64,000 bases of DNA, taken from contig CACGER010000003.1 in assembly GCA_902572075.1 (NCBI GenBank), positions 1-64,000 of the forward strand. The letters are read 5' to 3'. This document shows, one piece after another, positions 1 to 64,000 of this stretch. Source of the DNA: an uncultured Prochlorococcus sp. Its GTDB lineage: Bacteria > Cyanobacteriota > Cyanobacteriia > PCC-6307 > Cyanobiaceae. The notes under the pieces were generated by a model. That model did not search any database. It worked only from the letters and a program-made list of their open reading frames with translations, and was not told the DNA's origin. Both the position numbers and the translations under genes were made by a program. Each line of letters begins with the position of its first letter. Position 1 is the first letter of the stretch.

Positions 1-127
1 CAAAAAGGGTATTAAGGATATGATTAGTTGGACATCAACACTTATTTAATTAAATAACTGCTTATTTTTTCTTTTTTTAACTTCATTTAATAATATAATG
101 CTTGAAGATTAATTTGATATTTCAATT

Positions 128-1081
128 TTGAAAAGATCAATTGCTATATGCATTCCATGCTTCAACGAAAGAAAAAACTTAGATGAGCTTTATTCTCGAA
201 TTCATAAAGTCCTAGAAGATCTTAAAGGTTATAATTTCTCGATAATTTTTGCAGATAACTGTTCGAAAGATACCTCCTTGGATTTCATTAAAGAATTAAT
301 GAAAAAAGATGAAAGGGTAGGATATATTTTAAATGTATCCAACTTTGGTTTTGTTAGGTCATCTGCAAATGTTCTTTTAGCCCCAGATGCTGATGCAAAC
401 ATTTTCTTGATGTCTGATCTTCAAGATCCGCCAGAGCTAATTCCGCAGTTAATTAAACAATGGGAGGAAACAGATAATTTGGTAATCTTTGCGGTTAGAA
501 GATCAAGCAAGGAAAATAAAATTCTTTTTTTTACAAAAAAAATATATTACGCGATATTATCAAAATTATCCGACCAAAAAATGGTTAAAGATACAACTGG
601 CTATGGCATTTACGATCGAAAAGTAATCAACAGTTTAAGAGATTCAATAGATTCTTATCCTTTTATAAAAGGTTTAGTTTGCGCGATAGGTTTTAAATGG
701 TCAACAATCAGCTACATTAGCGCGGAGAGGAAATCCGGTAAAAGTTCTGCTTCTTTATCATTTCTAATCGACTTTGGAGTTCTGGGAATTGTTACTTCTT
801 CAAGAAAACCTATGAGAATAATAACTTTTCTTGGATTAACACTTGGCTGCTTAGCAATAATATTTTCTTTAATAGTCATAATAACGAAAGTACTTTTTTG
901 GACCAAATTTGCCTTTGGTGTTGCAATGATCTCTGTTACAAACTTATTATTTGCAGGGACTATATTATTCGCTTTAGGAATCATAGGAGAATATATTGGT
1001 TTTATTAATCAAAGATCATTAAAATTACCTTTGGTTATTGAGAGGGAAAGAAGTAATGTGCCCTCTAATCAGATAAAATAA
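128..1081 (+). CDS. family 2 glycosyltransferase, DPM1/GtrB-like with C-terminal TM helices
   Basis: ORF 317 aa; N-term IAICIPCFNERKNLDELY, LMSDLQDPPELIPQ, two C-terminal hydrophobic helices. Confidence 0.85.
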   Translation: MKRSIAICIPCFNERKNLDELYSRIHKVLEDLKGYNFSIIFADNCSKDTSLDFIKELMKKDERVGYILNVSNFGFVRSSANVLLAPDADANIFLMSDLQDPPELIPQLIKQWEETDNLVIFAVRRSSKENKILFFTKKIYYAILSKLSDQKMVKDTTGYGIYDRKVINSLRDSIDSYPFIKGLVCAIGFKWSTISYISAERKSGKSSASLSFLIDFGVLGIVTSSRKPMRIITFLGLTLGCLAIIFSLIVIITKVLFWTKFAFGVAMISVTNLLFAGTILFALGIIGEYIGFINQRSLKLPLVIERERSNVPSNQIK

Positions 1082-1204
1082 ATAATTGATACCCAAGTAT
1101 AAAAAGTTTTAAATTAAGTTTTTGAAGTTAATTTAATAAATATAATTGCTAGTTAAATTTTTAATTATTTAAAGCTTTGATCCTATTTATATTTTACTCA
1201 TATC

Positions 1205-2317
1205 ATGCGATCAACTAAAAAAAAAGATAAACCGAATATATCTATCCTGCTTATAAAAAATGAAAAATTCAAGAATTTAAATATCTTATTAAATAAGATA
1301 AATAATTTTCAAAAGCTTTTTAATATTGAGATTATTATTTTAAGCATTGATACTGAATTTCCAGTAATAGAAGGAAATTCATCTCTCAAGAATAAAAAAA
1401 TTAAACTAATTAATAAAATAAAAAAATCAGAACTTTTAAATTCAATAAAAAAATTAATAATTGAATCATCATCAGAATTAATAGCTGTAATGGAAGGCGA
1501 TGGTCAATATGACCCAAATTCACTGATAAGCGCCTTTGATAAGTTAATCAAAAATAATCTAGATTTAGTATTAGGCAGCCGATTTAACTATAGTTCTGAA
1601 ATAAAAGGCTTAAACAAGACAAGAAAAAAAATTTCTAAAATCACCAACAAACTTGGAAAGTATTGTCTTTCTAACAAATATTCACACATTACAGACTGCA
1701 TGACAGGTTTCTTTGTATTAAGGCAGACTGTATGTAAAAGATTAATTAATAAGATTGAAATTGATGGATTTAATTTTATCTTTGAATTTCTTGCAATTAG
1801 TAAAGGAAATCTATCAATTGGAGAAATACCTCTTATCTTAGATGCCAATTTAAACGATAAAACTAAAATCGAATTGCCAATTTTATGGAATTTTGTAATT
1901 TCAATATTGCATAATTTAAGTTTTAAATTACTTCCGCGCCGAGCTATAAGTTTTGGGCTCATAGGCATCAGTGGAATAATTATTCAATTATCTATTACTT
2001 ACTTTTTAATGAGTATCAAGAACTTAGACTTTGAACAAGTTATTTTTTTTTCAATATTAGTTTCTGCAACATCAAACTTTTTGATTAATAACTCTTTAAC
2101 ATTTAGATCAAATAAATTAAGGGGGAATTTACTATTAATTGGATTAATAAGATTTCTTTTCATTACATCCATACCATTAATTGCGAATTTTGCGCTAACA
2201 ACAGCTTTTTATACATATATTTTGGGAAATGCATTTTGGGCACAAATATTTGGAATAGCTATTTGTTTTATATGGAATTACATAGCATCTACTAAATTTG
2301 TGTGGAAAAAGACTTGA
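1205..2317 (+). CDS. GT2-like glycosyltransferase domain fused to GtrA-like membrane domain
   Basis: MEGDGQYDPNSL and LVLGSRF (GT2/DPM-like), then RAISFGLIGISGIIIQLSITYF...FIWNYIASTKFVWK (GtrA-like). Confidence 0.75.
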   Translation: MRSTKKKDKPNISILLIKNEKFKNLNILLNKINNFQKLFNIEIIILSIDTEFPVIEGNSSLKNKKIKLINKIKKSELLNSIKKLIIESSSELIAVMEGDGQYDPNSLISAFDKLIKNNLDLVLGSRFNYSSEIKGLNKTRKKISKITNKLGKYCLSNKYSHITDCMTGFFVLRQTVCKRLINKIEIDGFNFIFEFLAISKGNLSIGEIPLILDANLNDKTKIELPILWNFVISILHNLSFKLLPRRAISFGLIGISGIIIQLSITYFLMSIKNLDFEQVIFFSILVSATSNFLINNSLTFRSNKLRGNLLLIGLIRFLFITSIPLIANFALTTAFYTYILGNAFWAQIFGIAICFIWNYIASTKFVWKKT

Positions 2318-2453
2318 ATAATTACTAATAACTTGAAGTAATTCTTAGTAAGAGATATTTTATAAATAATAAATTAAACGTATATCAAGTTTAAAAAATA
2401 TAAAAATTGATTTTTAAATTTAATGATAAATTTAACAATAAATATATCTAAAA

Positions 2454-3827
2454 ATGAAAATTAATAGATACCTCTTTTTTTTTATCTTTTCAACGCCAGT
2501 AATTATTTTTCAGGCAGCATTAGTTTGCAAACTATACTATATGTTCAATTATAGTATTAATACTTTTATTATTTTTTCTCAGGCCTTAATATCTGCAATT
2601 TTCTCTTCATATTTGCTAAAAGCTGCCATTTTAAAAATTTTAAGCAATGAAAAAATTGATGGAATGTTTACTAATATAAAAAATGAATATAAATCAATAA
2701 AATTTACTGCTTTTTATTGTTTAGTTTCGATATTACTGATATTTGTAGCTAGTAGGAATGGAGTCATGGACTATAAAGCTTATTTAAATCATTGGTCAAT
2801 TATTAATCAAGGATTGGATCCTTGGATTGGAACAGATAATGCTTACTTACCAATCCATAATGTTTTTGCCCCATTAGCAGCTATAAACAATTCCTTACCA
2901 AAATTTATATTCGTTTGTATATTTGCAATTCCAATGTATTTATCTTCAATATCTCCCTTAAATTTTAAAAGAGAATTAGATACTTTTTCAAAAATAAAAA
3001 TATTTTCAGTATTTGCTTTTTCACCATTTTGTCTCCTAACCATTGCATATTATGGACTTAATGATACTCCAGTAGCTGGTTTAATAGTTTTATCTTTATA
3101 TCTATCTTTATCCAAAAATACAAAACAAAATAGCTTACTGTCTGGGATATCTCTCGCTTTAGCAACGATGATTAAAGTCTACCCAGTCTTCATTGCTCCA
3201 TTATTTATCTTAAGGAAAAAAAGAATTGATATTAATTTTTTGACTTCTTATTTTTTATCAATAATTAGTATATTATTCACTTCAATAATTGTTTGGGGCA
3301 ATTCAACCCTGAACCCAATATTGTATGCGGCCGAGAGGCATTCTAAGCATCTCTCTTTCTTTAATTTCTTCAGAAGAATTGTAGGAATTAATCTTGATGA
3401 ATATAGTTTATTCGCGATGGGTTTAGTATTACTTATCGCACTATTTTTCATATATAAATATAAGATCGATCTTTTACCAGCAGTCATATTAACTTTGGCT
3501 TTAGCGTTTACTTTTTATAAAGTAGGACATCCGCAATTCTTTCTTTTCTTCTTTGGTGTTTCGCCAATGACGATTAGATATATTTACGATAAAAAATTAA
3601 TTAAAAATGGAAGATTATTTATTTCTTTTTTAATGTGGATTTGTTTTTTGAATTTTTATCAAACTTTTTATGCACTTGCATGTCATATGTTTCACGGTTT
3701 ACCCAATTATTTAAGAGGACTGGGATCTTTACCTTATATTTTATTTTCAATATTAATGTTAATAGAGATTGTTAAATTACTTAAAAAAGATCCAAAAGCT
3801 TTATCTTCAAAAAGTATTTCTTATTAA
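2454..3827 (+). CDS. polytopic membrane protein, probable lipid-linked-sugar glycosyltransferase (GT87/DUF2029-like)
   Basis: 457 aa, many TM segments; context of glycosyltransferases. Confidence 0.55.
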   Translation: MKINRYLFFFIFSTPVIIFQAALVCKLYYMFNYSINTFIIFSQALISAIFSSYLLKAAILKILSNEKIDGMFTNIKNEYKSIKFTAFYCLVSILLIFVASRNGVMDYKAYLNHWSIINQGLDPWIGTDNAYLPIHNVFAPLAAINNSLPKFIFVCIFAIPMYLSSISPLNFKRELDTFSKIKIFSVFAFSPFCLLTIAYYGLNDTPVAGLIVLSLYLSLSKNTKQNSLLSGISLALATMIKVYPVFIAPLFILRKKRIDINFLTSYFLSIISILFTSIIVWGNSTLNPILYAAERHSKHLSFFNFFRRIVGINLDEYSLFAMGLVLLIALFFIYKYKIDLLPAVILTLALAFTFYKVGHPQFFLFFFGVSPMTIRYIYDKKLIKNGRLFISFLMWICFLNFYQTFYALACHMFHGLPNYLRGLGSLPYILFSILMLIEIVKLLKKDPKALSSKSISY

Positions 3828-4146
3828 AAATTTTTACTAGAAATTTTTTGAATTTATAATTTTCTTCAGAAAACATTCAGAACATTAAAAATAACTGAAT
3901 TGGAATGAAAAAGTCTGGTTATAAGATTTGCCGATAAAAAATTAGAATACAAAAAGTTTTGAATATGATTTTTAAAGACTTTGAAGGTTTGCCAGAAAAA
4001 ATTAATGAATGAGAAAAATATAAAAATCAAAATTTTAGTTTTAAACTTCCAATCCCAAGACTAATAAATTCATCTAGAGACAGAAACCCCTTGGCATTTA
4101 AATTCAAGAAAAATAATTAATATAAATGTCTTCATTAAATTAACTC

Positions 4147-5553
4147 TTAAACTATATACCCCTCTTTTATAATTGCCCTTAATCCGGATAATAGTATCCA
4201 AAATACAATGGAAATTCTTCCATCGTAGTATTGAACATCTACAAGTTGAGATGCAACTAATAATATCGTCGATGCCCACCATGCCCTATTGAAATTAGTA
4301 ATGCTATTACAAACTTTTAATTTATTGAATCGGATTACAATAAAACTTTTGATAATCAGAAAAAGTATAAAAAAGATAATAATAGACGCCAAAATTAAGC
4401 CATAATTAAACGCTAACTCCAAAAACAAATTGTGAGTGTGACCAACCCAGTTGTTTAATTCTAGAGTTAATTCATTTTTAGAAATATAAACCAATGGGAA
4501 TAATCCTGCACCTACACCAAATAATGGTTTTAACTTTATAAAATTTATTGCACTCGACCAAATGTCAGATCTTAATTCTCTAGATGGATTTTCCAAAAGT
4601 TTCTGCTGAGAAAAATCATTAATTATTTGTTCAGGTATTAGTTGCTGTATTGATGATTGATAATCTGTATTTGCAAAAAATATTATTAATAAATTCGAAA
4701 ATAAAAAAAATAGTAAAAATAATATAGTTATTAATAAACTCATTTCAAATGTTGCTGGTATGGATAATACTAATAGGCCTAAAGCTGCTCTAGATTTGGA
4801 GAGGACTGTCAGAATAACTATCGATATTAAAAAACTTAGTGCAAAAATTTTTTGATATCTTTTTTCGTATTTTTGAATTGATAAAAATATAGAAAATGGT
4901 AATAATATTAAAAGCCAACATCCAAGGTAATTTGGATTATTAAAAATACTTGTCACTCCTAATTCTCCAAGTGGTTTGATTGAATATTGATACCAAGTAA
5001 TTAATCCATTAAATAATCTATAAGGCCCAGAAAGTGAAATAGGCATATTAAATTTGAATAAAAAAAACTGGTAAAAACCACTTATAAAAATTGGGAAAGA
5101 ACCCGAAATAAGTAAAATTGAAAATTCTTTCCTTAATTTTGTATTTGAGAGATAATTTCCAATTGATGAGAATATATAGAAAAAAGGAATCCAATTCGCA
5201 ATGTCAAGTAAAAATTGGATTTTATTTTCAAATCTCATATCTGGGATTTGGTTATTTAAGAAAAAATTTGATATTGCAGTTATTAAAATTAATATGCCTG
5301 AGAGGAATAATGGGTAATTGTAGTAGTCTTGAAAAAAATTAATCTTTTTGCTCCTAGTATTAATGATTAAAGCAATGATTAGAAATATAGTTGATATACT
5401 GAAAGCACTTGGTAATAAGAAGACTCCAATTCTAAAAAAATTTATTCCATTTAAATTTTCATTAGATTGCGTAAAAAGCTTTTTGAATTTTTTTATAGAA
5501 ATAAAAGGAAAATTCACAAAATTTATTAGAAGATATATAAACGTTAGTCTCAT
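4147..5553 (-). CDS. O-antigen ligase/polymerase family membrane protein
   Basis: Multiple TM helices; FGVGAGLFPLVY ... VGHTHNLFLELAFNYGL typical of Wzy_C/WaaL family. Confidence 0.8.
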   Translation of the reverse strand: MRLTFIYLLINFVNFPFISIKKFKKLFTQSNENLNGINFFRIGVFLLPSAFSISTIFLIIALIINTRSKKINFFQDYYNYPLFLSGILILITAISNFFLNNQIPDMRFENKIQFLLDIANWIPFFYIFSSIGNYLSNTKLRKEFSILLISGSFPIFISGFYQFFLFKFNMPISLSGPYRLFNGLITWYQYSIKPLGELGVTSIFNNPNYLGCWLLILLPFSIFLSIQKYEKRYQKIFALSFLISIVILTVLSKSRAALGLLVLSIPATFEMSLLITILFLLFFLFSNLLIIFFANTDYQSSIQQLIPEQIINDFSQQKLLENPSRELRSDIWSSAINFIKLKPLFGVGAGLFPLVYISKNELTLELNNWVGHTHNLFLELAFNYGLILASIIIFFILFLIIKSFIVIRFNKLKVCNSITNFNRAWWASTILLVASQLVDVQYYDGRISIVFWILLSGLRAIIKEGYIV

Positions 5554-5671
5554 TTAATATACCCAGTTCAGTTGTTATGTCGATTTATCAATTGGGTTAA
5601 ATTTATAATTTCAAAAGAATTTTTTTATTGAATATAATTTAATGTCAAGTTGCAAAATTAATTTTAATTTA

Positions 5672-5745
<74 letters not shown>

Positions 5746-5909
5746 AATAAAAATCCTGAAAAAATATTCAGAATAATCATTATTTTATAGGAATTTCGTT
5801 TTTAGTTTTACTAACTCCACTTAAGATTTTACTGATAAATATGAATTCAAACAAGATTATTTTAAATTTGTTATTTCAAAAATTATATTTGTACAAAATA
5901 AAGAGTCTG

Positions 5910-7367
5910 CTAAAGATCTTTTTTCCTTCCATAGATATCTTCGAACCTTACAATATCGTCCTCTCCAAGATATTTACCATTTTGCACTTCTATTATTATT
6001 AATTTCTCGTTACCTGGATTAGATAGTCTATGTTTAGCCTGAATAGGAACATATATACTTTCGTTCTGATTTAAGATGCTTTCGTGGTTATTAATTTCAA
6101 CTTTTGCAGTGCCATCAACAATTATCCAATGCTCAGTTCTATGAAAATGCATCTGTAAAGATAGACTTGCACCTGGATTAACTTCTAATTTTTTTACTTG
6201 CCAAGTAGTTCCATTAGAAATCGAAGTATAACTTCCCCAGGGCCTGTATATTTTTTTATTTACTTTTCCTTCTGAAATATTTTTTCTCTCTAGATCCTCC
6301 ACTATATACTTCACTTTTTGAGCTGATTTTTTATTAATTACCAGTACGGCATCATCAGTTTCAATTACTATAAGATCTTCTAGTCCTAGACCCACAAGTA
6401 ATCTTTTTTCACTCCTTAAATAGCATCCATGAGATTCCATCAGTAGAACGTCCCCTTTAGTGGAGTTCCTTTCATGGTCTTTTGTAGAATTCTCCCAAAC
6501 AGATTCCCAATTACCAATATCACTCCATCCAGCATTTAGCCTAACTACAGTGCCTTTATCCGTTTTTTCCATTATTGCAATATCGATTGGTACATTTGGA
6601 CATTCTTTAAAAACTTCCTTATTTAATCTAAGGAAATCAAGATCACTTTCAGCACTTGCAATCGATTTCTTGCAAATATCAATTACTGCAGGAGCAAATT
6701 TATTTAGTTCTGTAATAATAGTTGATGCTTTAAATAGAAAAATTCCACTATTCCAAGTAAATAAGTTGCTTTTTATAAATTGGTTAGCATTTTCTTCTTT
6801 AGGTTTCTCTATAAATCTTTTTATAGAGCTTGATTTATTTAAATTTGTTAGTTCTTCTAATGATTCAATATATCCATAGCCAGTTTCTGGACATGTTGGC
6901 ACTACACCAAAAGAGACAATTCTTCCTTTTTTTGCTTGTTTTAATCCTTCAATAATGCTTGAGGTAAACTCTTTAGTATCTTTAATAATATGATCTGAAG
7001 AAAGTATAAGTAGGGCTGGATCATGTTTTTCTCGATTTAACATAATTGCTGCTAGGGCTATTGCAGGAGCTGTATTTTTACCTATTGGCTCCAAAATTAT
7101 TGATTTTGGCACTACACTTATCTTCAACATTTGTTCTGCAACCAAGAATCTTTGTGATTCATTACAAATTATTATTGGAGGCTCTAAGTTTTCTAAATGA
7201 TTTAATCTTAGATAGGTATTCTGCAATAGTGAAAACTCGTTCTCTTCATTTAATTCTAAATATTGTTTTGGGTAACATTCTCTTGATAAAGGCCAAAGTC
7301 TTGAACCCTTACCTCCAGATAAAATTACAGGCTGCAATTTTATATCCGAATTTAAAATCTCTATCAT
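5910..7367 (-). CDS. manC: mannose-1-phosphate guanylyltransferase / mannose-6-phosphate isomerase
   Basis: PVILSGGKGSRLWPLSRECYPKQYL; FIEKPKEENA; C-terminal cupin RPWGSYTSI...MHFHRTEHWIIV. Confidence 0.93.
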   Translation of the reverse strand: MIEILNSDIKLQPVILSGGKGSRLWPLSRECYPKQYLELNEENEFSLLQNTYLRLNHLENLEPPIIICNESQRFLVAEQMLKISVVPKSIILEPIGKNTAPAIALAAIMLNREKHDPALLILSSDHIIKDTKEFTSSIIEGLKQAKKGRIVSFGVVPTCPETGYGYIESLEELTNLNKSSSIKRFIEKPKEENANQFIKSNLFTWNSGIFLFKASTIITELNKFAPAVIDICKKSIASAESDLDFLRLNKEVFKECPNVPIDIAIMEKTDKGTVVRLNAGWSDIGNWESVWENSTKDHERNSTKGDVLLMESHGCYLRSEKRLLVGLGLEDLIVIETDDAVLVINKKSAQKVKYIVEDLERKNISEGKVNKKIYRPWGSYTSISNGTTWQVKKLEVNPGASLSLQMHFHRTEHWIIVDGTAKVEINNHESILNQNESIYVPIQAKHRLSNPGNEKLIIIEVQNGKYLGEDDIVRFEDIYGRKKDL

Positions 7368-7516
7368 ATTTCTAAAATTTATTGAACTTATTTTATCTTG
7401 TTTATCCTAATTCTAAAATTACCATTAATCATATTTTTAAAAATTAAACTATACTTTTCATTATTTAGAAAGTAATAAAAACTATATAATAAAATAAATT
7501 AATTAAAATAAAATTT

Positions 7517-8176
7517 GTGTCTAAGAAGGTTTCTGAACTACAAAAAAAACAAATAAAAGACTTATTTATTCAAGGCATTTCAATTTTAGAAATATCAAAA
7601 AACTTTCAATTTTCTACACAAACAATAACAAGACAGTTGAAGGTAATTTTGGGAGAAATTGAATTTAATAAATTTAAAAAAAAATTATCCATTTATAAAA
7701 AGACAAAAAAATATGGAGGTGTCATTCATTCAGAAAAAGAAGATTCTTTTAAAGAGGAAGCAAATATCAAAGAAATTGATAAGTATAAAGCTGATGAGAG
7801 TTTTTCTGAGCAATCTTTTTTTGAAGTACCTCCATTGCTTGATGAATTGATGCCAGAAAAACAAAAGGACTTATCATCAGTACCAATTTCGGAAATAAAA
7901 TTGCCTAAATTGGTATACATGATAGTTGATAGAAAAATAGAGTTAGAGATAAAACTGCTAAAAGACTTCCCATTATGGCATTTTCTTTCTGAAAATGATT
8001 TAAATAGAAAAACTATAGAAATTTTTGATGATTTGAAAGTGGCAAAGCGGGCTTGCACTAAAGATCAAAAAGTTATAAAAGTTCCTAATACGGATGTATT
8101 TAAAATTACAGCACCCATTCTTTTAACTAAAGGTATAACAAGAATAGTAAAGGCAGATCAGTTAATTGCTCTTTAA
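7517..8176 (+). CDS. conserved hypothetical with N-terminal helix-turn-helix-like segment
   Basis: GTG start; IKDLFIQGISILEISKNFQFSTQTITRQLKVILG resembles HTH. Confidence 0.6.
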   Translation: MSKKVSELQKKQIKDLFIQGISILEISKNFQFSTQTITRQLKVILGEIEFNKFKKKLSIYKKTKKYGGVIHSEKEDSFKEEANIKEIDKYKADESFSEQSFFEVPPLLDELMPEKQKDLSSVPISEIKLPKLVYMIVDRKIELEIKLLKDFPLWHFLSENDLNRKTIEIFDDLKVAKRACTKDQKVIKVPNTDVFKITAPILLTKGITRIVKADQLIAL

Positions 8177-8178
8177 AG

Positions 8179-8403
8179 TTACTTTTCTTCTTTTAGTGTA
8201 TTCATTAATGGCAATGTAAAACCTATTAGAGAGCCGCTTATAAAGCTTGTTCCTACAATAAAACTTATAGGTAGATTTATGGTATTAGTAAATAGTAAAT
8301 TAATTGCAGTTTTCCTTGAACTATTTTGTATACCAATCATCAGAATTAAGAATAGAGAAAAATTATAAATACTCCCTAAAACTATCTTTTTAATTTTTAT
8401 CAT
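8179..8403 (-). CDS. small membrane protein, hypothetical
   Basis: 74 aa ORF, two hydrophobic stretches. Confidence 0.5.
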   Translation of the reverse strand: MIKIKKIVLGSIYNFSLFLILMIGIQNSSRKTAINLLFTNTINLPISFIVGTSFISGSLIGFTLPLMNTLKEEK

Positions 8404-8427
8404 GATATTTACTCAATTATATATTTA

Positions 8428-9291
8428 CTACTTTAAATTATAGATAAGATTTTTTTTAAGGCCGAATTTTTTTGCTAGATATTTTGAGGCAGAAGTTAAA
8501 CTTATTCCTGAATAGATTAATTCATTCAGCTCTTTTTTAAGGAAAGCAATGTCAATATCTGAATTTTCCAATTTATTAGTTCCGTTTATTATTAATGTTA
8601 TTTCACCAAATATCTCTTTATCTTGGAAGAAATTAATAACTTTATCAATATCATTGCCAATATGCTCCTCAAATTTTTTTGTTAACTCTCTAGAAACTTG
8701 AATTTCCCTATCTCCACCGCAATGTTTTTTTAATTCCTCTAAAAGTTTTTTTATACGGTGGGGAGACTCATATAATATTGTAGTCTTTTCAGTTTTGCTA
8801 ATTTCAAAAAGTATTTTTTCTCTGTCTTTTTTCTTCCTAGGCAAAAATCCCTCAAAGATAAAACTAGAGGCATTCATTCCACTTGTTACAAGAGCTGTCA
8901 ATGCAGCACAAGGGCCTGGGATACATATAATATCTATACTATTTAATTTTGCGATTTTCACAAGATCTTCTCCAGGATCGCAAATGCTTGGCATGCCAGC
9001 ATCACTAACTAATGCAACAGATTCACCTGATTTAAGATAGTTAATTATTTGCGGAATTCTTTCAAATGAGTTTATCTTATTAAAACTGATTAGTTTGTTA
9101 CTTATTTTAAACCGGCTCATAATCTTTTTCGTTTGCCTTGTGTCTTCACAAGCAATTAATGATACATTCTTAAGGATATTTAAGGCTCTAAAGGATATAT
9201 CATCCAAATTACCTATTGGAGTTCCAACAATATATAAAACTTTTTTCTCAGGTTCTAGACCTCTATGAGAGAATGAAGAATTAATGCTCAT
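8428..9291 (-). CDS. rsmI: 16S rRNA (cytidine1402-2'-O)-methyltransferase
   Basis: LYIVGTPIGNLDDISFRAL, CEDTRQTKK, SDAGMPSICDPGEDLV, IPGPCAALTALVTSG. Confidence 0.95.
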   Translation of the reverse strand: MSINSSFSHRGLEPEKKVLYIVGTPIGNLDDISFRALNILKNVSLIACEDTRQTKKIMSRFKISNKLISFNKINSFERIPQIINYLKSGESVALVSDAGMPSICDPGEDLVKIAKLNSIDIICIPGPCAALTALVTSGMNASSFIFEGFLPRKKKDREKILFEISKTEKTTILYESPHRIKKLLEELKKHCGGDREIQVSRELTKKFEEHIGNDIDKVINFFQDKEIFGEITLIINGTNKLENSDIDIAFLKKELNELIYSGISLTSASKYLAKKFGLKKNLIYNLK

Positions 9292-9294
9292 TTC

Positions 9295-10197
9295 GTGGAG
9301 AAATTACCATCAGGCGTAGATATTAATAATCTTATCTCTGATCTTAGGATTTTAAGTTGGGAAGCAGCAGATATTTTGATTTACTATTCTCAAAAAATGA
9401 AAATTCACAGTAATAAAGAAAAAATAATTCAAAATACTAATCTTGATGATCCAGTAACAATTGCAGATTTAAGTGTAAATGATTTAATTATCCATAGAAT
9501 AAATCAAAATTATAAAAATATTAATTGGGATATTTTGAGTGAAGAAAATGTAAAAATTTCATCAGAAATTTTTGATGGTAAGTCTGATTGGATCTGGGTT
9601 CTTGATCCCCTGGACGGAACTAAGGACTTTATACAAGGCACAGGTAACTATGCTATGCATTTAGCACTTAACTATAAACAAAAGCCTCATATTGGTTTTG
9701 TTTTGATCCCAGAGAAAAATCAATTATGGATCACTGATGGAGAGAAAACTTGGTGTGAAAAAAGAGATGGATCAATATATAAACCAATTGTCTTAAAGAG
9801 TAAAAAACTTCAAGAAATGACTTTAGTAACAAGTAAAAATCATGGAAATGAAATTTTGCAAAATTTAATTAAGAAAATTAATTTCAACAAAGTCGAAATA
9901 ATGGGAAGCATTGGCTGCAAATTAGCATCTATAGTCAGGGGAGATAGTGATATTTATATCTGCCTAAGTTTGCCAGGGAAAAGCTCTCCAAAAGATTGGG
10001 ATTTTGCCGCACCAGAATCTATTCTGAAGGCAGCTGGCGGTGCAATTACAAATTTAGATAATGAAGAACTAATCTACGGACAAACTTGTTTTGAGCAGGG
10101 GGGAATTATAGTTGCCACAAATAACAAGAAAACTCACGGAAGTATTTGCTTTGAAATAAGGAAAATAATTGAGGATTATGGAATTTATCCTCTTTAG
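9295..10197 (+). CDS. cysQ: 3'(2'),5'-bisphosphate nucleotidase / inositol monophosphatase family
   Basis: WVLDPLDGTKDFIQG, GSIGCKLASIVRGDSDIYI, KDWDFAAPESILKAAGG; GTG start. Confidence 0.88.
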   Translation: MEKLPSGVDINNLISDLRILSWEAADILIYYSQKMKIHSNKEKIIQNTNLDDPVTIADLSVNDLIIHRINQNYKNINWDILSEENVKISSEIFDGKSDWIWVLDPLDGTKDFIQGTGNYAMHLALNYKQKPHIGFVLIPEKNQLWITDGEKTWCEKRDGSIYKPIVLKSKKLQEMTLVTSKNHGNEILQNLIKKINFNKVEIMGSIGCKLASIVRGDSDIYICLSLPGKSSPKDWDFAAPESILKAAGGAITNLDNEELIYGQTCFEQGGIIVATNNKKTHGSICFEIRKIIEDYGIYPL

Positions 10198-10199
10198 TT

Positions 10200-12365
10200 T
10201 TAATTAAGCGGAGCGACTGGAGTAGGAGTTGGCTCTGGATAAGACATTCCACTATTTTGACCTACTCCTCTCAAAGTAAGATTAATTCTCCCTCTGCTAT
10301 CAATCTCTCTAACTCTTACAGTTACTTCATCCCCTTGCCTGACTACATCTTCGACTCTCTCAACCCTTGCTTCAGATAATTGAGAAATGTGAACCATCCC
10401 CTCTTTGCCAGGCAATATTTCTACGAAAGCACCTATAGGTATTATTCTGGTTACGACACCAGAGAAGATTTCACCTTCATGAACTTTGCGTGTTAATCCC
10501 TCAATTATCTTTTGAGCTTCTTCAGCTGCAGCTCCATCATGGGATGCAATAGTTACAATACCTCCATCTTCTATATCTATTTTTGTATTGGTCCTCTCAG
10601 TAATTCCCTTGATAGTTCTTCCTCCAGGGCCAATTACTGTTCCTATAAGCTCAGGGTCAATTCTAAAGCTTAAAAGTCGAGGAGCATGAGGGGAAAGAGA
10701 TTCTTGAGGTTTATCTATTGCCGCTTGCATCTTTTCTAAAATATGTAATCTTGCAGGCCGAGCTTTTTTAATTGCATCAGAAATAATAGAGACTGGTAAA
10801 CCTGTAATTTTCATATCCATTTGTAAGGCAGTAATTCCTTTATCAGTACCAGCAACCTTAAAATCCATGTCTCCAAGAAAGTCTTCAATTCCTTGAATAT
10901 CTGTAAGAATTCGAACTTCTTTACCTTCTTTGATTAATCCCATAGCAGTACCACTTACAGGTGCTTTTAGAGGAACTCCTGCATCTAATAATGAAAGCGT
11001 GCTTCCACATACTGAACCCATTGAAGTTGATCCGTTAGAACTTAAAACTTCACTTACTACTCTTAATACATAAGGAAATGTTTCTTTCCCAGGCAGCACG
11101 GGTATTATTGCTCTTTCAGCTAATGCTCCATGGCCAATTTCTCTTCTGCCTGGAGTTCTCATTGGCCTTGTTTCTCCAACTGAATAAGGAGGGAAATTAT
11201 AGTGATGTAAATATGTTTTTTCAGTACTTGGATTTAAATCATCCATCTCTTGAGCATCGCTGGGTGTGCCAAGAGTAGTAGTAGATAAGACTTGAGTAAG
11301 GCCTCTTTGAAAAAGTGCAGAGCCATGAACTCTTTTTGGAAGAATACCTGCAGAAGCTGATATTTTTCTAACTTCGTCGAGATCTCTTCCATCAACTCTT
11401 TTTCCATCATTTATGATTTGCGACCTCATTAATCTTTTTGTTAATTTTTTAAAGTCGGAACTTAATGACCTATCATTCTCTGAAAGAAGAACTTTTAGTT
11501 GGTTGTCCTCTTTCAAAGAATCGATTTTATCTTGTATCTCAACTTTTATTTTTTCGAGTTCAAGATCTCTTTCTTCCTTTGAAAGATCAAATTTCTTTAA
11601 AACTAACTCAATAGGTTTCGTGCAGTTTTTCTCTAAATAAGTGGGCAAGGTTTTATCTTCTTCAGGAGCAGATGGCTTAATCTGTTTTATTCCTAAATCT
11701 TTAAGTAAATCTTCTTGCGATTTAATAAGTTCAGTAACTGCTTCATAACCAAAATCTATAGCTTCGATAGTATCTTGCTCCGATAACTGGTTAGCACCTG
11801 CCTCAATCATAACAATGCCTTCAGGTGAACCTGCAACAACAATGTCTAAATCCCCTTTTTCTATCTCTCTGTAACTGGGATTTAGGATGAAATCGTCTCC
11901 GATAAGACCAACTCTAACTGCAGCCATTGGCCCGTAAAATGGAATCTCTCCAAGTAAAGTTGCTATTGAAGCCCCCGTAACAGCCAAAACATCTGCTGGA
12001 ACTCTTTCATCTAGAGAAAGGCATGATGCGACTATTTGAATCTCATCTCTCATCCATGTGGGAAAAAGTGGCCTCATTGGCCTATCGATCAACCTTGAAA
12101 TTAAAGTCGCTCTTTCTGGTGGGCGACCTTCTCTCCTCATAAAACCACCAGGAATTCTTCCGGCAGCATATAGTTTCTCCTCATAGTCGCATATCAGAGG
12201 TAGAAAGTCTGATGGGTCTTTTTTTGCAGTTTTTGTCGCTGTAACTAATAGTGAGGTATCACCACACTCAATCATTACTGATCCACTTGCTTGAGGAGCA
12301 TATAGTCCTGTAGTTAGTCGTATCTCTCGTCCGTCAAACGTGATCGACTTATTTTGTCCTTCCAC
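10200..12365 (-). CDS. pnp: polyribonucleotide nucleotidyltransferase
   Basis: 721 aa; [28 protein letters not shown] domain [12 protein letters not shown]1 domain. Confidence 0.97.
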
Positions 12366-12534
12366 TTTTTAAATTATAAATCTATACATGATTTATTCTT
12401 ACATTTTATAGGGACATATTGAGTAAATTATTTAGATAAGCTATAAAAATTTTTAAAAATGTCCTAAAAATTAGTTTAATTTCTAAAAGAATTATTTTTT
12501 TCGAGAAATTATAGTACTTAAGTAAAAGCTTATA

Positions 12535-12837
12535 CTACCAACTTGATTTAACTACTCCAGGAAGTTCACCGTTATGAGCTCTTTGTCTTAACTGATTCCT
12601 GCAAAGACCAAAATCTCTGTATACTCCTCTAGGTTTACCAGTTGCCCAACACCTATTTCTTACTCTATTTGGTGCAGAGTTCCTTGGCAGACCTTGAATC
12701 TTTCTATGAATTTCTAACCTTTCCATTGGATCTTTCGCAGCATTAAATTCATCTAATAATGCTTTCCTTTTTGCAGCATATTTCTTCACAAGTTTTTTGC
12801 GTTTAACTTCTCTCGCAATCATGGACTTTTTCGCCAT
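12535..12837 (-). CDS. rpsN: 30S ribosomal protein S14
   Basis: [24 protein letters not shown]...[40 protein letters not shown]. Confidence 0.97.
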
Positions 12838-12901
12838 TTAGTCAGAATATTTAAAACTAATTATTATATTAACAGCTTGGAGAACAGTTTTTAAAATTTA
12901 T

Positions 12902-13981
12902 TTATTGGTTTAATAATCTTTGTACTATTAATAGTTGACTAGTATCTCTGATAATAAGCAGAACGCTTAGTCCAACTAAAAGAAAAAAACTGGACTGAGT
13001 AACAACCATTTGTACCTTAACTGGAACAGGTTTCCCCCTAAAACCTTCAATTAAAGTGAAAACAAGTTGTCCCCCATCTAATAGTGGCAAGGGTAAAGAA
13101 TTGAGAACTGCTAAATTAATAGAAATTAAAGCCGCAAATAATAATATGCCTGTTCCTCCTTGTTGAGATAATTGTGCACCTATTTCAACAATTTTTACCG
13201 GCCCACTTAATTGTTGGGCTGTTGAGGAGAAATTTGTAATTAATCCTTTATAACCTTGTATTGTTTTTACCAAAAGTGATAAAAACTCATTATTTGTGTA
13301 TTTAAAAAGTTCAATTATGTTTTTTGTCTTTTTAGTTTCTTTTTTTATATTAGGTTGTAATTGAGCTCCTATTGTACCCTTCCCATCTATATTTTTTGGT
13401 ACCAAAGTTAAATCTTTTAGTGCCCCATCTCGATTAATTGTTATCGAAATTGGGTTCTCTGATGAATTTTGAATCTCTTTTACTAAAGCAGAAACTGCTT
13501 GATCGCCAACTCCTAAAGCATTGCTTTCAATTTTTAAGATTTTATCCCCTGCTTGTAATCCAGCAATAGAAGCGGCTTTCCCCGGCTGAGTAGCCAAAAC
13601 TAAAATACCAGGCTCGGGATCAAACGGAATTCCAATAGTTGTTACATTAACAATCAAGATAGTATAGGCAAGAATTAAGTTAGCAAATACCCCAGCGGAT
13701 ATAACAATTACTCTTTGTATAACTGGCCTATTTTTTAATAGATTTGGATCTTTAGGATCAATATTATTTATTTCTTCATCAGGAAAAGAGACAAAGCCAC
13801 CTAAGGGAAAGGCTCTAAGTGAATAGGTTATGTTTTTATATCTTTTTTGAATTATTGATGGTCCAAAACCAATTGAAAATCCATCAACATAGATACCTTG
13901 CAAAATTGCCGCAAGAAAATGCCCCATCTCATGAAAAAAAATGAGAAATCCTAGAACTGTTATTGAGGTTAAAACGTTCAT
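12902..13981 (-). CDS. rseP: RIP/site-2 zinc metalloprotease with PDZ domain
   Basis: FHEMGHFLAAILQGI (HExxH), PDZ segment, NSLPLPLLDGGQLVF. Confidence 0.92.
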   Translation of the reverse strand: MNVLTSITVLGFLIFFHEMGHFLAAILQGIYVDGFSIGFGPSIIQKRYKNITYSLRAFPLGGFVSFPDEEINNIDPKDPNLLKNRPVIQRVIVISAGVFANLILAYTILIVNVTTIGIPFDPEPGILVLATQPGKAASIAGLQAGDKILKIESNALGVGDQAVSALVKEIQNSSENPISITINRDGALKDLTLVPKNIDGKGTIGAQLQPNIKKETKKTKNIIELFKYTNNEFLSLLVKTIQGYKGLITNFSSTAQQLSGPVKIVEIGAQLSQQGGTGILLFAALISINLAVLNSLPLPLLDGGQLVFTLIEGFRGKPVPVKVQMVVTQSSFFLLVGLSVLLIIRDTSQLLIVQRLLNQ

Positions 13982-13990
13982 TTAAATATA

Positions 13991-15268
13991 TTAAGAAGTT
14001 TTTAAAATATTTGATCCAAAATAAGGAACTAGAGCATCTGGAATTTTTACGCTTCCATCACTTTGTTGGCCATTTTCAAGAATAGCAGCCATAGTTCTTC
14101 CAATCGCAAGCCCACTACCATTTAAGGTATGCAAATATGTATTTTTCTTTTCAATTTTTGTTCTTATTGATGACCTACGTGCTTGAAAATCTAAACAATT
14201 GCTACAACTTGAAATTTCTCTATAACATTTACTACTTGGTAGCCAGACTTCAAGATCAAAAGTTCTACTTGAAGAAAAACCTAAGTCTCCAGTACAAATA
14301 TCAACTAATCTATAGGGTAGATTGAGCTTTTTTAAAATACTTTCTGCATCTAAGGTGATCTTTTTATGAGCTTCTATAGATTTATTTGGATCACAAAACC
14401 AATAGAGCTCAACTTTGTTGAATTGATGGAGTCTTATTAACCCTTTAGTATCCCTTCCATAACTTCCAGCTTCTCTCCTAAAACATGGGCTATATGCAAC
14501 ATACTTAATAGGTAGCTGCTTTGAATCAATAATCTCATTTCTATGAAAAGCTGTTAGTGGAACTTCAGCTGTAGGAGAAAGCCATAGATCGTCATTGGAA
14601 CACTTAAAACTTTCATTCGAAAATTTAGGTAATTGACCAGATCCGGTAAGACTTTCTGAATTTACTAAAGCTGGGGGCATTAACTCCACATAACCATTTT
14701 TAGTATGCATGTCGAGCATAAAATTTATTAATGCTCTCTCTAACCTGGCACCATTACCAATAAGTGTAATAAAGCGACTTTTTGATATTTTGGTAGATTT
14801 TAAAGAGTCAAAAAGATTAAGGTTTTCACCTATTTCCCAGTGAGATTTAAGATTCTCATTAATAAGGGGCGCTCCCCAAGTTTTTATTTGTACATTATCA
14901 CTTTCATCTTTCCCAATAGGTGCATCTTTACTAGGGAAATTCGGTAAATTAGAGAGCTCATCATCGACTTGTTTATCTAATGTTCTTTGCTTCTCTTCAA
15001 GTGCAGAAATTTTAATTCTGTATTCGTTTCCCTTTTTCTTTAAGTCATGAAATTCTTTTGAATCATTATTTTTTGATTTACCAATCAATTGACCGATTAA
15101 TTTGCTTAATTTTTTACTGTCGGATTGAAGACTAGATATTTCTATGTCAATTTCTTTTTTTTTAACTGTTAATTCGTGTATGTGAGATATCTTATAAACT
15201 TGCCCTCTTAGGGATAAATTCTCTTCAACAGACGTTGGATTTTCTCTTATTAATTTTTGATCTAACAC
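13991..15268 (-). CDS. serS: seryl-tRNA synthetase
   Basis: [18 protein letters not shown]; class II motifs [40 protein letters not shown]. Confidence 0.97.
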
Positions 15269-15389
15269 TATTTTTTTTTAATACATTATTTAAGATAGTT
15301 AATATCAATTAATTATTTGGGTTTTTTGATTAAAAATTAACTTAATTAATGATTCCTAACTTATGGAATATTTAAAAGTTAAATTTTAT

Positions 15390-16856
15390 TCATGAAGCAG
15401 AGCGAGCCCGTCCGGTTGATGACCACTCTTTTAGTAAATCAATTTGCTCTTTAGCCGTTCTTGATAAGGGAACTAGTTCAGAAACTGCCTTTATTAAATC
15501 TTTCTCCATAAGCTCTCTGTTTTCAGAGAATGAAATATGCATCCCCTCTATTACTGCTTGTTCAAGTTCTGCACCTGAGAATCCACTTGTTCGATCTATG
15601 ATAGTAGACAGAGGAAAACTATAACTTGGTCTTCTTTTTTTTAAGTGCAAATCCAGAATACTTAATCTTTCTTCAGAATTCGGCAAATCAAGAAAAAAGA
15701 TCTCATCAAACCTACCTTTCCTTAATAATTCAGCAGGAAGCTTATCTATAGCATTTGCGGTAGCAATGACAAATACAGCGGATTCTTTTTCAGCCATCCA
15801 AGTTAGCAGACTTGCCAAAACTCTCTGACTTGTTCCTCCATCACTTCTAGCATCGCCACCAAAGCCCTTGTCAATTTCATCGATCCAAAGGATACACGGA
15901 GACATGGCCTCAGCTCTTAATATTGTTTCTCTTGTCCTCGCCTCGCTTGAACCAACAAGGCTAGAAAATAGTCTTCCAACATCTAACCTAAGTAGCGGCA
16001 TTGACCAACTCTTAGAAATTGATTTTGCGGTAAGGGATTTCCCTGTTCCTTGTGCTCCAACGAGTAGAACGCCCTTTGGAATAGGTAAACCATAATCTCT
16101 AGCTTCTTTAGAAAAGGCCCTGTATCTTTGATTAAGCCAAACTTTTAAAACATTTAAACCACCAATATCATCTTGACTCGATTTAGAGTCGAAAAATTCT
16201 AAAATTTCACTTCTGGCGATCACTTGTTTTTTCTCTTCAAGAATATCTTTTATATCTTCTCTACTTATTTTTCCTCTTTGAGCAAGGGCTTTTGCAGTTA
16301 CTTGCTTTACTTTTATTTCGGTAAGTCCACTTGAGGCTATAGAAAGTTCGTTTAAGTCTTGTTCCTCGAGATTTGAATTAGTATTAATAGCAATTTTTTT
16401 TATTAGATTTTTCAATTCTTTTTGGTCAGGTAAAGGTAGATTTATAATTGTCATTAATTCGTCAAGCTCTTCTGAAGATGGAAATAAATGAGAACTAATA
16501 ATTAAATTATGACTAGTTTTCTTAAGCGCTGAAGATAATTCTTTAATAGTTCTATTGATAGATGGATCATCATAAAATTTATGAAAATCTTTTACCAATA
16601 AAACTGTTGAGACTTCAGAACTTTGTTCTTTAAGCCAATTAAGCACTCCTAACGGATTGTTAGAAAATTTACCTTCTTCATTTAATAATCCCTTTATGCC
16701 GCTAACGCAATCCCAACAAATGAATCTTTTTATATTTAATCTTTCACAAGAGAAATTGACTAATTTTTCTAATCTTTCCTCTTCTTTAGTTCTGATCCAA
16801 ATTAATGAGGTTCTTGATTTTATGAGTAATTCTAAATTTCTACACCAAGAATTCAT
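15390..16856 (-). CDS. ycf46: AAA ATPase, Ycf46-like
   Basis: GVLLVGAQGTGKSLTAKSIS, ILWIDEIDKGF, LLRKGRFDEIFFLDLP. Confidence 0.9.
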   Translation of the reverse strand: MNSWCRNLELLIKSRTSLIWIRTKEEERLEKLVNFSCERLNIKRFICWDCVSGIKGLLNEEGKFSNNPLGVLNWLKEQSSEVSTVLLVKDFHKFYDDPSINRTIKELSSALKKTSHNLIISSHLFPSSEELDELMTIINLPLPDQKELKNLIKKIAINTNSNLEEQDLNELSIASSGLTEIKVKQVTAKALAQRGKISREDIKDILEEKKQVIARSEILEFFDSKSSQDDIGGLNVLKVWLNQRYRAFSKEARDYGLPIPKGVLLVGAQGTGKSLTAKSISKSWSMPLLRLDVGRLFSSLVGSSEARTRETILRAEAMSPCILWIDEIDKGFGGDARSDGGTSQRVLASLLTWMAEKESAVFVIATANAIDKLPAELLRKGRFDEIFFLDLPNSEERLSILDLHLKKRRPSYSFPLSTIIDRTSGFSGAELEQAVIEGMHISFSENRELMEKDLIKAVSELVPLSRTAKEQIDLLKEWSSTGRARSAS

Positions 16857-16871
16857 TATTTAAGATTAAGA

Positions 16872-18014
16872 CTATTTTTTACTATTAGGTTCAAAAGGTA
16901 ATCTTTTATCTGAGATAGTTGAAGCAGAAGTTGTAATTACTTCATTTTTAGCCAATAATTGTTGATCTAAAATTTTCTGTAGATTCTCTGGAAGAGCTTC
17001 TTTATTAAGCAGAAAAGTCTGAAATGCCTGGAATATATTAGCAACAACCATATATAGTAAAACTCCTGCTGGTAGCGGGAAAAACAGGAACATTCCAGTA
17101 ATCATGATTGGTGTAATTTTATTTGCTGTCGATTGCTGTGGATTCGCAGGCATCCCTTGACTAGATAGAACTTGCGAAAGAAGTAGGGTCAATCCAAAGG
17201 CACCAACAAGTGCTGCAATATCCCAATTAATTGCCCCATCTACATAAAACCCAACTTGACCTAGAGCTTTAATAAAAAGAAAACCACTTTTAGCAGCTAA
17301 ACCTGGGATTTTTGCCTCGATAGTTGCATCCCCTGGTTTAATTGCTGTTACTGTACCGTCTTGAGAAACTTTAAGATTTTCGGATCCTTTAGAAACGGTC
17401 CAAGTGGGGAGGAATTTTGATCCATTGTCATATTTAGATAAAACTTCCGAATAGCTATTGCCGTTTGTTGTTTGTAAATTTATTTTTACGGATTCTTCTG
17501 TTCCTAATTTTGTTCCACTGGGTATTGAAGCTACTACAGGAAAATGGGATTTTTCTGTAATGAATATAGAGTGTCTTGGAGATTTGTAGGGTTTTGGATC
17601 AATAGCTGCTACTTGATCCTGTGGAACTACCTTGAGATTTATGTTGTAAGGGACATCAGCGAATGGTGATCCTCTTAGAGTTGCAAATAATGCGAACAAA
17701 ACGGGCATTTGTACAATTAAAGGAAGGCAACCTGCTAAGGGACTACCAAACTCATTCATTAATTTTCCAAGTTCTTCTTGCTGTTTCTTTGGATCACCTG
17801 AAAACTTAGATTTTATTTCTGCTTGTCTTTTTTGCATTACTGGTTGGGCAATCTTCATCCTCCTTGCGCTTCTAATGGATCCAGCGCTTAAAGGGAAAAG
17901 TGCAATTCTAATTACGACTGTTAATGCAACAATTGCTAAACCATAACTAGGAACTAAACCGTAGAAAAAATCTAGAATCGGGATAAGTAATTTTTCAGAA
18001 ATGAACCCTATCAC
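16872..18014 (-). CDS. yidC: membrane protein insertase YidC/Oxa1
   Basis: [39 protein letters not shown]; ...[26 protein letters not shown]. Confidence 0.95.
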
Positions 18015-18086
18015 GATATTAAAAAGAGTGTAATTTTATTAGACATTTTATTTTACAGGAAAATAAGGTTTTTGTAATTAATTTAT

Positions 18087-18500
18087 TTAGGACTTAGTAG
18101 CAAATCCCTCAACCTCATTGAGATTTGGAATTTGTGATCTTTTATTCATATTTTCTTCAATAAATTTTTGCTTTTCTCTGAATAAAGGTAATGATTTCAT
18201 CTCAACTTTTGATCCGTCATTAAGGATAAGAACCATATCACCGTATGATCCGAATCCCCTTGGAATTGATCTAATTTCTTCGATGTTACTTAATGAAACT
18301 TGTGTTTTGTTTTTGCCAAACCATCCTCCTTCAATAGTAATTCTTTTGTTTGTAATTTTATATCTCAACCACAATGCTCTAACTATTGCAGCAAAGGTAA
18401 ATGGTAATCCAAGAATAGTTATACCTGCAAGTAGATTTATTATTAAATCACTTTTTGCGGGACCGCCTTCATAAAAGGTTTCTTCATTCATGTTAATCAT
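18087..18500 (-). CDS. bacterial PH-domain membrane protein
   Basis: TM helix followed by YKITNKRITIEGGWFGKNKTQVSLSNIEEIRSI; lies between rnpA and yidC. Confidence 0.7.
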   Translation of the reverse strand: MINMNEETFYEGGPAKSDLIINLLAGITILGLPFTFAAIVRALWLRYKITNKRITIEGGWFGKNKTQVSLSNIEEIRSIPRGFGSYGDMVLILNDGSKVEMKSLPLFREKQKFIEENMNKRSQIPNLNEVEGFATKS

Positions 18501-18883
18501 TTGATTAGACGAGATTTGAACATTAAGTTTTGAAATTCTTCCAAAAGTCTGCTTTCATCGTTGCAGAAATCTCCAAATTTAAGGTTAACAAGTAACCAAT
18601 ATGGTTTGTGGTTATTAATTTCCTGAATGTTTTTTATTAACCACTCTTGAAGGATTCTTCTTAATTTATTTCTTTCTACAGCTTTTTTTGAGACTTTTTT
18701 ACTAATAGCTATCGCTACCCTAAATTTGTTTGAGGTATTTGTGAGATTATGGGTCAAGAGAATTTCTGGATTTGATCTCGCAACTTTAAATGTCATTAAA
18801 TTTCCATAATATGTTTTGGAATTTTTATGAATATAATTAAAAGTCCTATGACCTCTTAAACGCATATCCTTAGGTAAGGCCAT
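18497..18883 (-). CDS. rnpA: ribonuclease P protein component
   Basis: MALPKDMRLRGHRTFNYIHKN...RVAIAISKKVSKKAVERNKLRRILQEWL. Confidence 0.95.
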   Translation of the reverse strand: MALPKDMRLRGHRTFNYIHKNSKTYYGNLMTFKVARSNPEILLTHNLTNTSNKFRVAIAISKKVSKKAVERNKLRRILQEWLIKNIQEINNHKPYWLLVNLKFGDFCNDESRLLEEFQNLMFKSRLIK

Positions 18884-18895
18884 TTAAATAAGAAG

Positions 18896-19033
18896 TTATA
18901 CTGCTATTCTTTCTCTACCTTTTTGTCTTCTGCTTTTAATAACTCTTCTACCAGTATGGGAACGCATTCTTACTCTAAAACCAGATACACGTTTTCTTTT
19001 TCTTGAAGTTCCGCCAAAAGTTCTTTTAGTCAT
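18896..19033 (-). CDS. rpmH: 50S ribosomal protein L34
   Basis: 45-codon ORF below the track cutoff: [45 protein letters not shown]; upstream of rnpA. Confidence 0.95.
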
Positions 19034-19063
19034 TTGTTTAATTATCCTTATTTAATTTATCAT

Positions 19064-19642
19064 TTAATCGATCACTATAGTCCAGCTTCCTAAATAAGTT
19101 GAAAATGATTCCCCTTTAGGTTGCCCAAATGAATGAAATTGATATAAACCTGATTTTTTTGGATTAAAAATTTTAAAGACAATTGCATAACTGTCTTTGT
19201 TAGAAGAAATTGGGCTGTATGGGTAAATATCTAGTGAACGTAAACCTGATTCATCAGTCTTAATTTCGAAATCAGCTTGAATGTCTTCTAAACATTTAGT
19301 TCTACTCTCAAAACCACCTATTTTTACTTTGCAAAAACTAATTTTTTCATCATTTAGTGTGGATTTAAAGGTCTTAGGAATTGCTAGATTAATTTTTAAA
19401 AGATCATTTCTTCTATCAGATGGCCTCAAGAAAAAATAAATTGTATTTCTAAATTTCTTTTTATCTTCTTTTTGAAACCACTTTAATCGTCTAAAACCAG
19501 AGTCTTGATCCCACTGAAATTCTAACCTCGCTTTAGCATCTTGTGTCTCGTAAAAAAAAGGAGTTGAAACTAAAATTGTGGGAATAATAAAAAATCTTAA
19601 AATTTTAAGATTCAAAATAAGTTTGTTTGTGATTTTGAACAT
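19064..19642 (-). CDS. DUF2808-like exported protein
   Basis: N-terminal hydrophobic signal; cyanobacterial DUF2808-like pattern. Confidence 0.6.
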   Translation of the reverse strand: MFKITNKLILNLKILRFFIIPTILVSTPFFYETQDAKARLEFQWDQDSGFRRLKWFQKEDKKKFRNTIYFFLRPSDRRNDLLKINLAIPKTFKSTLNDEKISFCKVKIGGFESRTKCLEDIQADFEIKTDESGLRSLDIYPYSPISSNKDSYAIVFKIFNPKKSGLYQFHSFGQPKGESFSTYLGSWTIVID

Positions 19643-19709
19643 TGAAGGGTTGAATTTTAAAAGTTGATTCGTGCTACTAAATTTAAAGCGGATATTATTT
19701 TCACTAAGG

Positions 19710-20081
19710 TTAACATCTATCTGTTCTTAATTTTGCCGCGCCTCTCAAATAAGGGTGCTTTATTTCATAATTTGGTGGCAATAAAACTTGAGCCATTATT
19801 CTTATACAAAAATCAACATCATTAGATACGTACATTTGTTGGCAGTCTATAAAGGCTACTGAATCCAGTCCATTAAATTTCCTTGCAATTGAAGCGGGGA
19901 AACATGCATTTAAATCTTTTGTCGCTGTGAATGTAATTGATAGTATGTTTTTTTTGATTAAATTGTTTCGTGAAATTAATTCATCAATCAATTCCACTAC
20001 GGCAACTTCTATTTCCGCAATAGAATTCCCAGATGCAGTTGTAGCTCCACGAATAAATGTAATTTTATAATCATCTTTCAT
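19710..20081 (-). CDS. aroH: chorismate mutase, AroH class
   Basis: FIRGATTASGNSIAEIEVAVVELIDELISRN, SITFTATKDLNACFPA, HPYLRGAAKLRTD. Confidence 0.92.
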   Translation of the reverse strand: MKDDYKITFIRGATTASGNSIAEIEVAVVELIDELISRNNLIKKNILSITFTATKDLNACFPASIARKFNGLDSVAFIDCQQMYVSNDVDFCIRIMAQVLLPPNYEIKHPYLRGAAKLRTDRC

Positions 20082-20099
20082 TTTTTCAGAAACATTGAT

Positions 20100-20909
20100 T
20101 TAAGGCTTATACAACCAAAGTACTTTATTAGATGAATCAAACTCGAAAAAGATAGTATCGATAATTTTTTCAATCATTTTACTACCAGGGATTAGTCCAA
20201 GTATTTTCTTCTTTTTCTTCCCAAATGTTAAAGGCTGAATTTTTGGATCAATATTAACCATTTCAGCAGCTAGTTCCCTTGCAACAAATTCATCTCCAAT
20301 TTTATCAACGAGACCAAGTTCGAGTGCTTGTGTCCCAGTAAAAATTCTTCCATCAGCAAATTTTCTTACTTCTTCAACAGGTAAATTTCTTCCTTCAGCA
20401 ACAGCTTCAGTAAATTGTTTGTAACTTTCATCTATCAGTCCTTGAAGTAGAACTCTACCTTCCTCACTTAGAGGTTTATCTGGAGAAAGAATATCTTTAA
20501 ATACCCCGCTTTTAACGGTCTCAAATTTAATGCCTACTTTATCTAATAATTCAGATAAATTATTTCCTCTTATAATCACACCAATAGATCCTGTAATTGT
20601 GCCTGGATTCGCAACTATTTTGTCAGATGCAACACCAATGTAAACACCTCCTGATGCTGAGATGTTACCAAAACTAGCAATGACTTTACATCCTTTATCT
20701 TTTATTCTTTTAATAGCAGAGTATATTTCTTGGCTATCCCCAACAGTACCCCCTGGAGAATCAATTCTCACGATTAAAGCAGGAAATTCTCTATCCTCAA
20801 TTTGTTTAAGAGCTTTAAGGACTGAGACTCTTGTTGAACTTGTAATAGGCTCATCAATTACTATACGAGCCATTCTTTTTTTTGACTTTCGTCTAAAAGG
20901 CCAAATCAT
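20100..20909 (-). CDS. sppA: signal peptide peptidase SppA
   Basis: ALIVRIDSPGGTVGDSQEIYSAI, SFGNISASGGVYIGVASDKIVANPGTITGSIGVI. Confidence 0.93.
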   Translation of the reverse strand: MIWPFRRKSKKRMARIVIDEPITSSTRVSVLKALKQIEDREFPALIVRIDSPGGTVGDSQEIYSAIKRIKDKGCKVIASFGNISASGGVYIGVASDKIVANPGTITGSIGVIIRGNNLSELLDKVGIKFETVKSGVFKDILSPDKPLSEEGRVLLQGLIDESYKQFTEAVAEGRNLPVEEVRKFADGRIFTGTQALELGLVDKIGDEFVARELAAEMVNIDPKIQPLTFGKKKKKILGLIPGSKMIEKIIDTIFFEFDSSNKVLWLYKP

Positions 20910-20961
20910 TCTTTTAAGGTAAATTCATAAAACTACTTTAAAAAGACTATCAGCAGACCTA

Positions 20962-21903
20962 ATGAATTCAATCCTAAATTGGTTTTTAATGATACTCCCT
21001 TTTGCACTTTGGGGTACTTCAATGGCGGCCATGACTCCTTTAGTATCTAGTGCTGGGCCTGAGTTTGTGGCTTCTTTAAGATTACTTCCTGCAGGGATTC
21101 TTGTTCTAATTACAACATATTTGTTTAAAAGAGATTTAAAAATTTATATGTGCGATTTGAAGTGGTTTTTTGTTTTTACGATTGTCGATGCCACTTTTTT
21201 TCAGTTATTTTTGACTTATGGTATTGAAAAAACTGGAGCAGGTTTAGGTTCAGTCTTAATTGATTCTCAACCTCTTTTGGTAGCTATTTTAGCGAGGGCA
21301 ATTTTTGGGAATTTAATTAACCCAATAGGATGGTTAGGACTACTATTTGGCTTGGGAGGAATAGTATTTTTAGGAGTTCCACAAGAATTTCTAGGAAATT
21401 GGTGGTTGATGGCTGATAAGTCTATAAATGATGTTGCTTTTAACTTTGGAGAACTTTGGATGCTTGCAGCTTCTCTCGCTATGGCATTAGGGACAATTTT
21501 AATTAGATTCACTTGTACTAAAAGTGATCCTGTCGCAGTTACTGGGTGGCATATGGTTTTAGGAAGTTTGCCCTTAATTCTCAAGCACTGCTTTCAATCA
21601 AACTTTTCAATAATTCCAGATTGGTCAATATTTAATTGGGGTCTGATGTCATTTGCAAGTATTTTTGGAGGAGCAATAGCGTATGGATTGTTTTTCTATT
21701 TTGCTAATAATAAAGAAATAACTGGATTTAGCACTCTTGCATTTTTAACACCTGTATTTGCTCTTCTTAGTGGAGGTGTTTGGTTAGATGAAAGACTTAC
21801 CATCGTGCAGTGGATAGGAGTGGTGTTTGTTCTTATCTCTGTATTTTTTGTTAGTCAGAGAAAGAGTTTATGGGAAAATAAAATTTCTGATACTACCATC
21901 TAA
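20962..21903 (+). CDS. EamA/DMT superfamily transporter
   Basis: Ten-TM pattern, PFALWGTSMAAMTPLV, duplicated EamA-like halves. Confidence 0.88.
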   Translation: MNSILNWFLMILPFALWGTSMAAMTPLVSSAGPEFVASLRLLPAGILVLITTYLFKRDLKIYMCDLKWFFVFTIVDATFFQLFLTYGIEKTGAGLGSVLIDSQPLLVAILARAIFGNLINPIGWLGLLFGLGGIVFLGVPQEFLGNWWLMADKSINDVAFNFGELWMLAASLAMALGTILIRFTCTKSDPVAVTGWHMVLGSLPLILKHCFQSNFSIIPDWSIFNWGLMSFASIFGGAIAYGLFFYFANNKEITGFSTLAFLTPVFALLSGGVWLDERLTIVQWIGVVFVLISVFFVSQRKSLWENKISDTTI

Positions 21904-21933
21904 TAAGTATCGTTATTATAAAAAAGTCAAATA

Positions 21934-23019
21934 ATGCGAATAGTTTTGATTAGTACTCCAATAGGGTTCTTAGGAAGTGGCAAAGGTGGTGGAGTTGAAT
22001 TAACTTTAAATTCTTTAGTGTCAGGTTTGATTTCTTTAGGTCACTCAGTTGATGTTATAGCTCCAAAGAACTCTAAGTTACATGAAAGTAATGTAAAGGC
22101 AAAATTACATTTTGTGGAAGGTGAAGATCAAATTAGTTGGCAGCATCAAGATTTTAATTCTCCCGTGAGTATTCCAGATAATTCTCTTTTAGCAGGAATG
22201 CTTGAAAAGGGATTAGATATTGCTAAACATGCAGATGTATTGTTGAATTTGTCCTATGATTGGTTGCCTATTTGGATGACTCTGAATTTTGAGATACCCA
22301 TTGCTCATATTATTAGTATGGGTTCTGAAAGTTTAGTAATTAATAATATAGTCTCCAAGGTATACGCTAAATATCCAAATAATTTTGCCTTTCATTCGAA
22401 AATGCAAGCCAATGATTATCCATTTATAAAAGAACCAACAATTATTGGGAACGGATTTAATTTAGATAATTATATTTTCCAGGATTCAGTGAAGGGACCC
22501 TTGGCATGGGTTGGAAGAGTTGCTCCGGAGAAAGGTTTGGAAGATGCAGTTTATGTGGCAAATGAACTTGGCGAAAAATTAAAAGTATGGGGATTTATAG
22601 AAGATGAGGTGTATGCGTCAAAGATAGAAAAATCATTCCCTCTGGGAGCTATAGATTGGATGGGGTATTTGTCAACCGATGAATTACAAAAAGAACTTGG
22701 CAAATGCAGAGGTTTGCTAAATACTCCGAAATGGAATGAGGCATATGGGAACGTTATTGTTGAAGCTTTAGCCTGTGGTGTGCCTGTCATAGCATATAAA
22801 AGAGGAGGACCTAGTGAAATTATTCAGCATGGCCAAACAGGTTATCTTGCTGAGCCTGATGATAAAAAAAATATGCTTTTTTATGTAGAGATTATTGAAA
22901 AAATAAAGCGTCAGAAATGTAGAGAATGGGTAGAAAAGAATGCCTCCGCAGATATATTTGCTAACAAGGTTGTGAACTGGCTTAATAAGGTAATTCAAGA
23001 ATATAAATATAAAAACTAA
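21934..23019 (+). CDS. glycosyltransferase group 1 (GT4-like)
   Basis: GKGGGVELTLNSLVSGLISLGHSVDVIAP; WVGRVAPEKGLEDAV; EALACGVPVIAYKRGGPSEII. Confidence 0.9.
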   Translation: MRIVLISTPIGFLGSGKGGGVELTLNSLVSGLISLGHSVDVIAPKNSKLHESNVKAKLHFVEGEDQISWQHQDFNSPVSIPDNSLLAGMLEKGLDIAKHADVLLNLSYDWLPIWMTLNFEIPIAHIISMGSESLVINNIVSKVYAKYPNNFAFHSKMQANDYPFIKEPTIIGNGFNLDNYIFQDSVKGPLAWVGRVAPEKGLEDAVYVANELGEKLKVWGFIEDEVYASKIEKSFPLGAIDWMGYLSTDELQKELGKCRGLLNTPKWNEAYGNVIVEALACGVPVIAYKRGGPSEIIQHGQTGYLAEPDDKKNMLFYVEIIEKIKRQKCREWVEKNASADIFANKVVNWLNKVIQEYKYKN

Positions 23020-23025
23020 TATTAA

Positions 23026-24831
23026 ATGATTCTTCTCAACTCAAAAAAAAGGCTGATAACATCATTGATAATTTTAGTTTCTGGGATCATTATATTTTTC
23101 TTGGGTTTAGGAAATACAGGATTGGTGGATGAAACTCCCCCTTTATTTGCGGCTGCAGCACGGGCAATGAGTGAATCTGGTGATTGGTTAACTCCAAAAG
23201 TCAATGGGATATTTCGTTTTGATAAGCCTCCACTCATATATTGGCTAATGGGTTTTTTTTACTCATTACCGAAAAATGAGATTTGGGATAGTTACGGTAC
23301 ACTTTCAGCAAGACTACCTTCAGCGTTGGCATCATTATTTTTAATGTTGATGATTGGAGATACGTTGTTTTGTTGGCCACAAAAGGGCAATAGACAATTC
23401 CTCACTCCAATAGTTGGATCATTAAGCTTTGCTCTTTCTCCTTTAATAATTATCTGGAGTAGAACTGCAGTTAGTGATGCTCTTTTAACAGGAACATTAG
23501 GGATTAGCTTGCTTTTGTTTTGGAGAAGAATGGCAAGTGATAAAAATGATCAATGTATCTCGGCGTGGATATTTTTAGGGTTCGCAATTTTAACCAAAGG
23601 ACCTGTTGCGTTTCTTTTGGCAACTTTAACTCTTACATCTTTTTTATTAAGTCAAGATGATTGGAAAAGTCTGCTCCATAAAATAAATCCTAAGAAAGGT
23701 TTTCTAATCACAAGCTTCATAAGTATCCCATGGTATATCTTAGAATTAATAAAAGAAGGAAAACCTTTTTGGGACAACTTTTTTGGTTATCATAATTTTC
23801 AAAGATATACATCAGTTGTCAATAATCATGCAGAACCATTCTGGTTTTTTATTTACATAATGTTATTAGCTTCATTACCATTTTCCCCTTTTTTGTGTCA
23901 TGGGATATTTAAAGCTTTTAAGGATTTCTTGAAAAGTTCAAAAGAAAGTTGCAATGTCCCTGACACACTTTATATATTTTCTCTGTGTTGGTTGATATCA
24001 GTTTTATTCTTCTTTAGTATTTCTGCTACAAAACTGCCAAGCTATTGGCTGCCAGCAGTTCCAGCAGCTGCAATCTTAATTAGTAATAGCTTCATAAACT
24101 TAAAAAATTCAAGTAAAAGTTATTTATATTTGTGGATTTTTAATATTTTAATTTTGTTTGGCGTATCAACGGCATTCTTTTTCTCAAATAATTGGTTAAG
24201 TTCCATAAATGATCCTGAGATGCCTAATCTTGCATCTGAACTTATAAGTTCAGGGATAATTTTTAAAGCCAAATTATTCTTTTCTTCATTTACACTTCTC
24301 GCAATAATTTTATTTTCTTTAAAATCCAAAATTATCCTTTTTTATCTTCAAATTTTACTTTTATTTGGACAATTTTTATTGATGTCGCCAATTAGAAAAT
24401 TAGCAGATACTTCTAGGCAATTACCTTTAAGGAATATCTCAAAATTAGTTATAGATATTCGAAAGGGGAAGGAAACTTTAGCAATGATAGGAATAAGAAA
24501 ACCGTCATTACATTATTATTCAAGACAAATAGTTTTTTATGAGCCAAGCACTGAAGAGGGATTAATTAATCTGTCAGAAAGGCTTAATACTGATAGGAGA
24601 AATAATTATGAGGATGAACCAGATTATGAATACAAATCTATCTTGGTTGTGATTGATGATTACTCTACCCGCCGAAATCAATGGTCAAAAATTAATCATC
24701 AAAAATTGGGCAAATATGGAATTTATAATTTATGGCGAATTCAAAAAAGTGATTTGAATAGGTATTCGGAATTTTTAGTGAATGCTGGTTATAAATCTGA
24801 CTGGAAAAATAGAAAAGTTGAAAAATTTTAA
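23026..24831 (+). CDS. ArnT/PMT-family (GT83) glycosyltransferase
   Basis: LVDETPPLFAAAARAMSESGDWLTPKVNGIFRFDKPPLIYWL. Confidence 0.88.
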   Translation: MILLNSKKRLITSLIILVSGIIIFFLGLGNTGLVDETPPLFAAAARAMSESGDWLTPKVNGIFRFDKPPLIYWLMGFFYSLPKNEIWDSYGTLSARLPSALASLFLMLMIGDTLFCWPQKGNRQFLTPIVGSLSFALSPLIIIWSRTAVSDALLTGTLGISLLLFWRRMASDKNDQCISAWIFLGFAILTKGPVAFLLATLTLTSFLLSQDDWKSLLHKINPKKGFLITSFISIPWYILELIKEGKPFWDNFFGYHNFQRYTSVVNNHAEPFWFFIYIMLLASLPFSPFLCHGIFKAFKDFLKSSKESCNVPDTLYIFSLCWLISVLFFFSISATKLPSYWLPAVPAAAILISNSFINLKNSSKSYLYLWIFNILILFGVSTAFFFSNNWLSSINDPEMPNLASELISSGIIFKAKLFFSSFTLLAIILFSLKSKIILFYLQILLLFGQFLLMSPIRKLADTSRQLPLRNISKLVIDIRKGKETLAMIGIRKPSLHYYSRQIVFYEPSTEEGLINLSERLNTDRRNNYEDEPDYEYKSILVVIDDYSTRRNQWSKINHQKLGKYGIYNLWRIQKSDLNRYSEFLVNAGYKSDWKNRKVEKF

Positions 24832-25079
24832 CAAAGTCTTTTTTTAAGGAGAGCTTTTTTTAGATCATCAACGCTGCACTTGCTGGGAATATCAACTTTA
24901 TTTAAATCTTCCAGTAATTCAAGATCAATGACAGAATCCTCGGCCAAAAAACTAAAAACTTCATTAATGCTTATTCCCATATCTTGAGCCATCTCCGAGA
25001 TAAGCCTAAGAGTATCCCTCCTCACAGAAATCCGAAGATCTAAAGGGATATATTCATTTTCAGGGTTCGCTGACTTCAT
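24828..25079 (-). CDS. conserved hypothetical, ribbon-helix-helix-like
   Basis: 83 aa; LDLRISVRRDTLRLISEMAQDMGISINEVFSFL. Confidence 0.5.
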   Translation of the reverse strand: MKSANPENEYIPLDLRISVRRDTLRLISEMAQDMGISINEVFSFLAEDSVIDLELLEDLNKVDIPSKCSVDDLKKALLKKRLC

Positions 25080-25162
25080 AATCTAAATCTTAAGACATTA
25101 TGTAGTTATCAGAATATAATCTTTACAATATTCATTAATCGTGCATCTTTTTTAAACATATA

Positions 25163-25957
25163 CTAAGCTCCCCTCATAAATAAATCCATAAACATTTTTA
25201 ATAGAGGAATAGTAATTATTGATATTAAAGTTGTCGTAAAAAGAATTTTTGAGGTTATTTTTTGTTTCACACCATAAGCCTCTGCCATTAATATTGTAGA
25301 AATCGCCGTTGGGGTTCCTGCCTGAAGAATTATTGCAGATGATTGATAGAAGTTGAAATTTAAGAATCTACATACTAAAAAAATAATAAAAGGAACAATA
25401 AATAACTTTAATAAAATTGAACATTTAATTTCTTCATTTAGATCTAAAATTCTCTCATTTTGATTGATGATAATTCCAAGTCTTGTTCCAACTACTATAA
25501 TCGCCAGAGCAATTACGATTCTTGCAGGAATCCATAGGTAAGTGCCTAGTATCTCATCTACTTGGAAAAGGTAAGCAATAAGTACGCCTATAATCCCTTT
25601 GGATGCAGGACTTTTTATCAATGCATTTAATAATCCTTTAATGTTTGGGATATTCTTATTTTTGGATTTTTCTTGAAGAAGAAAAGGTCCAAATATCCAA
25701 GCGAAAAGTGTTGTTCCTAAATCAAATCCTATAGTAAAATTTATAGTTGTTGAGGGTAGAAGAGCTATCGCAATGGGTATTCCAAGAAATGATGTATTAC
25801 CTATTAGGCCTGCTAGCTGCAATGTGTAATTTGGAAGCCTTTTTTTAAATATTGGGATTATATTTATTAAAATTATTAAAAATCCAATTACAGAGAATGC
25901 TAAAAATGCACTTTTAATTAGGTTTATATCTATACCCTCCTTTAATAAGAGACCCAT
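25163..25957 (-). CDS. AEC-family (auxin efflux carrier-like) permease; true N-terminus probably upstream (see findings)
   Basis: Eight or more TM; QLAGLIGNTSFLGIPIAIALLP, LQAGTPTAISTILMAEAYG. Confidence 0.8.
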   Translation of the reverse strand: MGLLLKEGIDINLIKSAFLAFSVIGFLIILINIIPIFKKRLPNYTLQLAGLIGNTSFLGIPIAIALLPSTTINFTIGFDLGTTLFAWIFGPFLLQEKSKNKNIPNIKGLLNALIKSPASKGIIGVLIAYLFQVDEILGTYLWIPARIVIALAIIVVGTRLGIIINQNERILDLNEEIKCSILLKLFIVPFIIFLVCRFLNFNFYQSSAIILQAGTPTAISTILMAEAYGVKQKITSKILFTTTLISIITIPLLKMFMDLFMRGA

Positions 25958-26161
25958 TACACTTAATGGAATACCAAATCTTATTAGAGGTCTTGCAATA
26001 TATTTTGAAATCTTTGGATTCTTTTTTCCGAGAAAAAAACCAAGGATTAGGAAGGGGATAATATTTATGAAAAGAGAGTAGATGGTATTAATTAAATATT
26101 TATTAAAGCAATATTAACTTGCCGTAGTACAGTCAAAAGGTTTTTTAAGAACATTTAGAGT

Positions 26162-26392
26162 TTAAATTATTTTCCAGATTGCTTTGTCAGGAATTAGAGG
26201 AGATTTATATAAATTTTCTGGTTCTTTAGTTAAAACTCTCCAAGTTGGAACTCGACAAGTTACATAAGCAGGACTTTCTATTAAAACTCCTGGTTTCTCA
26301 TCAAAAGTACAAGTAAATCCCTCTTTCCAATAACCACCATTATTAAGGCTACCTTTAAACCAAACCCAGCATTTTGAAGTTTTCAAAATCAA
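26162..26392 (-). CDS. conserved hypothetical
   Basis: 76 aa ORF. Confidence 0.4.
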   Translation of the reverse strand: MILKTSKCWVWFKGSLNNGGYWKEGFTCTFDEKPGVLIESPAYVTCRVPTWRVLTKEPENLYKSPLIPDKAIWKII

Positions 26393-26462
26393 TAATTTTT
26401 TGTTCTATTTTAATCAAGATTTAATTAAATCTAAAATTTATTACTTAAAAAAAATATTTTAC

Positions 26463-26726
26463 TCATTTTAGTTTTTTGGAAAAATATATTTTAGAAATTA
26501 ATATCAATAGATTTAAGATCAAGGTAATTAAATTTGCTATCAATATTGGCGTAGATGAGATTTTATAACCGTAAATAATCCAAGACAAAACGCCGATAAT
26601 AAACATTATTAATGTTGTCAAAGAAACATCATCCGCTTTTTTTGTTTTTAAAGTTTTTATTAATTGAGGTAGAAATGCTGCTGTTGTTAAAATCGCTGCA
26701 AAATATCCATATATATCTACATTCAT
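26463..26726 (-). CDS. SemiSWEET/PQ-loop sugar-transporter-like protein
   Basis: 87 aa, three TM; YGYFAAILTTAAFLPQLIKTLKTKKADDVSLTTLIMFIIGVLSWIIYG. Confidence 0.85.
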   Translation of the reverse strand: MNVDIYGYFAAILTTAAFLPQLIKTLKTKKADDVSLTTLIMFIIGVLSWIIYGYKISSTPILIANLITLILNLLILISKIYFSKKLK

Positions 26727-26744
26727 AGAAATATTTTTTAAGAA

Positions 26745-27479
26745 CTATTCTTTAATTAAATCAGATAAAAATCCTAAAGGATCTCTCATGTTTATTGAAT
26801 ATCCAAGAACATCACTTGAAAAAAATTTATAAACAACTTTATTTTGATCATTTAACAAGAAGGAAGCTCCTCTTTGAGGAAGGTATTCTTCATCAAGAAT
26901 ATAATCACTCCAATTTTGGATTATTTCATGCATATTGTTTAATCTAAAAGTTGCCAATTCAAATGGTCTTAAATAACCATCTCCGAAAACCTGTTTAAAA
27001 GATTTACCTGAAAAGTTTAGAAATTTTAAAACATTAATTTTGTCAAATTCTGAATAGATTTGCTTTGCTTTTTGATCGCCGGTATAACCTCTAATAACTT
27101 CTTTAATTGTTTTAAAAGAATTTATTCCTGATAGCATCAAAAGCATATTGATCCAACCTCCTAAACCTATATTTAATCCTCTTGAAACTTTAAGATTGTT
27201 ATGAATTTGGTTATTAGAAACAACCATTAAATTTTCTTTACGAAAGCCAGTAAATTTGCAAAACTTTTCTTTCCCATTTTGATTGCCAATTGCAATTGCA
27301 AAAATATCTAAATTTTTATCTTGATTATTATCGATAAAACTTTTCAAATTTATTGCATATTCAAAGCTATCAAAATCTCCCAATAAACCAAATAAAACAA
27401 TTAATTTGAATTTTTTATGCCCATTAAAGTTGAATTCTTCAATAAGATTTTTAATATCATTTTGAAATTTGTCAGTCAC
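26745..27479 (-). CDS. AhpC/TSA-like (PRXL2-type) thioredoxin-fold protein
   Basis: VLFGLLGDFDSFEYAINLKSF...FAIAIGNQNGKEKFCKFTGF; LPQRGASFLLNDQNKVVYKF. Confidence 0.6.
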   Translation of the reverse strand: MTDKFQNDIKNLIEEFNFNGHKKFKLIVLFGLLGDFDSFEYAINLKSFIDNNQDKNLDIFAIAIGNQNGKEKFCKFTGFRKENLMVVSNNQIHNNLKVSRGLNIGLGGWINMLLMLSGINSFKTIKEVIRGYTGDQKAKQIYSEFDKINVLKFLNFSGKSFKQVFGDGYLRPFELATFRLNNMHEIIQNWSDYILDEEYLPQRGASFLLNDQNKVVYKFFSSDVLGYSINMRDPLGFLSDLIKE

Positions 27480-27620
27480 AATGGTTTAAATATTTTATAA
27501 ATTATTCTCAAAAAAATTTTTCTTACTTTGATTAGTATAAAATTTTACATGAAAAAGTTTTTAAAGAAATTAATTTAACGTTTTTAGATTTTATTATTTT
27601 AATGTAAACATTTTGAAGTT

Positions 27621-28145
27621 ATGACCGTAGGAATTTATTACGCCACTACAACTGGAAAAACTGAAGACGTAGCTGATCGTCTTCACAACTTTATCTCTTC
27701 AGCAGAAGCACCTAAAGATGTATCTGATGTGGATGATCTTTCAGAATTTGAAGGTCTTGATGGAATTATCTGCGGGATACCTACTTGGAATACAGGTGCC
27801 GATGAAGAAAGATCGGGAACTGCATGGGATTCAATATTAGAAGATATAGGCAAACTAAATTTATCAGGAAAAAAAGTTGCAATTTTTGGCTTAGGAGATT
27901 CTTCTACATACACAGAAAACTATTGTGATGCAATGGAAGAAATTCATAGCTACTTCACAAAAGCAGGCGCTGAAATGGTCGGTTACGTAGATAAATCTAC
28001 TTATACTTTTGATGAGTCTAAAAGTGTTATAGGGGAAAGCTTTTGTGGATTACCTCTTGATGAGGATAGTGAATCTGATTTGACCGATTCGCGTCTTGAG
28101 GCATGGGCTTCTCAGCTTAAAGGTGAAATCCCCTCTTTGGCTTAA
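27621..28145 (+). CDS. isiB: flavodoxin
   Basis: MTVGIYYATTTGKTEDVADRL, GIPTWNTGADEERSGTAWDSI, VAIFGLGDSSTYTENYCDAM. Confidence 0.97.
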   Translation: MTVGIYYATTTGKTEDVADRLHNFISSAEAPKDVSDVDDLSEFEGLDGIICGIPTWNTGADEERSGTAWDSILEDIGKLNLSGKKVAIFGLGDSSTYTENYCDAMEEIHSYFTKAGAEMVGYVDKSTYTFDESKSVIGESFCGLPLDEDSESDLTDSRLEAWASQLKGEIPSLA

Positions 28146-28249
28146 ATTTTTGACAAAAAACCTAAAAAAATAGTCAATTTAATAAATTAAAACTTTCTAT
28201 CCCAATTAGAGATGCCTTTTTGTATGATTGCTTGTAAATCTTAAAAATA

Positions 28250-28903
28250 ATGAAAAATTTAAAAGAACAGAGTTGCAAAGATATTTTTAAAAATGCTTAT
28301 GAAAAAAGATATACATGGAATACTGATTTCAAAGGCTATAAAGGCAAGTGTACTTATTTATTTGAAGATAATTCTTATGAGGGTGAGTTCTTATTAGGTG
28401 AAGACTTTAAACCTGAGATTAAAAAAATAGATGAAGAAAACATAAAGAAAAGTATTGCTTCTCAATTGTTTGAAGTGTGTATTCACAGGGTAAAAAGAGA
28501 ATTTAATTCAGTTCATTCAGAAAATAATTTTAATTTACTTAAAAGTTCTGAAAATGGGATTGAAATGAATGTTTCTGGGAGAAATGAAGGAGATAAGTAT
28601 AGGGTTAAAGATGATTGTATTAATATGGTTTATAGAAAAATTCATGGAACAATTATTGAGATTTTTGTTGAGGAATTTTTTGATACTGGAGTTGGTTTTC
28701 TTAGTAAGAAATATACTAGTCAACAAATTAATCCAAAAACCCTAGAATCAAATTCTCAAAAAATTGAATACAAAGATGAATTTATAAATATAGGTAAAAA
28801 AGATTATTGGATTTTAAATTCGAGATCAATAAAATATTTAAACCAAAATCAAGAAGAAGAAATACAAAAGTTTGTTTTCGAGGATTTAAGTTTATTGAAA
28901 TAA
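28250..28903 (+). CDS. DUF3386-like cyanobacterial protein
   Basis: CKDIFKNAYEKRYTWNTDFKGYKGKCTYLFEDNSYEGEF. Confidence 0.65.
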   Translation: MKNLKEQSCKDIFKNAYEKRYTWNTDFKGYKGKCTYLFEDNSYEGEFLLGEDFKPEIKKIDEENIKKSIASQLFEVCIHRVKREFNSVHSENNFNLLKSSENGIEMNVSGRNEGDKYRVKDDCINMVYRKIHGTIIEIFVEEFFDTGVGFLSKKYTSQQINPKTLESNSQKIEYKDEFINIGKKDYWILNSRSIKYLNQNQEEEIQKFVFEDLSLLK

Positions 28904-28908
28904 GTTTT

Positions 28909-29154
28909 TTATTCAACCAATCTAAATCCTTTATCAAGTAGTTTTTGATAAAGAAGTCTTGCTCTGAAGGCTAAAATTTGTTCTTCATTTTCATTACTAA
29001 TTACATGAAAATAATTATTGTCTAATTTGTTTTTGCTAAAACACACGTTTGCTTCACCTAATCTTAAAGTCCAGTTTTCTTCTTTAGCTAAGTGTTGATT
29101 AGGTCCTAGATCCCAAGGGCATTTTTCAGGATATTTTTCTCTTTTAGAGCCCAT
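28909..29154 (-). CDS. conserved hypothetical
   Basis: 81 aa ORF, KREKYPEKCPWDLGPNQHLAKEENWTLRLGEANVCFSK. Confidence 0.5.
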   Translation of the reverse strand: MGSKREKYPEKCPWDLGPNQHLAKEENWTLRLGEANVCFSKNKLDNNYFHVISNENEEQILAFRARLLYQKLLDKGFRLVE

Positions 29155-29250
29155 ATTTTTAATATTATCTATCCAATATTAGTAAAAATTTAAAAGTATG
29201 GCTATAGATCTTTGTTCAAAGCTTTATCTGAAATGCAGTAAAGGTATTAT

Positions 29251-29889
29251 TTACTTTTTACTTGCAATCAAGCAATAAAATGGGTCTTTACTAAAAAAAT
29301 TGAAGATATTTTGGACTGGTTCATTAAACTTTTTAATTATTCTTGGCTCATTAAATCCGTTTGATATTAGGACTTTTCTTACATATTTAATTCTCTCTTC
29401 TTCAGTGGATGAAGTCCAAATGTTGGGAGCCTTATGCCAAAATGCTCTATTTGAAAAAGATATTATAAACTTGCCATCATTACTCAAAATTCTTACGATT
29501 TCTCTAGATAAATTTTCTGGGTATTGTAAATATTGCCAAGCTGCGACCATTAAACAGAAATCAACACTTTCATTACCTAAAGGAATTTCTTGATTTAAAT
29601 TGAAATTTTGTATCCAATAAGTATCAAAAATTTTATTTTTCTCAAGTTCTTGTTTGTTTAATCCATGCCCAATAACTTTTTTATATTTTTTCTCTTGAGG
29701 TAAGTAACTATCCCAGCTGGACATTAAATCTAGGACAGTTGAATTGTCTGAAATTTCTTTTTTATAAACATTTGATAGATATTGCCTGAAGTTCGCATCT
29801 AAATGATAAACAAATTTTGGGTCAGAATAAAATTCTTCATCATTGCTCTCATCAAGTTTTTTTCTTTGATAATTATTTAGAACTTCCAA
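29251..29889 (-). CDS. SAM-dependent methyltransferase-like
   Basis: NSTVLDLMSSWDSYLP...NESVDFCLMVAAWQYLQYPENLSREIVRILSNDGKFIISFSNR. Confidence 0.8.
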   Translation of the reverse strand: MEVLNNYQRKKLDESNDEEFYSDPKFVYHLDANFRQYLSNVYKKEISDNSTVLDLMSSWDSYLPQEKKYKKVIGHGLNKQELEKNKIFDTYWIQNFNLNQEIPLGNESVDFCLMVAAWQYLQYPENLSREIVRILSNDGKFIISFSNRAFWHKAPNIWTSSTEEERIKYVRKVLISNGFNEPRIIKKFNEPVQNIFNFFSKDPFYCLIASKK

Positions 29890-30041
29890 AAAGATTATTA
29901 AGTGATCTAATTCAAATTTAATAAATAGTTATTCATATTGTGATTCAGAAATATATTTTGCATTTAATTAATTAAAGATTTTTAAAAAAGCTAGACATCT
30001 ATTAAAAAAAAGTTAAATTAATAATTAATAATTTTATAAAA

Positions 30042-30212
30042 ATGATTGAATTCAAAAGGAGCAAAAAAAGTAGATCTAAAAATGCCCTTTTCAATCCCTA
30101 TAAAAACGGAATAAGTCAATACGATATGGCATATCTTTCATCAAAAAAAGTTTTAAAAAATAAAACTTTTAATCTACAAAATGATTTTCAAAAAGATAAT
30201 TTAGCTGCATAA
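30042..30212 (+). CDS. small basic hypothetical protein, 56 aa
   Basis: ATG-TAA ORF: MIEFKRSKKSRSKNALFNPYKNGISQYDMAYLSSKKVLKNKTFNLQNDFQKDNLAA, directly upstream of 30215. Confidence 0.5.
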   Translation: MIEFKRSKKSRSKNALFNPYKNGISQYDMAYLSSKKVLKNKTFNLQNDFQKDNLAA

Positions 30213-30214
30213 AT

Positions 30215-30547
30215 ATGCCTTATATTAATGTTTCTACTTCAGCAAAAATAGAGGATAAGAAGAAATTACTTGAAGAAATTTCAATATTAGTCGCGTCTTT
30301 AACAAATAAATCAAAAAGATTTGTTATGGCTAAGTTAGATGATAATTTAGAAATGTATTTTGATGATGAAAGACCTTGTTGTTTTTTAGAAATTAAGTCG
30401 ATAGGCTCTTTAAATCCTTCAGAGATGGCAAAGCAAATATCTAATTTTGTTTATGAAAAAATTGGAATTCCAATAGATAAAATTTATATTTCTTTCGAGG
30501 ATGTGCCCGCTTCATTATGGGCTTGGAATGGAAGAACCTTTGGTTAA
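30215..30547 (+). CDS. MIF/phenylpyruvate tautomerase-like protein
   Basis: MPYINVSTSA...ISILVASLTNKSKRFVMAKLDDNLEMYFDDERPCCFLEIKSIGSL. Confidence 0.88.
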   Translation: MPYINVSTSAKIEDKKKLLEEISILVASLTNKSKRFVMAKLDDNLEMYFDDERPCCFLEIKSIGSLNPSEMAKQISNFVYEKIGIPIDKIYISFEDVPASLWAWNGRTFG

Positions 30548-30574
30548 TAATTTATTATTTTAGGTACTAATTTA

Positions 30575-30961
30575 ATGGAAATAAATAAATTAGCTGATTT
30601 AAACAGTCTTAGAACTGCTCCTCATTTAAGCAGTAGTCAAGAAAAAAAACTATTAATAGAATTAGAAACTAATATTTATAATGCCGATTGGATAACAATA
30701 GGAATAATGGCAGCTTCTGATACCAAAGCTATTGAAGCACTGAAATCAATTTCTAATAAATATTCCTCAATAAAATTTGGTAATTTAGATTCGCTTCATG
30801 CTGATGGATATGTTTTTTTAAAAGGCAACCAAAAAACTGGTAATGTTTTTGTTAGATCTGAGAATGGTCTGGGAGAAGGAATTTTAATAACTTGCCAATA
30901 TGATGAAGATGCAGAAGAATCTAATACTTTTGGACCTTTGCCATTAGATTTTTTTTCATGA
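30575..30961 (+). CDS. DUF1824-like cyanobacterial protein
   Basis: NADWITIGIMAASDTKAIEALKSI...GPVFLKGNQKTG-type pattern (here DGYVFLKGNQKTGNVFVRSENGLGEGILITCQYD). Confidence 0.7.
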   Translation: MEINKLADLNSLRTAPHLSSSQEKKLLIELETNIYNADWITIGIMAASDTKAIEALKSISNKYSSIKFGNLDSLHADGYVFLKGNQKTGNVFVRSENGLGEGILITCQYDEDAEESNTFGPLPLDFFS

Positions 30962-31113
30962 TTAATTTCTAATTTATGTTTATATTGGATTAAGTTTTAT
31001 ACTATCCAAATACCAGATAATGCTTCTCAGAAATTAGAGTTAAAAATATTTTTTGTTTTAAGTTTTGTTATTATGTTTAATGGCATTGATCTAAATTCTA
31101 AACTTCTTAAAAT

Positions 31114-31983
31114 TTGATGTTTTTTCAGGATATAATTCAAAATTTAAATAATTTTTGGTCCAAAGAGGGTTGTTTAATTATGCAGCCATATGATACTGAA
31201 AAGGGTGCTGGTACAATGAGTCCTCATACTTTTTTGAGGGCAATTGGACCCGAACCTTGGTCTGTTGCATATGCTGAGCCATGTAGAAGACCCACAGACG
31301 GAAGATTTGGTGATAACCCTAATCGTGCACAACATTATTTTCAATATCAAGTAATAATTAAGCCTTCCCCAGATGGGATCCAAGAAAAATATTTGAAATC
31401 TCTGGAATCTCTTGGAATAGAGGCTAAAAATCATGACATAAGATTTGTTGAAGATAATTGGGAGTCGCCAACTCTTGGAGCTTGGGGCGTAGGTTGGGAA
31501 GTATGGCTAGACGGAATGGAAGTTACTCAATTCACTTATTTTCAACAATGCGGGGGAGTTGATTGTCAACCAATACCAATTGAAATTACATACGGTTTAG
31601 AGAGAATTGCAATGTTTTTGCAGGATAAAGAAAGTATCTGGGACTTAAATTGGAATAAAGATCTGAAATACAGCGATATTTGGCTTCAATTTGAAAAAGG
31701 TCAATGTTCATATAATTTCTCTGAATCAAATCCTGAAAATCTCAGAAAATTATTTGAGATATATCAAGATGAAGCAAATTCATTAATTGAAAAGAAGCTA
31801 ACTTACCCCGCGCTTGATTATGTTTTAAAGTGTAGTCATAGCTTTAATTTGCTTGATGCTAGAGGCGTAATATCAGTAACTGATCGTGCCCAGTATATAG
31901 AAAAAATCAGAAAGTTAGCTAGAGAAGTCGCGTCTTCATGGATACTAGAGAGGGAACGCATGGGCTTTCCCTTAGTAAAGTAA
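31114..31983 (+). CDS. glyQ: glycyl-tRNA synthetase alpha subunit
   Basis: [58 protein letters not shown]. Confidence 0.97.
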
Positions 31984-32115
31984 GATTTATATCTCGAAAG
32001 TATCAGAATGTTATTTCCTAAGGTAAAGAAATATACATGACAAAGTGATTTTTTATTTTTGGATTATTTCTACCAAATTTTTGTTGTAAGGTAACAAAAA
32101 TAACAATTTTAATAT

Positions 32116-33144
32116 ATGAAATTAAAGAATTATTTAAAAAGGCTATTTTTTACTTCAGTGACATTATCGCTACTTCTAAATAATCAACCTGTAAATTCTG
32201 CAGAGAAAGAGGTTAGGTTATTTTCTGGTAGACATTACAATACAGATAAAGAGGTTTATCAAAAATTTCAAGAACAAACTGGCATCAAAGTTAGATATAT
32301 AGAAACAGATGGAAAAGCTATAATTGAGCGCTTAAAAAGAGAGGGTAAAAATTCTCAGGCTGATTTAGTAATTCTTGTTGATGCAGCAAGAATTGAAAAT
32401 GCATCAAAGGCAAATTTATTTCAAAAAATTAATTCAAATATTCTAGAAAATAGTGTTCCAAATAATTTAAGAGATCCTAGAAATAAATGGTTTGGCCTTA
32501 CTAGGCGATTAAGGGTAATCATCACAAATCCGGATATTGTGGATATTACAAAAATCAAAAATTTTGAGGATCTAACCAATCCTTCTTTTAAAGGAAAAGT
32601 ATGTCTAAGAAATAGAAAAAGTCCTTATAATCAATCTTTGGTTTCTAATCAAATAGCAAAGAAAGGCGTTGGCCAAACAAAAATTTGGCTTAAGGGTTTG
32701 ATATCAAATGTCTCCACTCCCTATTTTTCTGGAGATTCTTCATTAATAAGAGCTGTAGGGCAGGGAACGTGCGGTATTGGAATCGTTAATCAATATTATG
32801 TCGCAAGGATGCTTGATGGAGTTAAAGGCCCAAGAGATGCTTCTTTAGCAGAAAAAATAAAATTAATAATACCCAATCCTGCGCATGTAAATATAACTGC
32901 TGGGGGCATATATAAATATGCAGAAAACAAGACTGAGGCTATTAAACTTCTTGAATATTTAGCTTCTAGTGAAGGTAGTCAAGGTTTAGCTAATAAAACT
33001 TATGAGCACCCTTTAAAGGAATCAAGTCAAAATAGAATTGTTAGTAAATTTGGAGATTTCACTCCAGATAATGTGACTATAAAAGAAATTGGCAAATTCA
33101 ATAGTAAGGCAATAGAAATAATGAAAGAAACTGGTTGGAATTAA
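32116..33144 (+). CDS. futA: iron(III) ABC transporter substrate-binding protein
   Basis: Signal peptide; EVRLFSGRHYNTDKEVYQKFQEQTGIKV; NVTAGGIYKYAENKTEA-type C-terminus (here NITAGGIYKYAENKTEA). Confidence 0.92.
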   Translation: MKLKNYLKRLFFTSVTLSLLLNNQPVNSAEKEVRLFSGRHYNTDKEVYQKFQEQTGIKVRYIETDGKAIIERLKREGKNSQADLVILVDAARIENASKANLFQKINSNILENSVPNNLRDPRNKWFGLTRRLRVIITNPDIVDITKIKNFEDLTNPSFKGKVCLRNRKSPYNQSLVSNQIAKKGVGQTKIWLKGLISNVSTPYFSGDSSLIRAVGQGTCGIGIVNQYYVARMLDGVKGPRDASLAEKIKLIIPNPAHVNITAGGIYKYAENKTEAIKLLEYLASSEGSQGLANKTYEHPLKESSQNRIVSKFGDFTPDNVTIKEIGKFNSKAIEIMKETGWN

Positions 33145-33198
33145 CAAAAATCTAAATATATTTTTAGTATAAATTTTTTAATTTATATTTTAAATATG

Positions 33199-33283
33199 GG
33201 AGAGGTGGCTGAGTGGTCGAAAGCGAACGACTCGAAATCGTTTAATAGGTAACTATTCGTGGGTTCGAATCCCACCCTCTCCG
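33199..33283 (+). tRNA. tRNA-Ser (anticodon CGA)
   Basis: GGAGAGGTGGCTGAGTGGTCGAAAGCGAACGACTCGAAATCGTTTAATAGGTAACTATTCGTGGGTTCGAATCCCACCCTCTCCG; class II variable arm; anticodon stem AACGA-CTCGAAA-TCGTT. Confidence 0.96.
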
Positions 33284-33430
33284 TAATACACCAATTTTGC
33301 ATGCAGACTTATGGTGTTATAAGATCTCCAATTAGACTGCAATTACAGGATAGTTGAGAAAAATACTTATGGTCAGATAACTTTTTGATTTTGAAATATA
33401 AGGTATTTCTAGGGAAAATATGGGTAATAA

Positions 33431-33593
33431 ATAAGTGGTACATGTTTTATTTCCATGGGGTATGAAAAGCACCCATGGGGTACATAAAAATACCAGTGCG
33501 ATTTCAGCAATTTAGGAGATAGTTCAAGTGACACCTTCTTATGATGGGGGACAAGAAATTTTGATGTGGTACAGAATATTTTGATGGGGTTTA
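33431..33593 (+). repeat. cluster of imperfect direct repeats, about 20-bp period, core ATGKGGTACA
   Basis: 33431 ATAAGTGGTACA; 33453 CCATGGGGTATG; 33473 CCATGGGGTACA; 33542 TGATGGGGGACA; 33562 TGATGTGGTACA; 33582 TGATGGGGTTTA; spacing 20 bp within 33453/33473 and 33542/33562/33582. Confidence 0.7.
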
Positions 33594-33597
33594 TTGG

Positions 33598-33626
33598 TTG
33601 ACAGTTGATCTAAAATTTAGAATATA
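33598..33626 (+). promoter_or_regulatory. candidate sigma70-type promoter
   Basis: TTGACA (33598-33603), 17 bp, AATATA (33621-33626); abuts the last 20-bp repeat. Confidence 0.4.
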
Positions 33627-33720
33627 CATCTATTTTATATGGTTTATTTAGGTGATATTTAGAGAACGCGAGAATGATATAGACTTTCAGTTACATCAAA
33701 TTTCAAAATTTTTTTCGGAC

Positions 33721-34665
33721 ATGAAAAAACTTGTATACCTTTTTCTCATATTGATGTGTTTTACCAGTGGTAATTCATACTCATGGGAAAAGGTACCTGT
33801 TCCAGACTCTGTAGATAAAAAAACAAAATCCCCTTGGAATTTCTTTGAGGACTTTGAAAATGAAAATGTAGGAAGATTGACAACCAATAAATTTACGACT
33901 AACGATAAGGGTACAGGTCTCAAACCATTTGAAATTAAAGAAGACCCTGATGGTAATACCTATCTTGCAGTGACAGTAAAAGATGGATGGAATGTTGATC
34001 AGAAAGGGTGGACAAAGGAAACAACTGAAAGAGCAGAATTTGAGGTCAAACCCAAAAGAGTATTAGGTAAAGAAATATGGATCAGTTTCAAAAAGAGACT
34101 TCCAGAGGATTTTACTCATATCGACGACAGAGTATTATTTTTTCAATTCAAAAATATGATATCAACAGGAAAAGTCAGTCCTCTGATAGGATTACGTTAT
34201 AAAAAAAATGGAAATAGATTAAAAATAGGAGGACAGACCGGAGGAAATGCACGTCGATCTATGAGTCAAAAGGAAAAGGACCTTTATCGTATTGATACAA
34301 AGTATAAAAACTATGAAGGAAATTGGGTTCAAAGATGGGAAAAGTTCAGAAGTCAATATAAAGACAGAGATGTTGATGGTACAGCAAAAGTGACTCCATT
34401 AGGGGAATGGAGTACATATAAGATTGGAATCTATAATACAAGAGATAACGATGGTTTTGTCAGAGTCTATAAGGATGGGGAATTGATATTTGATTATAAT
34501 GGTGTCACTTATGATTGGCGTGGAAAGTATTATCAAAGTCATATCAGACTTGGTGTCTATCGAGATCGAGTAGTTGGAGTGAGTTACCCCGACCAAACGA
34601 TTCACTTTGATGATTTCATTGTTGTTTCAGATGAAAAGACTTTAGATCAGATACTCGCCAAATAG
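33721..34665 (+). CDS. secreted polysaccharide-lyase-like protein (heparin lyase I / PL-type beta-jelly roll)
   Basis: ORF track starts at GTG 33652; ATG at 33721 gives a signal peptide MKKLVYLFLILMCFTSGNSYS; TTERAEFEVKPKRVLGKEIWISFKKRLPEDF, SHIRLGVYRDRVVGVSYPDQTIHFDDFIVV. Confidence 0.7.
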   Translation: MKKLVYLFLILMCFTSGNSYSWEKVPVPDSVDKKTKSPWNFFEDFENENVGRLTTNKFTTNDKGTGLKPFEIKEDPDGNTYLAVTVKDGWNVDQKGWTKETTERAEFEVKPKRVLGKEIWISFKKRLPEDFTHIDDRVLFFQFKNMISTGKVSPLIGLRYKKNGNRLKIGGQTGGNARRSMSQKEKDLYRIDTKYKNYEGNWVQRWEKFRSQYKDRDVDGTAKVTPLGEWSTYKIGIYNTRDNDGFVRVYKDGELIFDYNGVTYDWRGKYYQSHIRLGVYRDRVVGVSYPDQTIHFDDFIVVSDEKTLDQILAK

Positions 34666-35064
34666 TCTGCGATCTTTTGATGAGCAGGTTCAAGTGGGTG
34701 TTTCTCGGTCGTGTTGATAAAGTGTTTTATTGCAGTTCTAATCATGATTTCTCAGATAGAAATGTTTATATTTTTTGATTGATTTCTTATCTTTACTGTC
34801 GGAAAGTAATAGATTATTCTTTTTATAAAGAACTTGAAAATAGTCAGACTTAGATTCCAATATAGTAGCATACAAACTCAGTTATATCAAAGAACTGAGG
34901 GAATTTAGAGTATTATTTTAGCGTTCCCTAACACCTAAAAAAGTGTTATTTTTGGGGGAATACAAAATAACATTTTCCGATTTGGTGTTGTAGAAAATGG
35001 AGTCTTTTTCAGCAGTTTGATCTTTTATTTCTAAGATTACTGATGAATACTGGGGTCAATTCTG

Positions 35065-35087
35065 AGTTCAGATTACACCCTTTCCGT
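35065..35087 (+). repeat. degenerate copy of tRNA-Ser 3' end (putative att remnant)
   Basis: AGTTCAGATTACACCCTTTCCGT aligns ungapped with 33262-33284 GGTTCGAATCCCACCCTCTCCGT at 17/23 positions. Confidence 0.4.
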
Positions 35088-35198
35088 TTTAATAGGATAA
35101 TTAGGAATCTTAATTTTTTGATTTTTTATTCAAATTGCAGTGATAAATAAGAGTTCTAAGAAATATCAATTTATGTATAGTTGGTTTTAATTTTATGT

Positions 35199-35274
35199 GT
35201 GTTGGTGGATGTGTTGGTGGATATTTTTAATGTGTTGGTGGGTATGTTTTTGACAAGGTTTGGTGTTGGTAGAT
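35199..35274 (+). repeat. 12-bp GTGTTGGTGGAT repeats (two tandem, two dispersed)
   Basis: 35199-35210 and 35211-35222 identical; 35232-35243 GTGTTGGTGGGT; 35263-35274 GTGTTGGTAGAT. Confidence 0.75.
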
Positions 35275-35339
35275 TCCTCAAGATCACTTGTTATTAAATG
35301 AGTTTTTCAGATTCTTCTGGAGGAAAGAAGGTATCACCT

Positions 35340-35570
35340 TCAGTTAATTTTCTTCTCAAACTCTTTATATGAAGATTGCATTTGACCTGAATTTTCTACT
35401 AGATCATCTTTATCTAAACCTCTTATTTTTCTCCATCTTGAATACATATATCCAAGATAGATTCCTTGCATAAAGTTTTTTGCTCCATGTTCTAGAAGAT
35501 TTTTTGAAAATTTATCATTAAATTTTCCACTTTCTAATAATTCTTTCTGCCAGTTTATGTTTTCTGTCAT
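35340..35570 (-). CDS. hypothetical protein, 76 aa, last ORF of coupled chain
   Basis: MTENINWQKELLESGKFNDKFSKNLLEHGAKNFMQGIYLGYMYSRWRK...; ATGA overlap with 35567-35704 ORF. Confidence 0.6.
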   Translation of the reverse strand: MTENINWQKELLESGKFNDKFSKNLLEHGAKNFMQGIYLGYMYSRWRKIRGLDKDDLVENSGQMQSSYKEFEKKIN

Positions 35571-35704
35571 TGCTGTTGCTGTTCCTCCTGTATTTTCTTC
35601 AGTCTTTCGTATTCATCATTTAGAACTCCTAAGCGCCATGAATCTTTTAATCCTTTTATACCATCCATTAAGTGTTTTGCATCTGAAGGAGAACGTGACT
35701 TCAT
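35567..35704 (-). CDS. hypothetical 45-aa protein
   Basis: MKSRSPSDAKHLMDGIKGLKDSWRLGVLNDEYERLKKIQEEQQQQ; ATGA overlaps at both ends. Confidence 0.5.
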   Translation of the reverse strand: MKSRSPSDAKHLMDGIKGLKDSWRLGVLNDEYERLKKIQEEQQQQ

Positions 35705-35751
35705 GTGTAAGAAATTTTCTGCCAAAATTTGTCATCCCATTTAGTGCTCAT
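35701..35751 (-). CDS. possible 16-aa peptide ORF
   Basis: MSTKWDDKFWQKISYT; ATGA overlaps at both ends; very short. Confidence 0.25.
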   Translation of the reverse strand: MSTKWDDKFWQKISYT

Positions 35752-35798
35752 ACTTTCTCTGTATACTTTTTGAATTCATCAAAAGTGATTTTAATCAT
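35748..35798 (-). CDS. possible 16-aa peptide ORF
   Basis: MIKITFDEFKKYTEKV; ATGA overlap with next ORF; very short. Confidence 0.25.
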   Translation of the reverse strand: MIKITFDEFKKYTEKV

Positions 35799-35881
35799 TA
35801 TCGTTTGAATAAGAAATAGTATGTTTTACCTTATAAGTATAGTTTTTCTAACAAAAAGTATTAATAAAAGTGAAATAAACA

Positions 35882-35905
35882 AAGAGGGAATTTTTTTGCC
35901 CTCTT
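35882..35905. terminator. hairpin AAGAGGG/CCCTCTT, candidate terminator
   Basis: AAGAGGG(AATTTTTTTG)CCCTCTT. Confidence 0.45.
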
Positions 35906-36091
35906 CGAGTCTTATGCACTTCGCTGTCCACAAAGTCGATGAAGTGCTTTTGACTCCTCAATTATTTCTACTCCTGCTGAATCGGAAAAGATAGTGGCGA
36001 CAACCGCATAGCACTAACACTCGGGTATTAATACTCTATTAATTTTAATTGAATAGGAGGATAATTAAGAAATATAGATAAAGGAGGCTTT

Positions 36092-36250
36092 ATGAGACTC
36101 ACCACTCCATTAACTGCCCTAAGAAATGCAACTTCAGATATTTGGAGAATGCATGATTTTAACTATCAACTTCCTCAAGATCATAGACAAGGTTATTGGG
36201 AAAAAGAATGCATAGACCACCCAACAAGTTCTCATTGCAAAGTTTACTAA
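36092..36250 (+). CDS. 52-aa protein with CP12-like C-terminal Cys motif
   Basis: AAGGAGG Shine-Dalgarno at about 36081; MRLTTPLTALRNATSDIWRMHDFNYQLPQDHRQGYWEKECIDHPTSSHCKVY. Confidence 0.75.
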   Translation: MRLTTPLTALRNATSDIWRMHDFNYQLPQDHRQGYWEKECIDHPTSSHCKVY

Positions 36251-36274
36251 AGGCAATATAAATAAGATATTAAT

Positions 36275-36298
36275 AAAGACCCTTTTCAGGGTCTTTTC
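36275..36298 (+). terminator. rho-independent terminator
   Basis: AAAGACCC-TTTTCA-GGGTCTTTTC stem-loop downstream of 36092-36250. Confidence 0.85.
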
Positions 36299-36338
36299 TT
36301 CTATTTAAGAAGATATTTTTTATTTTAAAACTTAAAAA

Positions 36339-36941
36339 ATGCCTTTTAATAATTCAATATCAAAATATGATTGGCAGTATCTTGTAACTGGATTTTCTTT
36401 AATATCTTTTTTTATTTTTACAGATTTAATTGGAGTTATTGACAAAGAATATTTCTACTTTGTACCAAGATTAATCAGTGATCAACCCCATAGGATTTTC
36501 ACATCAATCCTAACTCATGCAGATTTAAATCATTTATTAAGTAATTTAGGTGGAATAATCATCACTAGATATTTTTTGATGAAACTCGAGATTAAAAGCA
36601 AATTTTTTTATTTGAAATTTATTATAGTTTGTTCTTTTTTTAATTTTTTTATTATCTGGATTTACGAAAAGATATTATCGTATTTTAATATTTTTCCTAA
36701 TTATGCCGCCTTAGGATTTAGTGGAGTAATTTATGCTTTATTTGGATTCTTACTATTGACTTCTTTTTATGGAAAGAAATATTTTTTAGGTAAAGAAATT
36801 GGTTTTAAGTCCAATTATGAAGTTCAAAAAATGTCAAGGGCAATATGTATGATAGGTTTGATTTTCTCTTTTTTGCCAGGGGTAAGTTTATTAGGTCATT
36901 TAAGTGGATTTATTGCGGGGTGTTTTTTATTCTTAATCTAA
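36339..36941 (+). CDS. rhomboid-family intramembrane serine protease
   Basis: SILTHADLNHLLSNLGG, ALGFSGVIYALFGF (GxSG), LLGHLSGFIAG; six TM. Confidence 0.85.
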   Translation: MPFNNSISKYDWQYLVTGFSLISFFIFTDLIGVIDKEYFYFVPRLISDQPHRIFTSILTHADLNHLLSNLGGIIITRYFLMKLEIKSKFFYLKFIIVCSFFNFFIIWIYEKILSYFNIFPNYAALGFSGVIYALFGFLLLTSFYGKKYFLGKEIGFKSNYEVQKMSRAICMIGLIFSFLPGVSLLGHLSGFIAGCFLFLI

Positions 36942-37013
36942 TTGAGATTGATTAATTTTGTTTCAATTGCTTATAATTAAAAAATTATTTTGGAAACAGT
37001 AAGAAGTTTTTAT

Positions 37014-38837
37014 ATGAGGTTGGTTTTTTACTTATTTTTGATTAGTCAATTATTCAACTTCATTGGAGTATTTGCAGAAAAATTAAGAGAAGATACATCG
37101 GGATTAAATACTATTAATTGGAAAAAGATAGAGGAAAATAAATCTAAACCAATAAAAAAGATTATCTGGAGATCCTATAAGAATGATGAAGCTTATTTTG
37201 GGAATAAAAATAAAGAAGATTCAATTTCAGGCACCACTGACTTATCAAACGAAGAAAGAATATATAAACCCACAAAAATATCACGTTCTTCTATTACCGA
37301 AATTGAACCTTTTTTGCCACTTAATAATTTCCTTGACCATGAAGATTTACAAAGCTCTATTAGATGGAAATCATCTTTTGACGGAGGTATAGGAGGTGGG
37401 ACCGGTCAGCAAAATACTTCATTTGTTTTTGATTACGGAATTTCAGATTCTTCCCTTATTTCTCTCTATGTAACTGGAGCCGATGATGACTTATACAACT
37501 TAGTAGAAGGACAGAAAATTAACTATTATTGGCAAAGTTATGCACTTTCTTTTAAGAAAAAATTAATAGATGAGGAAGTGTTCGATTTTGGATTGTCATT
37601 AGTATCTACTCTTGAATATTGGAGGCATGCTAGTGGATCTGAAACCTCAAAAAGTATATATAATCAAAGAGATAGTTCCCATGGTAAAGACAAATTTGAA
37701 AATTTAGTTGGTGCTTTATCTTTTCCTATCTCAAAAAATTTAAATGAAAACTTTACCGCTTTAATTGTCCCAGGTATTACATTTTTGCCTGAGAATTTAG
37801 GTTCTAAAGGAATTGGTAAAAACTCTTATGGTAATAATTTCTATATTGGAAGTGGTATTGTCTTTGATATGGCAGAAGATCTTAATCTTCTTCTCTCATA
37901 TACGATTCCTCTTGGTCCAGGTAATAATTATTTTGATAGTAATTTAAATTACTCTAGAAAGCCTATATATAGTTTTGGTTTGGGATGGGATGTTAATCCT
38001 AAGATTGGAATTGAAGGTAAAATAACTAATTCATATGGGGCTTCTCCTTCTACTGGAATACTTACTATCCCATCAGATAACCTTCCACTGTATTCTGCTA
38101 ATTTAACTTATAGGCCCAATGGAGAGGACACATACCTTAATACTCTCAATGAGAGAGATAGATTGATTAGTAATGGCGGAATTACTGTTAATAATGCCTT
38201 AATGCCCAGAGCTGGAAATTCACAAATTAATATAAGCTCTGATAGTAAAGGAAATTTGTTTGGTTCTTATTATTATTCTTTATCAAATTTATTCCAATTA
38301 GAACTTCTAAATATTGGCAGTTTTAATGATTTAAACTTTAGAGGAAGTAAAAATTCAGATTTATATTCAACTTACTTAGATGAAAATAATCTTAATTTTA
38401 GGTTAGGCGGCAAGCTTCTAATATTTAGTCCTCAAAAAAACGACCTTTGTTGGCTTGCATCAAGAGTATCCGTTGGTAGAAATGGTGATACTAATCAAGG
38501 GTATTTATTCACAGAATTTATGAATACTTTTAGATTAAGAAATTGGTTGTCATTTAATATTAGTCCCAAATACTTTTTTAGTGGTGTCGAAAGTTTTGGA
38601 GGGATCGGCTTCTCAAGTTATATAAATTTATCAGATAATTTGATGCTTATTCCAGAAATAAATACTTCAATTAAAAACGATTCAGATTTAAACTCTACTC
38701 TTGCTATAAGATATTCTTTCTCACCTGAAAAGTCATTAGATTTGTATTATTCTAATGCTGCGGGAGTTCAAGATATTGGACATCTTCTGAAAGATAATGA
38801 ATATAGATTTGGAATTAAGTTGAATTTTTTATATTAA
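37014..38837 (+). CDS. outer-membrane beta-barrel protein, hypothetical
   Basis: Signal peptide from ATG 37014 (MRLVFYLFLISQLFNFIGVFAEK); alternating beta-strand pattern and C-terminal YRFGIKLNFLY. Confidence 0.65.
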   Translation: MRLVFYLFLISQLFNFIGVFAEKLREDTSGLNTINWKKIEENKSKPIKKIIWRSYKNDEAYFGNKNKEDSISGTTDLSNEERIYKPTKISRSSITEIEPFLPLNNFLDHEDLQSSIRWKSSFDGGIGGGTGQQNTSFVFDYGISDSSLISLYVTGADDDLYNLVEGQKINYYWQSYALSFKKKLIDEEVFDFGLSLVSTLEYWRHASGSETSKSIYNQRDSSHGKDKFENLVGALSFPISKNLNENFTALIVPGITFLPENLGSKGIGKNSYGNNFYIGSGIVFDMAEDLNLLLSYTIPLGPGNNYFDSNLNYSRKPIYSFGLGWDVNPKIGIEGKITNSYGASPSTGILTIPSDNLPLYSANLTYRPNGEDTYLNTLNERDRLISNGGITVNNALMPRAGNSQINISSDSKGNLFGSYYYSLSNLFQLELLNIGSFNDLNFRGSKNSDLYSTYLDENNLNFRLGGKLLIFSPQKNDLCWLASRVSVGRNGDTNQGYLFTEFMNTFRLRNWLSFNISPKYFFSGVESFGGIGFSSYINLSDNLMLIPEINTSIKNDSDLNSTLAIRYSFSPEKSLDLYYSNAAGVQDIGHLLKDNEYRFGIKLNFLY

Positions 38838-38847
38838 TAAAAAACTT

Positions 38848-39099
38848 TTAGTTTTCCCAAAAAGGGTCTGTAGTTAAAGAAACCCTTAATGTACATTCTT
38901 TATTATTTTTGATTCCACTGATACAAGGCCTTATTGTTTCACCATTTACGTCTATTTCACAAGCACCGCAACTACCTGTAAGACATCCAGTAGGAATTTC
39001 TAAACCGGCTTTTTTTGCACATAAGAACCAATCATCCCCCTCCGAAACATAGGTTTCATTATTGTTTGGCCATCTAATTTTAATTTTTGTTTCTTTCAA
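38848..39099 (-). CDS. 2Fe-2S ferredoxin-like protein
   Basis: GCLTGSCGACEIDVNGETIRPCISG. Confidence 0.88.
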   Translation of the reverse strand: MKETKIKIRWPNNNETYVSEGDDWFLCAKKAGLEIPTGCLTGSCGACEIDVNGETIRPCISGIKNNKECTLRVSLTTDPFWEN

Positions 39100-40625
39100 T
39101 TTAGTACTGATGTGATATTTAAATGTTTATCAAATTCGTTGGCAAGATTATCAATAATTGATTCTCTTTTCTTTTTATAAGGTATTGATTTTTTATTTAA
39201 TGTAGGTAAATTTTTGCTCTTCCTTATTAAATTTATATATTGATCTCTCCAATTATCGTTTTCAAATATCCCATGAATGTAAGTACCTGCAATTGTTCCA
39301 CCTTCTTTATTTTCTCTATACCATCCTAGATTTAAGTCTTTAAATAAAGGTTTAATATTTACCAAGGTTTGGGTATATTCTAATTCAGTCTGGCCATTAT
39401 GAATTTCAAATCCATTTATTTTTGAATGGCACGGCCATAATGATTCAGAATTGATTTGTCTCGTTAATTTATTTTCAAAGAAAGTTGTTCTTATTGGCAG
39501 TAATCCTATGCCTTTAATTTTTTGTTCTGAATAACTTACAGATCCCTCTTTTAAAAAAGGGTCTTCAAGCGATGTTCCTAACATTTGAAACCCTCCACAA
39601 ATGCCAATAATATTTCCTTTATTATTTGAATAATTTTTTATATCCTGAGATAAACCACATTCTTCAAGAAAAATTTGATCTTTAATAGTTTGTTTACTAC
39701 CAGGAAGGACAATAAAGTCAAACTTATTTAAGTTTTGGGATTCTCTTATCCATTCAATTAATATTGTTTCTTCATTTTCCAATGGATCGAAATCCGAAAA
39801 ATTACTTATAGATGGTAATTTTATAATCCCAACTTTGATTTCAGGATTTGAGAAACGTGATTTTTTTTCTATTAAATCTAAAGAATCTTCTGGGGGAAAT
39901 GAATCATTTAACCATGGAATAATTCCAATGACAGGGATTTGAGTTTTACTTTCTATCCATTTTTTCCCTTCTTCAAATAATGAAAGGTCACCTCTAAATT
40001 TATTTACAATAATCCCCTTAATAAGTTTTTTTTCATCTGGTTTCATTAATTCAAGGGTTCCGATTATTTGAGCAAATACTCCTCCCCTTTCAATATCAGT
40101 AACCAAAATGCAATTTGCATTTAAGTACTTTGCAATTCTTAAATTAGTGAGATCTCTATGAATCAAATTCATCTCTACGGGACTTCCAGCCCCTTCGATA
40201 ATTAAACGGCAATTCGGATTTCGTTCGTAAATAGACTTTAAACTTTTTTTAATTACTTTCCAGCCTGGAATAAACCAATCTTGGTAGTAATTTTTGGCGG
40301 TTGTTATTCCTATACTTTTGCCTAAGTGGATAACCTCGCTTAATGAATTGCCCTGCGGTTTTAATAAAATGGGATTCATCTCAGCACAGGGATTAATACC
40401 ACAAGCAAAAGCTTGAAGAGCTTGTGAATATGCCATCTCTCCACCATCCCAATCTACCCAAGCGTTGTTACTCATATTTTGTCCTTTAAAAGGTATTGGC
40501 TCTTCTCCTAAATTTTTAAGAATCCTGCAAATAGCAGTAACGGTTAATGATTTCCCTGCGCCGCTGCAAGTTCCCAAAACCATAATTGGTTTTTTAATAT
40601 CATGTAATTTTGCTTCTAACTCCAT
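39096..40625 (-). CDS. cobQ: cobyric acid synthase
   Basis: IMVLGTCSGAGKSLTVTAICRIL, FKGQNMSNNAWVDWDGGEMAYSQALQA, GICGGFQMLG. Confidence 0.96.
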   Translation of the reverse strand: MELEAKLHDIKKPIMVLGTCSGAGKSLTVTAICRILKNLGEEPIPFKGQNMSNNAWVDWDGGEMAYSQALQAFACGINPCAEMNPILLKPQGNSLSEVIHLGKSIGITTAKNYYQDWFIPGWKVIKKSLKSIYERNPNCRLIIEGAGSPVEMNLIHRDLTNLRIAKYLNANCILVTDIERGGVFAQIIGTLELMKPDEKKLIKGIIVNKFRGDLSLFEEGKKWIESKTQIPVIGIIPWLNDSFPPEDSLDLIEKKSRFSNPEIKVGIIKLPSISNFSDFDPLENEETILIEWIRESQNLNKFDFIVLPGSKQTIKDQIFLEECGLSQDIKNYSNNKGNIIGICGGFQMLGTSLEDPFLKEGSVSYSEQKIKGIGLLPIRTTFFENKLTRQINSESLWPCHSKINGFEIHNGQTELEYTQTLVNIKPLFKDLNLGWYRENKEGGTIAGTYIHGIFENDNWRDQYINLIRKSKNLPTLNKKSIPYKKKRESIIDNLANEFDKHLNITSVLN

Positions 40626-40691
40626 TGGTAATTTTTATTAATTTTGAAATTTATTAATTAGTAAATTGAATTATAATTTTATAAAAAATTT

Positions 40692-41303
40692 GTGTTAATT
40701 CTAGCCTCTGCTTCCCAATCTAGAAAGAAATTACTTGAAAATTGTCAAATAGATTTTATTCAAATATCAAGTGGCTTTGATGAAACTACTATCAAAGAAA
40801 AAAATATATTTAATTTAGCTTTAGAGTTATCTTTTCAAAAGGCTAATACTTTATCTAAAAATATTCAAAAAATATCATTGCCAGAAAAATTTAATTATGG
40901 TCCTTTAGAAATCCTTGGATGTGATTCAATTTTTGAATTTAAAGGTGAAGCTTATGGAAAACCATCTAATAAAGAAGAGGCACTTGCTAGATGGAAAAAA
41001 ATGTCTGGAGAATTTGGATATTTACATACGGGTCATACTCTAATAATTGGAAATTTAGATGCAACCTCAAATATTTTTAAAATTACTGAAATAATAAAAA
41101 AAACAGTAAGTTCAAGAGTTTATTTTTCTAATTTGGAAGATTGGGAGATCAAGAGTTATGTAGATACAAATGAACCTTTATATTGCGCCGGAGGATTTGC
41201 ATTGGAAGGTATAGGCGGTAAATATATAGAAAAAATAGAAGGTTGTTTTAGTAATGTAATGGGTTTAAGTTTGCCATGGCTCAGAGACAATTTAAATAGA
41301 TAA
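40692..41303 (+). CDS. maf: Maf-like nucleotide pyrophosphatase
   Basis: [34 protein letters not shown] start. Confidence 0.93.
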
Positions 41304-41312
41304 TAAATTGAG

Positions 41313-41347
41313 CAAAAAAAAACCCTATCTATAGATAGGGCTTTTTA
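41313..41347. terminator. bidirectional terminator between maf and psbC
   Basis: AAAAAAAAACCCTATCT-AT-AGATAGGGCTTTTT. Confidence 0.88.
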
Positions 41348-41362
41348 TCGATGATATAGAAA

Positions 41363-42745
41363 TTAATCTAAATCAGGCATTTCTAGAGCTGGTTCACTCT
41401 TTCTGTCGATTCCTTTTTCGAAACCAGCAGCGGCTGCTCTAGCACGTCCAGCATGCCAAAGGTGACCGATGAATGTAAACCATCCTAGGAAGAATTGAGC
41501 TGCAGCTAACCACTGTCTTAAGTTAACGAAGTTAACAGCATTAGGCTCTGTAATGATTCCACCAACAGAGTTGATAGAAGCGTTAGGAGCATGAGTCATA
41601 TATTCAGCAGCTCTTCTTACCTGCCAAGGCTGAATATCATTCTGGATTTTCTCAAGGCTCAAACCGTTAGGTCCTCTTAAAGGCTCTAACCATGGACCTC
41701 TGAAATCCCAAAATCTCATTGTTTCGCCACCAAATATAATTTCACCAGTAGGAGATCTCATGAGATACTTACCTAGACCTGTTGGTCCCATTGTTGAACC
41801 TACGTTAGCTCCAATTCTTTGATCTCTCACTAGGAAAGTAAAGCTTTGAGCCTGTGAAGCTTCAGCATTTGTTGGACCATAAAATTCTGAAGGGTAAGCA
41901 GTGTTGTTAAACCAAATGAATGTTGAAGCAATAAAACTTGCTACACAAATTCCACCAAGAGCGTAACTTAATAGTCCTTCACCATTCCAGATAAAAGCTC
42001 TTCTTGCCCATCCAAAAGGTTTGGTAAAGATATGGAATATTCCTCCAATGATTGCAGTAATACCCACGTAAACATGTCCACCAACAATATCTTCGATGGA
42101 GTTAACACCGATTATTGAACCAGCTCCTCCCCATGGAGATCTGAATAAATAACCAAGAATAACTCTCGGATCCAAGGTTGGGTTTACAAGTCTGACTTCA
42201 CCACCACCTGGTGCCCATGTGTCATATGCACCGCCAATAAAACACCAGTTTACTGACCATGCTAGTGCACCTACACCTAAAACAATCAAATGATATCCGA
42301 GGATATTTGTCATTTGATTTTTATCTCTCCAATCGGTTGAGAAAAATGGAAAATCTTCTTCAAGTTTTTCTGGACCTGCTAATGAATGGTAAATACCACC
42401 AAAACCAAGTACAGCGGAAGCTATCAAATGAACCACGCCTGCTTGGAAGAAAGGCATGATATCAGTAACTTCACCACCTGGGCCTATCCCATAGCCAAAC
42501 ATTGCAACGTGTGGCATACAGATTAAACCTTGCTCCCACATTGGTTTATCAAAAGTAAAATGATTAACCTCAAAGAGCATCATTGCTCCCGCCCAAAAGA
42601 CTATTAGTCCAGAGTGAGCAATGTGAGCTCCTAATAAACGTCCAGATAAATTGATTAATCTAGCGTTACCTACATACCAGGCATAACCAGTTTCCTCAAT
42701 ACTTTGGTTTGGAGCTCTTAATAAATTATTAAAGGGCGTTTCCAC
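41363..42745 (-). CDS. psbC: photosystem II CP43 protein
   Basis: GTG start at 42745 ([14 protein letters not shown]) preceded by GAGGAGG; overlaps psbD 3' end by 17 bp; ORF track ATG at 42772 is also in frame. Confidence 0.96.
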
Positions 42746-43805
42746 GTGGAAGAACCTCCTCAGGGAATACAAAGTTTTCGTGTGGTTGATCCACAGAAGA
42801 CATCCATGCTCGCATACCTTCGTTCAAAAGTATATTTTTTGTATAGAAAGTTTCAAATTCTGGATCTTCTGCTGCACGGATTTCTTGGCTTACGAAATCA
42901 TAAGCTCTTAAGTTTAGTGCTAGGCCGACAATACCAATTGAAGATGTCCACATACCCATAACAGGTACAAATAGCATCAAGAAATGTAAGAAACGCTTGT
43001 TTGAGAAAGCAATACCGAAGATTTGACTCCAAAATCTATTCGCTGTAATCATTGAATAAGTTTCTTCTTCTTGAGTTGGGTCAAAAGCTCTAAATGTTGA
43101 ACTTTGAACCTTACCATCTGTATAAATACTTGTATCTTCGTACAAAGTATTTTGTACTGTAGCTCCATGAATAGCGCAAAGTAGAGCACCACCAAGAATT
43201 CCAGCAACACCCATCATGTGAAATGGATTTAAAGTAATATTATGAAAACCTTGAATGAACAGAATGTAACGGAAGATTGCTGCAACACCGAATGAAGGTG
43301 CGAAGAACCAACTATGCTGTCCTAAAGGATAAATAAGGAAAATACTTGTAAATACTGCAATTACTGCTGAGAATGCTAAAGCGTTGTATGGTCTAATTCC
43401 AACAAGGCCAGCAATTTCAAACTGACGAAGCATAAAACCAATTAGGCCAAATACTCCATGTAATGCAACGAAGTTCCAAAGTCCACCAAGCTGTAGCCAT
43501 CTTACGAAACTACCTTGGGCTTCAGGACCCCATAAAAATAGAAGACTGTGTCCCATGGCATCACCAGGGGTACTTACAGCTGCTGTTAAAAAGTTACAAC
43601 CTTCAAGGTATGAGCTTGCAACTCCATGTGTGTACCATGAGGTAACAAATGTTGTTCCGACGAACCAACCACCTATAGCAAGATATGCACAAGGAAGTAA
43701 AAGTAGTCCGGACCAACCAATAAATACAAAGCGGTCGCGCTTCAACCAATCATCAAGGACATCAAACCATCCTCTTTGTGGGGCGCTACCAACTGCGATC
43801 GTCAT
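42729..43805 (-). CDS. psbD: photosystem II D2 protein
   Basis: [41 protein letters not shown]. Confidence 0.98.
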
Positions 43806-43987
43806 GAGAAATCGTTTTTTAGCTTCGGGATACGCAGTGACTGTAACAAAGATTGAGAGTAATGTGGGGAAATATTTGAATATCTGAAATGCCTTGTAAA
43901 GCTTTCCTGACTTTTTTATTAAAAATTAGGTAAGAATACTGCCTTAGTTTGTTAAATTATCTGATATCAGGCCTAAAAATATAAAAA

Positions 43988-44545
43988 ATGAATTCAGACC
44001 TCACGTCTTTCGATAAAATCGAACAAAAAATTGGCGGATCAAGAAAAATTTCAAATTACATTATTGGAGGAATGTTAACGATAGGAGGAATTGGGTTCCT
44101 TTTGGCCTCTATATCTAGCTACACAGGAAGGGATTTATTACCTTTAGGAAATCCTTCAACTTTATTGTTTATCCCTCAAGGAATAATAATGGGAGCATAC
44201 GGAGTAATAGCCAATTTATTAAATTTTTACTTGTGGTATTTGGTTTACATAAACTTTGGATCAGGGAGTAACTATTTTGATAAATCATCAAAATCTGTTG
44301 AAATAAAAAGAAAAGGATTATTCAAAAATATTGAAGTTAAATTGAATTTCGATGAAATTAAATCGGTAAAGTTGGATATTAGTGAAGGATTTAATCCTAG
44401 AAGAAGAATTGCTTTAGTACTAAAAGGTAGAAAAAAACCTCTCCCTTTAAGCGGTGCAGGTGAACTGAAACCACTGCTTCAAGTTGAAGAAGAGGGAGCT
44501 CGTCTGGCTAAATTTTTGGATGTTAATTTGGAGGGCTTAAAATAA
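43988..44545 (+). CDS. ycf4: photosystem I assembly protein Ycf4
   Basis: GSRKISNYIIGGMLTIGGIGFLLASISSYTGRDLLPLGNPSTLLFIPQGIIMGAYG. Confidence 0.95.
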   Translation: MNSDLTSFDKIEQKIGGSRKISNYIIGGMLTIGGIGFLLASISSYTGRDLLPLGNPSTLLFIPQGIIMGAYGVIANLLNFYLWYLVYINFGSGSNYFDKSSKSVEIKRKGLFKNIEVKLNFDEIKSVKLDISEGFNPRRRIALVLKGRKKPLPLSGAGELKPLLQVEEEGARLAKFLDVNLEGLK

Positions 44546-44586
44546 AAAAAAAATATCTTATAAGAACATTATCTTTTATACAGTTT

Positions 44587-45198
44587 TTGTTTTTGTTGCA
44601 AGCTTGTAGTTATAAAAATAAGGTTGATTCAAATTATTACTGCAAAAAACTTAAATTTAGTTGTATACAGAGTAATAAAATAGTTAATTTTAAAACTTCA
44701 AAAGGTGATTTTGAGGTTGAATTATTTGGTAAAGATAACCCAGTCACAGTATCAAACTTTCTTGAAAACATAGATAATGATATTTACCTAAATCAAAAAT
44801 TTTATAAAATAATAATTTATCCCCAAATAAGATTTATACATGGTGGTGTTAATGCAGAAAATAAACTTTATATTGAACGAAAACAAAACCTGAATAAGAC
44901 AAGTTCATTAATACCTTTAGAAATAAAATTCAAAGAAGAAATTAATCCAAGATATAATTATCAAATAAAAAATCCAAATGAAACTAAGAATTTAGTTAAT
45001 ACTTTTGAGAGTGGTTCAATAGCCATGGTTAAAAGCGGTAAGGATAAGTCTTCATCTACTGAATTCTTTCTTGTAACTAATAAGATCCCAGAACTGGATG
45101 GAAGGTATTCGAATTTCGGAAAAATTATTAAAGGATTGGATGTCCTTAAAAAAATAAATAAAGAAGACTATATCAAGTCAGTCCAGATATATAATTAA
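44587..45198 (+). CDS. cyclophilin-type peptidyl-prolyl isomerase, lipoprotein
   Basis: LLQAC lipobox; [28 protein letters not shown]...[45 protein letters not shown]; signal peptide n-region extends upstream to about 44542. Confidence 0.85.
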
Positions 45199-45719
45199 AT
45201 TTCAAGAGAATATTTGTTTATTTTCAACATTTCTGTATTAACTCCTGAAGAGCGTTTAAGAGCCACTTTCCCAGTCCTCGCTATTTCAAGGATACCGTAT
45301 GGCTCGAGTAATTTCTCCAAGGCAACTAACTTCCCAGGATCTCCAACGACTTCGAGAGTTAAGGCCATATCTGATACATCAACAACTTTTGCACGGAAAA
45401 TCTGAACTATATCAAGGATATTACTTCTGGTATCTTCTTTAGATGAAACTTTTAGTAACATCAATTCCCTTTCAACAGCTGCGAGATTAGTAAAATCTAC
45501 AACTCCCAGAACATTAAATAACTTATTAAGCTGCTTTGTCATTTGTTGAAGAGTTTCATCATCACCTTCCACTACCATTGTTAACCTTGAAATTCCTTTA
45601 GATTCTGCAGGTCCTACTGCAAGGCTATCTATATTGAATCCCCTTCTAGCAAATAGACCCGAGATTCTACTCAAGGCTCCCGATTCGTCTTCTACAAGAA
45701 CTGATAATGTATGTTTCAT
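45195..45719 (-). CDS. ilvN: acetolactate synthase small subunit
   Basis: [39 protein letters not shown]. Confidence 0.97.
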
Positions 45720-45722
45720 ATT

Positions 45723-46667
45723 TTAAAAGATTTTTAAATCTCTAATCCATTCATAAGAGATTCTATTGAATACTGATGGATCTTCATCATGTATACAATG
45801 CCCTGAATTAGATACTATTTTTAATTTTACCCATCTATGGAAATTTGCAATCTTTTTACCAACAAACAAAGGTATGAAATTATCTTTTTCTCCCCAAATT
45901 AATAAAAAAGGAACTTTTTTTGAGGCGCTAAGTTTTCTCAAAAGGTAAGAAGCTTGAAATTTTTCACCTCTTGAAGACATTCCAATACACATCGCTCTTA
46001 ATGATCTAGCTGAAGTTTTCCTTAAAACTGGTTTTGTCACCAAATCTACTAGTTCGCCATCAATATTGTCTTTTTTGAAATAGGCAGAATTCAATCCCAG
46101 CTTTATAACCCCTAATTTTGTTATTAAAAATAAAATAATCTCTAAAGGGAAAAATATAAAAAATATTGTTACTAGTCCATCTTGAAGTTTCTTTAATGGT
46201 GACTTTTTTGTTGTTGACTTTTTGTTTTCTTGGATTTGATCTGGCAGAGGCGATGCAATAACTGTTGCAATCTGATCATCAAATGAAACAGCACATGTTA
46301 ATGCCACCAATGATCCGAGGGAATTGCCAATAAGAATTACCTTCCCAGAATTCTTTGGTCTTATTACTTGTGAAATAAAGTCTTTAACTTGATTACACCA
46401 AATCTTATTATTTAATTTTCCAATTTGTCTTATCCCAGGTTGATCTGAATCTCCAAATCCTATTAAATCCAAAGAATATGAGGCACAATTCCTTTTCGCA
46501 AAATATTCTATATTGTTCCTCCAATGTTTTCGACTGGCGCCAAAGCCGTGAAGAAAGATTATTGGAATTTCATTATCTTCGCCTGAAACACTCCAACAAA
46601 CTTTAAAACCATTCCAATTCCAGAAATTAGGAATATTAATATTTTCTTCTTCAAAATTATTATTCAT
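45723..46667 (-). CDS. alpha/beta hydrolase
   Basis: PIIFLHGFGASRKHWRNNIEYFAK, LIGNSLGSLVAL, NSGHCIHDEDP. Confidence 0.92.
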   Translation of the reverse strand: MNNNFEEENINIPNFWNWNGFKVCWSVSGEDNEIPIIFLHGFGASRKHWRNNIEYFAKRNCASYSLDLIGFGDSDQPGIRQIGKLNNKIWCNQVKDFISQVIRPKNSGKVILIGNSLGSLVALTCAVSFDDQIATVIASPLPDQIQENKKSTTKKSPLKKLQDGLVTIFFIFFPLEIILFLITKLGVIKLGLNSAYFKKDNIDGELVDLVTKPVLRKTSARSLRAMCIGMSSRGEKFQASYLLRKLSASKKVPFLLIWGEKDNFIPLFVGKKIANFHRWVKLKIVSNSGHCIHDEDPSVFNRISYEWIRDLKIF

Positions 46668-46753
46668 AAAATTTTCAAGATATTTGCATTATCTCCTTTT
46701 TTAACAAATAAATGTATATTGAATGTAAATTATAGTAATCATTCGATTTTACT

Positions 46754-46852
46754 ATGGCAAAAGAAATTTTTAGTATCGCGGCAGTTTTTTGGATACTGAT
46801 ACCAATAGGATTGGTTGGTGGAGCATTATTATTAAAGTTTCAGGGAGATTGA
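46754..46852 (+). CDS. petM: cytochrome b6f complex subunit PetM
   Basis: 32-aa [35 protein letters not shown]. Confidence 0.95.
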
Positions 46853-46910
46853 TTCTCACGAACACATCACAAATTGAGTTATTGTCTACAGGTTAAGTAA
46901 ATCTTAAAAT

Positions 46911-47873
46911 ATGAAGATTCTTTTAGTAGGAGCAACAGGTACACTTGGGAGGCAAATAGCTAAGCAAGCTATTGAAGATGGACATGAAGTTAGATGCTTT
47001 GTAAGAAACCCAAGAAAAGCTTCCTTTCTTCAAGAGTGGGGTTGTGAACTGACAAAAGGAAACTTATTGAATTCTTCTGATATTGAATATGCATTGCAAG
47101 ATATTGAAGTTGTTATTGATGCTGCTACCAGTAAACCAGATGATCCTAGAAGCATTTATGAAATAGATTGGGATGGAAAGGTCAATTTGTTCAATGCTTG
47201 TGAATCTTTAAATGTAAAAAGAGTAATATTCCTTTCAATTCTTCTAACAGAAAAATTTAGAAATGTTCCATTAATGGACATTAAATATTGTACTGAAAAA
47301 CTTCTTGAGAAATCTGATCTAGAATATACAATTTTTAAATGCGCAGCTTTTATGCAAGGAGTTATAAGTCAATTTGCTATCCCAATTTTAGATAGTCAAG
47401 CAGTATGGATGAGTGGAACTCCAACTAAAATCGCATACATGAATACTCAAGACATGGCAAAAGTTATTGTCGCAGCAGTTAATAATCCAAAAACTCATAG
47501 ATTAACATTGCCATTGGTTGGTCCCAAAGCATGGGACTCAAACGAAGTAATATCCTTATGTGAAAAATTTAGCGAAAAGAAGGCTAAAATTTTTAGAGTT
47601 TCACCTTTTATAATTAGTGCCACTCAGAAAGTAGTTTCTTTTTTCCAAGACTCTTTAAATGTTGCTGAAAGATTGGCTTTCGCTGAAGTAACTAGTAGTG
47701 GTGAATCATTAGATGCTGACATGAGCAAAACTTACGAAATATTGGAACTTAAAAAAGATGATATGACCTCTCTTGAGAGTTATATAAAGGAGTACTACCA
47801 ACAAATACTAAAAAGATTAAGGGAAATGGAAGCAGATCTAAATATTGAGGAAAAAAAGAGACTTCCCTTTTAG
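46911..47873 (+). CDS. ycf39: NmrA-like NAD(P)-binding protein (Ycf39-like)
   Basis: MKILLVGATGTLGRQIAKQAIEDGHEVRCFVRNPRKASFLQEWGCELTKGNLL. Confidence 0.9.
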   Translation: MKILLVGATGTLGRQIAKQAIEDGHEVRCFVRNPRKASFLQEWGCELTKGNLLNSSDIEYALQDIEVVIDAATSKPDDPRSIYEIDWDGKVNLFNACESLNVKRVIFLSILLTEKFRNVPLMDIKYCTEKLLEKSDLEYTIFKCAAFMQGVISQFAIPILDSQAVWMSGTPTKIAYMNTQDMAKVIVAAVNNPKTHRLTLPLVGPKAWDSNEVISLCEKFSEKKAKIFRVSPFIISATQKVVSFFQDSLNVAERLAFAEVTSSGESLDADMSKTYEILELKKDDMTSLESYIKEYYQQILKRLREMEADLNIEEKKRLPF

Positions 47874-47927
47874 TATTGCAATTTTTGACTAATGTAGTAT
47901 ATTTGTACTATAAAAAATTAATTGATT

Positions 47928-48140
47928 ATGTCCGTTTCTAAAACTAAAAATCTTGAAAGAAAACTAGATAATTTTGCAAAAGAAGCAAGAAATGAATTGA
48001 ATAATGTTTGCGGATCTTCATTGTGGGAAAGCCTTGGGTTTCTTTTTTTTGATCAATTAGAAGATTCTGAAAAAATTGCGAAAGCAAATTTTTACTATGG
48101 TCAACTTCAAATAATTAATGAAATTAAATTTTCAATTTGA
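47928..48140 (+). CDS. conserved hypothetical
   Basis: ATG at 47928; SVSKTKNLERKLDNFAKEARNELNN. Confidence 0.45.
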   Translation: MSVSKTKNLERKLDNFAKEARNELNNVCGSSLWESLGFLFFDQLEDSEKIAKANFYYGQLQIINEIKFSI

Positions 48141-48232
48141 ATTGAATTTCATTTTTTTACGTATGTAATTTTTCTTAAATTAATTTTGGCCAATCTTTTT
48201 CTGATAATATGAACATAGTAAAAGATTAATTA

Positions 48233-48499
48233 ATGATTGAAACTTCAGGTGTAATAGAAAAAGAGCAGGGAAATGGATTTTATTTGGTTACCTTAGAAAA
48301 ACCTGAAGGACATCAATGTTTATGTAGAGCTGCCGGTAAATTGACTAAATTTAGAATTAAATTATTAGCTGGAGACAAAGTGTTAGTTGAGATAAGTCCC
48401 TATGATCTTTCTAGAGGGAGGATAACTTACAGAGAGAGAAATGCAGGTAACGCTAAACCTACTACTAACAAAAATAATCCAAAGAGGAATAATAAGTAA
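48233..48499 (+). CDS. translation initiation factor IF-1-like protein
   Basis: MIETSGVIEKEQGNGFYLVTLEKPEGHQCLCRAAGKLTKFRIKLLAGDKVLVEISPYDLSRGRITYRERN. Confidence 0.8.
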   Translation: MIETSGVIEKEQGNGFYLVTLEKPEGHQCLCRAAGKLTKFRIKLLAGDKVLVEISPYDLSRGRITYRERNAGNAKPTTNKNNPKRNNK

Positions 48500-48508
48500 A
48501 CAGTTACT

Positions 48509-49885
48509 TTAGATAATATTCTTTATTGCTTCTTTAAACTCACTTCTTTGTTTAACACCTTGCCATTGTTTTTTTAAGAGTTTTTCTTTAAATAGTTGAA
48601 CTGTTGGTGTGCCGTTAATTCCAGCCTGTTTTGCAATATCTTGATCTTTATCAATATCTATTTCAACGCCAAGGACTGCACCATTAAGTTCTTTAATTAT
48701 TCTTTTTAACTGAGGTTTCAAAACATGACATGGTCCGCAGCTTGGTGAACTAAAAATTACTAAGATTGGTTTTTTACTCTCATGATAAAGTTTCCTTAAT
48801 GCATAACTTCCTTTTTGCCATTCAGAGTTTGAATCGAAGGTAACTTCATTAACTTCTTCTTCATTAAAATCTGATGAATTAAGTTTTTTTTCTGGTTCGG
48901 GTGTTTCTCTGACTATAGTTTTTGCTAAGTTTTTCTCTGCTAACCACCTTTCGGTAGCTAATGCTGCCATGCATCCAGTCCCTGCAGCGGTAACTCCTTG
49001 CCTCCACTCAGAATCAACAACATCACCTGCTGCGAAGATGCCTTCAATAGATGTTTCTGGCCTTCCTGATTTGCAAGCAATGTATCCTTTATTATCTAAA
49101 TCAATTTTATTGCCTAAGAAGTTCGTATTTGGTGTGTGACCTATGGCGTAAAACAGACCTTTAATATTGATTTCCCCTTTACCTTCGTGAGAGTGAATAG
49201 TTTCTATTCTTTCAAGCCATTCAGAACCATCAGCTTTATCAACTTTTGTATTCCAATGAATTTCTATCTTTGGGTTAGCTTTTACTCTATCTACCATTGC
49301 TGCGCTAGCCCTTAATTTTTCTGATCGAACAATCAAATGCACTTTGCTTCCATACTTTGTGAGATATGCTGCTTCTTCACATGCAGAGTCGCCCCCGCCA
49401 ACAACAGCTAATTCTTCATCTCTAAATTGAGGGGTCGCTCCATCACAAATTGCACAAGCGCTTATTCCTTTACTCCAGAATTTATCTTCATTTATCACGC
49501 CTAATCTATTTGCACTTGCTCCAGTTGCAATAATAATTGAGTTAGATTTTATAGTTCCTTCTAAAGTTTTTAATTCAAAGGGATGTGAGTCGGTATTAAT
49601 CGAGACTACATCACTTTCGTATAAATTAGTGCCCCATCTTTCTGCTTGAGCCTTCATTAGGTCCATCAATTCAGGACCCATTACTCCATCTGGAAAACCT
49701 GGATAATTTTCAACAAATGTTGTAGTCATTAATTGCCCACCTGGAATTCCACCAGAATTAAATCCTGTTACAAGTAATGGTTGAAGATTTGCTCGTGCGG
49801 CATATATTGCAGCAGTGTAACCAGCAGGACCAGACCCTATAATTACAACATTTTCTACATTTGTAATCTTCTCTTTATTTTCCAT
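48509..49885 (-). CDS. trxB: thioredoxin reductase with C-terminal thioredoxin domain (NTRC-type)
   Basis: VVIIGSGPAGYTAAIYAARA, SACAICDGATPQFRDEELAVVGGGDSACEEA; C-term FSSPSCGPCHVLKPQLKRI. Confidence 0.94.
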   Translation of the reverse strand: MENKEKITNVENVVIIGSGPAGYTAAIYAARANLQPLLVTGFNSGGIPGGQLMTTTFVENYPGFPDGVMGPELMDLMKAQAERWGTNLYESDVVSINTDSHPFELKTLEGTIKSNSIIIATGASANRLGVINEDKFWSKGISACAICDGATPQFRDEELAVVGGGDSACEEAAYLTKYGSKVHLIVRSEKLRASAAMVDRVKANPKIEIHWNTKVDKADGSEWLERIETIHSHEGKGEINIKGLFYAIGHTPNTNFLGNKIDLDNKGYIACKSGRPETSIEGIFAAGDVVDSEWRQGVTAAGTGCMAALATERWLAEKNLAKTIVRETPEPEKKLNSSDFNEEEVNEVTFDSNSEWQKGSYALRKLYHESKKPILVIFSSPSCGPCHVLKPQLKRIIKELNGAVLGVEIDIDKDQDIAKQAGINGTPTVQLFKEKLLKKQWQGVKQRSEFKEAIKNII

Positions 49886-49963
49886 TTATTTGCTAATTTC
49901 ACTTCTTATAATAATAAACAAACCCAAATAATGTAGGACGGGTTTCACTCGATCGTTTGTTAT

Positions 49964-50188
49964 TTAATCGTTGATTTTTTGGTCTAATAACTTTTTTAAC
50001 TCCTTTGGGAAGTTTAAAACAGAATCTTTTAAATTTTCGTTCTTTTCTCCAATATGTAATATCCACTCTCTAAATTCTTCTGCGATGGCATAACTGTCTT
50101 CATACCTTTCTAAAGTGTCCATTGCAGAAATCCTGTTGGTAGCCCAACAAGTTGCTATGTCGATCCTTTTTCTAAGGAAATTGTCCAT
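49964..50188 (-). CDS. conserved hypothetical
   Basis: 74 aa ORF. Confidence 0.5.
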   Translation of the reverse strand: MDNFLRKRIDIATCWATNRISAMDTLERYEDSYAIAEEFREWILHIGEKNENLKDSVLNFPKELKKLLDQKIND

Positions 50189-50341
50189 TTAATTTTTTAA
50201 GTTGTATATAGATAAACACATCAGATAACCTCCATATTGTCTAATAAGTTACAACTTAGTACTTCCAAACAATAATTTAATCTTTAATTTATATTTGAGC
50301 CAATTTTTGGATGAATTATAAAAAAATATAAAGAAATAGAG

Positions 50342-50920
50342 TTAGACTGCCTCGCTGTGATTTGCAAGTAGCCTCTCAACTTCCTCAAAACCCTCTTTAG
50401 CTGAATTTATTGCAAGTTCCTCGCTAACTTTTTCTTCTGATATTAATTTTGTGGATATTTTCTTTAAAAGAGTTTCTTTCTTTTCTCTTAGGGAACTAAC
50501 AATTTCTTCTTCAATGATAGATTTTATTGCTTTAGAAATTATTTTTTTATCATTTGCTTCCTCGAATGTGCCTTGAACTAATTCCTGAATAAATAATCGA
50601 TGAACCTCACTACTCCTTAGAAAGCTTTCTGTGGCATTAATAATTCCTTCAACAAGAGCTTCATCAGGTTCAGAATCATTTTCTGCCAGCTTAAATTCCC
50701 AATCTAAATGTCTTCTTTGCCAACCTGCCGAGTGGAGACTGGGCATGACTGTCTGTGAATAAGTATCAACTGACATTTCATAAATTCTCTCTGCTAATTT
50801 CTCGCACCAGTCTTTACCATGCTTTTCTAGATTTCTCTGCATAGCTTGCCTTGGAACTGCATGACCACCATGATGACTGTGGCAGACTCCATCAGGACAT
50901 TCGATTGCTTTTATACTCAT
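50342..50920 (-). CDS. conserved hypothetical with N-terminal Cys/His cluster
   Basis: MSIKAIECPDGVCHSHHGGHAVPRQAMQRNLEKHG... Confidence 0.65.
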   Translation of the reverse strand: MSIKAIECPDGVCHSHHGGHAVPRQAMQRNLEKHGKDWCEKLAERIYEMSVDTYSQTVMPSLHSAGWQRRHLDWEFKLAENDSEPDEALVEGIINATESFLRSSEVHRLFIQELVQGTFEEANDKKIISKAIKSIIEEEIVSSLREKKETLLKKISTKLISEEKVSEELAINSAKEGFEEVERLLANHSEAV

Positions 50921-51047
50921 TGGATTATTTAATGCTTATATATTCTAGATAGCTATTTTTTGTAGAAAAGAAAATATATTTTTAACAAAAATCCAAGACT
51001 TTTGACTTTCTTCAATTTATATTTAGTATGTTAAAAAAATAAATAAA

Positions 51048-52178
51048 TTGACAAAGATACTTATTCCTTCCGAAACAAGCTCTGGTGAAAGGAGAGTTTC
51101 AGCTACACCAGAAGCGGTAAAGAAATTAAAAAGCCTTGGATGTGATGTTTATATTGAAAGTTCAGCAGGAAAATTATCAGGATTTAGTGACTTATCATAT
51201 GAAAAATCAGGCGGAACAATAATAAACAATTTAGATCAGAAAATTTGGGGTGAAGCGGACTTAATATTTTGTGTGCAAACTCCATCAGAGGATAATTTAA
51301 TTAAGTTAAAGAAAGGCGCTGTTCTTCTTGGTCTTCTAAACCCATATGGTAATAAAGAGCTTCTTAGGATTATAAATAGTAATAAGATTTCAGCTTTATC
51401 ACTAGAGTTGCTTCCGAGGATTAGTAGAGCTCAATCTTCTGATGTTCTCTCTTCACAGGCCAATATCGCTGGATATAAAGCAGTTCTCTTAGCTGCAAGT
51501 GAGTTAGATAGATATTTCCCAATGCTTATGACTGCAGCAGGCACAGTCCAACCTGCCAAAGTAGTGGTTCTTGGTGGAGGCGTTGCAGGATTGCAGGCAG
51601 TTGCGACAGCAAAAAGACTTGGTGCAATAGTATTTGTATCTGATATTAGACCTGCTGTGAAAGAACAAGTAGAGTCCCTTGGAGCAAGATTTATAGAACT
51701 TCCTGAAGTAGACGAAAAACCTGGCGAAGCTGGAGGTTATGCAAAAGCTGTAACACCTGAATTCCTTTCAAAACAGAAGGCAACTTTAACTAAATATTTA
51801 TCTGAAGCTGATGTTGCTATATGTACTGCACAAGTTCTTGGTAAAAAGGCCCCTGTTTTAATTGACTCTCCCATGATTGAAAAAATGAGACCTGGTGCTG
51901 TAGTCATTGACTTAGCAGTTTCTCAGGGAGGGAACTGCGAAGGATCAAAATCAAATGAAACTATTATCAAAGATGGGGTAAAACTTATTGGAGCTGGCGA
52001 ATTGCCCTCATCAGTTCCTTATGATGCAAGTTCACTTTATGCTAAGAACTTAACATCTTTGATTACACCATTTATAAAAGATGGTGTAATTAAATTAAAT
52101 AAAGAGGATGAACTCATTTCTGGATGTTTATTAAGCGACGAAGGAGTTGTTCTTCAAAATAAAGTTTTTGAAAATTGA
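51048..52178 (+). CDS. pntA: NAD(P) transhydrogenase subunit alpha part 1
   Basis: KILIPSETSSGERRVSATPEAVKKLKSLG; VVVLGGGVAGLQAVATAKRLGA; TTG start. Confidence 0.95.
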   Translation: MTKILIPSETSSGERRVSATPEAVKKLKSLGCDVYIESSAGKLSGFSDLSYEKSGGTIINNLDQKIWGEADLIFCVQTPSEDNLIKLKKGAVLLGLLNPYGNKELLRIINSNKISALSLELLPRISRAQSSDVLSSQANIAGYKAVLLAASELDRYFPMLMTAAGTVQPAKVVVLGGGVAGLQAVATAKRLGAIVFVSDIRPAVKEQVESLGARFIELPEVDEKPGEAGGYAKAVTPEFLSKQKATLTKYLSEADVAICTAQVLGKKAPVLIDSPMIEKMRPGAVVIDLAVSQGGNCEGSKSNETIIKDGVKLIGAGELPSSVPYDASSLYAKNLTSLITPFIKDGVIKLNKEDELISGCLLSDEGVVLQNKVFEN

Positions 52179-52190
52179 GGTTTTAAAATT

Positions 52191-52484
52191 ATGTCTTTTA
52201 TAAGTCTTCTTTGGGTTCTTTTACTTGGTAGTTTATTAGGCCTCGAGTTAATTGGAAAAGTTCCTCCTACTCTTCACACACCTTTAATGAGTGGAGCAAA
52301 TGCAATTTCAGGAATAACAATGCTTGCAGCCTTGACTTTAATTGTAAAAGCAGAAGGTAACGTACCACTTTTAATCATTGGTTCAGTTTCTCTTGGATTT
52401 GCTCTTTTCAACGTTGTAGGCGGTTTCTTTGTAACTGATCGAATGCTCGCGATGTTTAGTCGTAAACCATCAAATAAGAAGTAA
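52191..52484 (+). CDS. pntA2: NAD(P) transhydrogenase subunit alpha part 2
   Basis: IGKVPPTLHTPLMSGANAISGITM, VGGFFVTDRMLAMF. Confidence 0.95.
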   Translation: MSFISLLWVLLLGSLLGLELIGKVPPTLHTPLMSGANAISGITMLAALTLIVKAEGNVPLLIIGSVSLGFALFNVVGGFFVTDRMLAMFSRKPSNKK

Positions 52485-52492
52485 TTTTCAAC

Positions 52493-53932
52493 ATGAATCT
52501 ACCTGTAATCATTAAATTCGTTATTGACCTTCTAGCAGTACTTTTACTGGCTTTGGGAATAAAAGGATTGTCAAAAGTAAAATCAGCAAGGGATGCCAAT
52601 AGATTAGCTGCATTTGCAATGTCGCTATCAGTAGTAGGATTACTTTCTTACTATTTGGGCACTTCCGGCATAGCTATTCAGTCTTGGATTTGGATAATAA
52701 TAGGATCAATCATAGGTAGTTTATTCGGAGCAATACTTGCAAAAAAAGTACCTATGACCTCTATGCCTGAAACAGTGGCTTTGTTCAATGGTTGTGGAGG
52801 TATGTCATCACTTTTAGTGGCCTTAGGGGTAGCTATTTTTCCTATATCTGGTGGCCAAGAAAATTTAGATTTTTTTAAGTCATTGATTAACGAAGTTTCA
52901 ATATCTGTTTCTATATTTGTTGGTGCGATAACTTTCACAGGTTCCATTGTGGCGATGGCAAAGTTACAGGGTTGGTTGTCAACTCCAGGATGGACTCAGA
53001 GCAAAGTTAGACATTTTGTAAATATTGTTTTTGCAGTTGCTTCCTTGATAGCCTTTTTTGATTTGATAAACGGCAATACAAGTTCTATTTGGCTTTTAGT
53101 TATAGTTTCTTCTTTATTAGGTATTGGAGTTACTTTACCAATTGGTGGAGCTGATATGCCAGTTGTTATATCTTTATTAAATAGCTATTCAGGGATTGCA
53201 GCAGCAGCAGCAGGTTTCGTTGTAGATAGTCAGCTTTTGATAGTAGCAGGCGCAATGGTTGGAGCAGCAGGCCTAATACTTACTCAAGTAATGTGCAAGG
53301 GTATGAATAGATCATTGGTCTCAGTTCTTTTTGGAGGATCTTTATCTGCACAAAGTACAGCCTCTACTGGTTCAGGAGAATATACAAATATAACTTCTTG
53401 CAGTGTTGAAGAATGTGCATTGACTTTAGAGGCTGCCAACAAGGTAATTATTGTTCCTGGTTATGGTTTAGCGGTAGCTCAAGCTCAACATACTTTAAGG
53501 GAAGTGACAAAAAAACTAGAGCAAAATGGTATTGAAGTTGTTTACGCAATTCATCCTGTAGCAGGGAGGATGCCTGGACATATGAATGTACTTTTAGCAG
53601 AAGCAGATGTTCCTTACGAACAACTTAAAGAGATGGACGTTGTTAATCCTGATTTTCCAGCAACGGATGTTGTTTTAGTTTTAGGAGCAAATGATGTCGT
53701 TAACCCTCAAGCTAAAAATGATAGCTCATCTCCTTTATATGGCATGCCAGTTCTTGATGTGCAGGAAGCAAGAACGGTATTTGTAATTAAACGTGGTATG
53801 AGTGCAGGTTACTCCGGAATAAAAAATGATTTATTTGATCTGCCAAATACCTCAATGGTTTTTGGTGATGCAAAAAAGGTACTGAATGATTTGATTGGAG
53901 AATTAAAGGATCTTGGAGTTGGGGAGAAATAA
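52493..53932 (+). CDS. pntB: NAD(P) transhydrogenase subunit beta
   Basis: LFNGCGGMSSLLVA, VPGYGLAVAQAQHTLREVTKKLEQNGIEVVYAIHPVAGRMPGHMNVLLAEADVPYEQL. Confidence 0.97.
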   Translation: MNLPVIIKFVIDLLAVLLLALGIKGLSKVKSARDANRLAAFAMSLSVVGLLSYYLGTSGIAIQSWIWIIIGSIIGSLFGAILAKKVPMTSMPETVALFNGCGGMSSLLVALGVAIFPISGGQENLDFFKSLINEVSISVSIFVGAITFTGSIVAMAKLQGWLSTPGWTQSKVRHFVNIVFAVASLIAFFDLINGNTSSIWLLVIVSSLLGIGVTLPIGGADMPVVISLLNSYSGIAAAAAGFVVDSQLLIVAGAMVGAAGLILTQVMCKGMNRSLVSVLFGGSLSAQSTASTGSGEYTNITSCSVEECALTLEAANKVIIVPGYGLAVAQAQHTLREVTKKLEQNGIEVVYAIHPVAGRMPGHMNVLLAEADVPYEQLKEMDVVNPDFPATDVVLVLGANDVVNPQAKNDSSSPLYGMPVLDVQEARTVFVIKRGMSAGYSGIKNDLFDLPNTSMVFGDAKKVLNDLIGELKDLGVGEK

Positions 53933-54998
53933 TAGTATATCTTTTAGTTTTTCAGATTACGTAAAAAATAAACCATTTCGAGAAGTCTTACCTTGGATAG
54001 GTGGCGACTTACAAACTTTGAGAGATACTTTTGTTATTGATTTTGTTAAATCAAAAAAAAATAAGAAAATATTCTTTCCGATTAATAAAATTCTTTCTAA
54101 AAAATTTGAATGTGATTATCTTTTAGGTATTTTAGAATTACCTGAAAACTTAAACTCACTTAGGGGTTTTGTAATTGTTACACATGGTTTAGGGGGCTCA
54201 ACTAAACGGTTTGGTTTAAGAAGAATATCTAGGAAATTAGCAAATAATGGTTTTGGAGTTCTTAAATTAAATCTAAGAGGATCTGGATCAGCGAGATATT
54301 TGGCTAAAGGAAATTATTGTGCTAGATGCTCCAGTGATGTTATTTCAGCAATTAATTATTTTAAAAAATTAATTAATTTAGAGTTTGAAGATCTCATTAA
54401 GATGAATAATCTTCCAATTTACGGAGTTGGATTATCTTTAGGCGGAACAATTCTTTTAAATGCCTGCCTAGATTACGATGAAAACAAAGGAGAAAAACTT
54501 TTAGATGGTCTTGCCTGCGTGAGTACCCCTTTAGATTTATCTTCATGCAGTCTCTGTATTGAAAAACCAAGAAATTCTATCTACCAAAAATGGTTACTTC
54601 ACCGCTTAAAAAATCAGTTATGGGAGGGATTTAATGATGAAGGAAAACTACTTGATAACGAGAAATTAAGAATAAAAATTAGAAATTTAAAAAGTATAAG
54701 AGAATTTGATCAGAAATTTACAGCTCCTAGTTGGGGATTTAATTCTTTAGAGGATTATTATATTAAAGCTTCTCCAATATTTAGAATCCAAAACTCAATA
54801 AAAAAATTACCTCCAATGCTTTTTATTCATGCGAAGGATGATCCCTGGGTTCCATATAAGGATACTTTGAATTTAAGAAAAGAATCTATTAATAAATTCA
54901 CTATTTTTATAACTGAAAAAGGTGGTCATAATGGTTTTCATTCGATTAATGGCTGCTGGTCAGACGAAGTCGTAAAGAACTGGTTTATAAGTATCTAG
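53913..54998 (+). CDS. alpha/beta hydrolase, YheT-like
   Basis: GFVIVTHGLGGSTKRFGLRRISRKLANNGFGVLKLNLRGSG, YGVGLSLGGTILLNA. Confidence 0.88.
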   Translation: MELGRNNSISFSFSDYVKNKPFREVLPWIGGDLQTLRDTFVIDFVKSKKNKKIFFPINKILSKKFECDYLLGILELPENLNSLRGFVIVTHGLGGSTKRFGLRRISRKLANNGFGVLKLNLRGSGSARYLAKGNYCARCSSDVISAINYFKKLINLEFEDLIKMNNLPIYGVGLSLGGTILLNACLDYDENKGEKLLDGLACVSTPLDLSSCSLCIEKPRNSIYQKWLLHRLKNQLWEGFNDEGKLLDNEKLRIKIRNLKSIREFDQKFTAPSWGFNSLEDYYIKASPIFRIQNSIKKLPPMLFIHAKDDPWVPYKDTLNLRKESINKFTIFITEKGGHNGFHSINGCWSDEVVKNWFISI

Positions 54999-55329
54999 GA
55001 ATATTTAAAAATGGTGTTTTTTTGAAAATCCATTTTTCTATTGGCTTACCGTTAATAACATGTGAAGTAAAAATTTCAGAAATTTTTTCTGGAGAAACTT
55101 TCTCATACCAAATACCATCAGGCCAAATAAGAAGAATTGGGCCGTTCTTACATACCCTTAAACAGTCAGCTTTTGATCTTAATATATGAATGTTTTTTGT
55201 AGAGGGATCATTCTCAAATTTTTTTAAAGTCTTTTTCAGACATTCCCATGTTTTTTGTCCTTCGTTGCCTTTAAAGCATTTCTGTTTTGTGGGTGTTGCG
55301 CATAGTAGAAGATGTTTTTTTATATTCAC
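54985..55329 (-). CDS. thioredoxin-like 2Fe-2S ferredoxin domain protein
   Basis: HLLLCATPTKQKC...RSKADCLRVCKNGPILLIWPDGIWYEKVSPEKISEI. Confidence 0.88.
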   Translation of the reverse strand: MNIKKHLLLCATPTKQKCFKGNEGQKTWECLKKTLKKFENDPSTKNIHILRSKADCLRVCKNGPILLIWPDGIWYEKVSPEKISEIFTSHVINGKPIEKWIFKKTPFLNIPRYL

Positions 55330-55331
55330 TT

Positions 55332-56561
55332 TTATCCAATACTTACGTATTTTTTCCCTTTTTTAATTTCTTGCTCAACAAAAAGTCTGGCCCAATTGTC
55401 TACTTCAAGAATATCCTCCAATGCGGGACTCAAATTCAAATTCTCCATATGTGATTCACAGGCTTTACTTATAAATGTTGGAATTTCTTGAAAAGAAATT
55501 TTTTCTTTAAGGAATTGTTCAACAGCCATTTCATTAGCAGCATTTAAGACTGCAGGCATAGTCCCAGAAGATTTTCCTGCGGCATAGGCAAGTCCCATGC
55601 ATGGATATTTAAACTCGTCTGGCTCTTTAAAAGTTAATTTTCCAATTTCACTTAGGTTTAATCTTTTCCAATTTGTTTTAAATCTTTCAGGCCAACTCAT
55701 CGCATATAAAATGGGTAGTTTCATATCTGGCCAACCTAATTGAGCTAATACTGAAGAATCTTCCATCTCAATCATTGAATGAATAATACTTTGAGGGTGG
55801 ATAACTATTTCGATATTTTCGTAAGAGGTCCCAAATAAATAATGAGCTTCTATAACTTCTAATCCTTTATTCATGAGAGTTGCAGAATCTACAGTTATTT
55901 TTTTTCCCATATCCCAATTAGGATGTGAAGTTGCATCTTCCACTGTGACATGTTTTAAATCCTCAACGGGCCAATCTCTGAAAGCACCACCAGAAGCTGT
56001 TAAATGTATGGCTTTTAAACCTTTAGGTATCTCTCCTGTTGAAAAATCTGCATTTTCATAATTGGGTAATCCTTGTAAACATTGAAAGATAGCAGAATGT
56101 TCTGAATCAGCAGGTAAAAGTCTACTATTATTTTTCTTTAATGCAGGAATAACAATTGGTCCTGCCGCAATTAAAGTTTCTTTGTTAGCAAGTGCAATAT
56201 TTTTCCCTGCATTAATTGCTGACATTGTTGGAATTAAGCCCGCACATCCTACTATCCCTGTAACCACAGTATCTGCCTTATCCCATGCTGAAACTGCGTT
56301 AATTCCCTCCTTTCCACTCAAAACCAAGGGAGCAGTATCCAAATCTAAGTTATTAATATTATCTTTTAAATCATCTATAAGATTTTCATCCTCAATCGCA
56401 ACTACTTCTGGTTTATGTGTTTTAACTTGTTCTGTTAATAAATTAATATTTCTTCCTGCCGAAAGAGCTACGGCTTTAAACTTATCAGGCTGCTCACTAG
56501 CTATTTCGAGAGTTTGAGTCCCTATTGAACCAGTAGAACCGAGCACAGTAATGTATTTCAA
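55332..56561 (-). CDS. dxr: 1-deoxy-D-xylulose-5-phosphate reductoisomerase
   Basis: [46 protein letters not shown]. Confidence 0.97.
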
Positions 56562-56643
56562 TTTTCTCTGATATTTCTAATATCTTCCCATTTAAAGGCG
56601 TATTTAAAAAACAAAAATTTCAAATTGGTTTTTTTCTTAAAAT

Positions 56644-58113
56644 TTAGATCCTTATCCATGTTGTTATTTCCTTTGCTTGATCAATAAGTTCAATGCCTTT
56701 TTCTTTTAATAAATTCCTGATTTCATCAGCCTTTGCATAATTCTTTTCCTCTTTTGCTTTCAATCTTTCATTAATAAGCGATGATATTTCTTCTTTTGTT
56801 ATTCTACTCTCTTTTATTAAAACCTCTTTTTTAAGACCAAGTACCTCAGTCAACTTTTCAAGGGTTTTAAAATTCTCAAGTAGAAAGAATTTTTCATTTA
56901 GGTCTATTTTAAAACCTTCAACCCTTTGAAATTGGTTTATAAAGTTTTTTAATGGTTTCGCTAAATCGTAAATAATAGCAATTGCACCTGCTGTATTAAG
57001 GTCATTTCCCAGAGCCTCAGAAAATTTAAGCTTTTTTTGAGATAATTCAAAACTTATTTTCTCTTTATATTCTTCTTCGATAGATTCATTTTTATTAATA
57101 GATTTAAAAGCATCTTTTGTAAGGTCAAGAAAAGAAAGGGCTATATTAATATTTTTCCAAGCTTCTGAAGCACTCCTTAAAGCTTCTTCAGTAAAATCAA
57201 GTGGTTTTCTATAATTCACAGTCATAACAAAATATCGCAAAGTCATAGGGCTTATACCTGACTTGATTAGCTCTCTGATAGTTTTAAAATTTTTAAGGGA
57301 TTTACTCATCTTTTGTCCATTTACATTGACCATTCCATTGTGTAACCAATAGTTCGCTAGTTTTTTGCCATTGGCTGCTTCTGATTGGGCGATTTCATTC
57401 TCATGATGTGGAAAAATCAAATCAGAACCACCTAAATGGATATCGATAGTATCTCCTAATTCATCTTTAACCATCGCCGAACATTCAATATGCCATCCTG
57501 GCCTACCTTTACCCCATGGTGAATCAAAAAATGGTTCATCATCTTTGGCTTTTTTCCATAGTGCAAAATCTTGCGGATTAAGTTTTTTACTATTTTCATC
57601 ATTAGCCATTCTTCCTTGCTGATTGATATTTTGTTCTTGTATATTTTGGTTACTTAGCTTTCCATAACTTTTATTTTTAAAAACAGAATAATAAACATCT
57701 CCATCCCTAGAGTATGCATAACCTTTGTCCTCAAGAATTGTTATGAAGGAGCAGATATTGCATATATGTTTCGTTGCTCTTGGCATGCTATCTGGACGCA
57801 TTATTCCTAAAGAATCCATATCTTTATGAAATTCAATAATATTTTTTTCAGATACTTCCTTCATTGAACTGCTTTCTTCTCTAGCTCTTTTTAAGATCTT
57901 GTCATCAATATCTGTGAAATTTTGAACATACTTCACTTTGTAATCACTGTAAATTAAAAATCTTCTCAATACATCCCAAGCTATATAACTTCTCGCATGA
58001 CCAAGATGACATAAATCATAAACAGTTACTCCACAACAATAAATTTTTACTACATCATCAATAGGCTTAAAAACCTCAACTCTTCTGCTTAAAGTATTAA
58101 AAAGTTTGATCAT
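56644..58113 (-). CDS. cysS: cysteinyl-tRNA synthetase
   Basis: YCCGVTVYDLCHLGHARSYIAWDVLRRFL, DIHLGGSDLIFPHHENEIAQSEA, KMSKSLKNF. Confidence 0.97.
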   Translation of the reverse strand: MIKLFNTLSRRVEVFKPIDDVVKIYCCGVTVYDLCHLGHARSYIAWDVLRRFLIYSDYKVKYVQNFTDIDDKILKRAREESSSMKEVSEKNIIEFHKDMDSLGIMRPDSMPRATKHICNICSFITILEDKGYAYSRDGDVYYSVFKNKSYGKLSNQNIQEQNINQQGRMANDENSKKLNPQDFALWKKAKDDEPFFDSPWGKGRPGWHIECSAMVKDELGDTIDIHLGGSDLIFPHHENEIAQSEAANGKKLANYWLHNGMVNVNGQKMSKSLKNFKTIRELIKSGISPMTLRYFVMTVNYRKPLDFTEEALRSASEAWKNINIALSFLDLTKDAFKSINKNESIEEEYKEKISFELSQKKLKFSEALGNDLNTAGAIAIIYDLAKPLKNFINQFQRVEGFKIDLNEKFFLLENFKTLEKLTEVLGLKKEVLIKESRITKEEISSLINERLKAKEEKNYAKADEIRNLLKEKGIELIDQAKEITTWIRI

Positions 58114-58137
58114 CTTAAATTAAGTATTTCATAAGGT

Positions 58138-61068
58138 TTATTTTGTCTCCATCCAATTGTCTCCAATACCAATATCAACTAAAAGAGGCACATTTAATAT
58201 TACACAATCTTCCATAGTCTTCTTTACTAATTTCGTCGTAATTTCCAGAGAATCCGGTTCAACTTCAAATAATAATTCATCATGTACTTGCAAAAGCATT
58301 TTTGCGGGAACATTCATTTCTATGAATTTCTTATTAAGTTGAACCATTGCAATTTTAATAATATCTGCACTTGAACCCTGAATTGGGGCATTGGCTGCGG
58401 CTCTTAGTGACTGTGCTTCCATGCCAGCTCTTCTTGCGGCTTGCAAGTCAATTTCGTAAGGATCTTTTCCTAGTAATCTTCCAAGTCCATTTTTATCAAA
58501 CTTAAATTCTCTCTTTCTACCAAAAATTGTTTTTACATAACCTTTTGATAAGGCAAGCCTTTCTTGAAGTTCAAGAAATTTGAAAATTTTTGAATATCTT
58601 TCTTTGTATTTTATTAGGAATTCTTTTGCTTCTGGAGTACTTACTCCTGTAGAACGTGCAAACTTTTTAATTCCCATACCATAGATAACTCCGAAATTTA
58701 TTGTTTTCCCAACTCTCCTCTCATCAGAGGAAATTTCTTCTTTCTCAAAAATTAATCTTGCAGTCAAAGAATGAATGTCATCATTTTTATGAAATGCATT
58801 TATTAGTATTTCTTCATCCGCTAAGTGAGCGAGTATTCTTAATTCGATCTGAGAATAATCAGCTGATAAAAGTTTCCAATTTTTTTCAGGCAAGAATGCT
58901 TTTCTTATTCTCCTACTAAATTCAGTCCTAACAGGGATATTTTGAAGATTAGGATTGCTACTACTTAGTCTCCCAGTCGCTGTAGCAGCTTGATTAAAGT
59001 TTGTATGAACTCTTCCTGTCTTTTCGTTAATAAGATTTGGAAGAGCATCAATATAGGTGCTAAGTAATTTGCTAAGAGTTCTATGTTTTATTAAATGTTG
59101 GATTATTTCATGTTCGTCGACTAATCTTTCCAGAACTACTGCATCTGTGCTCCATCCTGTTTTTGTTTTCCGTGATTTTTTCTTATCCAAATTTAATTTT
59201 TCAAACAAGATCTCACCAAGTTGTTTTGGTGAAGATAAATTGAAACTTTCCTCTGCTAACTCATAAACTTTACTTTCAATATCTTCTAAGGTACTTTTTA
59301 ATTCTTTTGAGAGTTTATCCAAATAAGGGATGTCGATGGTTATGCCATTCATTTCCATTTGGGACAATACCGGCTCTAAAGGTAGCTCGATCTCTTCGAA
59401 CAATTTGATTAATTCATCTTTTTCCTTTGAAAAACTTTCTTTAAAAATTTTGACAATCTTAAAAGTTAGAAAAACATCATAACCGCAGTAAACACTTGCT
59501 TCATCAATATCAACAAATGAAAAGTCTTTATTTTTTCCAACTGTCTCCTTAAATGAAGGAGGCTTAAATCCAAATAATCTAAAACTAATTTCACTTAACC
59601 CATGTTTCTCTTGATTATTAAGAAGGTAGTCTGCTAACAAGGTGTCAAAGGTTACGCCTTTAAGATCAAGTCCATGATTAAAAAATATTTGCCTATCAAA
59701 TTTAGAATTTTGGAGTGCCTTTTCTTTTTTTGGATCTTCTATCCAATTTCTTAGCTTTGAGAAAACATCTTCAATTGATAATTGATTGGGGGGCTCCTTT
59801 TTTGTTTGATGACCAAGAGGTATATAAAATAAATCATCATTTTCTTCTCCAAGACATAACCCTATCCCAACAAGTTCCGCATCGATTGGATTCAAACTAT
59901 TGGTCTCTGTATCTAAAGAAACTATTTGATTAGTCTTGTCTAATCTTTGAATTAATTTATCAAGTAATTCGAAATCATTTATAACAGTTACGTTGATTTT
60001 AGGGATTTTATTTTCACTATTTTCTAATTCATTATTGCCTGCGACTTTTGGTGCCTTCTCCTCCTCTTCAGCTACATTATTTTTGTCAAAACCACCTTTG
60101 CTGAAAGTTGAATTGAAAATATCAATTTGTCTAAGTAGTGTTGATAGTTCTAATTTTTTCAGTGACTCTGAAAGTAGTTCTTGATTTATATTTTTTAATT
60201 CATAACCGTTACTTAAAATTAAAGGCACCTCAGTATTTATTTTTGCTAAATCCCTGGAAAGAAAAGCATTATGTTTATCGTTTCTGAGCTTTTCTATAAC
60301 TGAACCTTTGATGAATCCTTTATATTTCTTATCGTTGTTCTGCTGAATCTTGTCCAAAGCATGATAGATTCCATCAAGCGTATCGTTCTCTTTTAGTAGA
60401 TTAATTGCAGTTTTTGGCCCTACTCCTTTAATGCCTGGAATATTATCAGAACTATCGCCAGTTAGGGCTTTGAGATCAACTACTCTTTCTGGCGCAACAC
60501 CTAATTTTTCTTTTACTCCATTTTCATTCATAAGAGTTGGATTTCCACTTTTCGCATATGGACCACCACCCATATAAAGTACATAAATATCTTTTTGATC
60601 ATCGACTAATTGAAATAAGTCCCTATCTCCAGAAAGAATATTCACGCACCATCCTTTAGAAGAAGCATCATTTGCAATTGTGCCTAGGAGGTCATCTGCT
60701 TCGTATCCTGGAGATTTAAAAATTGGTAAATTAAGGCTTTCTTCTAAAATGATTTCTAGTTGCTCAATATCCTGAAAAAAAACATCTGGTGCTACATCTC
60801 TATTGGCCTTATAATTTGGATCTAATTCATGTCTGAAAGTAGGTTTTTCGGTATCAAAAGTAATACAAACACCCTCAGGACTAATATTTTTACAATTATC
60901 CAGAAGGCTTTTTAGAAATCCATAAGTGACACTTGTTGGAAATCCCTCTTTGGTAGTTAAACCTCCATCAATCCCTTTGCTAAATGCATAGAAGCTTCTA
61001 AAAGCAAGTGAGTGACCATCGACTAAAAGTAAAATTGGTTTTTTAGAGTTTTCAGATTTTAAACTCAT
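58138..61068 (-). CDS. polA: DNA polymerase I
   Basis: 5' nuclease, 3'-5' exonuclease-like and polymerase domains; SADYSQIELRILAHLADEE, LLQVHDELLFEVE. Confidence 0.97.
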   Translation of the reverse strand: MSLKSENSKKPILLLVDGHSLAFRSFYAFSKGIDGGLTTKEGFPTSVTYGFLKSLLDNCKNISPEGVCITFDTEKPTFRHELDPNYKANRDVAPDVFFQDIEQLEIILEESLNLPIFKSPGYEADDLLGTIANDASSKGWCVNILSGDRDLFQLVDDQKDIYVLYMGGGPYAKSGNPTLMNENGVKEKLGVAPERVVDLKALTGDSSDNIPGIKGVGPKTAINLLKENDTLDGIYHALDKIQQNNDKKYKGFIKGSVIEKLRNDKHNAFLSRDLAKINTEVPLILSNGYELKNINQELLSESLKKLELSTLLRQIDIFNSTFSKGGFDKNNVAEEEEKAPKVAGNNELENSENKIPKINVTVINDFELLDKLIQRLDKTNQIVSLDTETNSLNPIDAELVGIGLCLGEENDDLFYIPLGHQTKKEPPNQLSIEDVFSKLRNWIEDPKKEKALQNSKFDRQIFFNHGLDLKGVTFDTLLADYLLNNQEKHGLSEISFRLFGFKPPSFKETVGKNKDFSFVDIDEASVYCGYDVFLTFKIVKIFKESFSKEKDELIKLFEEIELPLEPVLSQMEMNGITIDIPYLDKLSKELKSTLEDIESKVYELAEESFNLSSPKQLGEILFEKLNLDKKKSRKTKTGWSTDAVVLERLVDEHEIIQHLIKHRTLSKLLSTYIDALPNLINEKTGRVHTNFNQAATATGRLSSSNPNLQNIPVRTEFSRRIRKAFLPEKNWKLLSADYSQIELRILAHLADEEILINAFHKNDDIHSLTARLIFEKEEISSDERRVGKTINFGVIYGMGIKKFARSTGVSTPEAKEFLIKYKERYSKIFKFLELQERLALSKGYVKTIFGRKREFKFDKNGLGRLLGKDPYEIDLQAARRAGMEAQSLRAAANAPIQGSSADIIKIAMVQLNKKFIEMNVPAKMLLQVHDELLFEVEPDSLEITTKLVKKTMEDCVILNVPLLVDIGIGDNWMETK

Positions 61069-62126
61069 TTTCTCTTCTTAGCCCAAGGTGGAATATCAAT
61101 AAAGATTTGCTCTCCAGGTTCTAATCCATCAATTACTGAAGTTTTATTTCCACTACTAATACCAATTTCGATTTTTTCAAATTTGGGAGAATTGTTTTTA
61201 TCAACTTTCAAAATTCCTTTTTCACCTTTTTCAGTGACAATAGAAACTGTTGGTACTAAGATTTTTTCTTCATTACCTTCGACTCTAAATTCAAGATCTG
61301 CAGTCATTCCAATTTTAATTTCTTCAGAAAAATCTTTAAAATTTAAAGTTACTTCGAATGAGGTTACATTATTATCTTTTACAGCTCTTGTAGCTATTTT
61401 TTTAACTATGGCAATATATTTTTTTGAGGGATAAGCCTCAATTCTTACTGAGGCTTCTTGACCTGTTTTTATTCTGCCAATGTCACTCTCAGGAACTTTA
61501 GCAACAATTTCTAGGCCCTCTGATAGTTCAAAAATAAAGTTTTTGGTTTTAGGGTCTGAACTTAAGTTTGTACTTGGTGTGACATAAGATCCTATCTCAG
61601 CATATTTTGCAGTTATCTTTCCTCCATAAGGAGCTTTAATTAGATAGAAACTTTTTTCAGCTTTTGCATCATTAAGTTTTGCGCTACTAATGTTGTAGTT
61701 ATTTTTATAACTTTCATAGTCTTCTTTACTTACTGCGCCTTCTTGATATAAATATTCCCTTCTTAAAAATTCAGATTTTTGTTTTTCTACATTTAATTCA
61801 AGTTCTTCAATTTTATAGATAAAATCTTCATCATCAAGAGAAGCTAAAACCTGATCTTTTTTTACAAGATCACCCTCATCTACTTTGATTTCTTTTATTA
61901 TGCCTTGCTTCCGAGGCCCAATATTGCTTGTCCTTATTGCTTTTACTTCACCACTAGTATTAATTGAATCTGAGAGGATTCCTTTTTCAACTTGAACTAC
62001 AAAATCAGAAATATCTTTTGACTTATTTTTCTTGAAGGAATTGGTTATAAAAACGAAAAATATAGCTAGAGAAAGCAATATAATTCCACCTCTTAGATTT
62101 ATATTTTTTTTTATTAAATCAAACAT
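61065..62126 (-). CDS. RND/HlyD-type membrane fusion protein
   Basis: VRTSNIGPRKQGIIKEIKVDEGDLVKKDQVLASLDDED-type lipoyl/biotinyl motif, coiled coil, KAPYGGKITAKYAEIGSYV. Confidence 0.9.
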   Translation of the reverse strand: MFDLIKKNINLRGGIILLSLAIFFVFITNSFKKNKSKDISDFVVQVEKGILSDSINTSGEVKAIRTSNIGPRKQGIIKEIKVDEGDLVKKDQVLASLDDEDFIYKIEELELNVEKQKSEFLRREYLYQEGAVSKEDYESYKNNYNISSAKLNDAKAEKSFYLIKAPYGGKITAKYAEIGSYVTPSTNLSSDPKTKNFIFELSEGLEIVAKVPESDIGRIKTGQEASVRIEAYPSKKYIAIVKKIATRAVKDNNVTSFEVTLNFKDFSEEIKIGMTADLEFRVEGNEEKILVPTVSIVTEKGEKGILKVDKNNSPKFEKIEIGISSGNKTSVIDGLEPGEQIFIDIPPWAKKRK

Positions 62127-62270
62127 TTCTTTTTAAAAGCAGAAGTAGAGAATATTTAGGAACTAAATAAATAATCAAGACGATTATAATTAACTTATCC
62201 AAGATTGGTTAAGTAAATACTATATTACTAGAAGATGTTTTCTTGATAATTTTTCCATAAGTTTTTTCAA

Positions 62271-63362
62271 ATGTTAAAAGCAGGTATTATTGGATTACCA
62301 AATGTTGGAAAATCAACTCTATTTAATGCACTTGTAGAAAATGCTAAGGCCCAAGCGGCTAATTTTCCCTTTTGTACTATAGAACCTAATAAAGGCATAG
62401 TTTCAGTCCCAGATCAAAGGTTGCAAGAGTTAGGTAATTTAAGTTCTAGCCAAAATATTATCCCAACAAAAATTGAATTTGTAGATATCGCAGGATTAGT
62501 AAAAGGAGCTAGTAAAGGCGAAGGTTTGGGAAATAAATTTTTATCAAATATTAGGGAGGTTGATGCAATAGTTCATGTTGTAAGGTGCTTTGAAGATAGT
62601 GATGTAATTCATGTTTCTGGAAAGGTAGATCCCCTGGATGACATTGAGATAATTAATCTGGAATTAAATTTAGCTGATTTATCTCAACTCCAAAAAAGAA
62701 GAGAAAGAATTAAAAAACAGGTTAGAACAAGTAAAGAGGCCGCTAAAGAAGATACCTTACTAGAACAAATTGAACAAGAGCTAGAGAAAGGCCTTTCAGT
62801 TAGATCAATATCTTTGAATGAAGAAGAAAATTTAATAATTAAGCAATTAGGCTTCCTTACTGCTAAACCAATTATTTACGCAACTAATTTGAATGAAAAT
62901 GATTTAGCTGAAGGTAATGATTTTTCATCAACAGTTCAGAGTTTTGCAAGCAATGAAAATACAGAATGTATAAAAATATCAGCGCAAGTCGAATCTGAAC
63001 TAATAGAGTTAGAACCAGAAGATAAAAAAGACTACCTCAATGGCTTAGGAGTAGAAGAAGGGGGATTAAGTGCATTAATTAGATCAACATACAAATTATT
63101 GGGATTAAAAACTTATTTCACTACCGGAGAAAAAGAGACAAAAGCTTGGACGATAAAAGATGGGATGACTGCGCCACAGGCAGCAGGAGTCATTCATACT
63201 GATTTTGAAAAAGGATTTATAAGAGCTCAGACTATTTCGTATCAAAATTTAATTGATTCAGGTTCAATTGCCAATGCAAAAACTAAAGGTCTTTTAAGAA
63301 GTGAAGGAAAGGAATATATTGTTAACGAAGGTGATGTAATGGAGTTCTTATTTAACGTTTAG
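62271..63362 (+). CDS. ychF: redox-regulated ATPase YchF
   Basis: MLKAGIIGLPNVGKSTLFNAL, ANFPFCTIEPNKGIV, IVNEGDVMEFLFNV. Confidence 0.97.
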   Translation: MLKAGIIGLPNVGKSTLFNALVENAKAQAANFPFCTIEPNKGIVSVPDQRLQELGNLSSSQNIIPTKIEFVDIAGLVKGASKGEGLGNKFLSNIREVDAIVHVVRCFEDSDVIHVSGKVDPLDDIEIINLELNLADLSQLQKRRERIKKQVRTSKEAAKEDTLLEQIEQELEKGLSVRSISLNEEENLIIKQLGFLTAKPIIYATNLNENDLAEGNDFSSTVQSFASNENTECIKISAQVESELIELEPEDKKDYLNGLGVEEGGLSALIRSTYKLLGLKTYFTTGEKETKAWTIKDGMTAPQAAGVIHTDFEKGFIRAQTISYQNLIDSGSIANAKTKGLLRSEGKEYIVNEGDVMEFLFNV

Positions 63363-63370
63363 TAAGTCTC

Positions 63371-63529
63371 TTAATGCTTACTATTTTGCTTTTTGAATTT
63401 AAATTCAAAAAATGAAATTAATAAAATTAAGATACATCCTAAGCAACTTCCTATTAACCCAAAAAAAATGGTTGTAAAGCCATCATCGTAGCCATATTGT
63501 AGTTGTGGTAAGTGAGGAGGTATTGGCAT
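63371..63529 (-). CDS. small single-TM protein, hypothetical
   Basis: MPIPPHLPQLQYGYDDGFTTIFFGLIGSCLGCILILLISFFEFKFKKQNSKH. Confidence 0.6.
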   Translation of the reverse strand: MPIPPHLPQLQYGYDDGFTTIFFGLIGSCLGCILILLISFFEFKFKKQNSKH

Positions 63530-63690
63530 TATTTTTCAACAGAATTTTCAATATCTTCCAGTAAATGTTTAGTTGATCTACTAAAACCATTAGTTTTTAA
63601 ATAGTTTTGAGCTTCTCTAAATTTTTCAGCTACTCTTTTTGCATAAGGGGTATTCATGGAATTTTGAGTCATGTTGAAAATGCGACTCAT
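63529..63690 (-). CDS. small hypothetical protein, 53 aa
   Basis: MSRIFNMTQNSMNTPYAKRVAEKFREAQNYLKTNGFSRSTKHLLEDIENSVEK; TAATG overlap with next ORF. Confidence 0.55.
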   Translation of the reverse strand: MSRIFNMTQNSMNTPYAKRVAEKFREAQNYLKTNGFSRSTKHLLEDIENSVEK

Positions 63691-63832
63691 TTTATAATCT
63701 GATTTAGGTAACCCCTTGATAAGTATTCAAAAATACAAGAATATAAAAATAGGATTTTTTACTTACTAAGAAATTTATTTGAAAAGTTCTAGATTCTCCA
63801 AATAAAGTTTTTTCAAATTAGAAAAATTGACA

Positions 63833-64000
63833 ATGACAAATATATTATTAATTCTTTTTTTTGTACTTTTATTTTTAATACTTTTTTATTCAAAACGAAA
63901 TAGAGGGTTAGCGCAAAAAACAACAATTAGTCCAACTTATGTACCTTTCTTAAAAGAACAAGAATTTAATCCTGACATAAGTACTGATAATTGGGATTTA
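63833..64000 (+). CDS. N-terminal part of membrane-anchored hypothetical, truncated by window end
   Basis: MTNILLILFFVLLFLILFYSKRNRGLAQKTTISPTYVPFLKEQEFNPDISTDNWDL, open to window end. Confidence 0.6.
   Translation, partial: MTNILLILFFVLLFLILFYSKRNRGLAQKTTISPTYVPFLKEQEFNPDISTDNWDL

Follow-up and report, generated by a model that had tools for sequence, protein, structure and literature searches.

Six imperfect copies of a 10-bp word, ATGKGGTACA, stand between a tRNA-Ser(CGA) gene and a polysaccharide lyase gene in the window, the 64,000-nucleotide stretch of an uncultured Prochlorococcus sp. analysed here. We interpret the array as putative arm-type sites for an integrase, located at attL, the tRNA-side end of a small mobile element that has integrated here, a reading to which we give a probability of about 85%. 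It is proposed because the number, size and reach of the words resemble those of the ICEMlSymR7A attP, and because of a comparison with other elements. The array is independent of the cargo that follows it (the lyase, two other cargoes or no gene), which counts for the same reading.

The repeat array downstream of tRNA-Ser(CGA)

With up to two mismatches, the word ATGGGGTACA (ATGKGGTACA) is found at 33433, 33455, 33475, 33544, 33564 and 33584, and three pairs of copies (33455/33475, 33544/33564 and 33564/33584) are exactly 20 bp apart. These features, and all those of the insertion given below, are on the + strand. As a control, 1000 dinucleotide-preserving shuffles of 33284-33720 were generated, in which any 10-mer was scored for copies and for 20-bp pairs. 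The best 10-mer reached a maximum of five copies (mean 3.2) and a maximum of one 20-bp pair, and none of the 1000 shuffles matched the array, which rules out a chance origin. Among 146 real 437-bp segments across the window, the array segment alone attains six copies and three pairs. The 20-bp phased array described in the initial annotation is thus borne out, being absent from same-composition shuffles and from the rest of the window, and the expected conservation of its words in orthologous flanks was also found, since the array is kept in the tRNA-Ser flanks of relatives.

The copies are distributed in two half-arrays. The first one, the tRNA-side arm (33420..33484), contains the words at 33433, 33455 and 33475 and a weak extra copy at 33420, ATGGGTAATA, where relatives have ATGGGTAACA. 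Including this copy, its words lie at +137, +150, +172 and +192 from the core, close to the spacing in the other elements with which the layout was compared. The second half-array (33544..33593) contains the words at 33544, 33564 and 33584, spaced 20 bp. In G321 (L084), a clean loss of about 40 bp between repeat copies has removed the equivalents of the words at 33544 and 33564.

A precise 1.8-kb insertion

The tRNA-Ser(CGA) gene (33199..33283, ARAGORN and Rfam) is the integration target and is intact after integration. Its 3' end plus one base forms the attL core CACCCTCTCCGT (33273..33284, sequence comparison), which is repeated with one change as the attR core CACCCTTTCCGT at 35076..35087; in relatives, the two 12-mers are identical. 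The uninterrupted site is found in G264 (L020), where the tRNA-Ser is joined to TTTTAATAGGATAATTAGGA without the insert and where the flank is 92% identical over 250 bp to the window from 35087 on. Because the tRNA 3' end is duplicated and the G264 junction is uninterrupted, 33285..35087 is a precise insertion of 1803 bp, delimited by the core repeat and this junction. No integrase ORF is present in the ORF list of 33285-35087, in which the lyase is the only gene of note. The genome of the window, which is 70% complete, gives one Phage_integrase match, on a different contig.

At the far end, the position of an arm pair (34985..35010, about -91 and -79 from the attR core) could be assigned from G319 and G373, in which ATGTGGTACA at -91 and ATGGGGTTAT at -79 are clear; the window copies are decayed. 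Direct words therefore lie near both insert ends, the left ones in the window and the right ones in G319 and G373. About 114-180 bp past attR, a second and different arm array made of TGTGTTGGTGGA copies (35197..35275) constitutes the left arm of the following accreted element, which in G264 sits directly at the tRNA.

Two side observations concern DNA further downstream. Another decayed junction to the ancestral flank is possible near 35830. Rfam also reports IsrR at 42148-42331 (150.7 bits), antisense to a psbC-like (CP43) gene at 41363-42772 on the minus strand; this match may just mirror homology, because IsrR is antisense to isiA, a relative of psbC.

A fixed layout in tRNA-borne elements of Prochlorococcus

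About half of 27 other tRNA-Ser(CGA) 3' flanks have at least three copies of some 10-mer, nearly all of which start at about +105 to +195, and the upstream flanks of the same 27 loci are without such repeats. Full elements with an integrase were then compared (three from G323 and one each from G444, G409, G441, G341, G384, G403 and G443). In these integrase-bearing elements, all direct words share one orientation; they lie between about +112 and +193 relative to the tRNA-side core, and two usually lie near -92 and -80 relative to the far core. Complete elements with a P4-type integrase were found at tRNA-Ser(GCT), tRNA-Ser(TGA), tRNA-Ser(CGA) and tRNA-Asn; their first word starts at about +110 to +146, the second copy usually follows 11-12 bp on, and more come after (the words of the G444 element are AGGGGATGAA). 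In 11 of 14 elements, the right arm contains the left-end word again with at most one mismatch; the corresponding figures are 4 of 182 for word swaps and 41 of 2800 for shuffles. In this fixed layout, three to four direct copies stand 105-195 bp inward of the tRNA-side core and two more about 92 and 80 bp ahead of the far core, and it is common to elements whose word sequences differ. The layout offers a means to recognise Prochlorococcus mobile units without mobility genes, which gene-based searches would overlook.

This layout also bears on the proposal that the array is an iteron-like origin for replication or excision of a small mobile element. Direct repeats at a spacing of about two helical turns inside a mobile element would suit iterons of an excised circle. 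Of this proposal, the mobile element stands, and the repeats are best assigned to excision and integration. The replication part does not stand, given that the ORF list of 33285-35087 contains no replication initiator gene and that, in many elements, the words keep fixed distances from both recombination cores, which replication would not need and an iteron origin leaves unexplained. It was therefore rejected as very improbable.

Relatives with the same left end

Twelve genomes, that of the window among them, have the stretch that runs from the tRNA core to the end of the array. It lies upstream of the lyase in six of them (the window, G424, G373, G319, G466 and G321) and upstream of other genes in G420, which has five clear words of the six-word arrangement, and in G332. 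A second core closes the left end in four genomes, perfect and about 257 bp after the first in G399, G522 and G429, near-perfect and at about 260 bp in G347; the resulting units contain no gene. Past the second core, the flanks of these four genomes are all different, and the one in G399 adjoins the tRNA directly in G067, G259 and G282.

At the aligned place, where G399, G522 and G429 have the intact CACCCTCTCCGT, the window has CACCTTCTTATG (33532..33543, matching the core at 7 of 12 positions) and G420 has CACCCTCTTCTA; both are probable decayed cores. The weaker GTGACA match formerly placed at 33522 is actually at 33528, and in the 20-bp register it agrees with the word at 4 of 10 positions, so that it is better taken as the edge of the decayed core CACCTTCTTATG. 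From these alignments, the array would, somewhat more probably than otherwise, join two element ends in tandem, namely that of a 257-bp unit (33420-33484) and that of the lyase unit (33544-33593), with the decayed core near 33532 between them.

A variant of the arm-site reading, to which we give appreciable but lesser weight, is that the six words constitute one long left arm in which 33532 is a pseudo-core, the 257-bp units having arisen by internal deletion and not by movement of their own. The six-word arrangement is indeed common to several genomes with different cargoes, and the second half-array, which starts about 12 bp past the presumed inner core versus at least +105 in other elements, is too near that core for a standard arm. 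This short distance also counts against the arm-site reading itself. Against the single long arm, a core that is intact or nearly so occupies the aligned position in four genomes, and the flank behind it differs from one genome to the next.

As a separate observation, at least two tRNA-Ser cores 97-475 bp apart are present in L085 (G347), G191 (L022/L220), L215 and L225. These closely spaced cores correspond to apparently gene-less tandem units with differing word families.

The lyase cargo and its candidate promoter

The cargo gene (33721..34665, start taken at 33721) encodes a polysaccharide lyase (PF14099, E 7e-16), predicted to be secreted from its hydrophobic N-terminus, typical of a signal peptide. 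Its closest relatives are in Prochlorococcus single-cell genomes, and it was absent among the viral contigs searched. The lyase lies between two matching cores in 13 genomes including that of the window. At tRNA-Ser(GCT) there are six such units, each about 1.4 kb long, and G152 has one of about 1.5 kb at tRNA-Asn. The remaining six units measure 1.7-1.8 kb and have a tRNA-Ser(CGA) core; four of them are directly at the tRNA. The words of the cassette vary with the site, being AGGGGATAAA at tRNA-Ser(GCT) and ATGTGTTTT at tRNA-Asn. One gene is thus found at three tRNA genes with three sets of integrase words.

The TTGACA (33598-33603) and AATATA (33621-33626) boxes noted previously are both present in the sequence, 17 bp apart, and form a candidate lyase promoter (TTGACA-N17-AATATA, 33598..33626) located in the cargo module; the consensus promoter scan did not list this pair. 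In G152, the lyase retains the TTGACA promoter region and the DNA upstream of TTGACA is wholly different. Since the similarity between G152 and the window starts exactly at TTGACA (33598), the promoter region is part of the cargo, and the words are part of the element end.

This boundary is relevant to the suggestion in the initial annotation that a cooperatively binding regulator occupies the array. In such an operator, the regulator bound to the phased words would govern the lyase promoter at TTGACA 33598; the helical phasing, the position of the last word, which ends 4 bp upstream of TTGACA, and the 94-97% conservation of the array beside the lyase in G424, G373 and G319 are in keeping with it. 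It is nevertheless improbable and was rejected as the main function, since the array occurs irrespective of the cargo: the same left end is followed by unrelated genes in G420 and G332 and by no gene in G399, G522, G429 and G347. Moreover, the lyase at tRNA-Asn and at tRNA-Ser(GCT) has wholly different upstream words, and in relatives the words recur near the far core. Autoregulation by an integrase at attL is known for KplE1 and, by analogy, an integrase bound to the arm-type sites may exert a secondary repression on the nearby lyase promoter.

Outside the genus, relatives of the lyase with 49-61% identity were observed at varied places in Pelagibacteraceae single-cell genomes (L242-L247), where no tRNA was found within 3 kb on either side. 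From these similarities, a lyase exchange between SAR11 and Prochlorococcus is possible.

Comparison with known systems

In complex tyrosine integrases, one part of the protein binds the core and the N-terminal domain binds distant arm-type sites; arm binding by a DUF4102 domain is characteristic of the SXT/P4 subgroup (PMC8138268). The closest comparison is with the attP of ICEMlSymR7A, which spans 283 bp and in which efficient integration requires every one of the five arm-type motifs, TGKTGGTATC (PMC11963761). There, five experimentally defined 10-bp motifs surround the core used by IntS of Mesorhizobium, and the standard Prochlorococcus layout is similar, with two words on one side, at least three on the other and a length of about 290 bp. 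ICEMlSymR7A is conjugative and has its own integrase, whereas the window unit is 1.8 kb long with one gene and no integrase, and it has six words about 20 bp apart on one side.

Integron gene cassettes are single-gene mobile units which are moved by an integrase encoded elsewhere and recombine at attC sites. The unit of the window resembles them in carrying a single gene and in its presumed reliance on an integrase encoded elsewhere, but units of this type lie at tRNA genes and have arm-type words, not attC sites.

Hackl et al. reportedly described the tycheposons of Prochlorococcus in 2023. Like the window unit, these are tRNA-borne integrative elements with cargo genes, and a later paper (PMC10872708) gives them a size of 4-200 kb, cargo and a tyrosine recombinase. 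The window unit, with its 1.8 kb and no recombinase, falls outside the size and the recombinase content given in that later paper and for this reason was not classed as a tycheposon; it may be a non-autonomous derivative of one.

In prophages of the KplE1/HK620 type (IntS, TorI), the attL is linked to a tRNA and its arm-type sites lie by a promoter just inside the element (PMC2951348). The window has the same arrangement of tRNA-linked attL and putative arm-type sites adjoining a promoter inside the element, but the promoter is the integrase's own in these prophages and would be that of the cargo lyase in the window.

Search for the integrase and proposed mechanism

In the proposed mechanism, a tyrosine integrase of the P4/SXT type, supplied from elsewhere by another element or a helper, would act on the cassette. 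Its N-terminal arm domain would bind the words and its other domains the core; with words about 20 bp (two turns) apart, the N-terminal domains would be bound on one face of the DNA. The integrase would then fold attL and attR (or attP) into an intasome, by which the cassette would be integrated at, or excised from, the tRNA gene.

An element with an integrase and ATGKGGTACA words was not found in 266 genomes of the genus. The 20-bp spaced word pattern gave the known loci and two single matches elsewhere in these genomes, the 12-bp spaced pattern gave no match in them, and the word pattern gave none in IMG/VR. This failure to find the cognate integrase counts against the arm-site reading, as do the decayed far-end words of the window and its inner core at 7 of 12. 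In ten integrases, N-terminal similarity and word similarity were not significantly correlated (Mantel p 0.14), so that the link between words and integrase rests on layout and not on covariation. In G466, an integrase adjoining the left end matches Phage_integrase and Arm-DNA-bind_3 weakly, below the cutoff, and its unit contains just one similar word, ATGTGGTGGA, at about -80, which is a lead only.

More tentatively, Prochlorococcus tRNA genes might host a cassette system composed of units with one gene (1.4-1.8 kb) and even of units without any (about 257 bp), served by integrases in trans. Cargo would be re-packaged between ends with different words and tRNA targets, and the word would act as the address label of an integrase. 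With one lyase at three tRNA genes and three word sets, it becomes a testable idea that units are mobilised in trans in a phototroph abundant in the ocean.

Finally, a tyrosine-recombinase-like protein of about 389 residues was observed in most of the 19 genomes searched (G000:C7:27898-28314 and equivalents). This conserved protein could act in trans.
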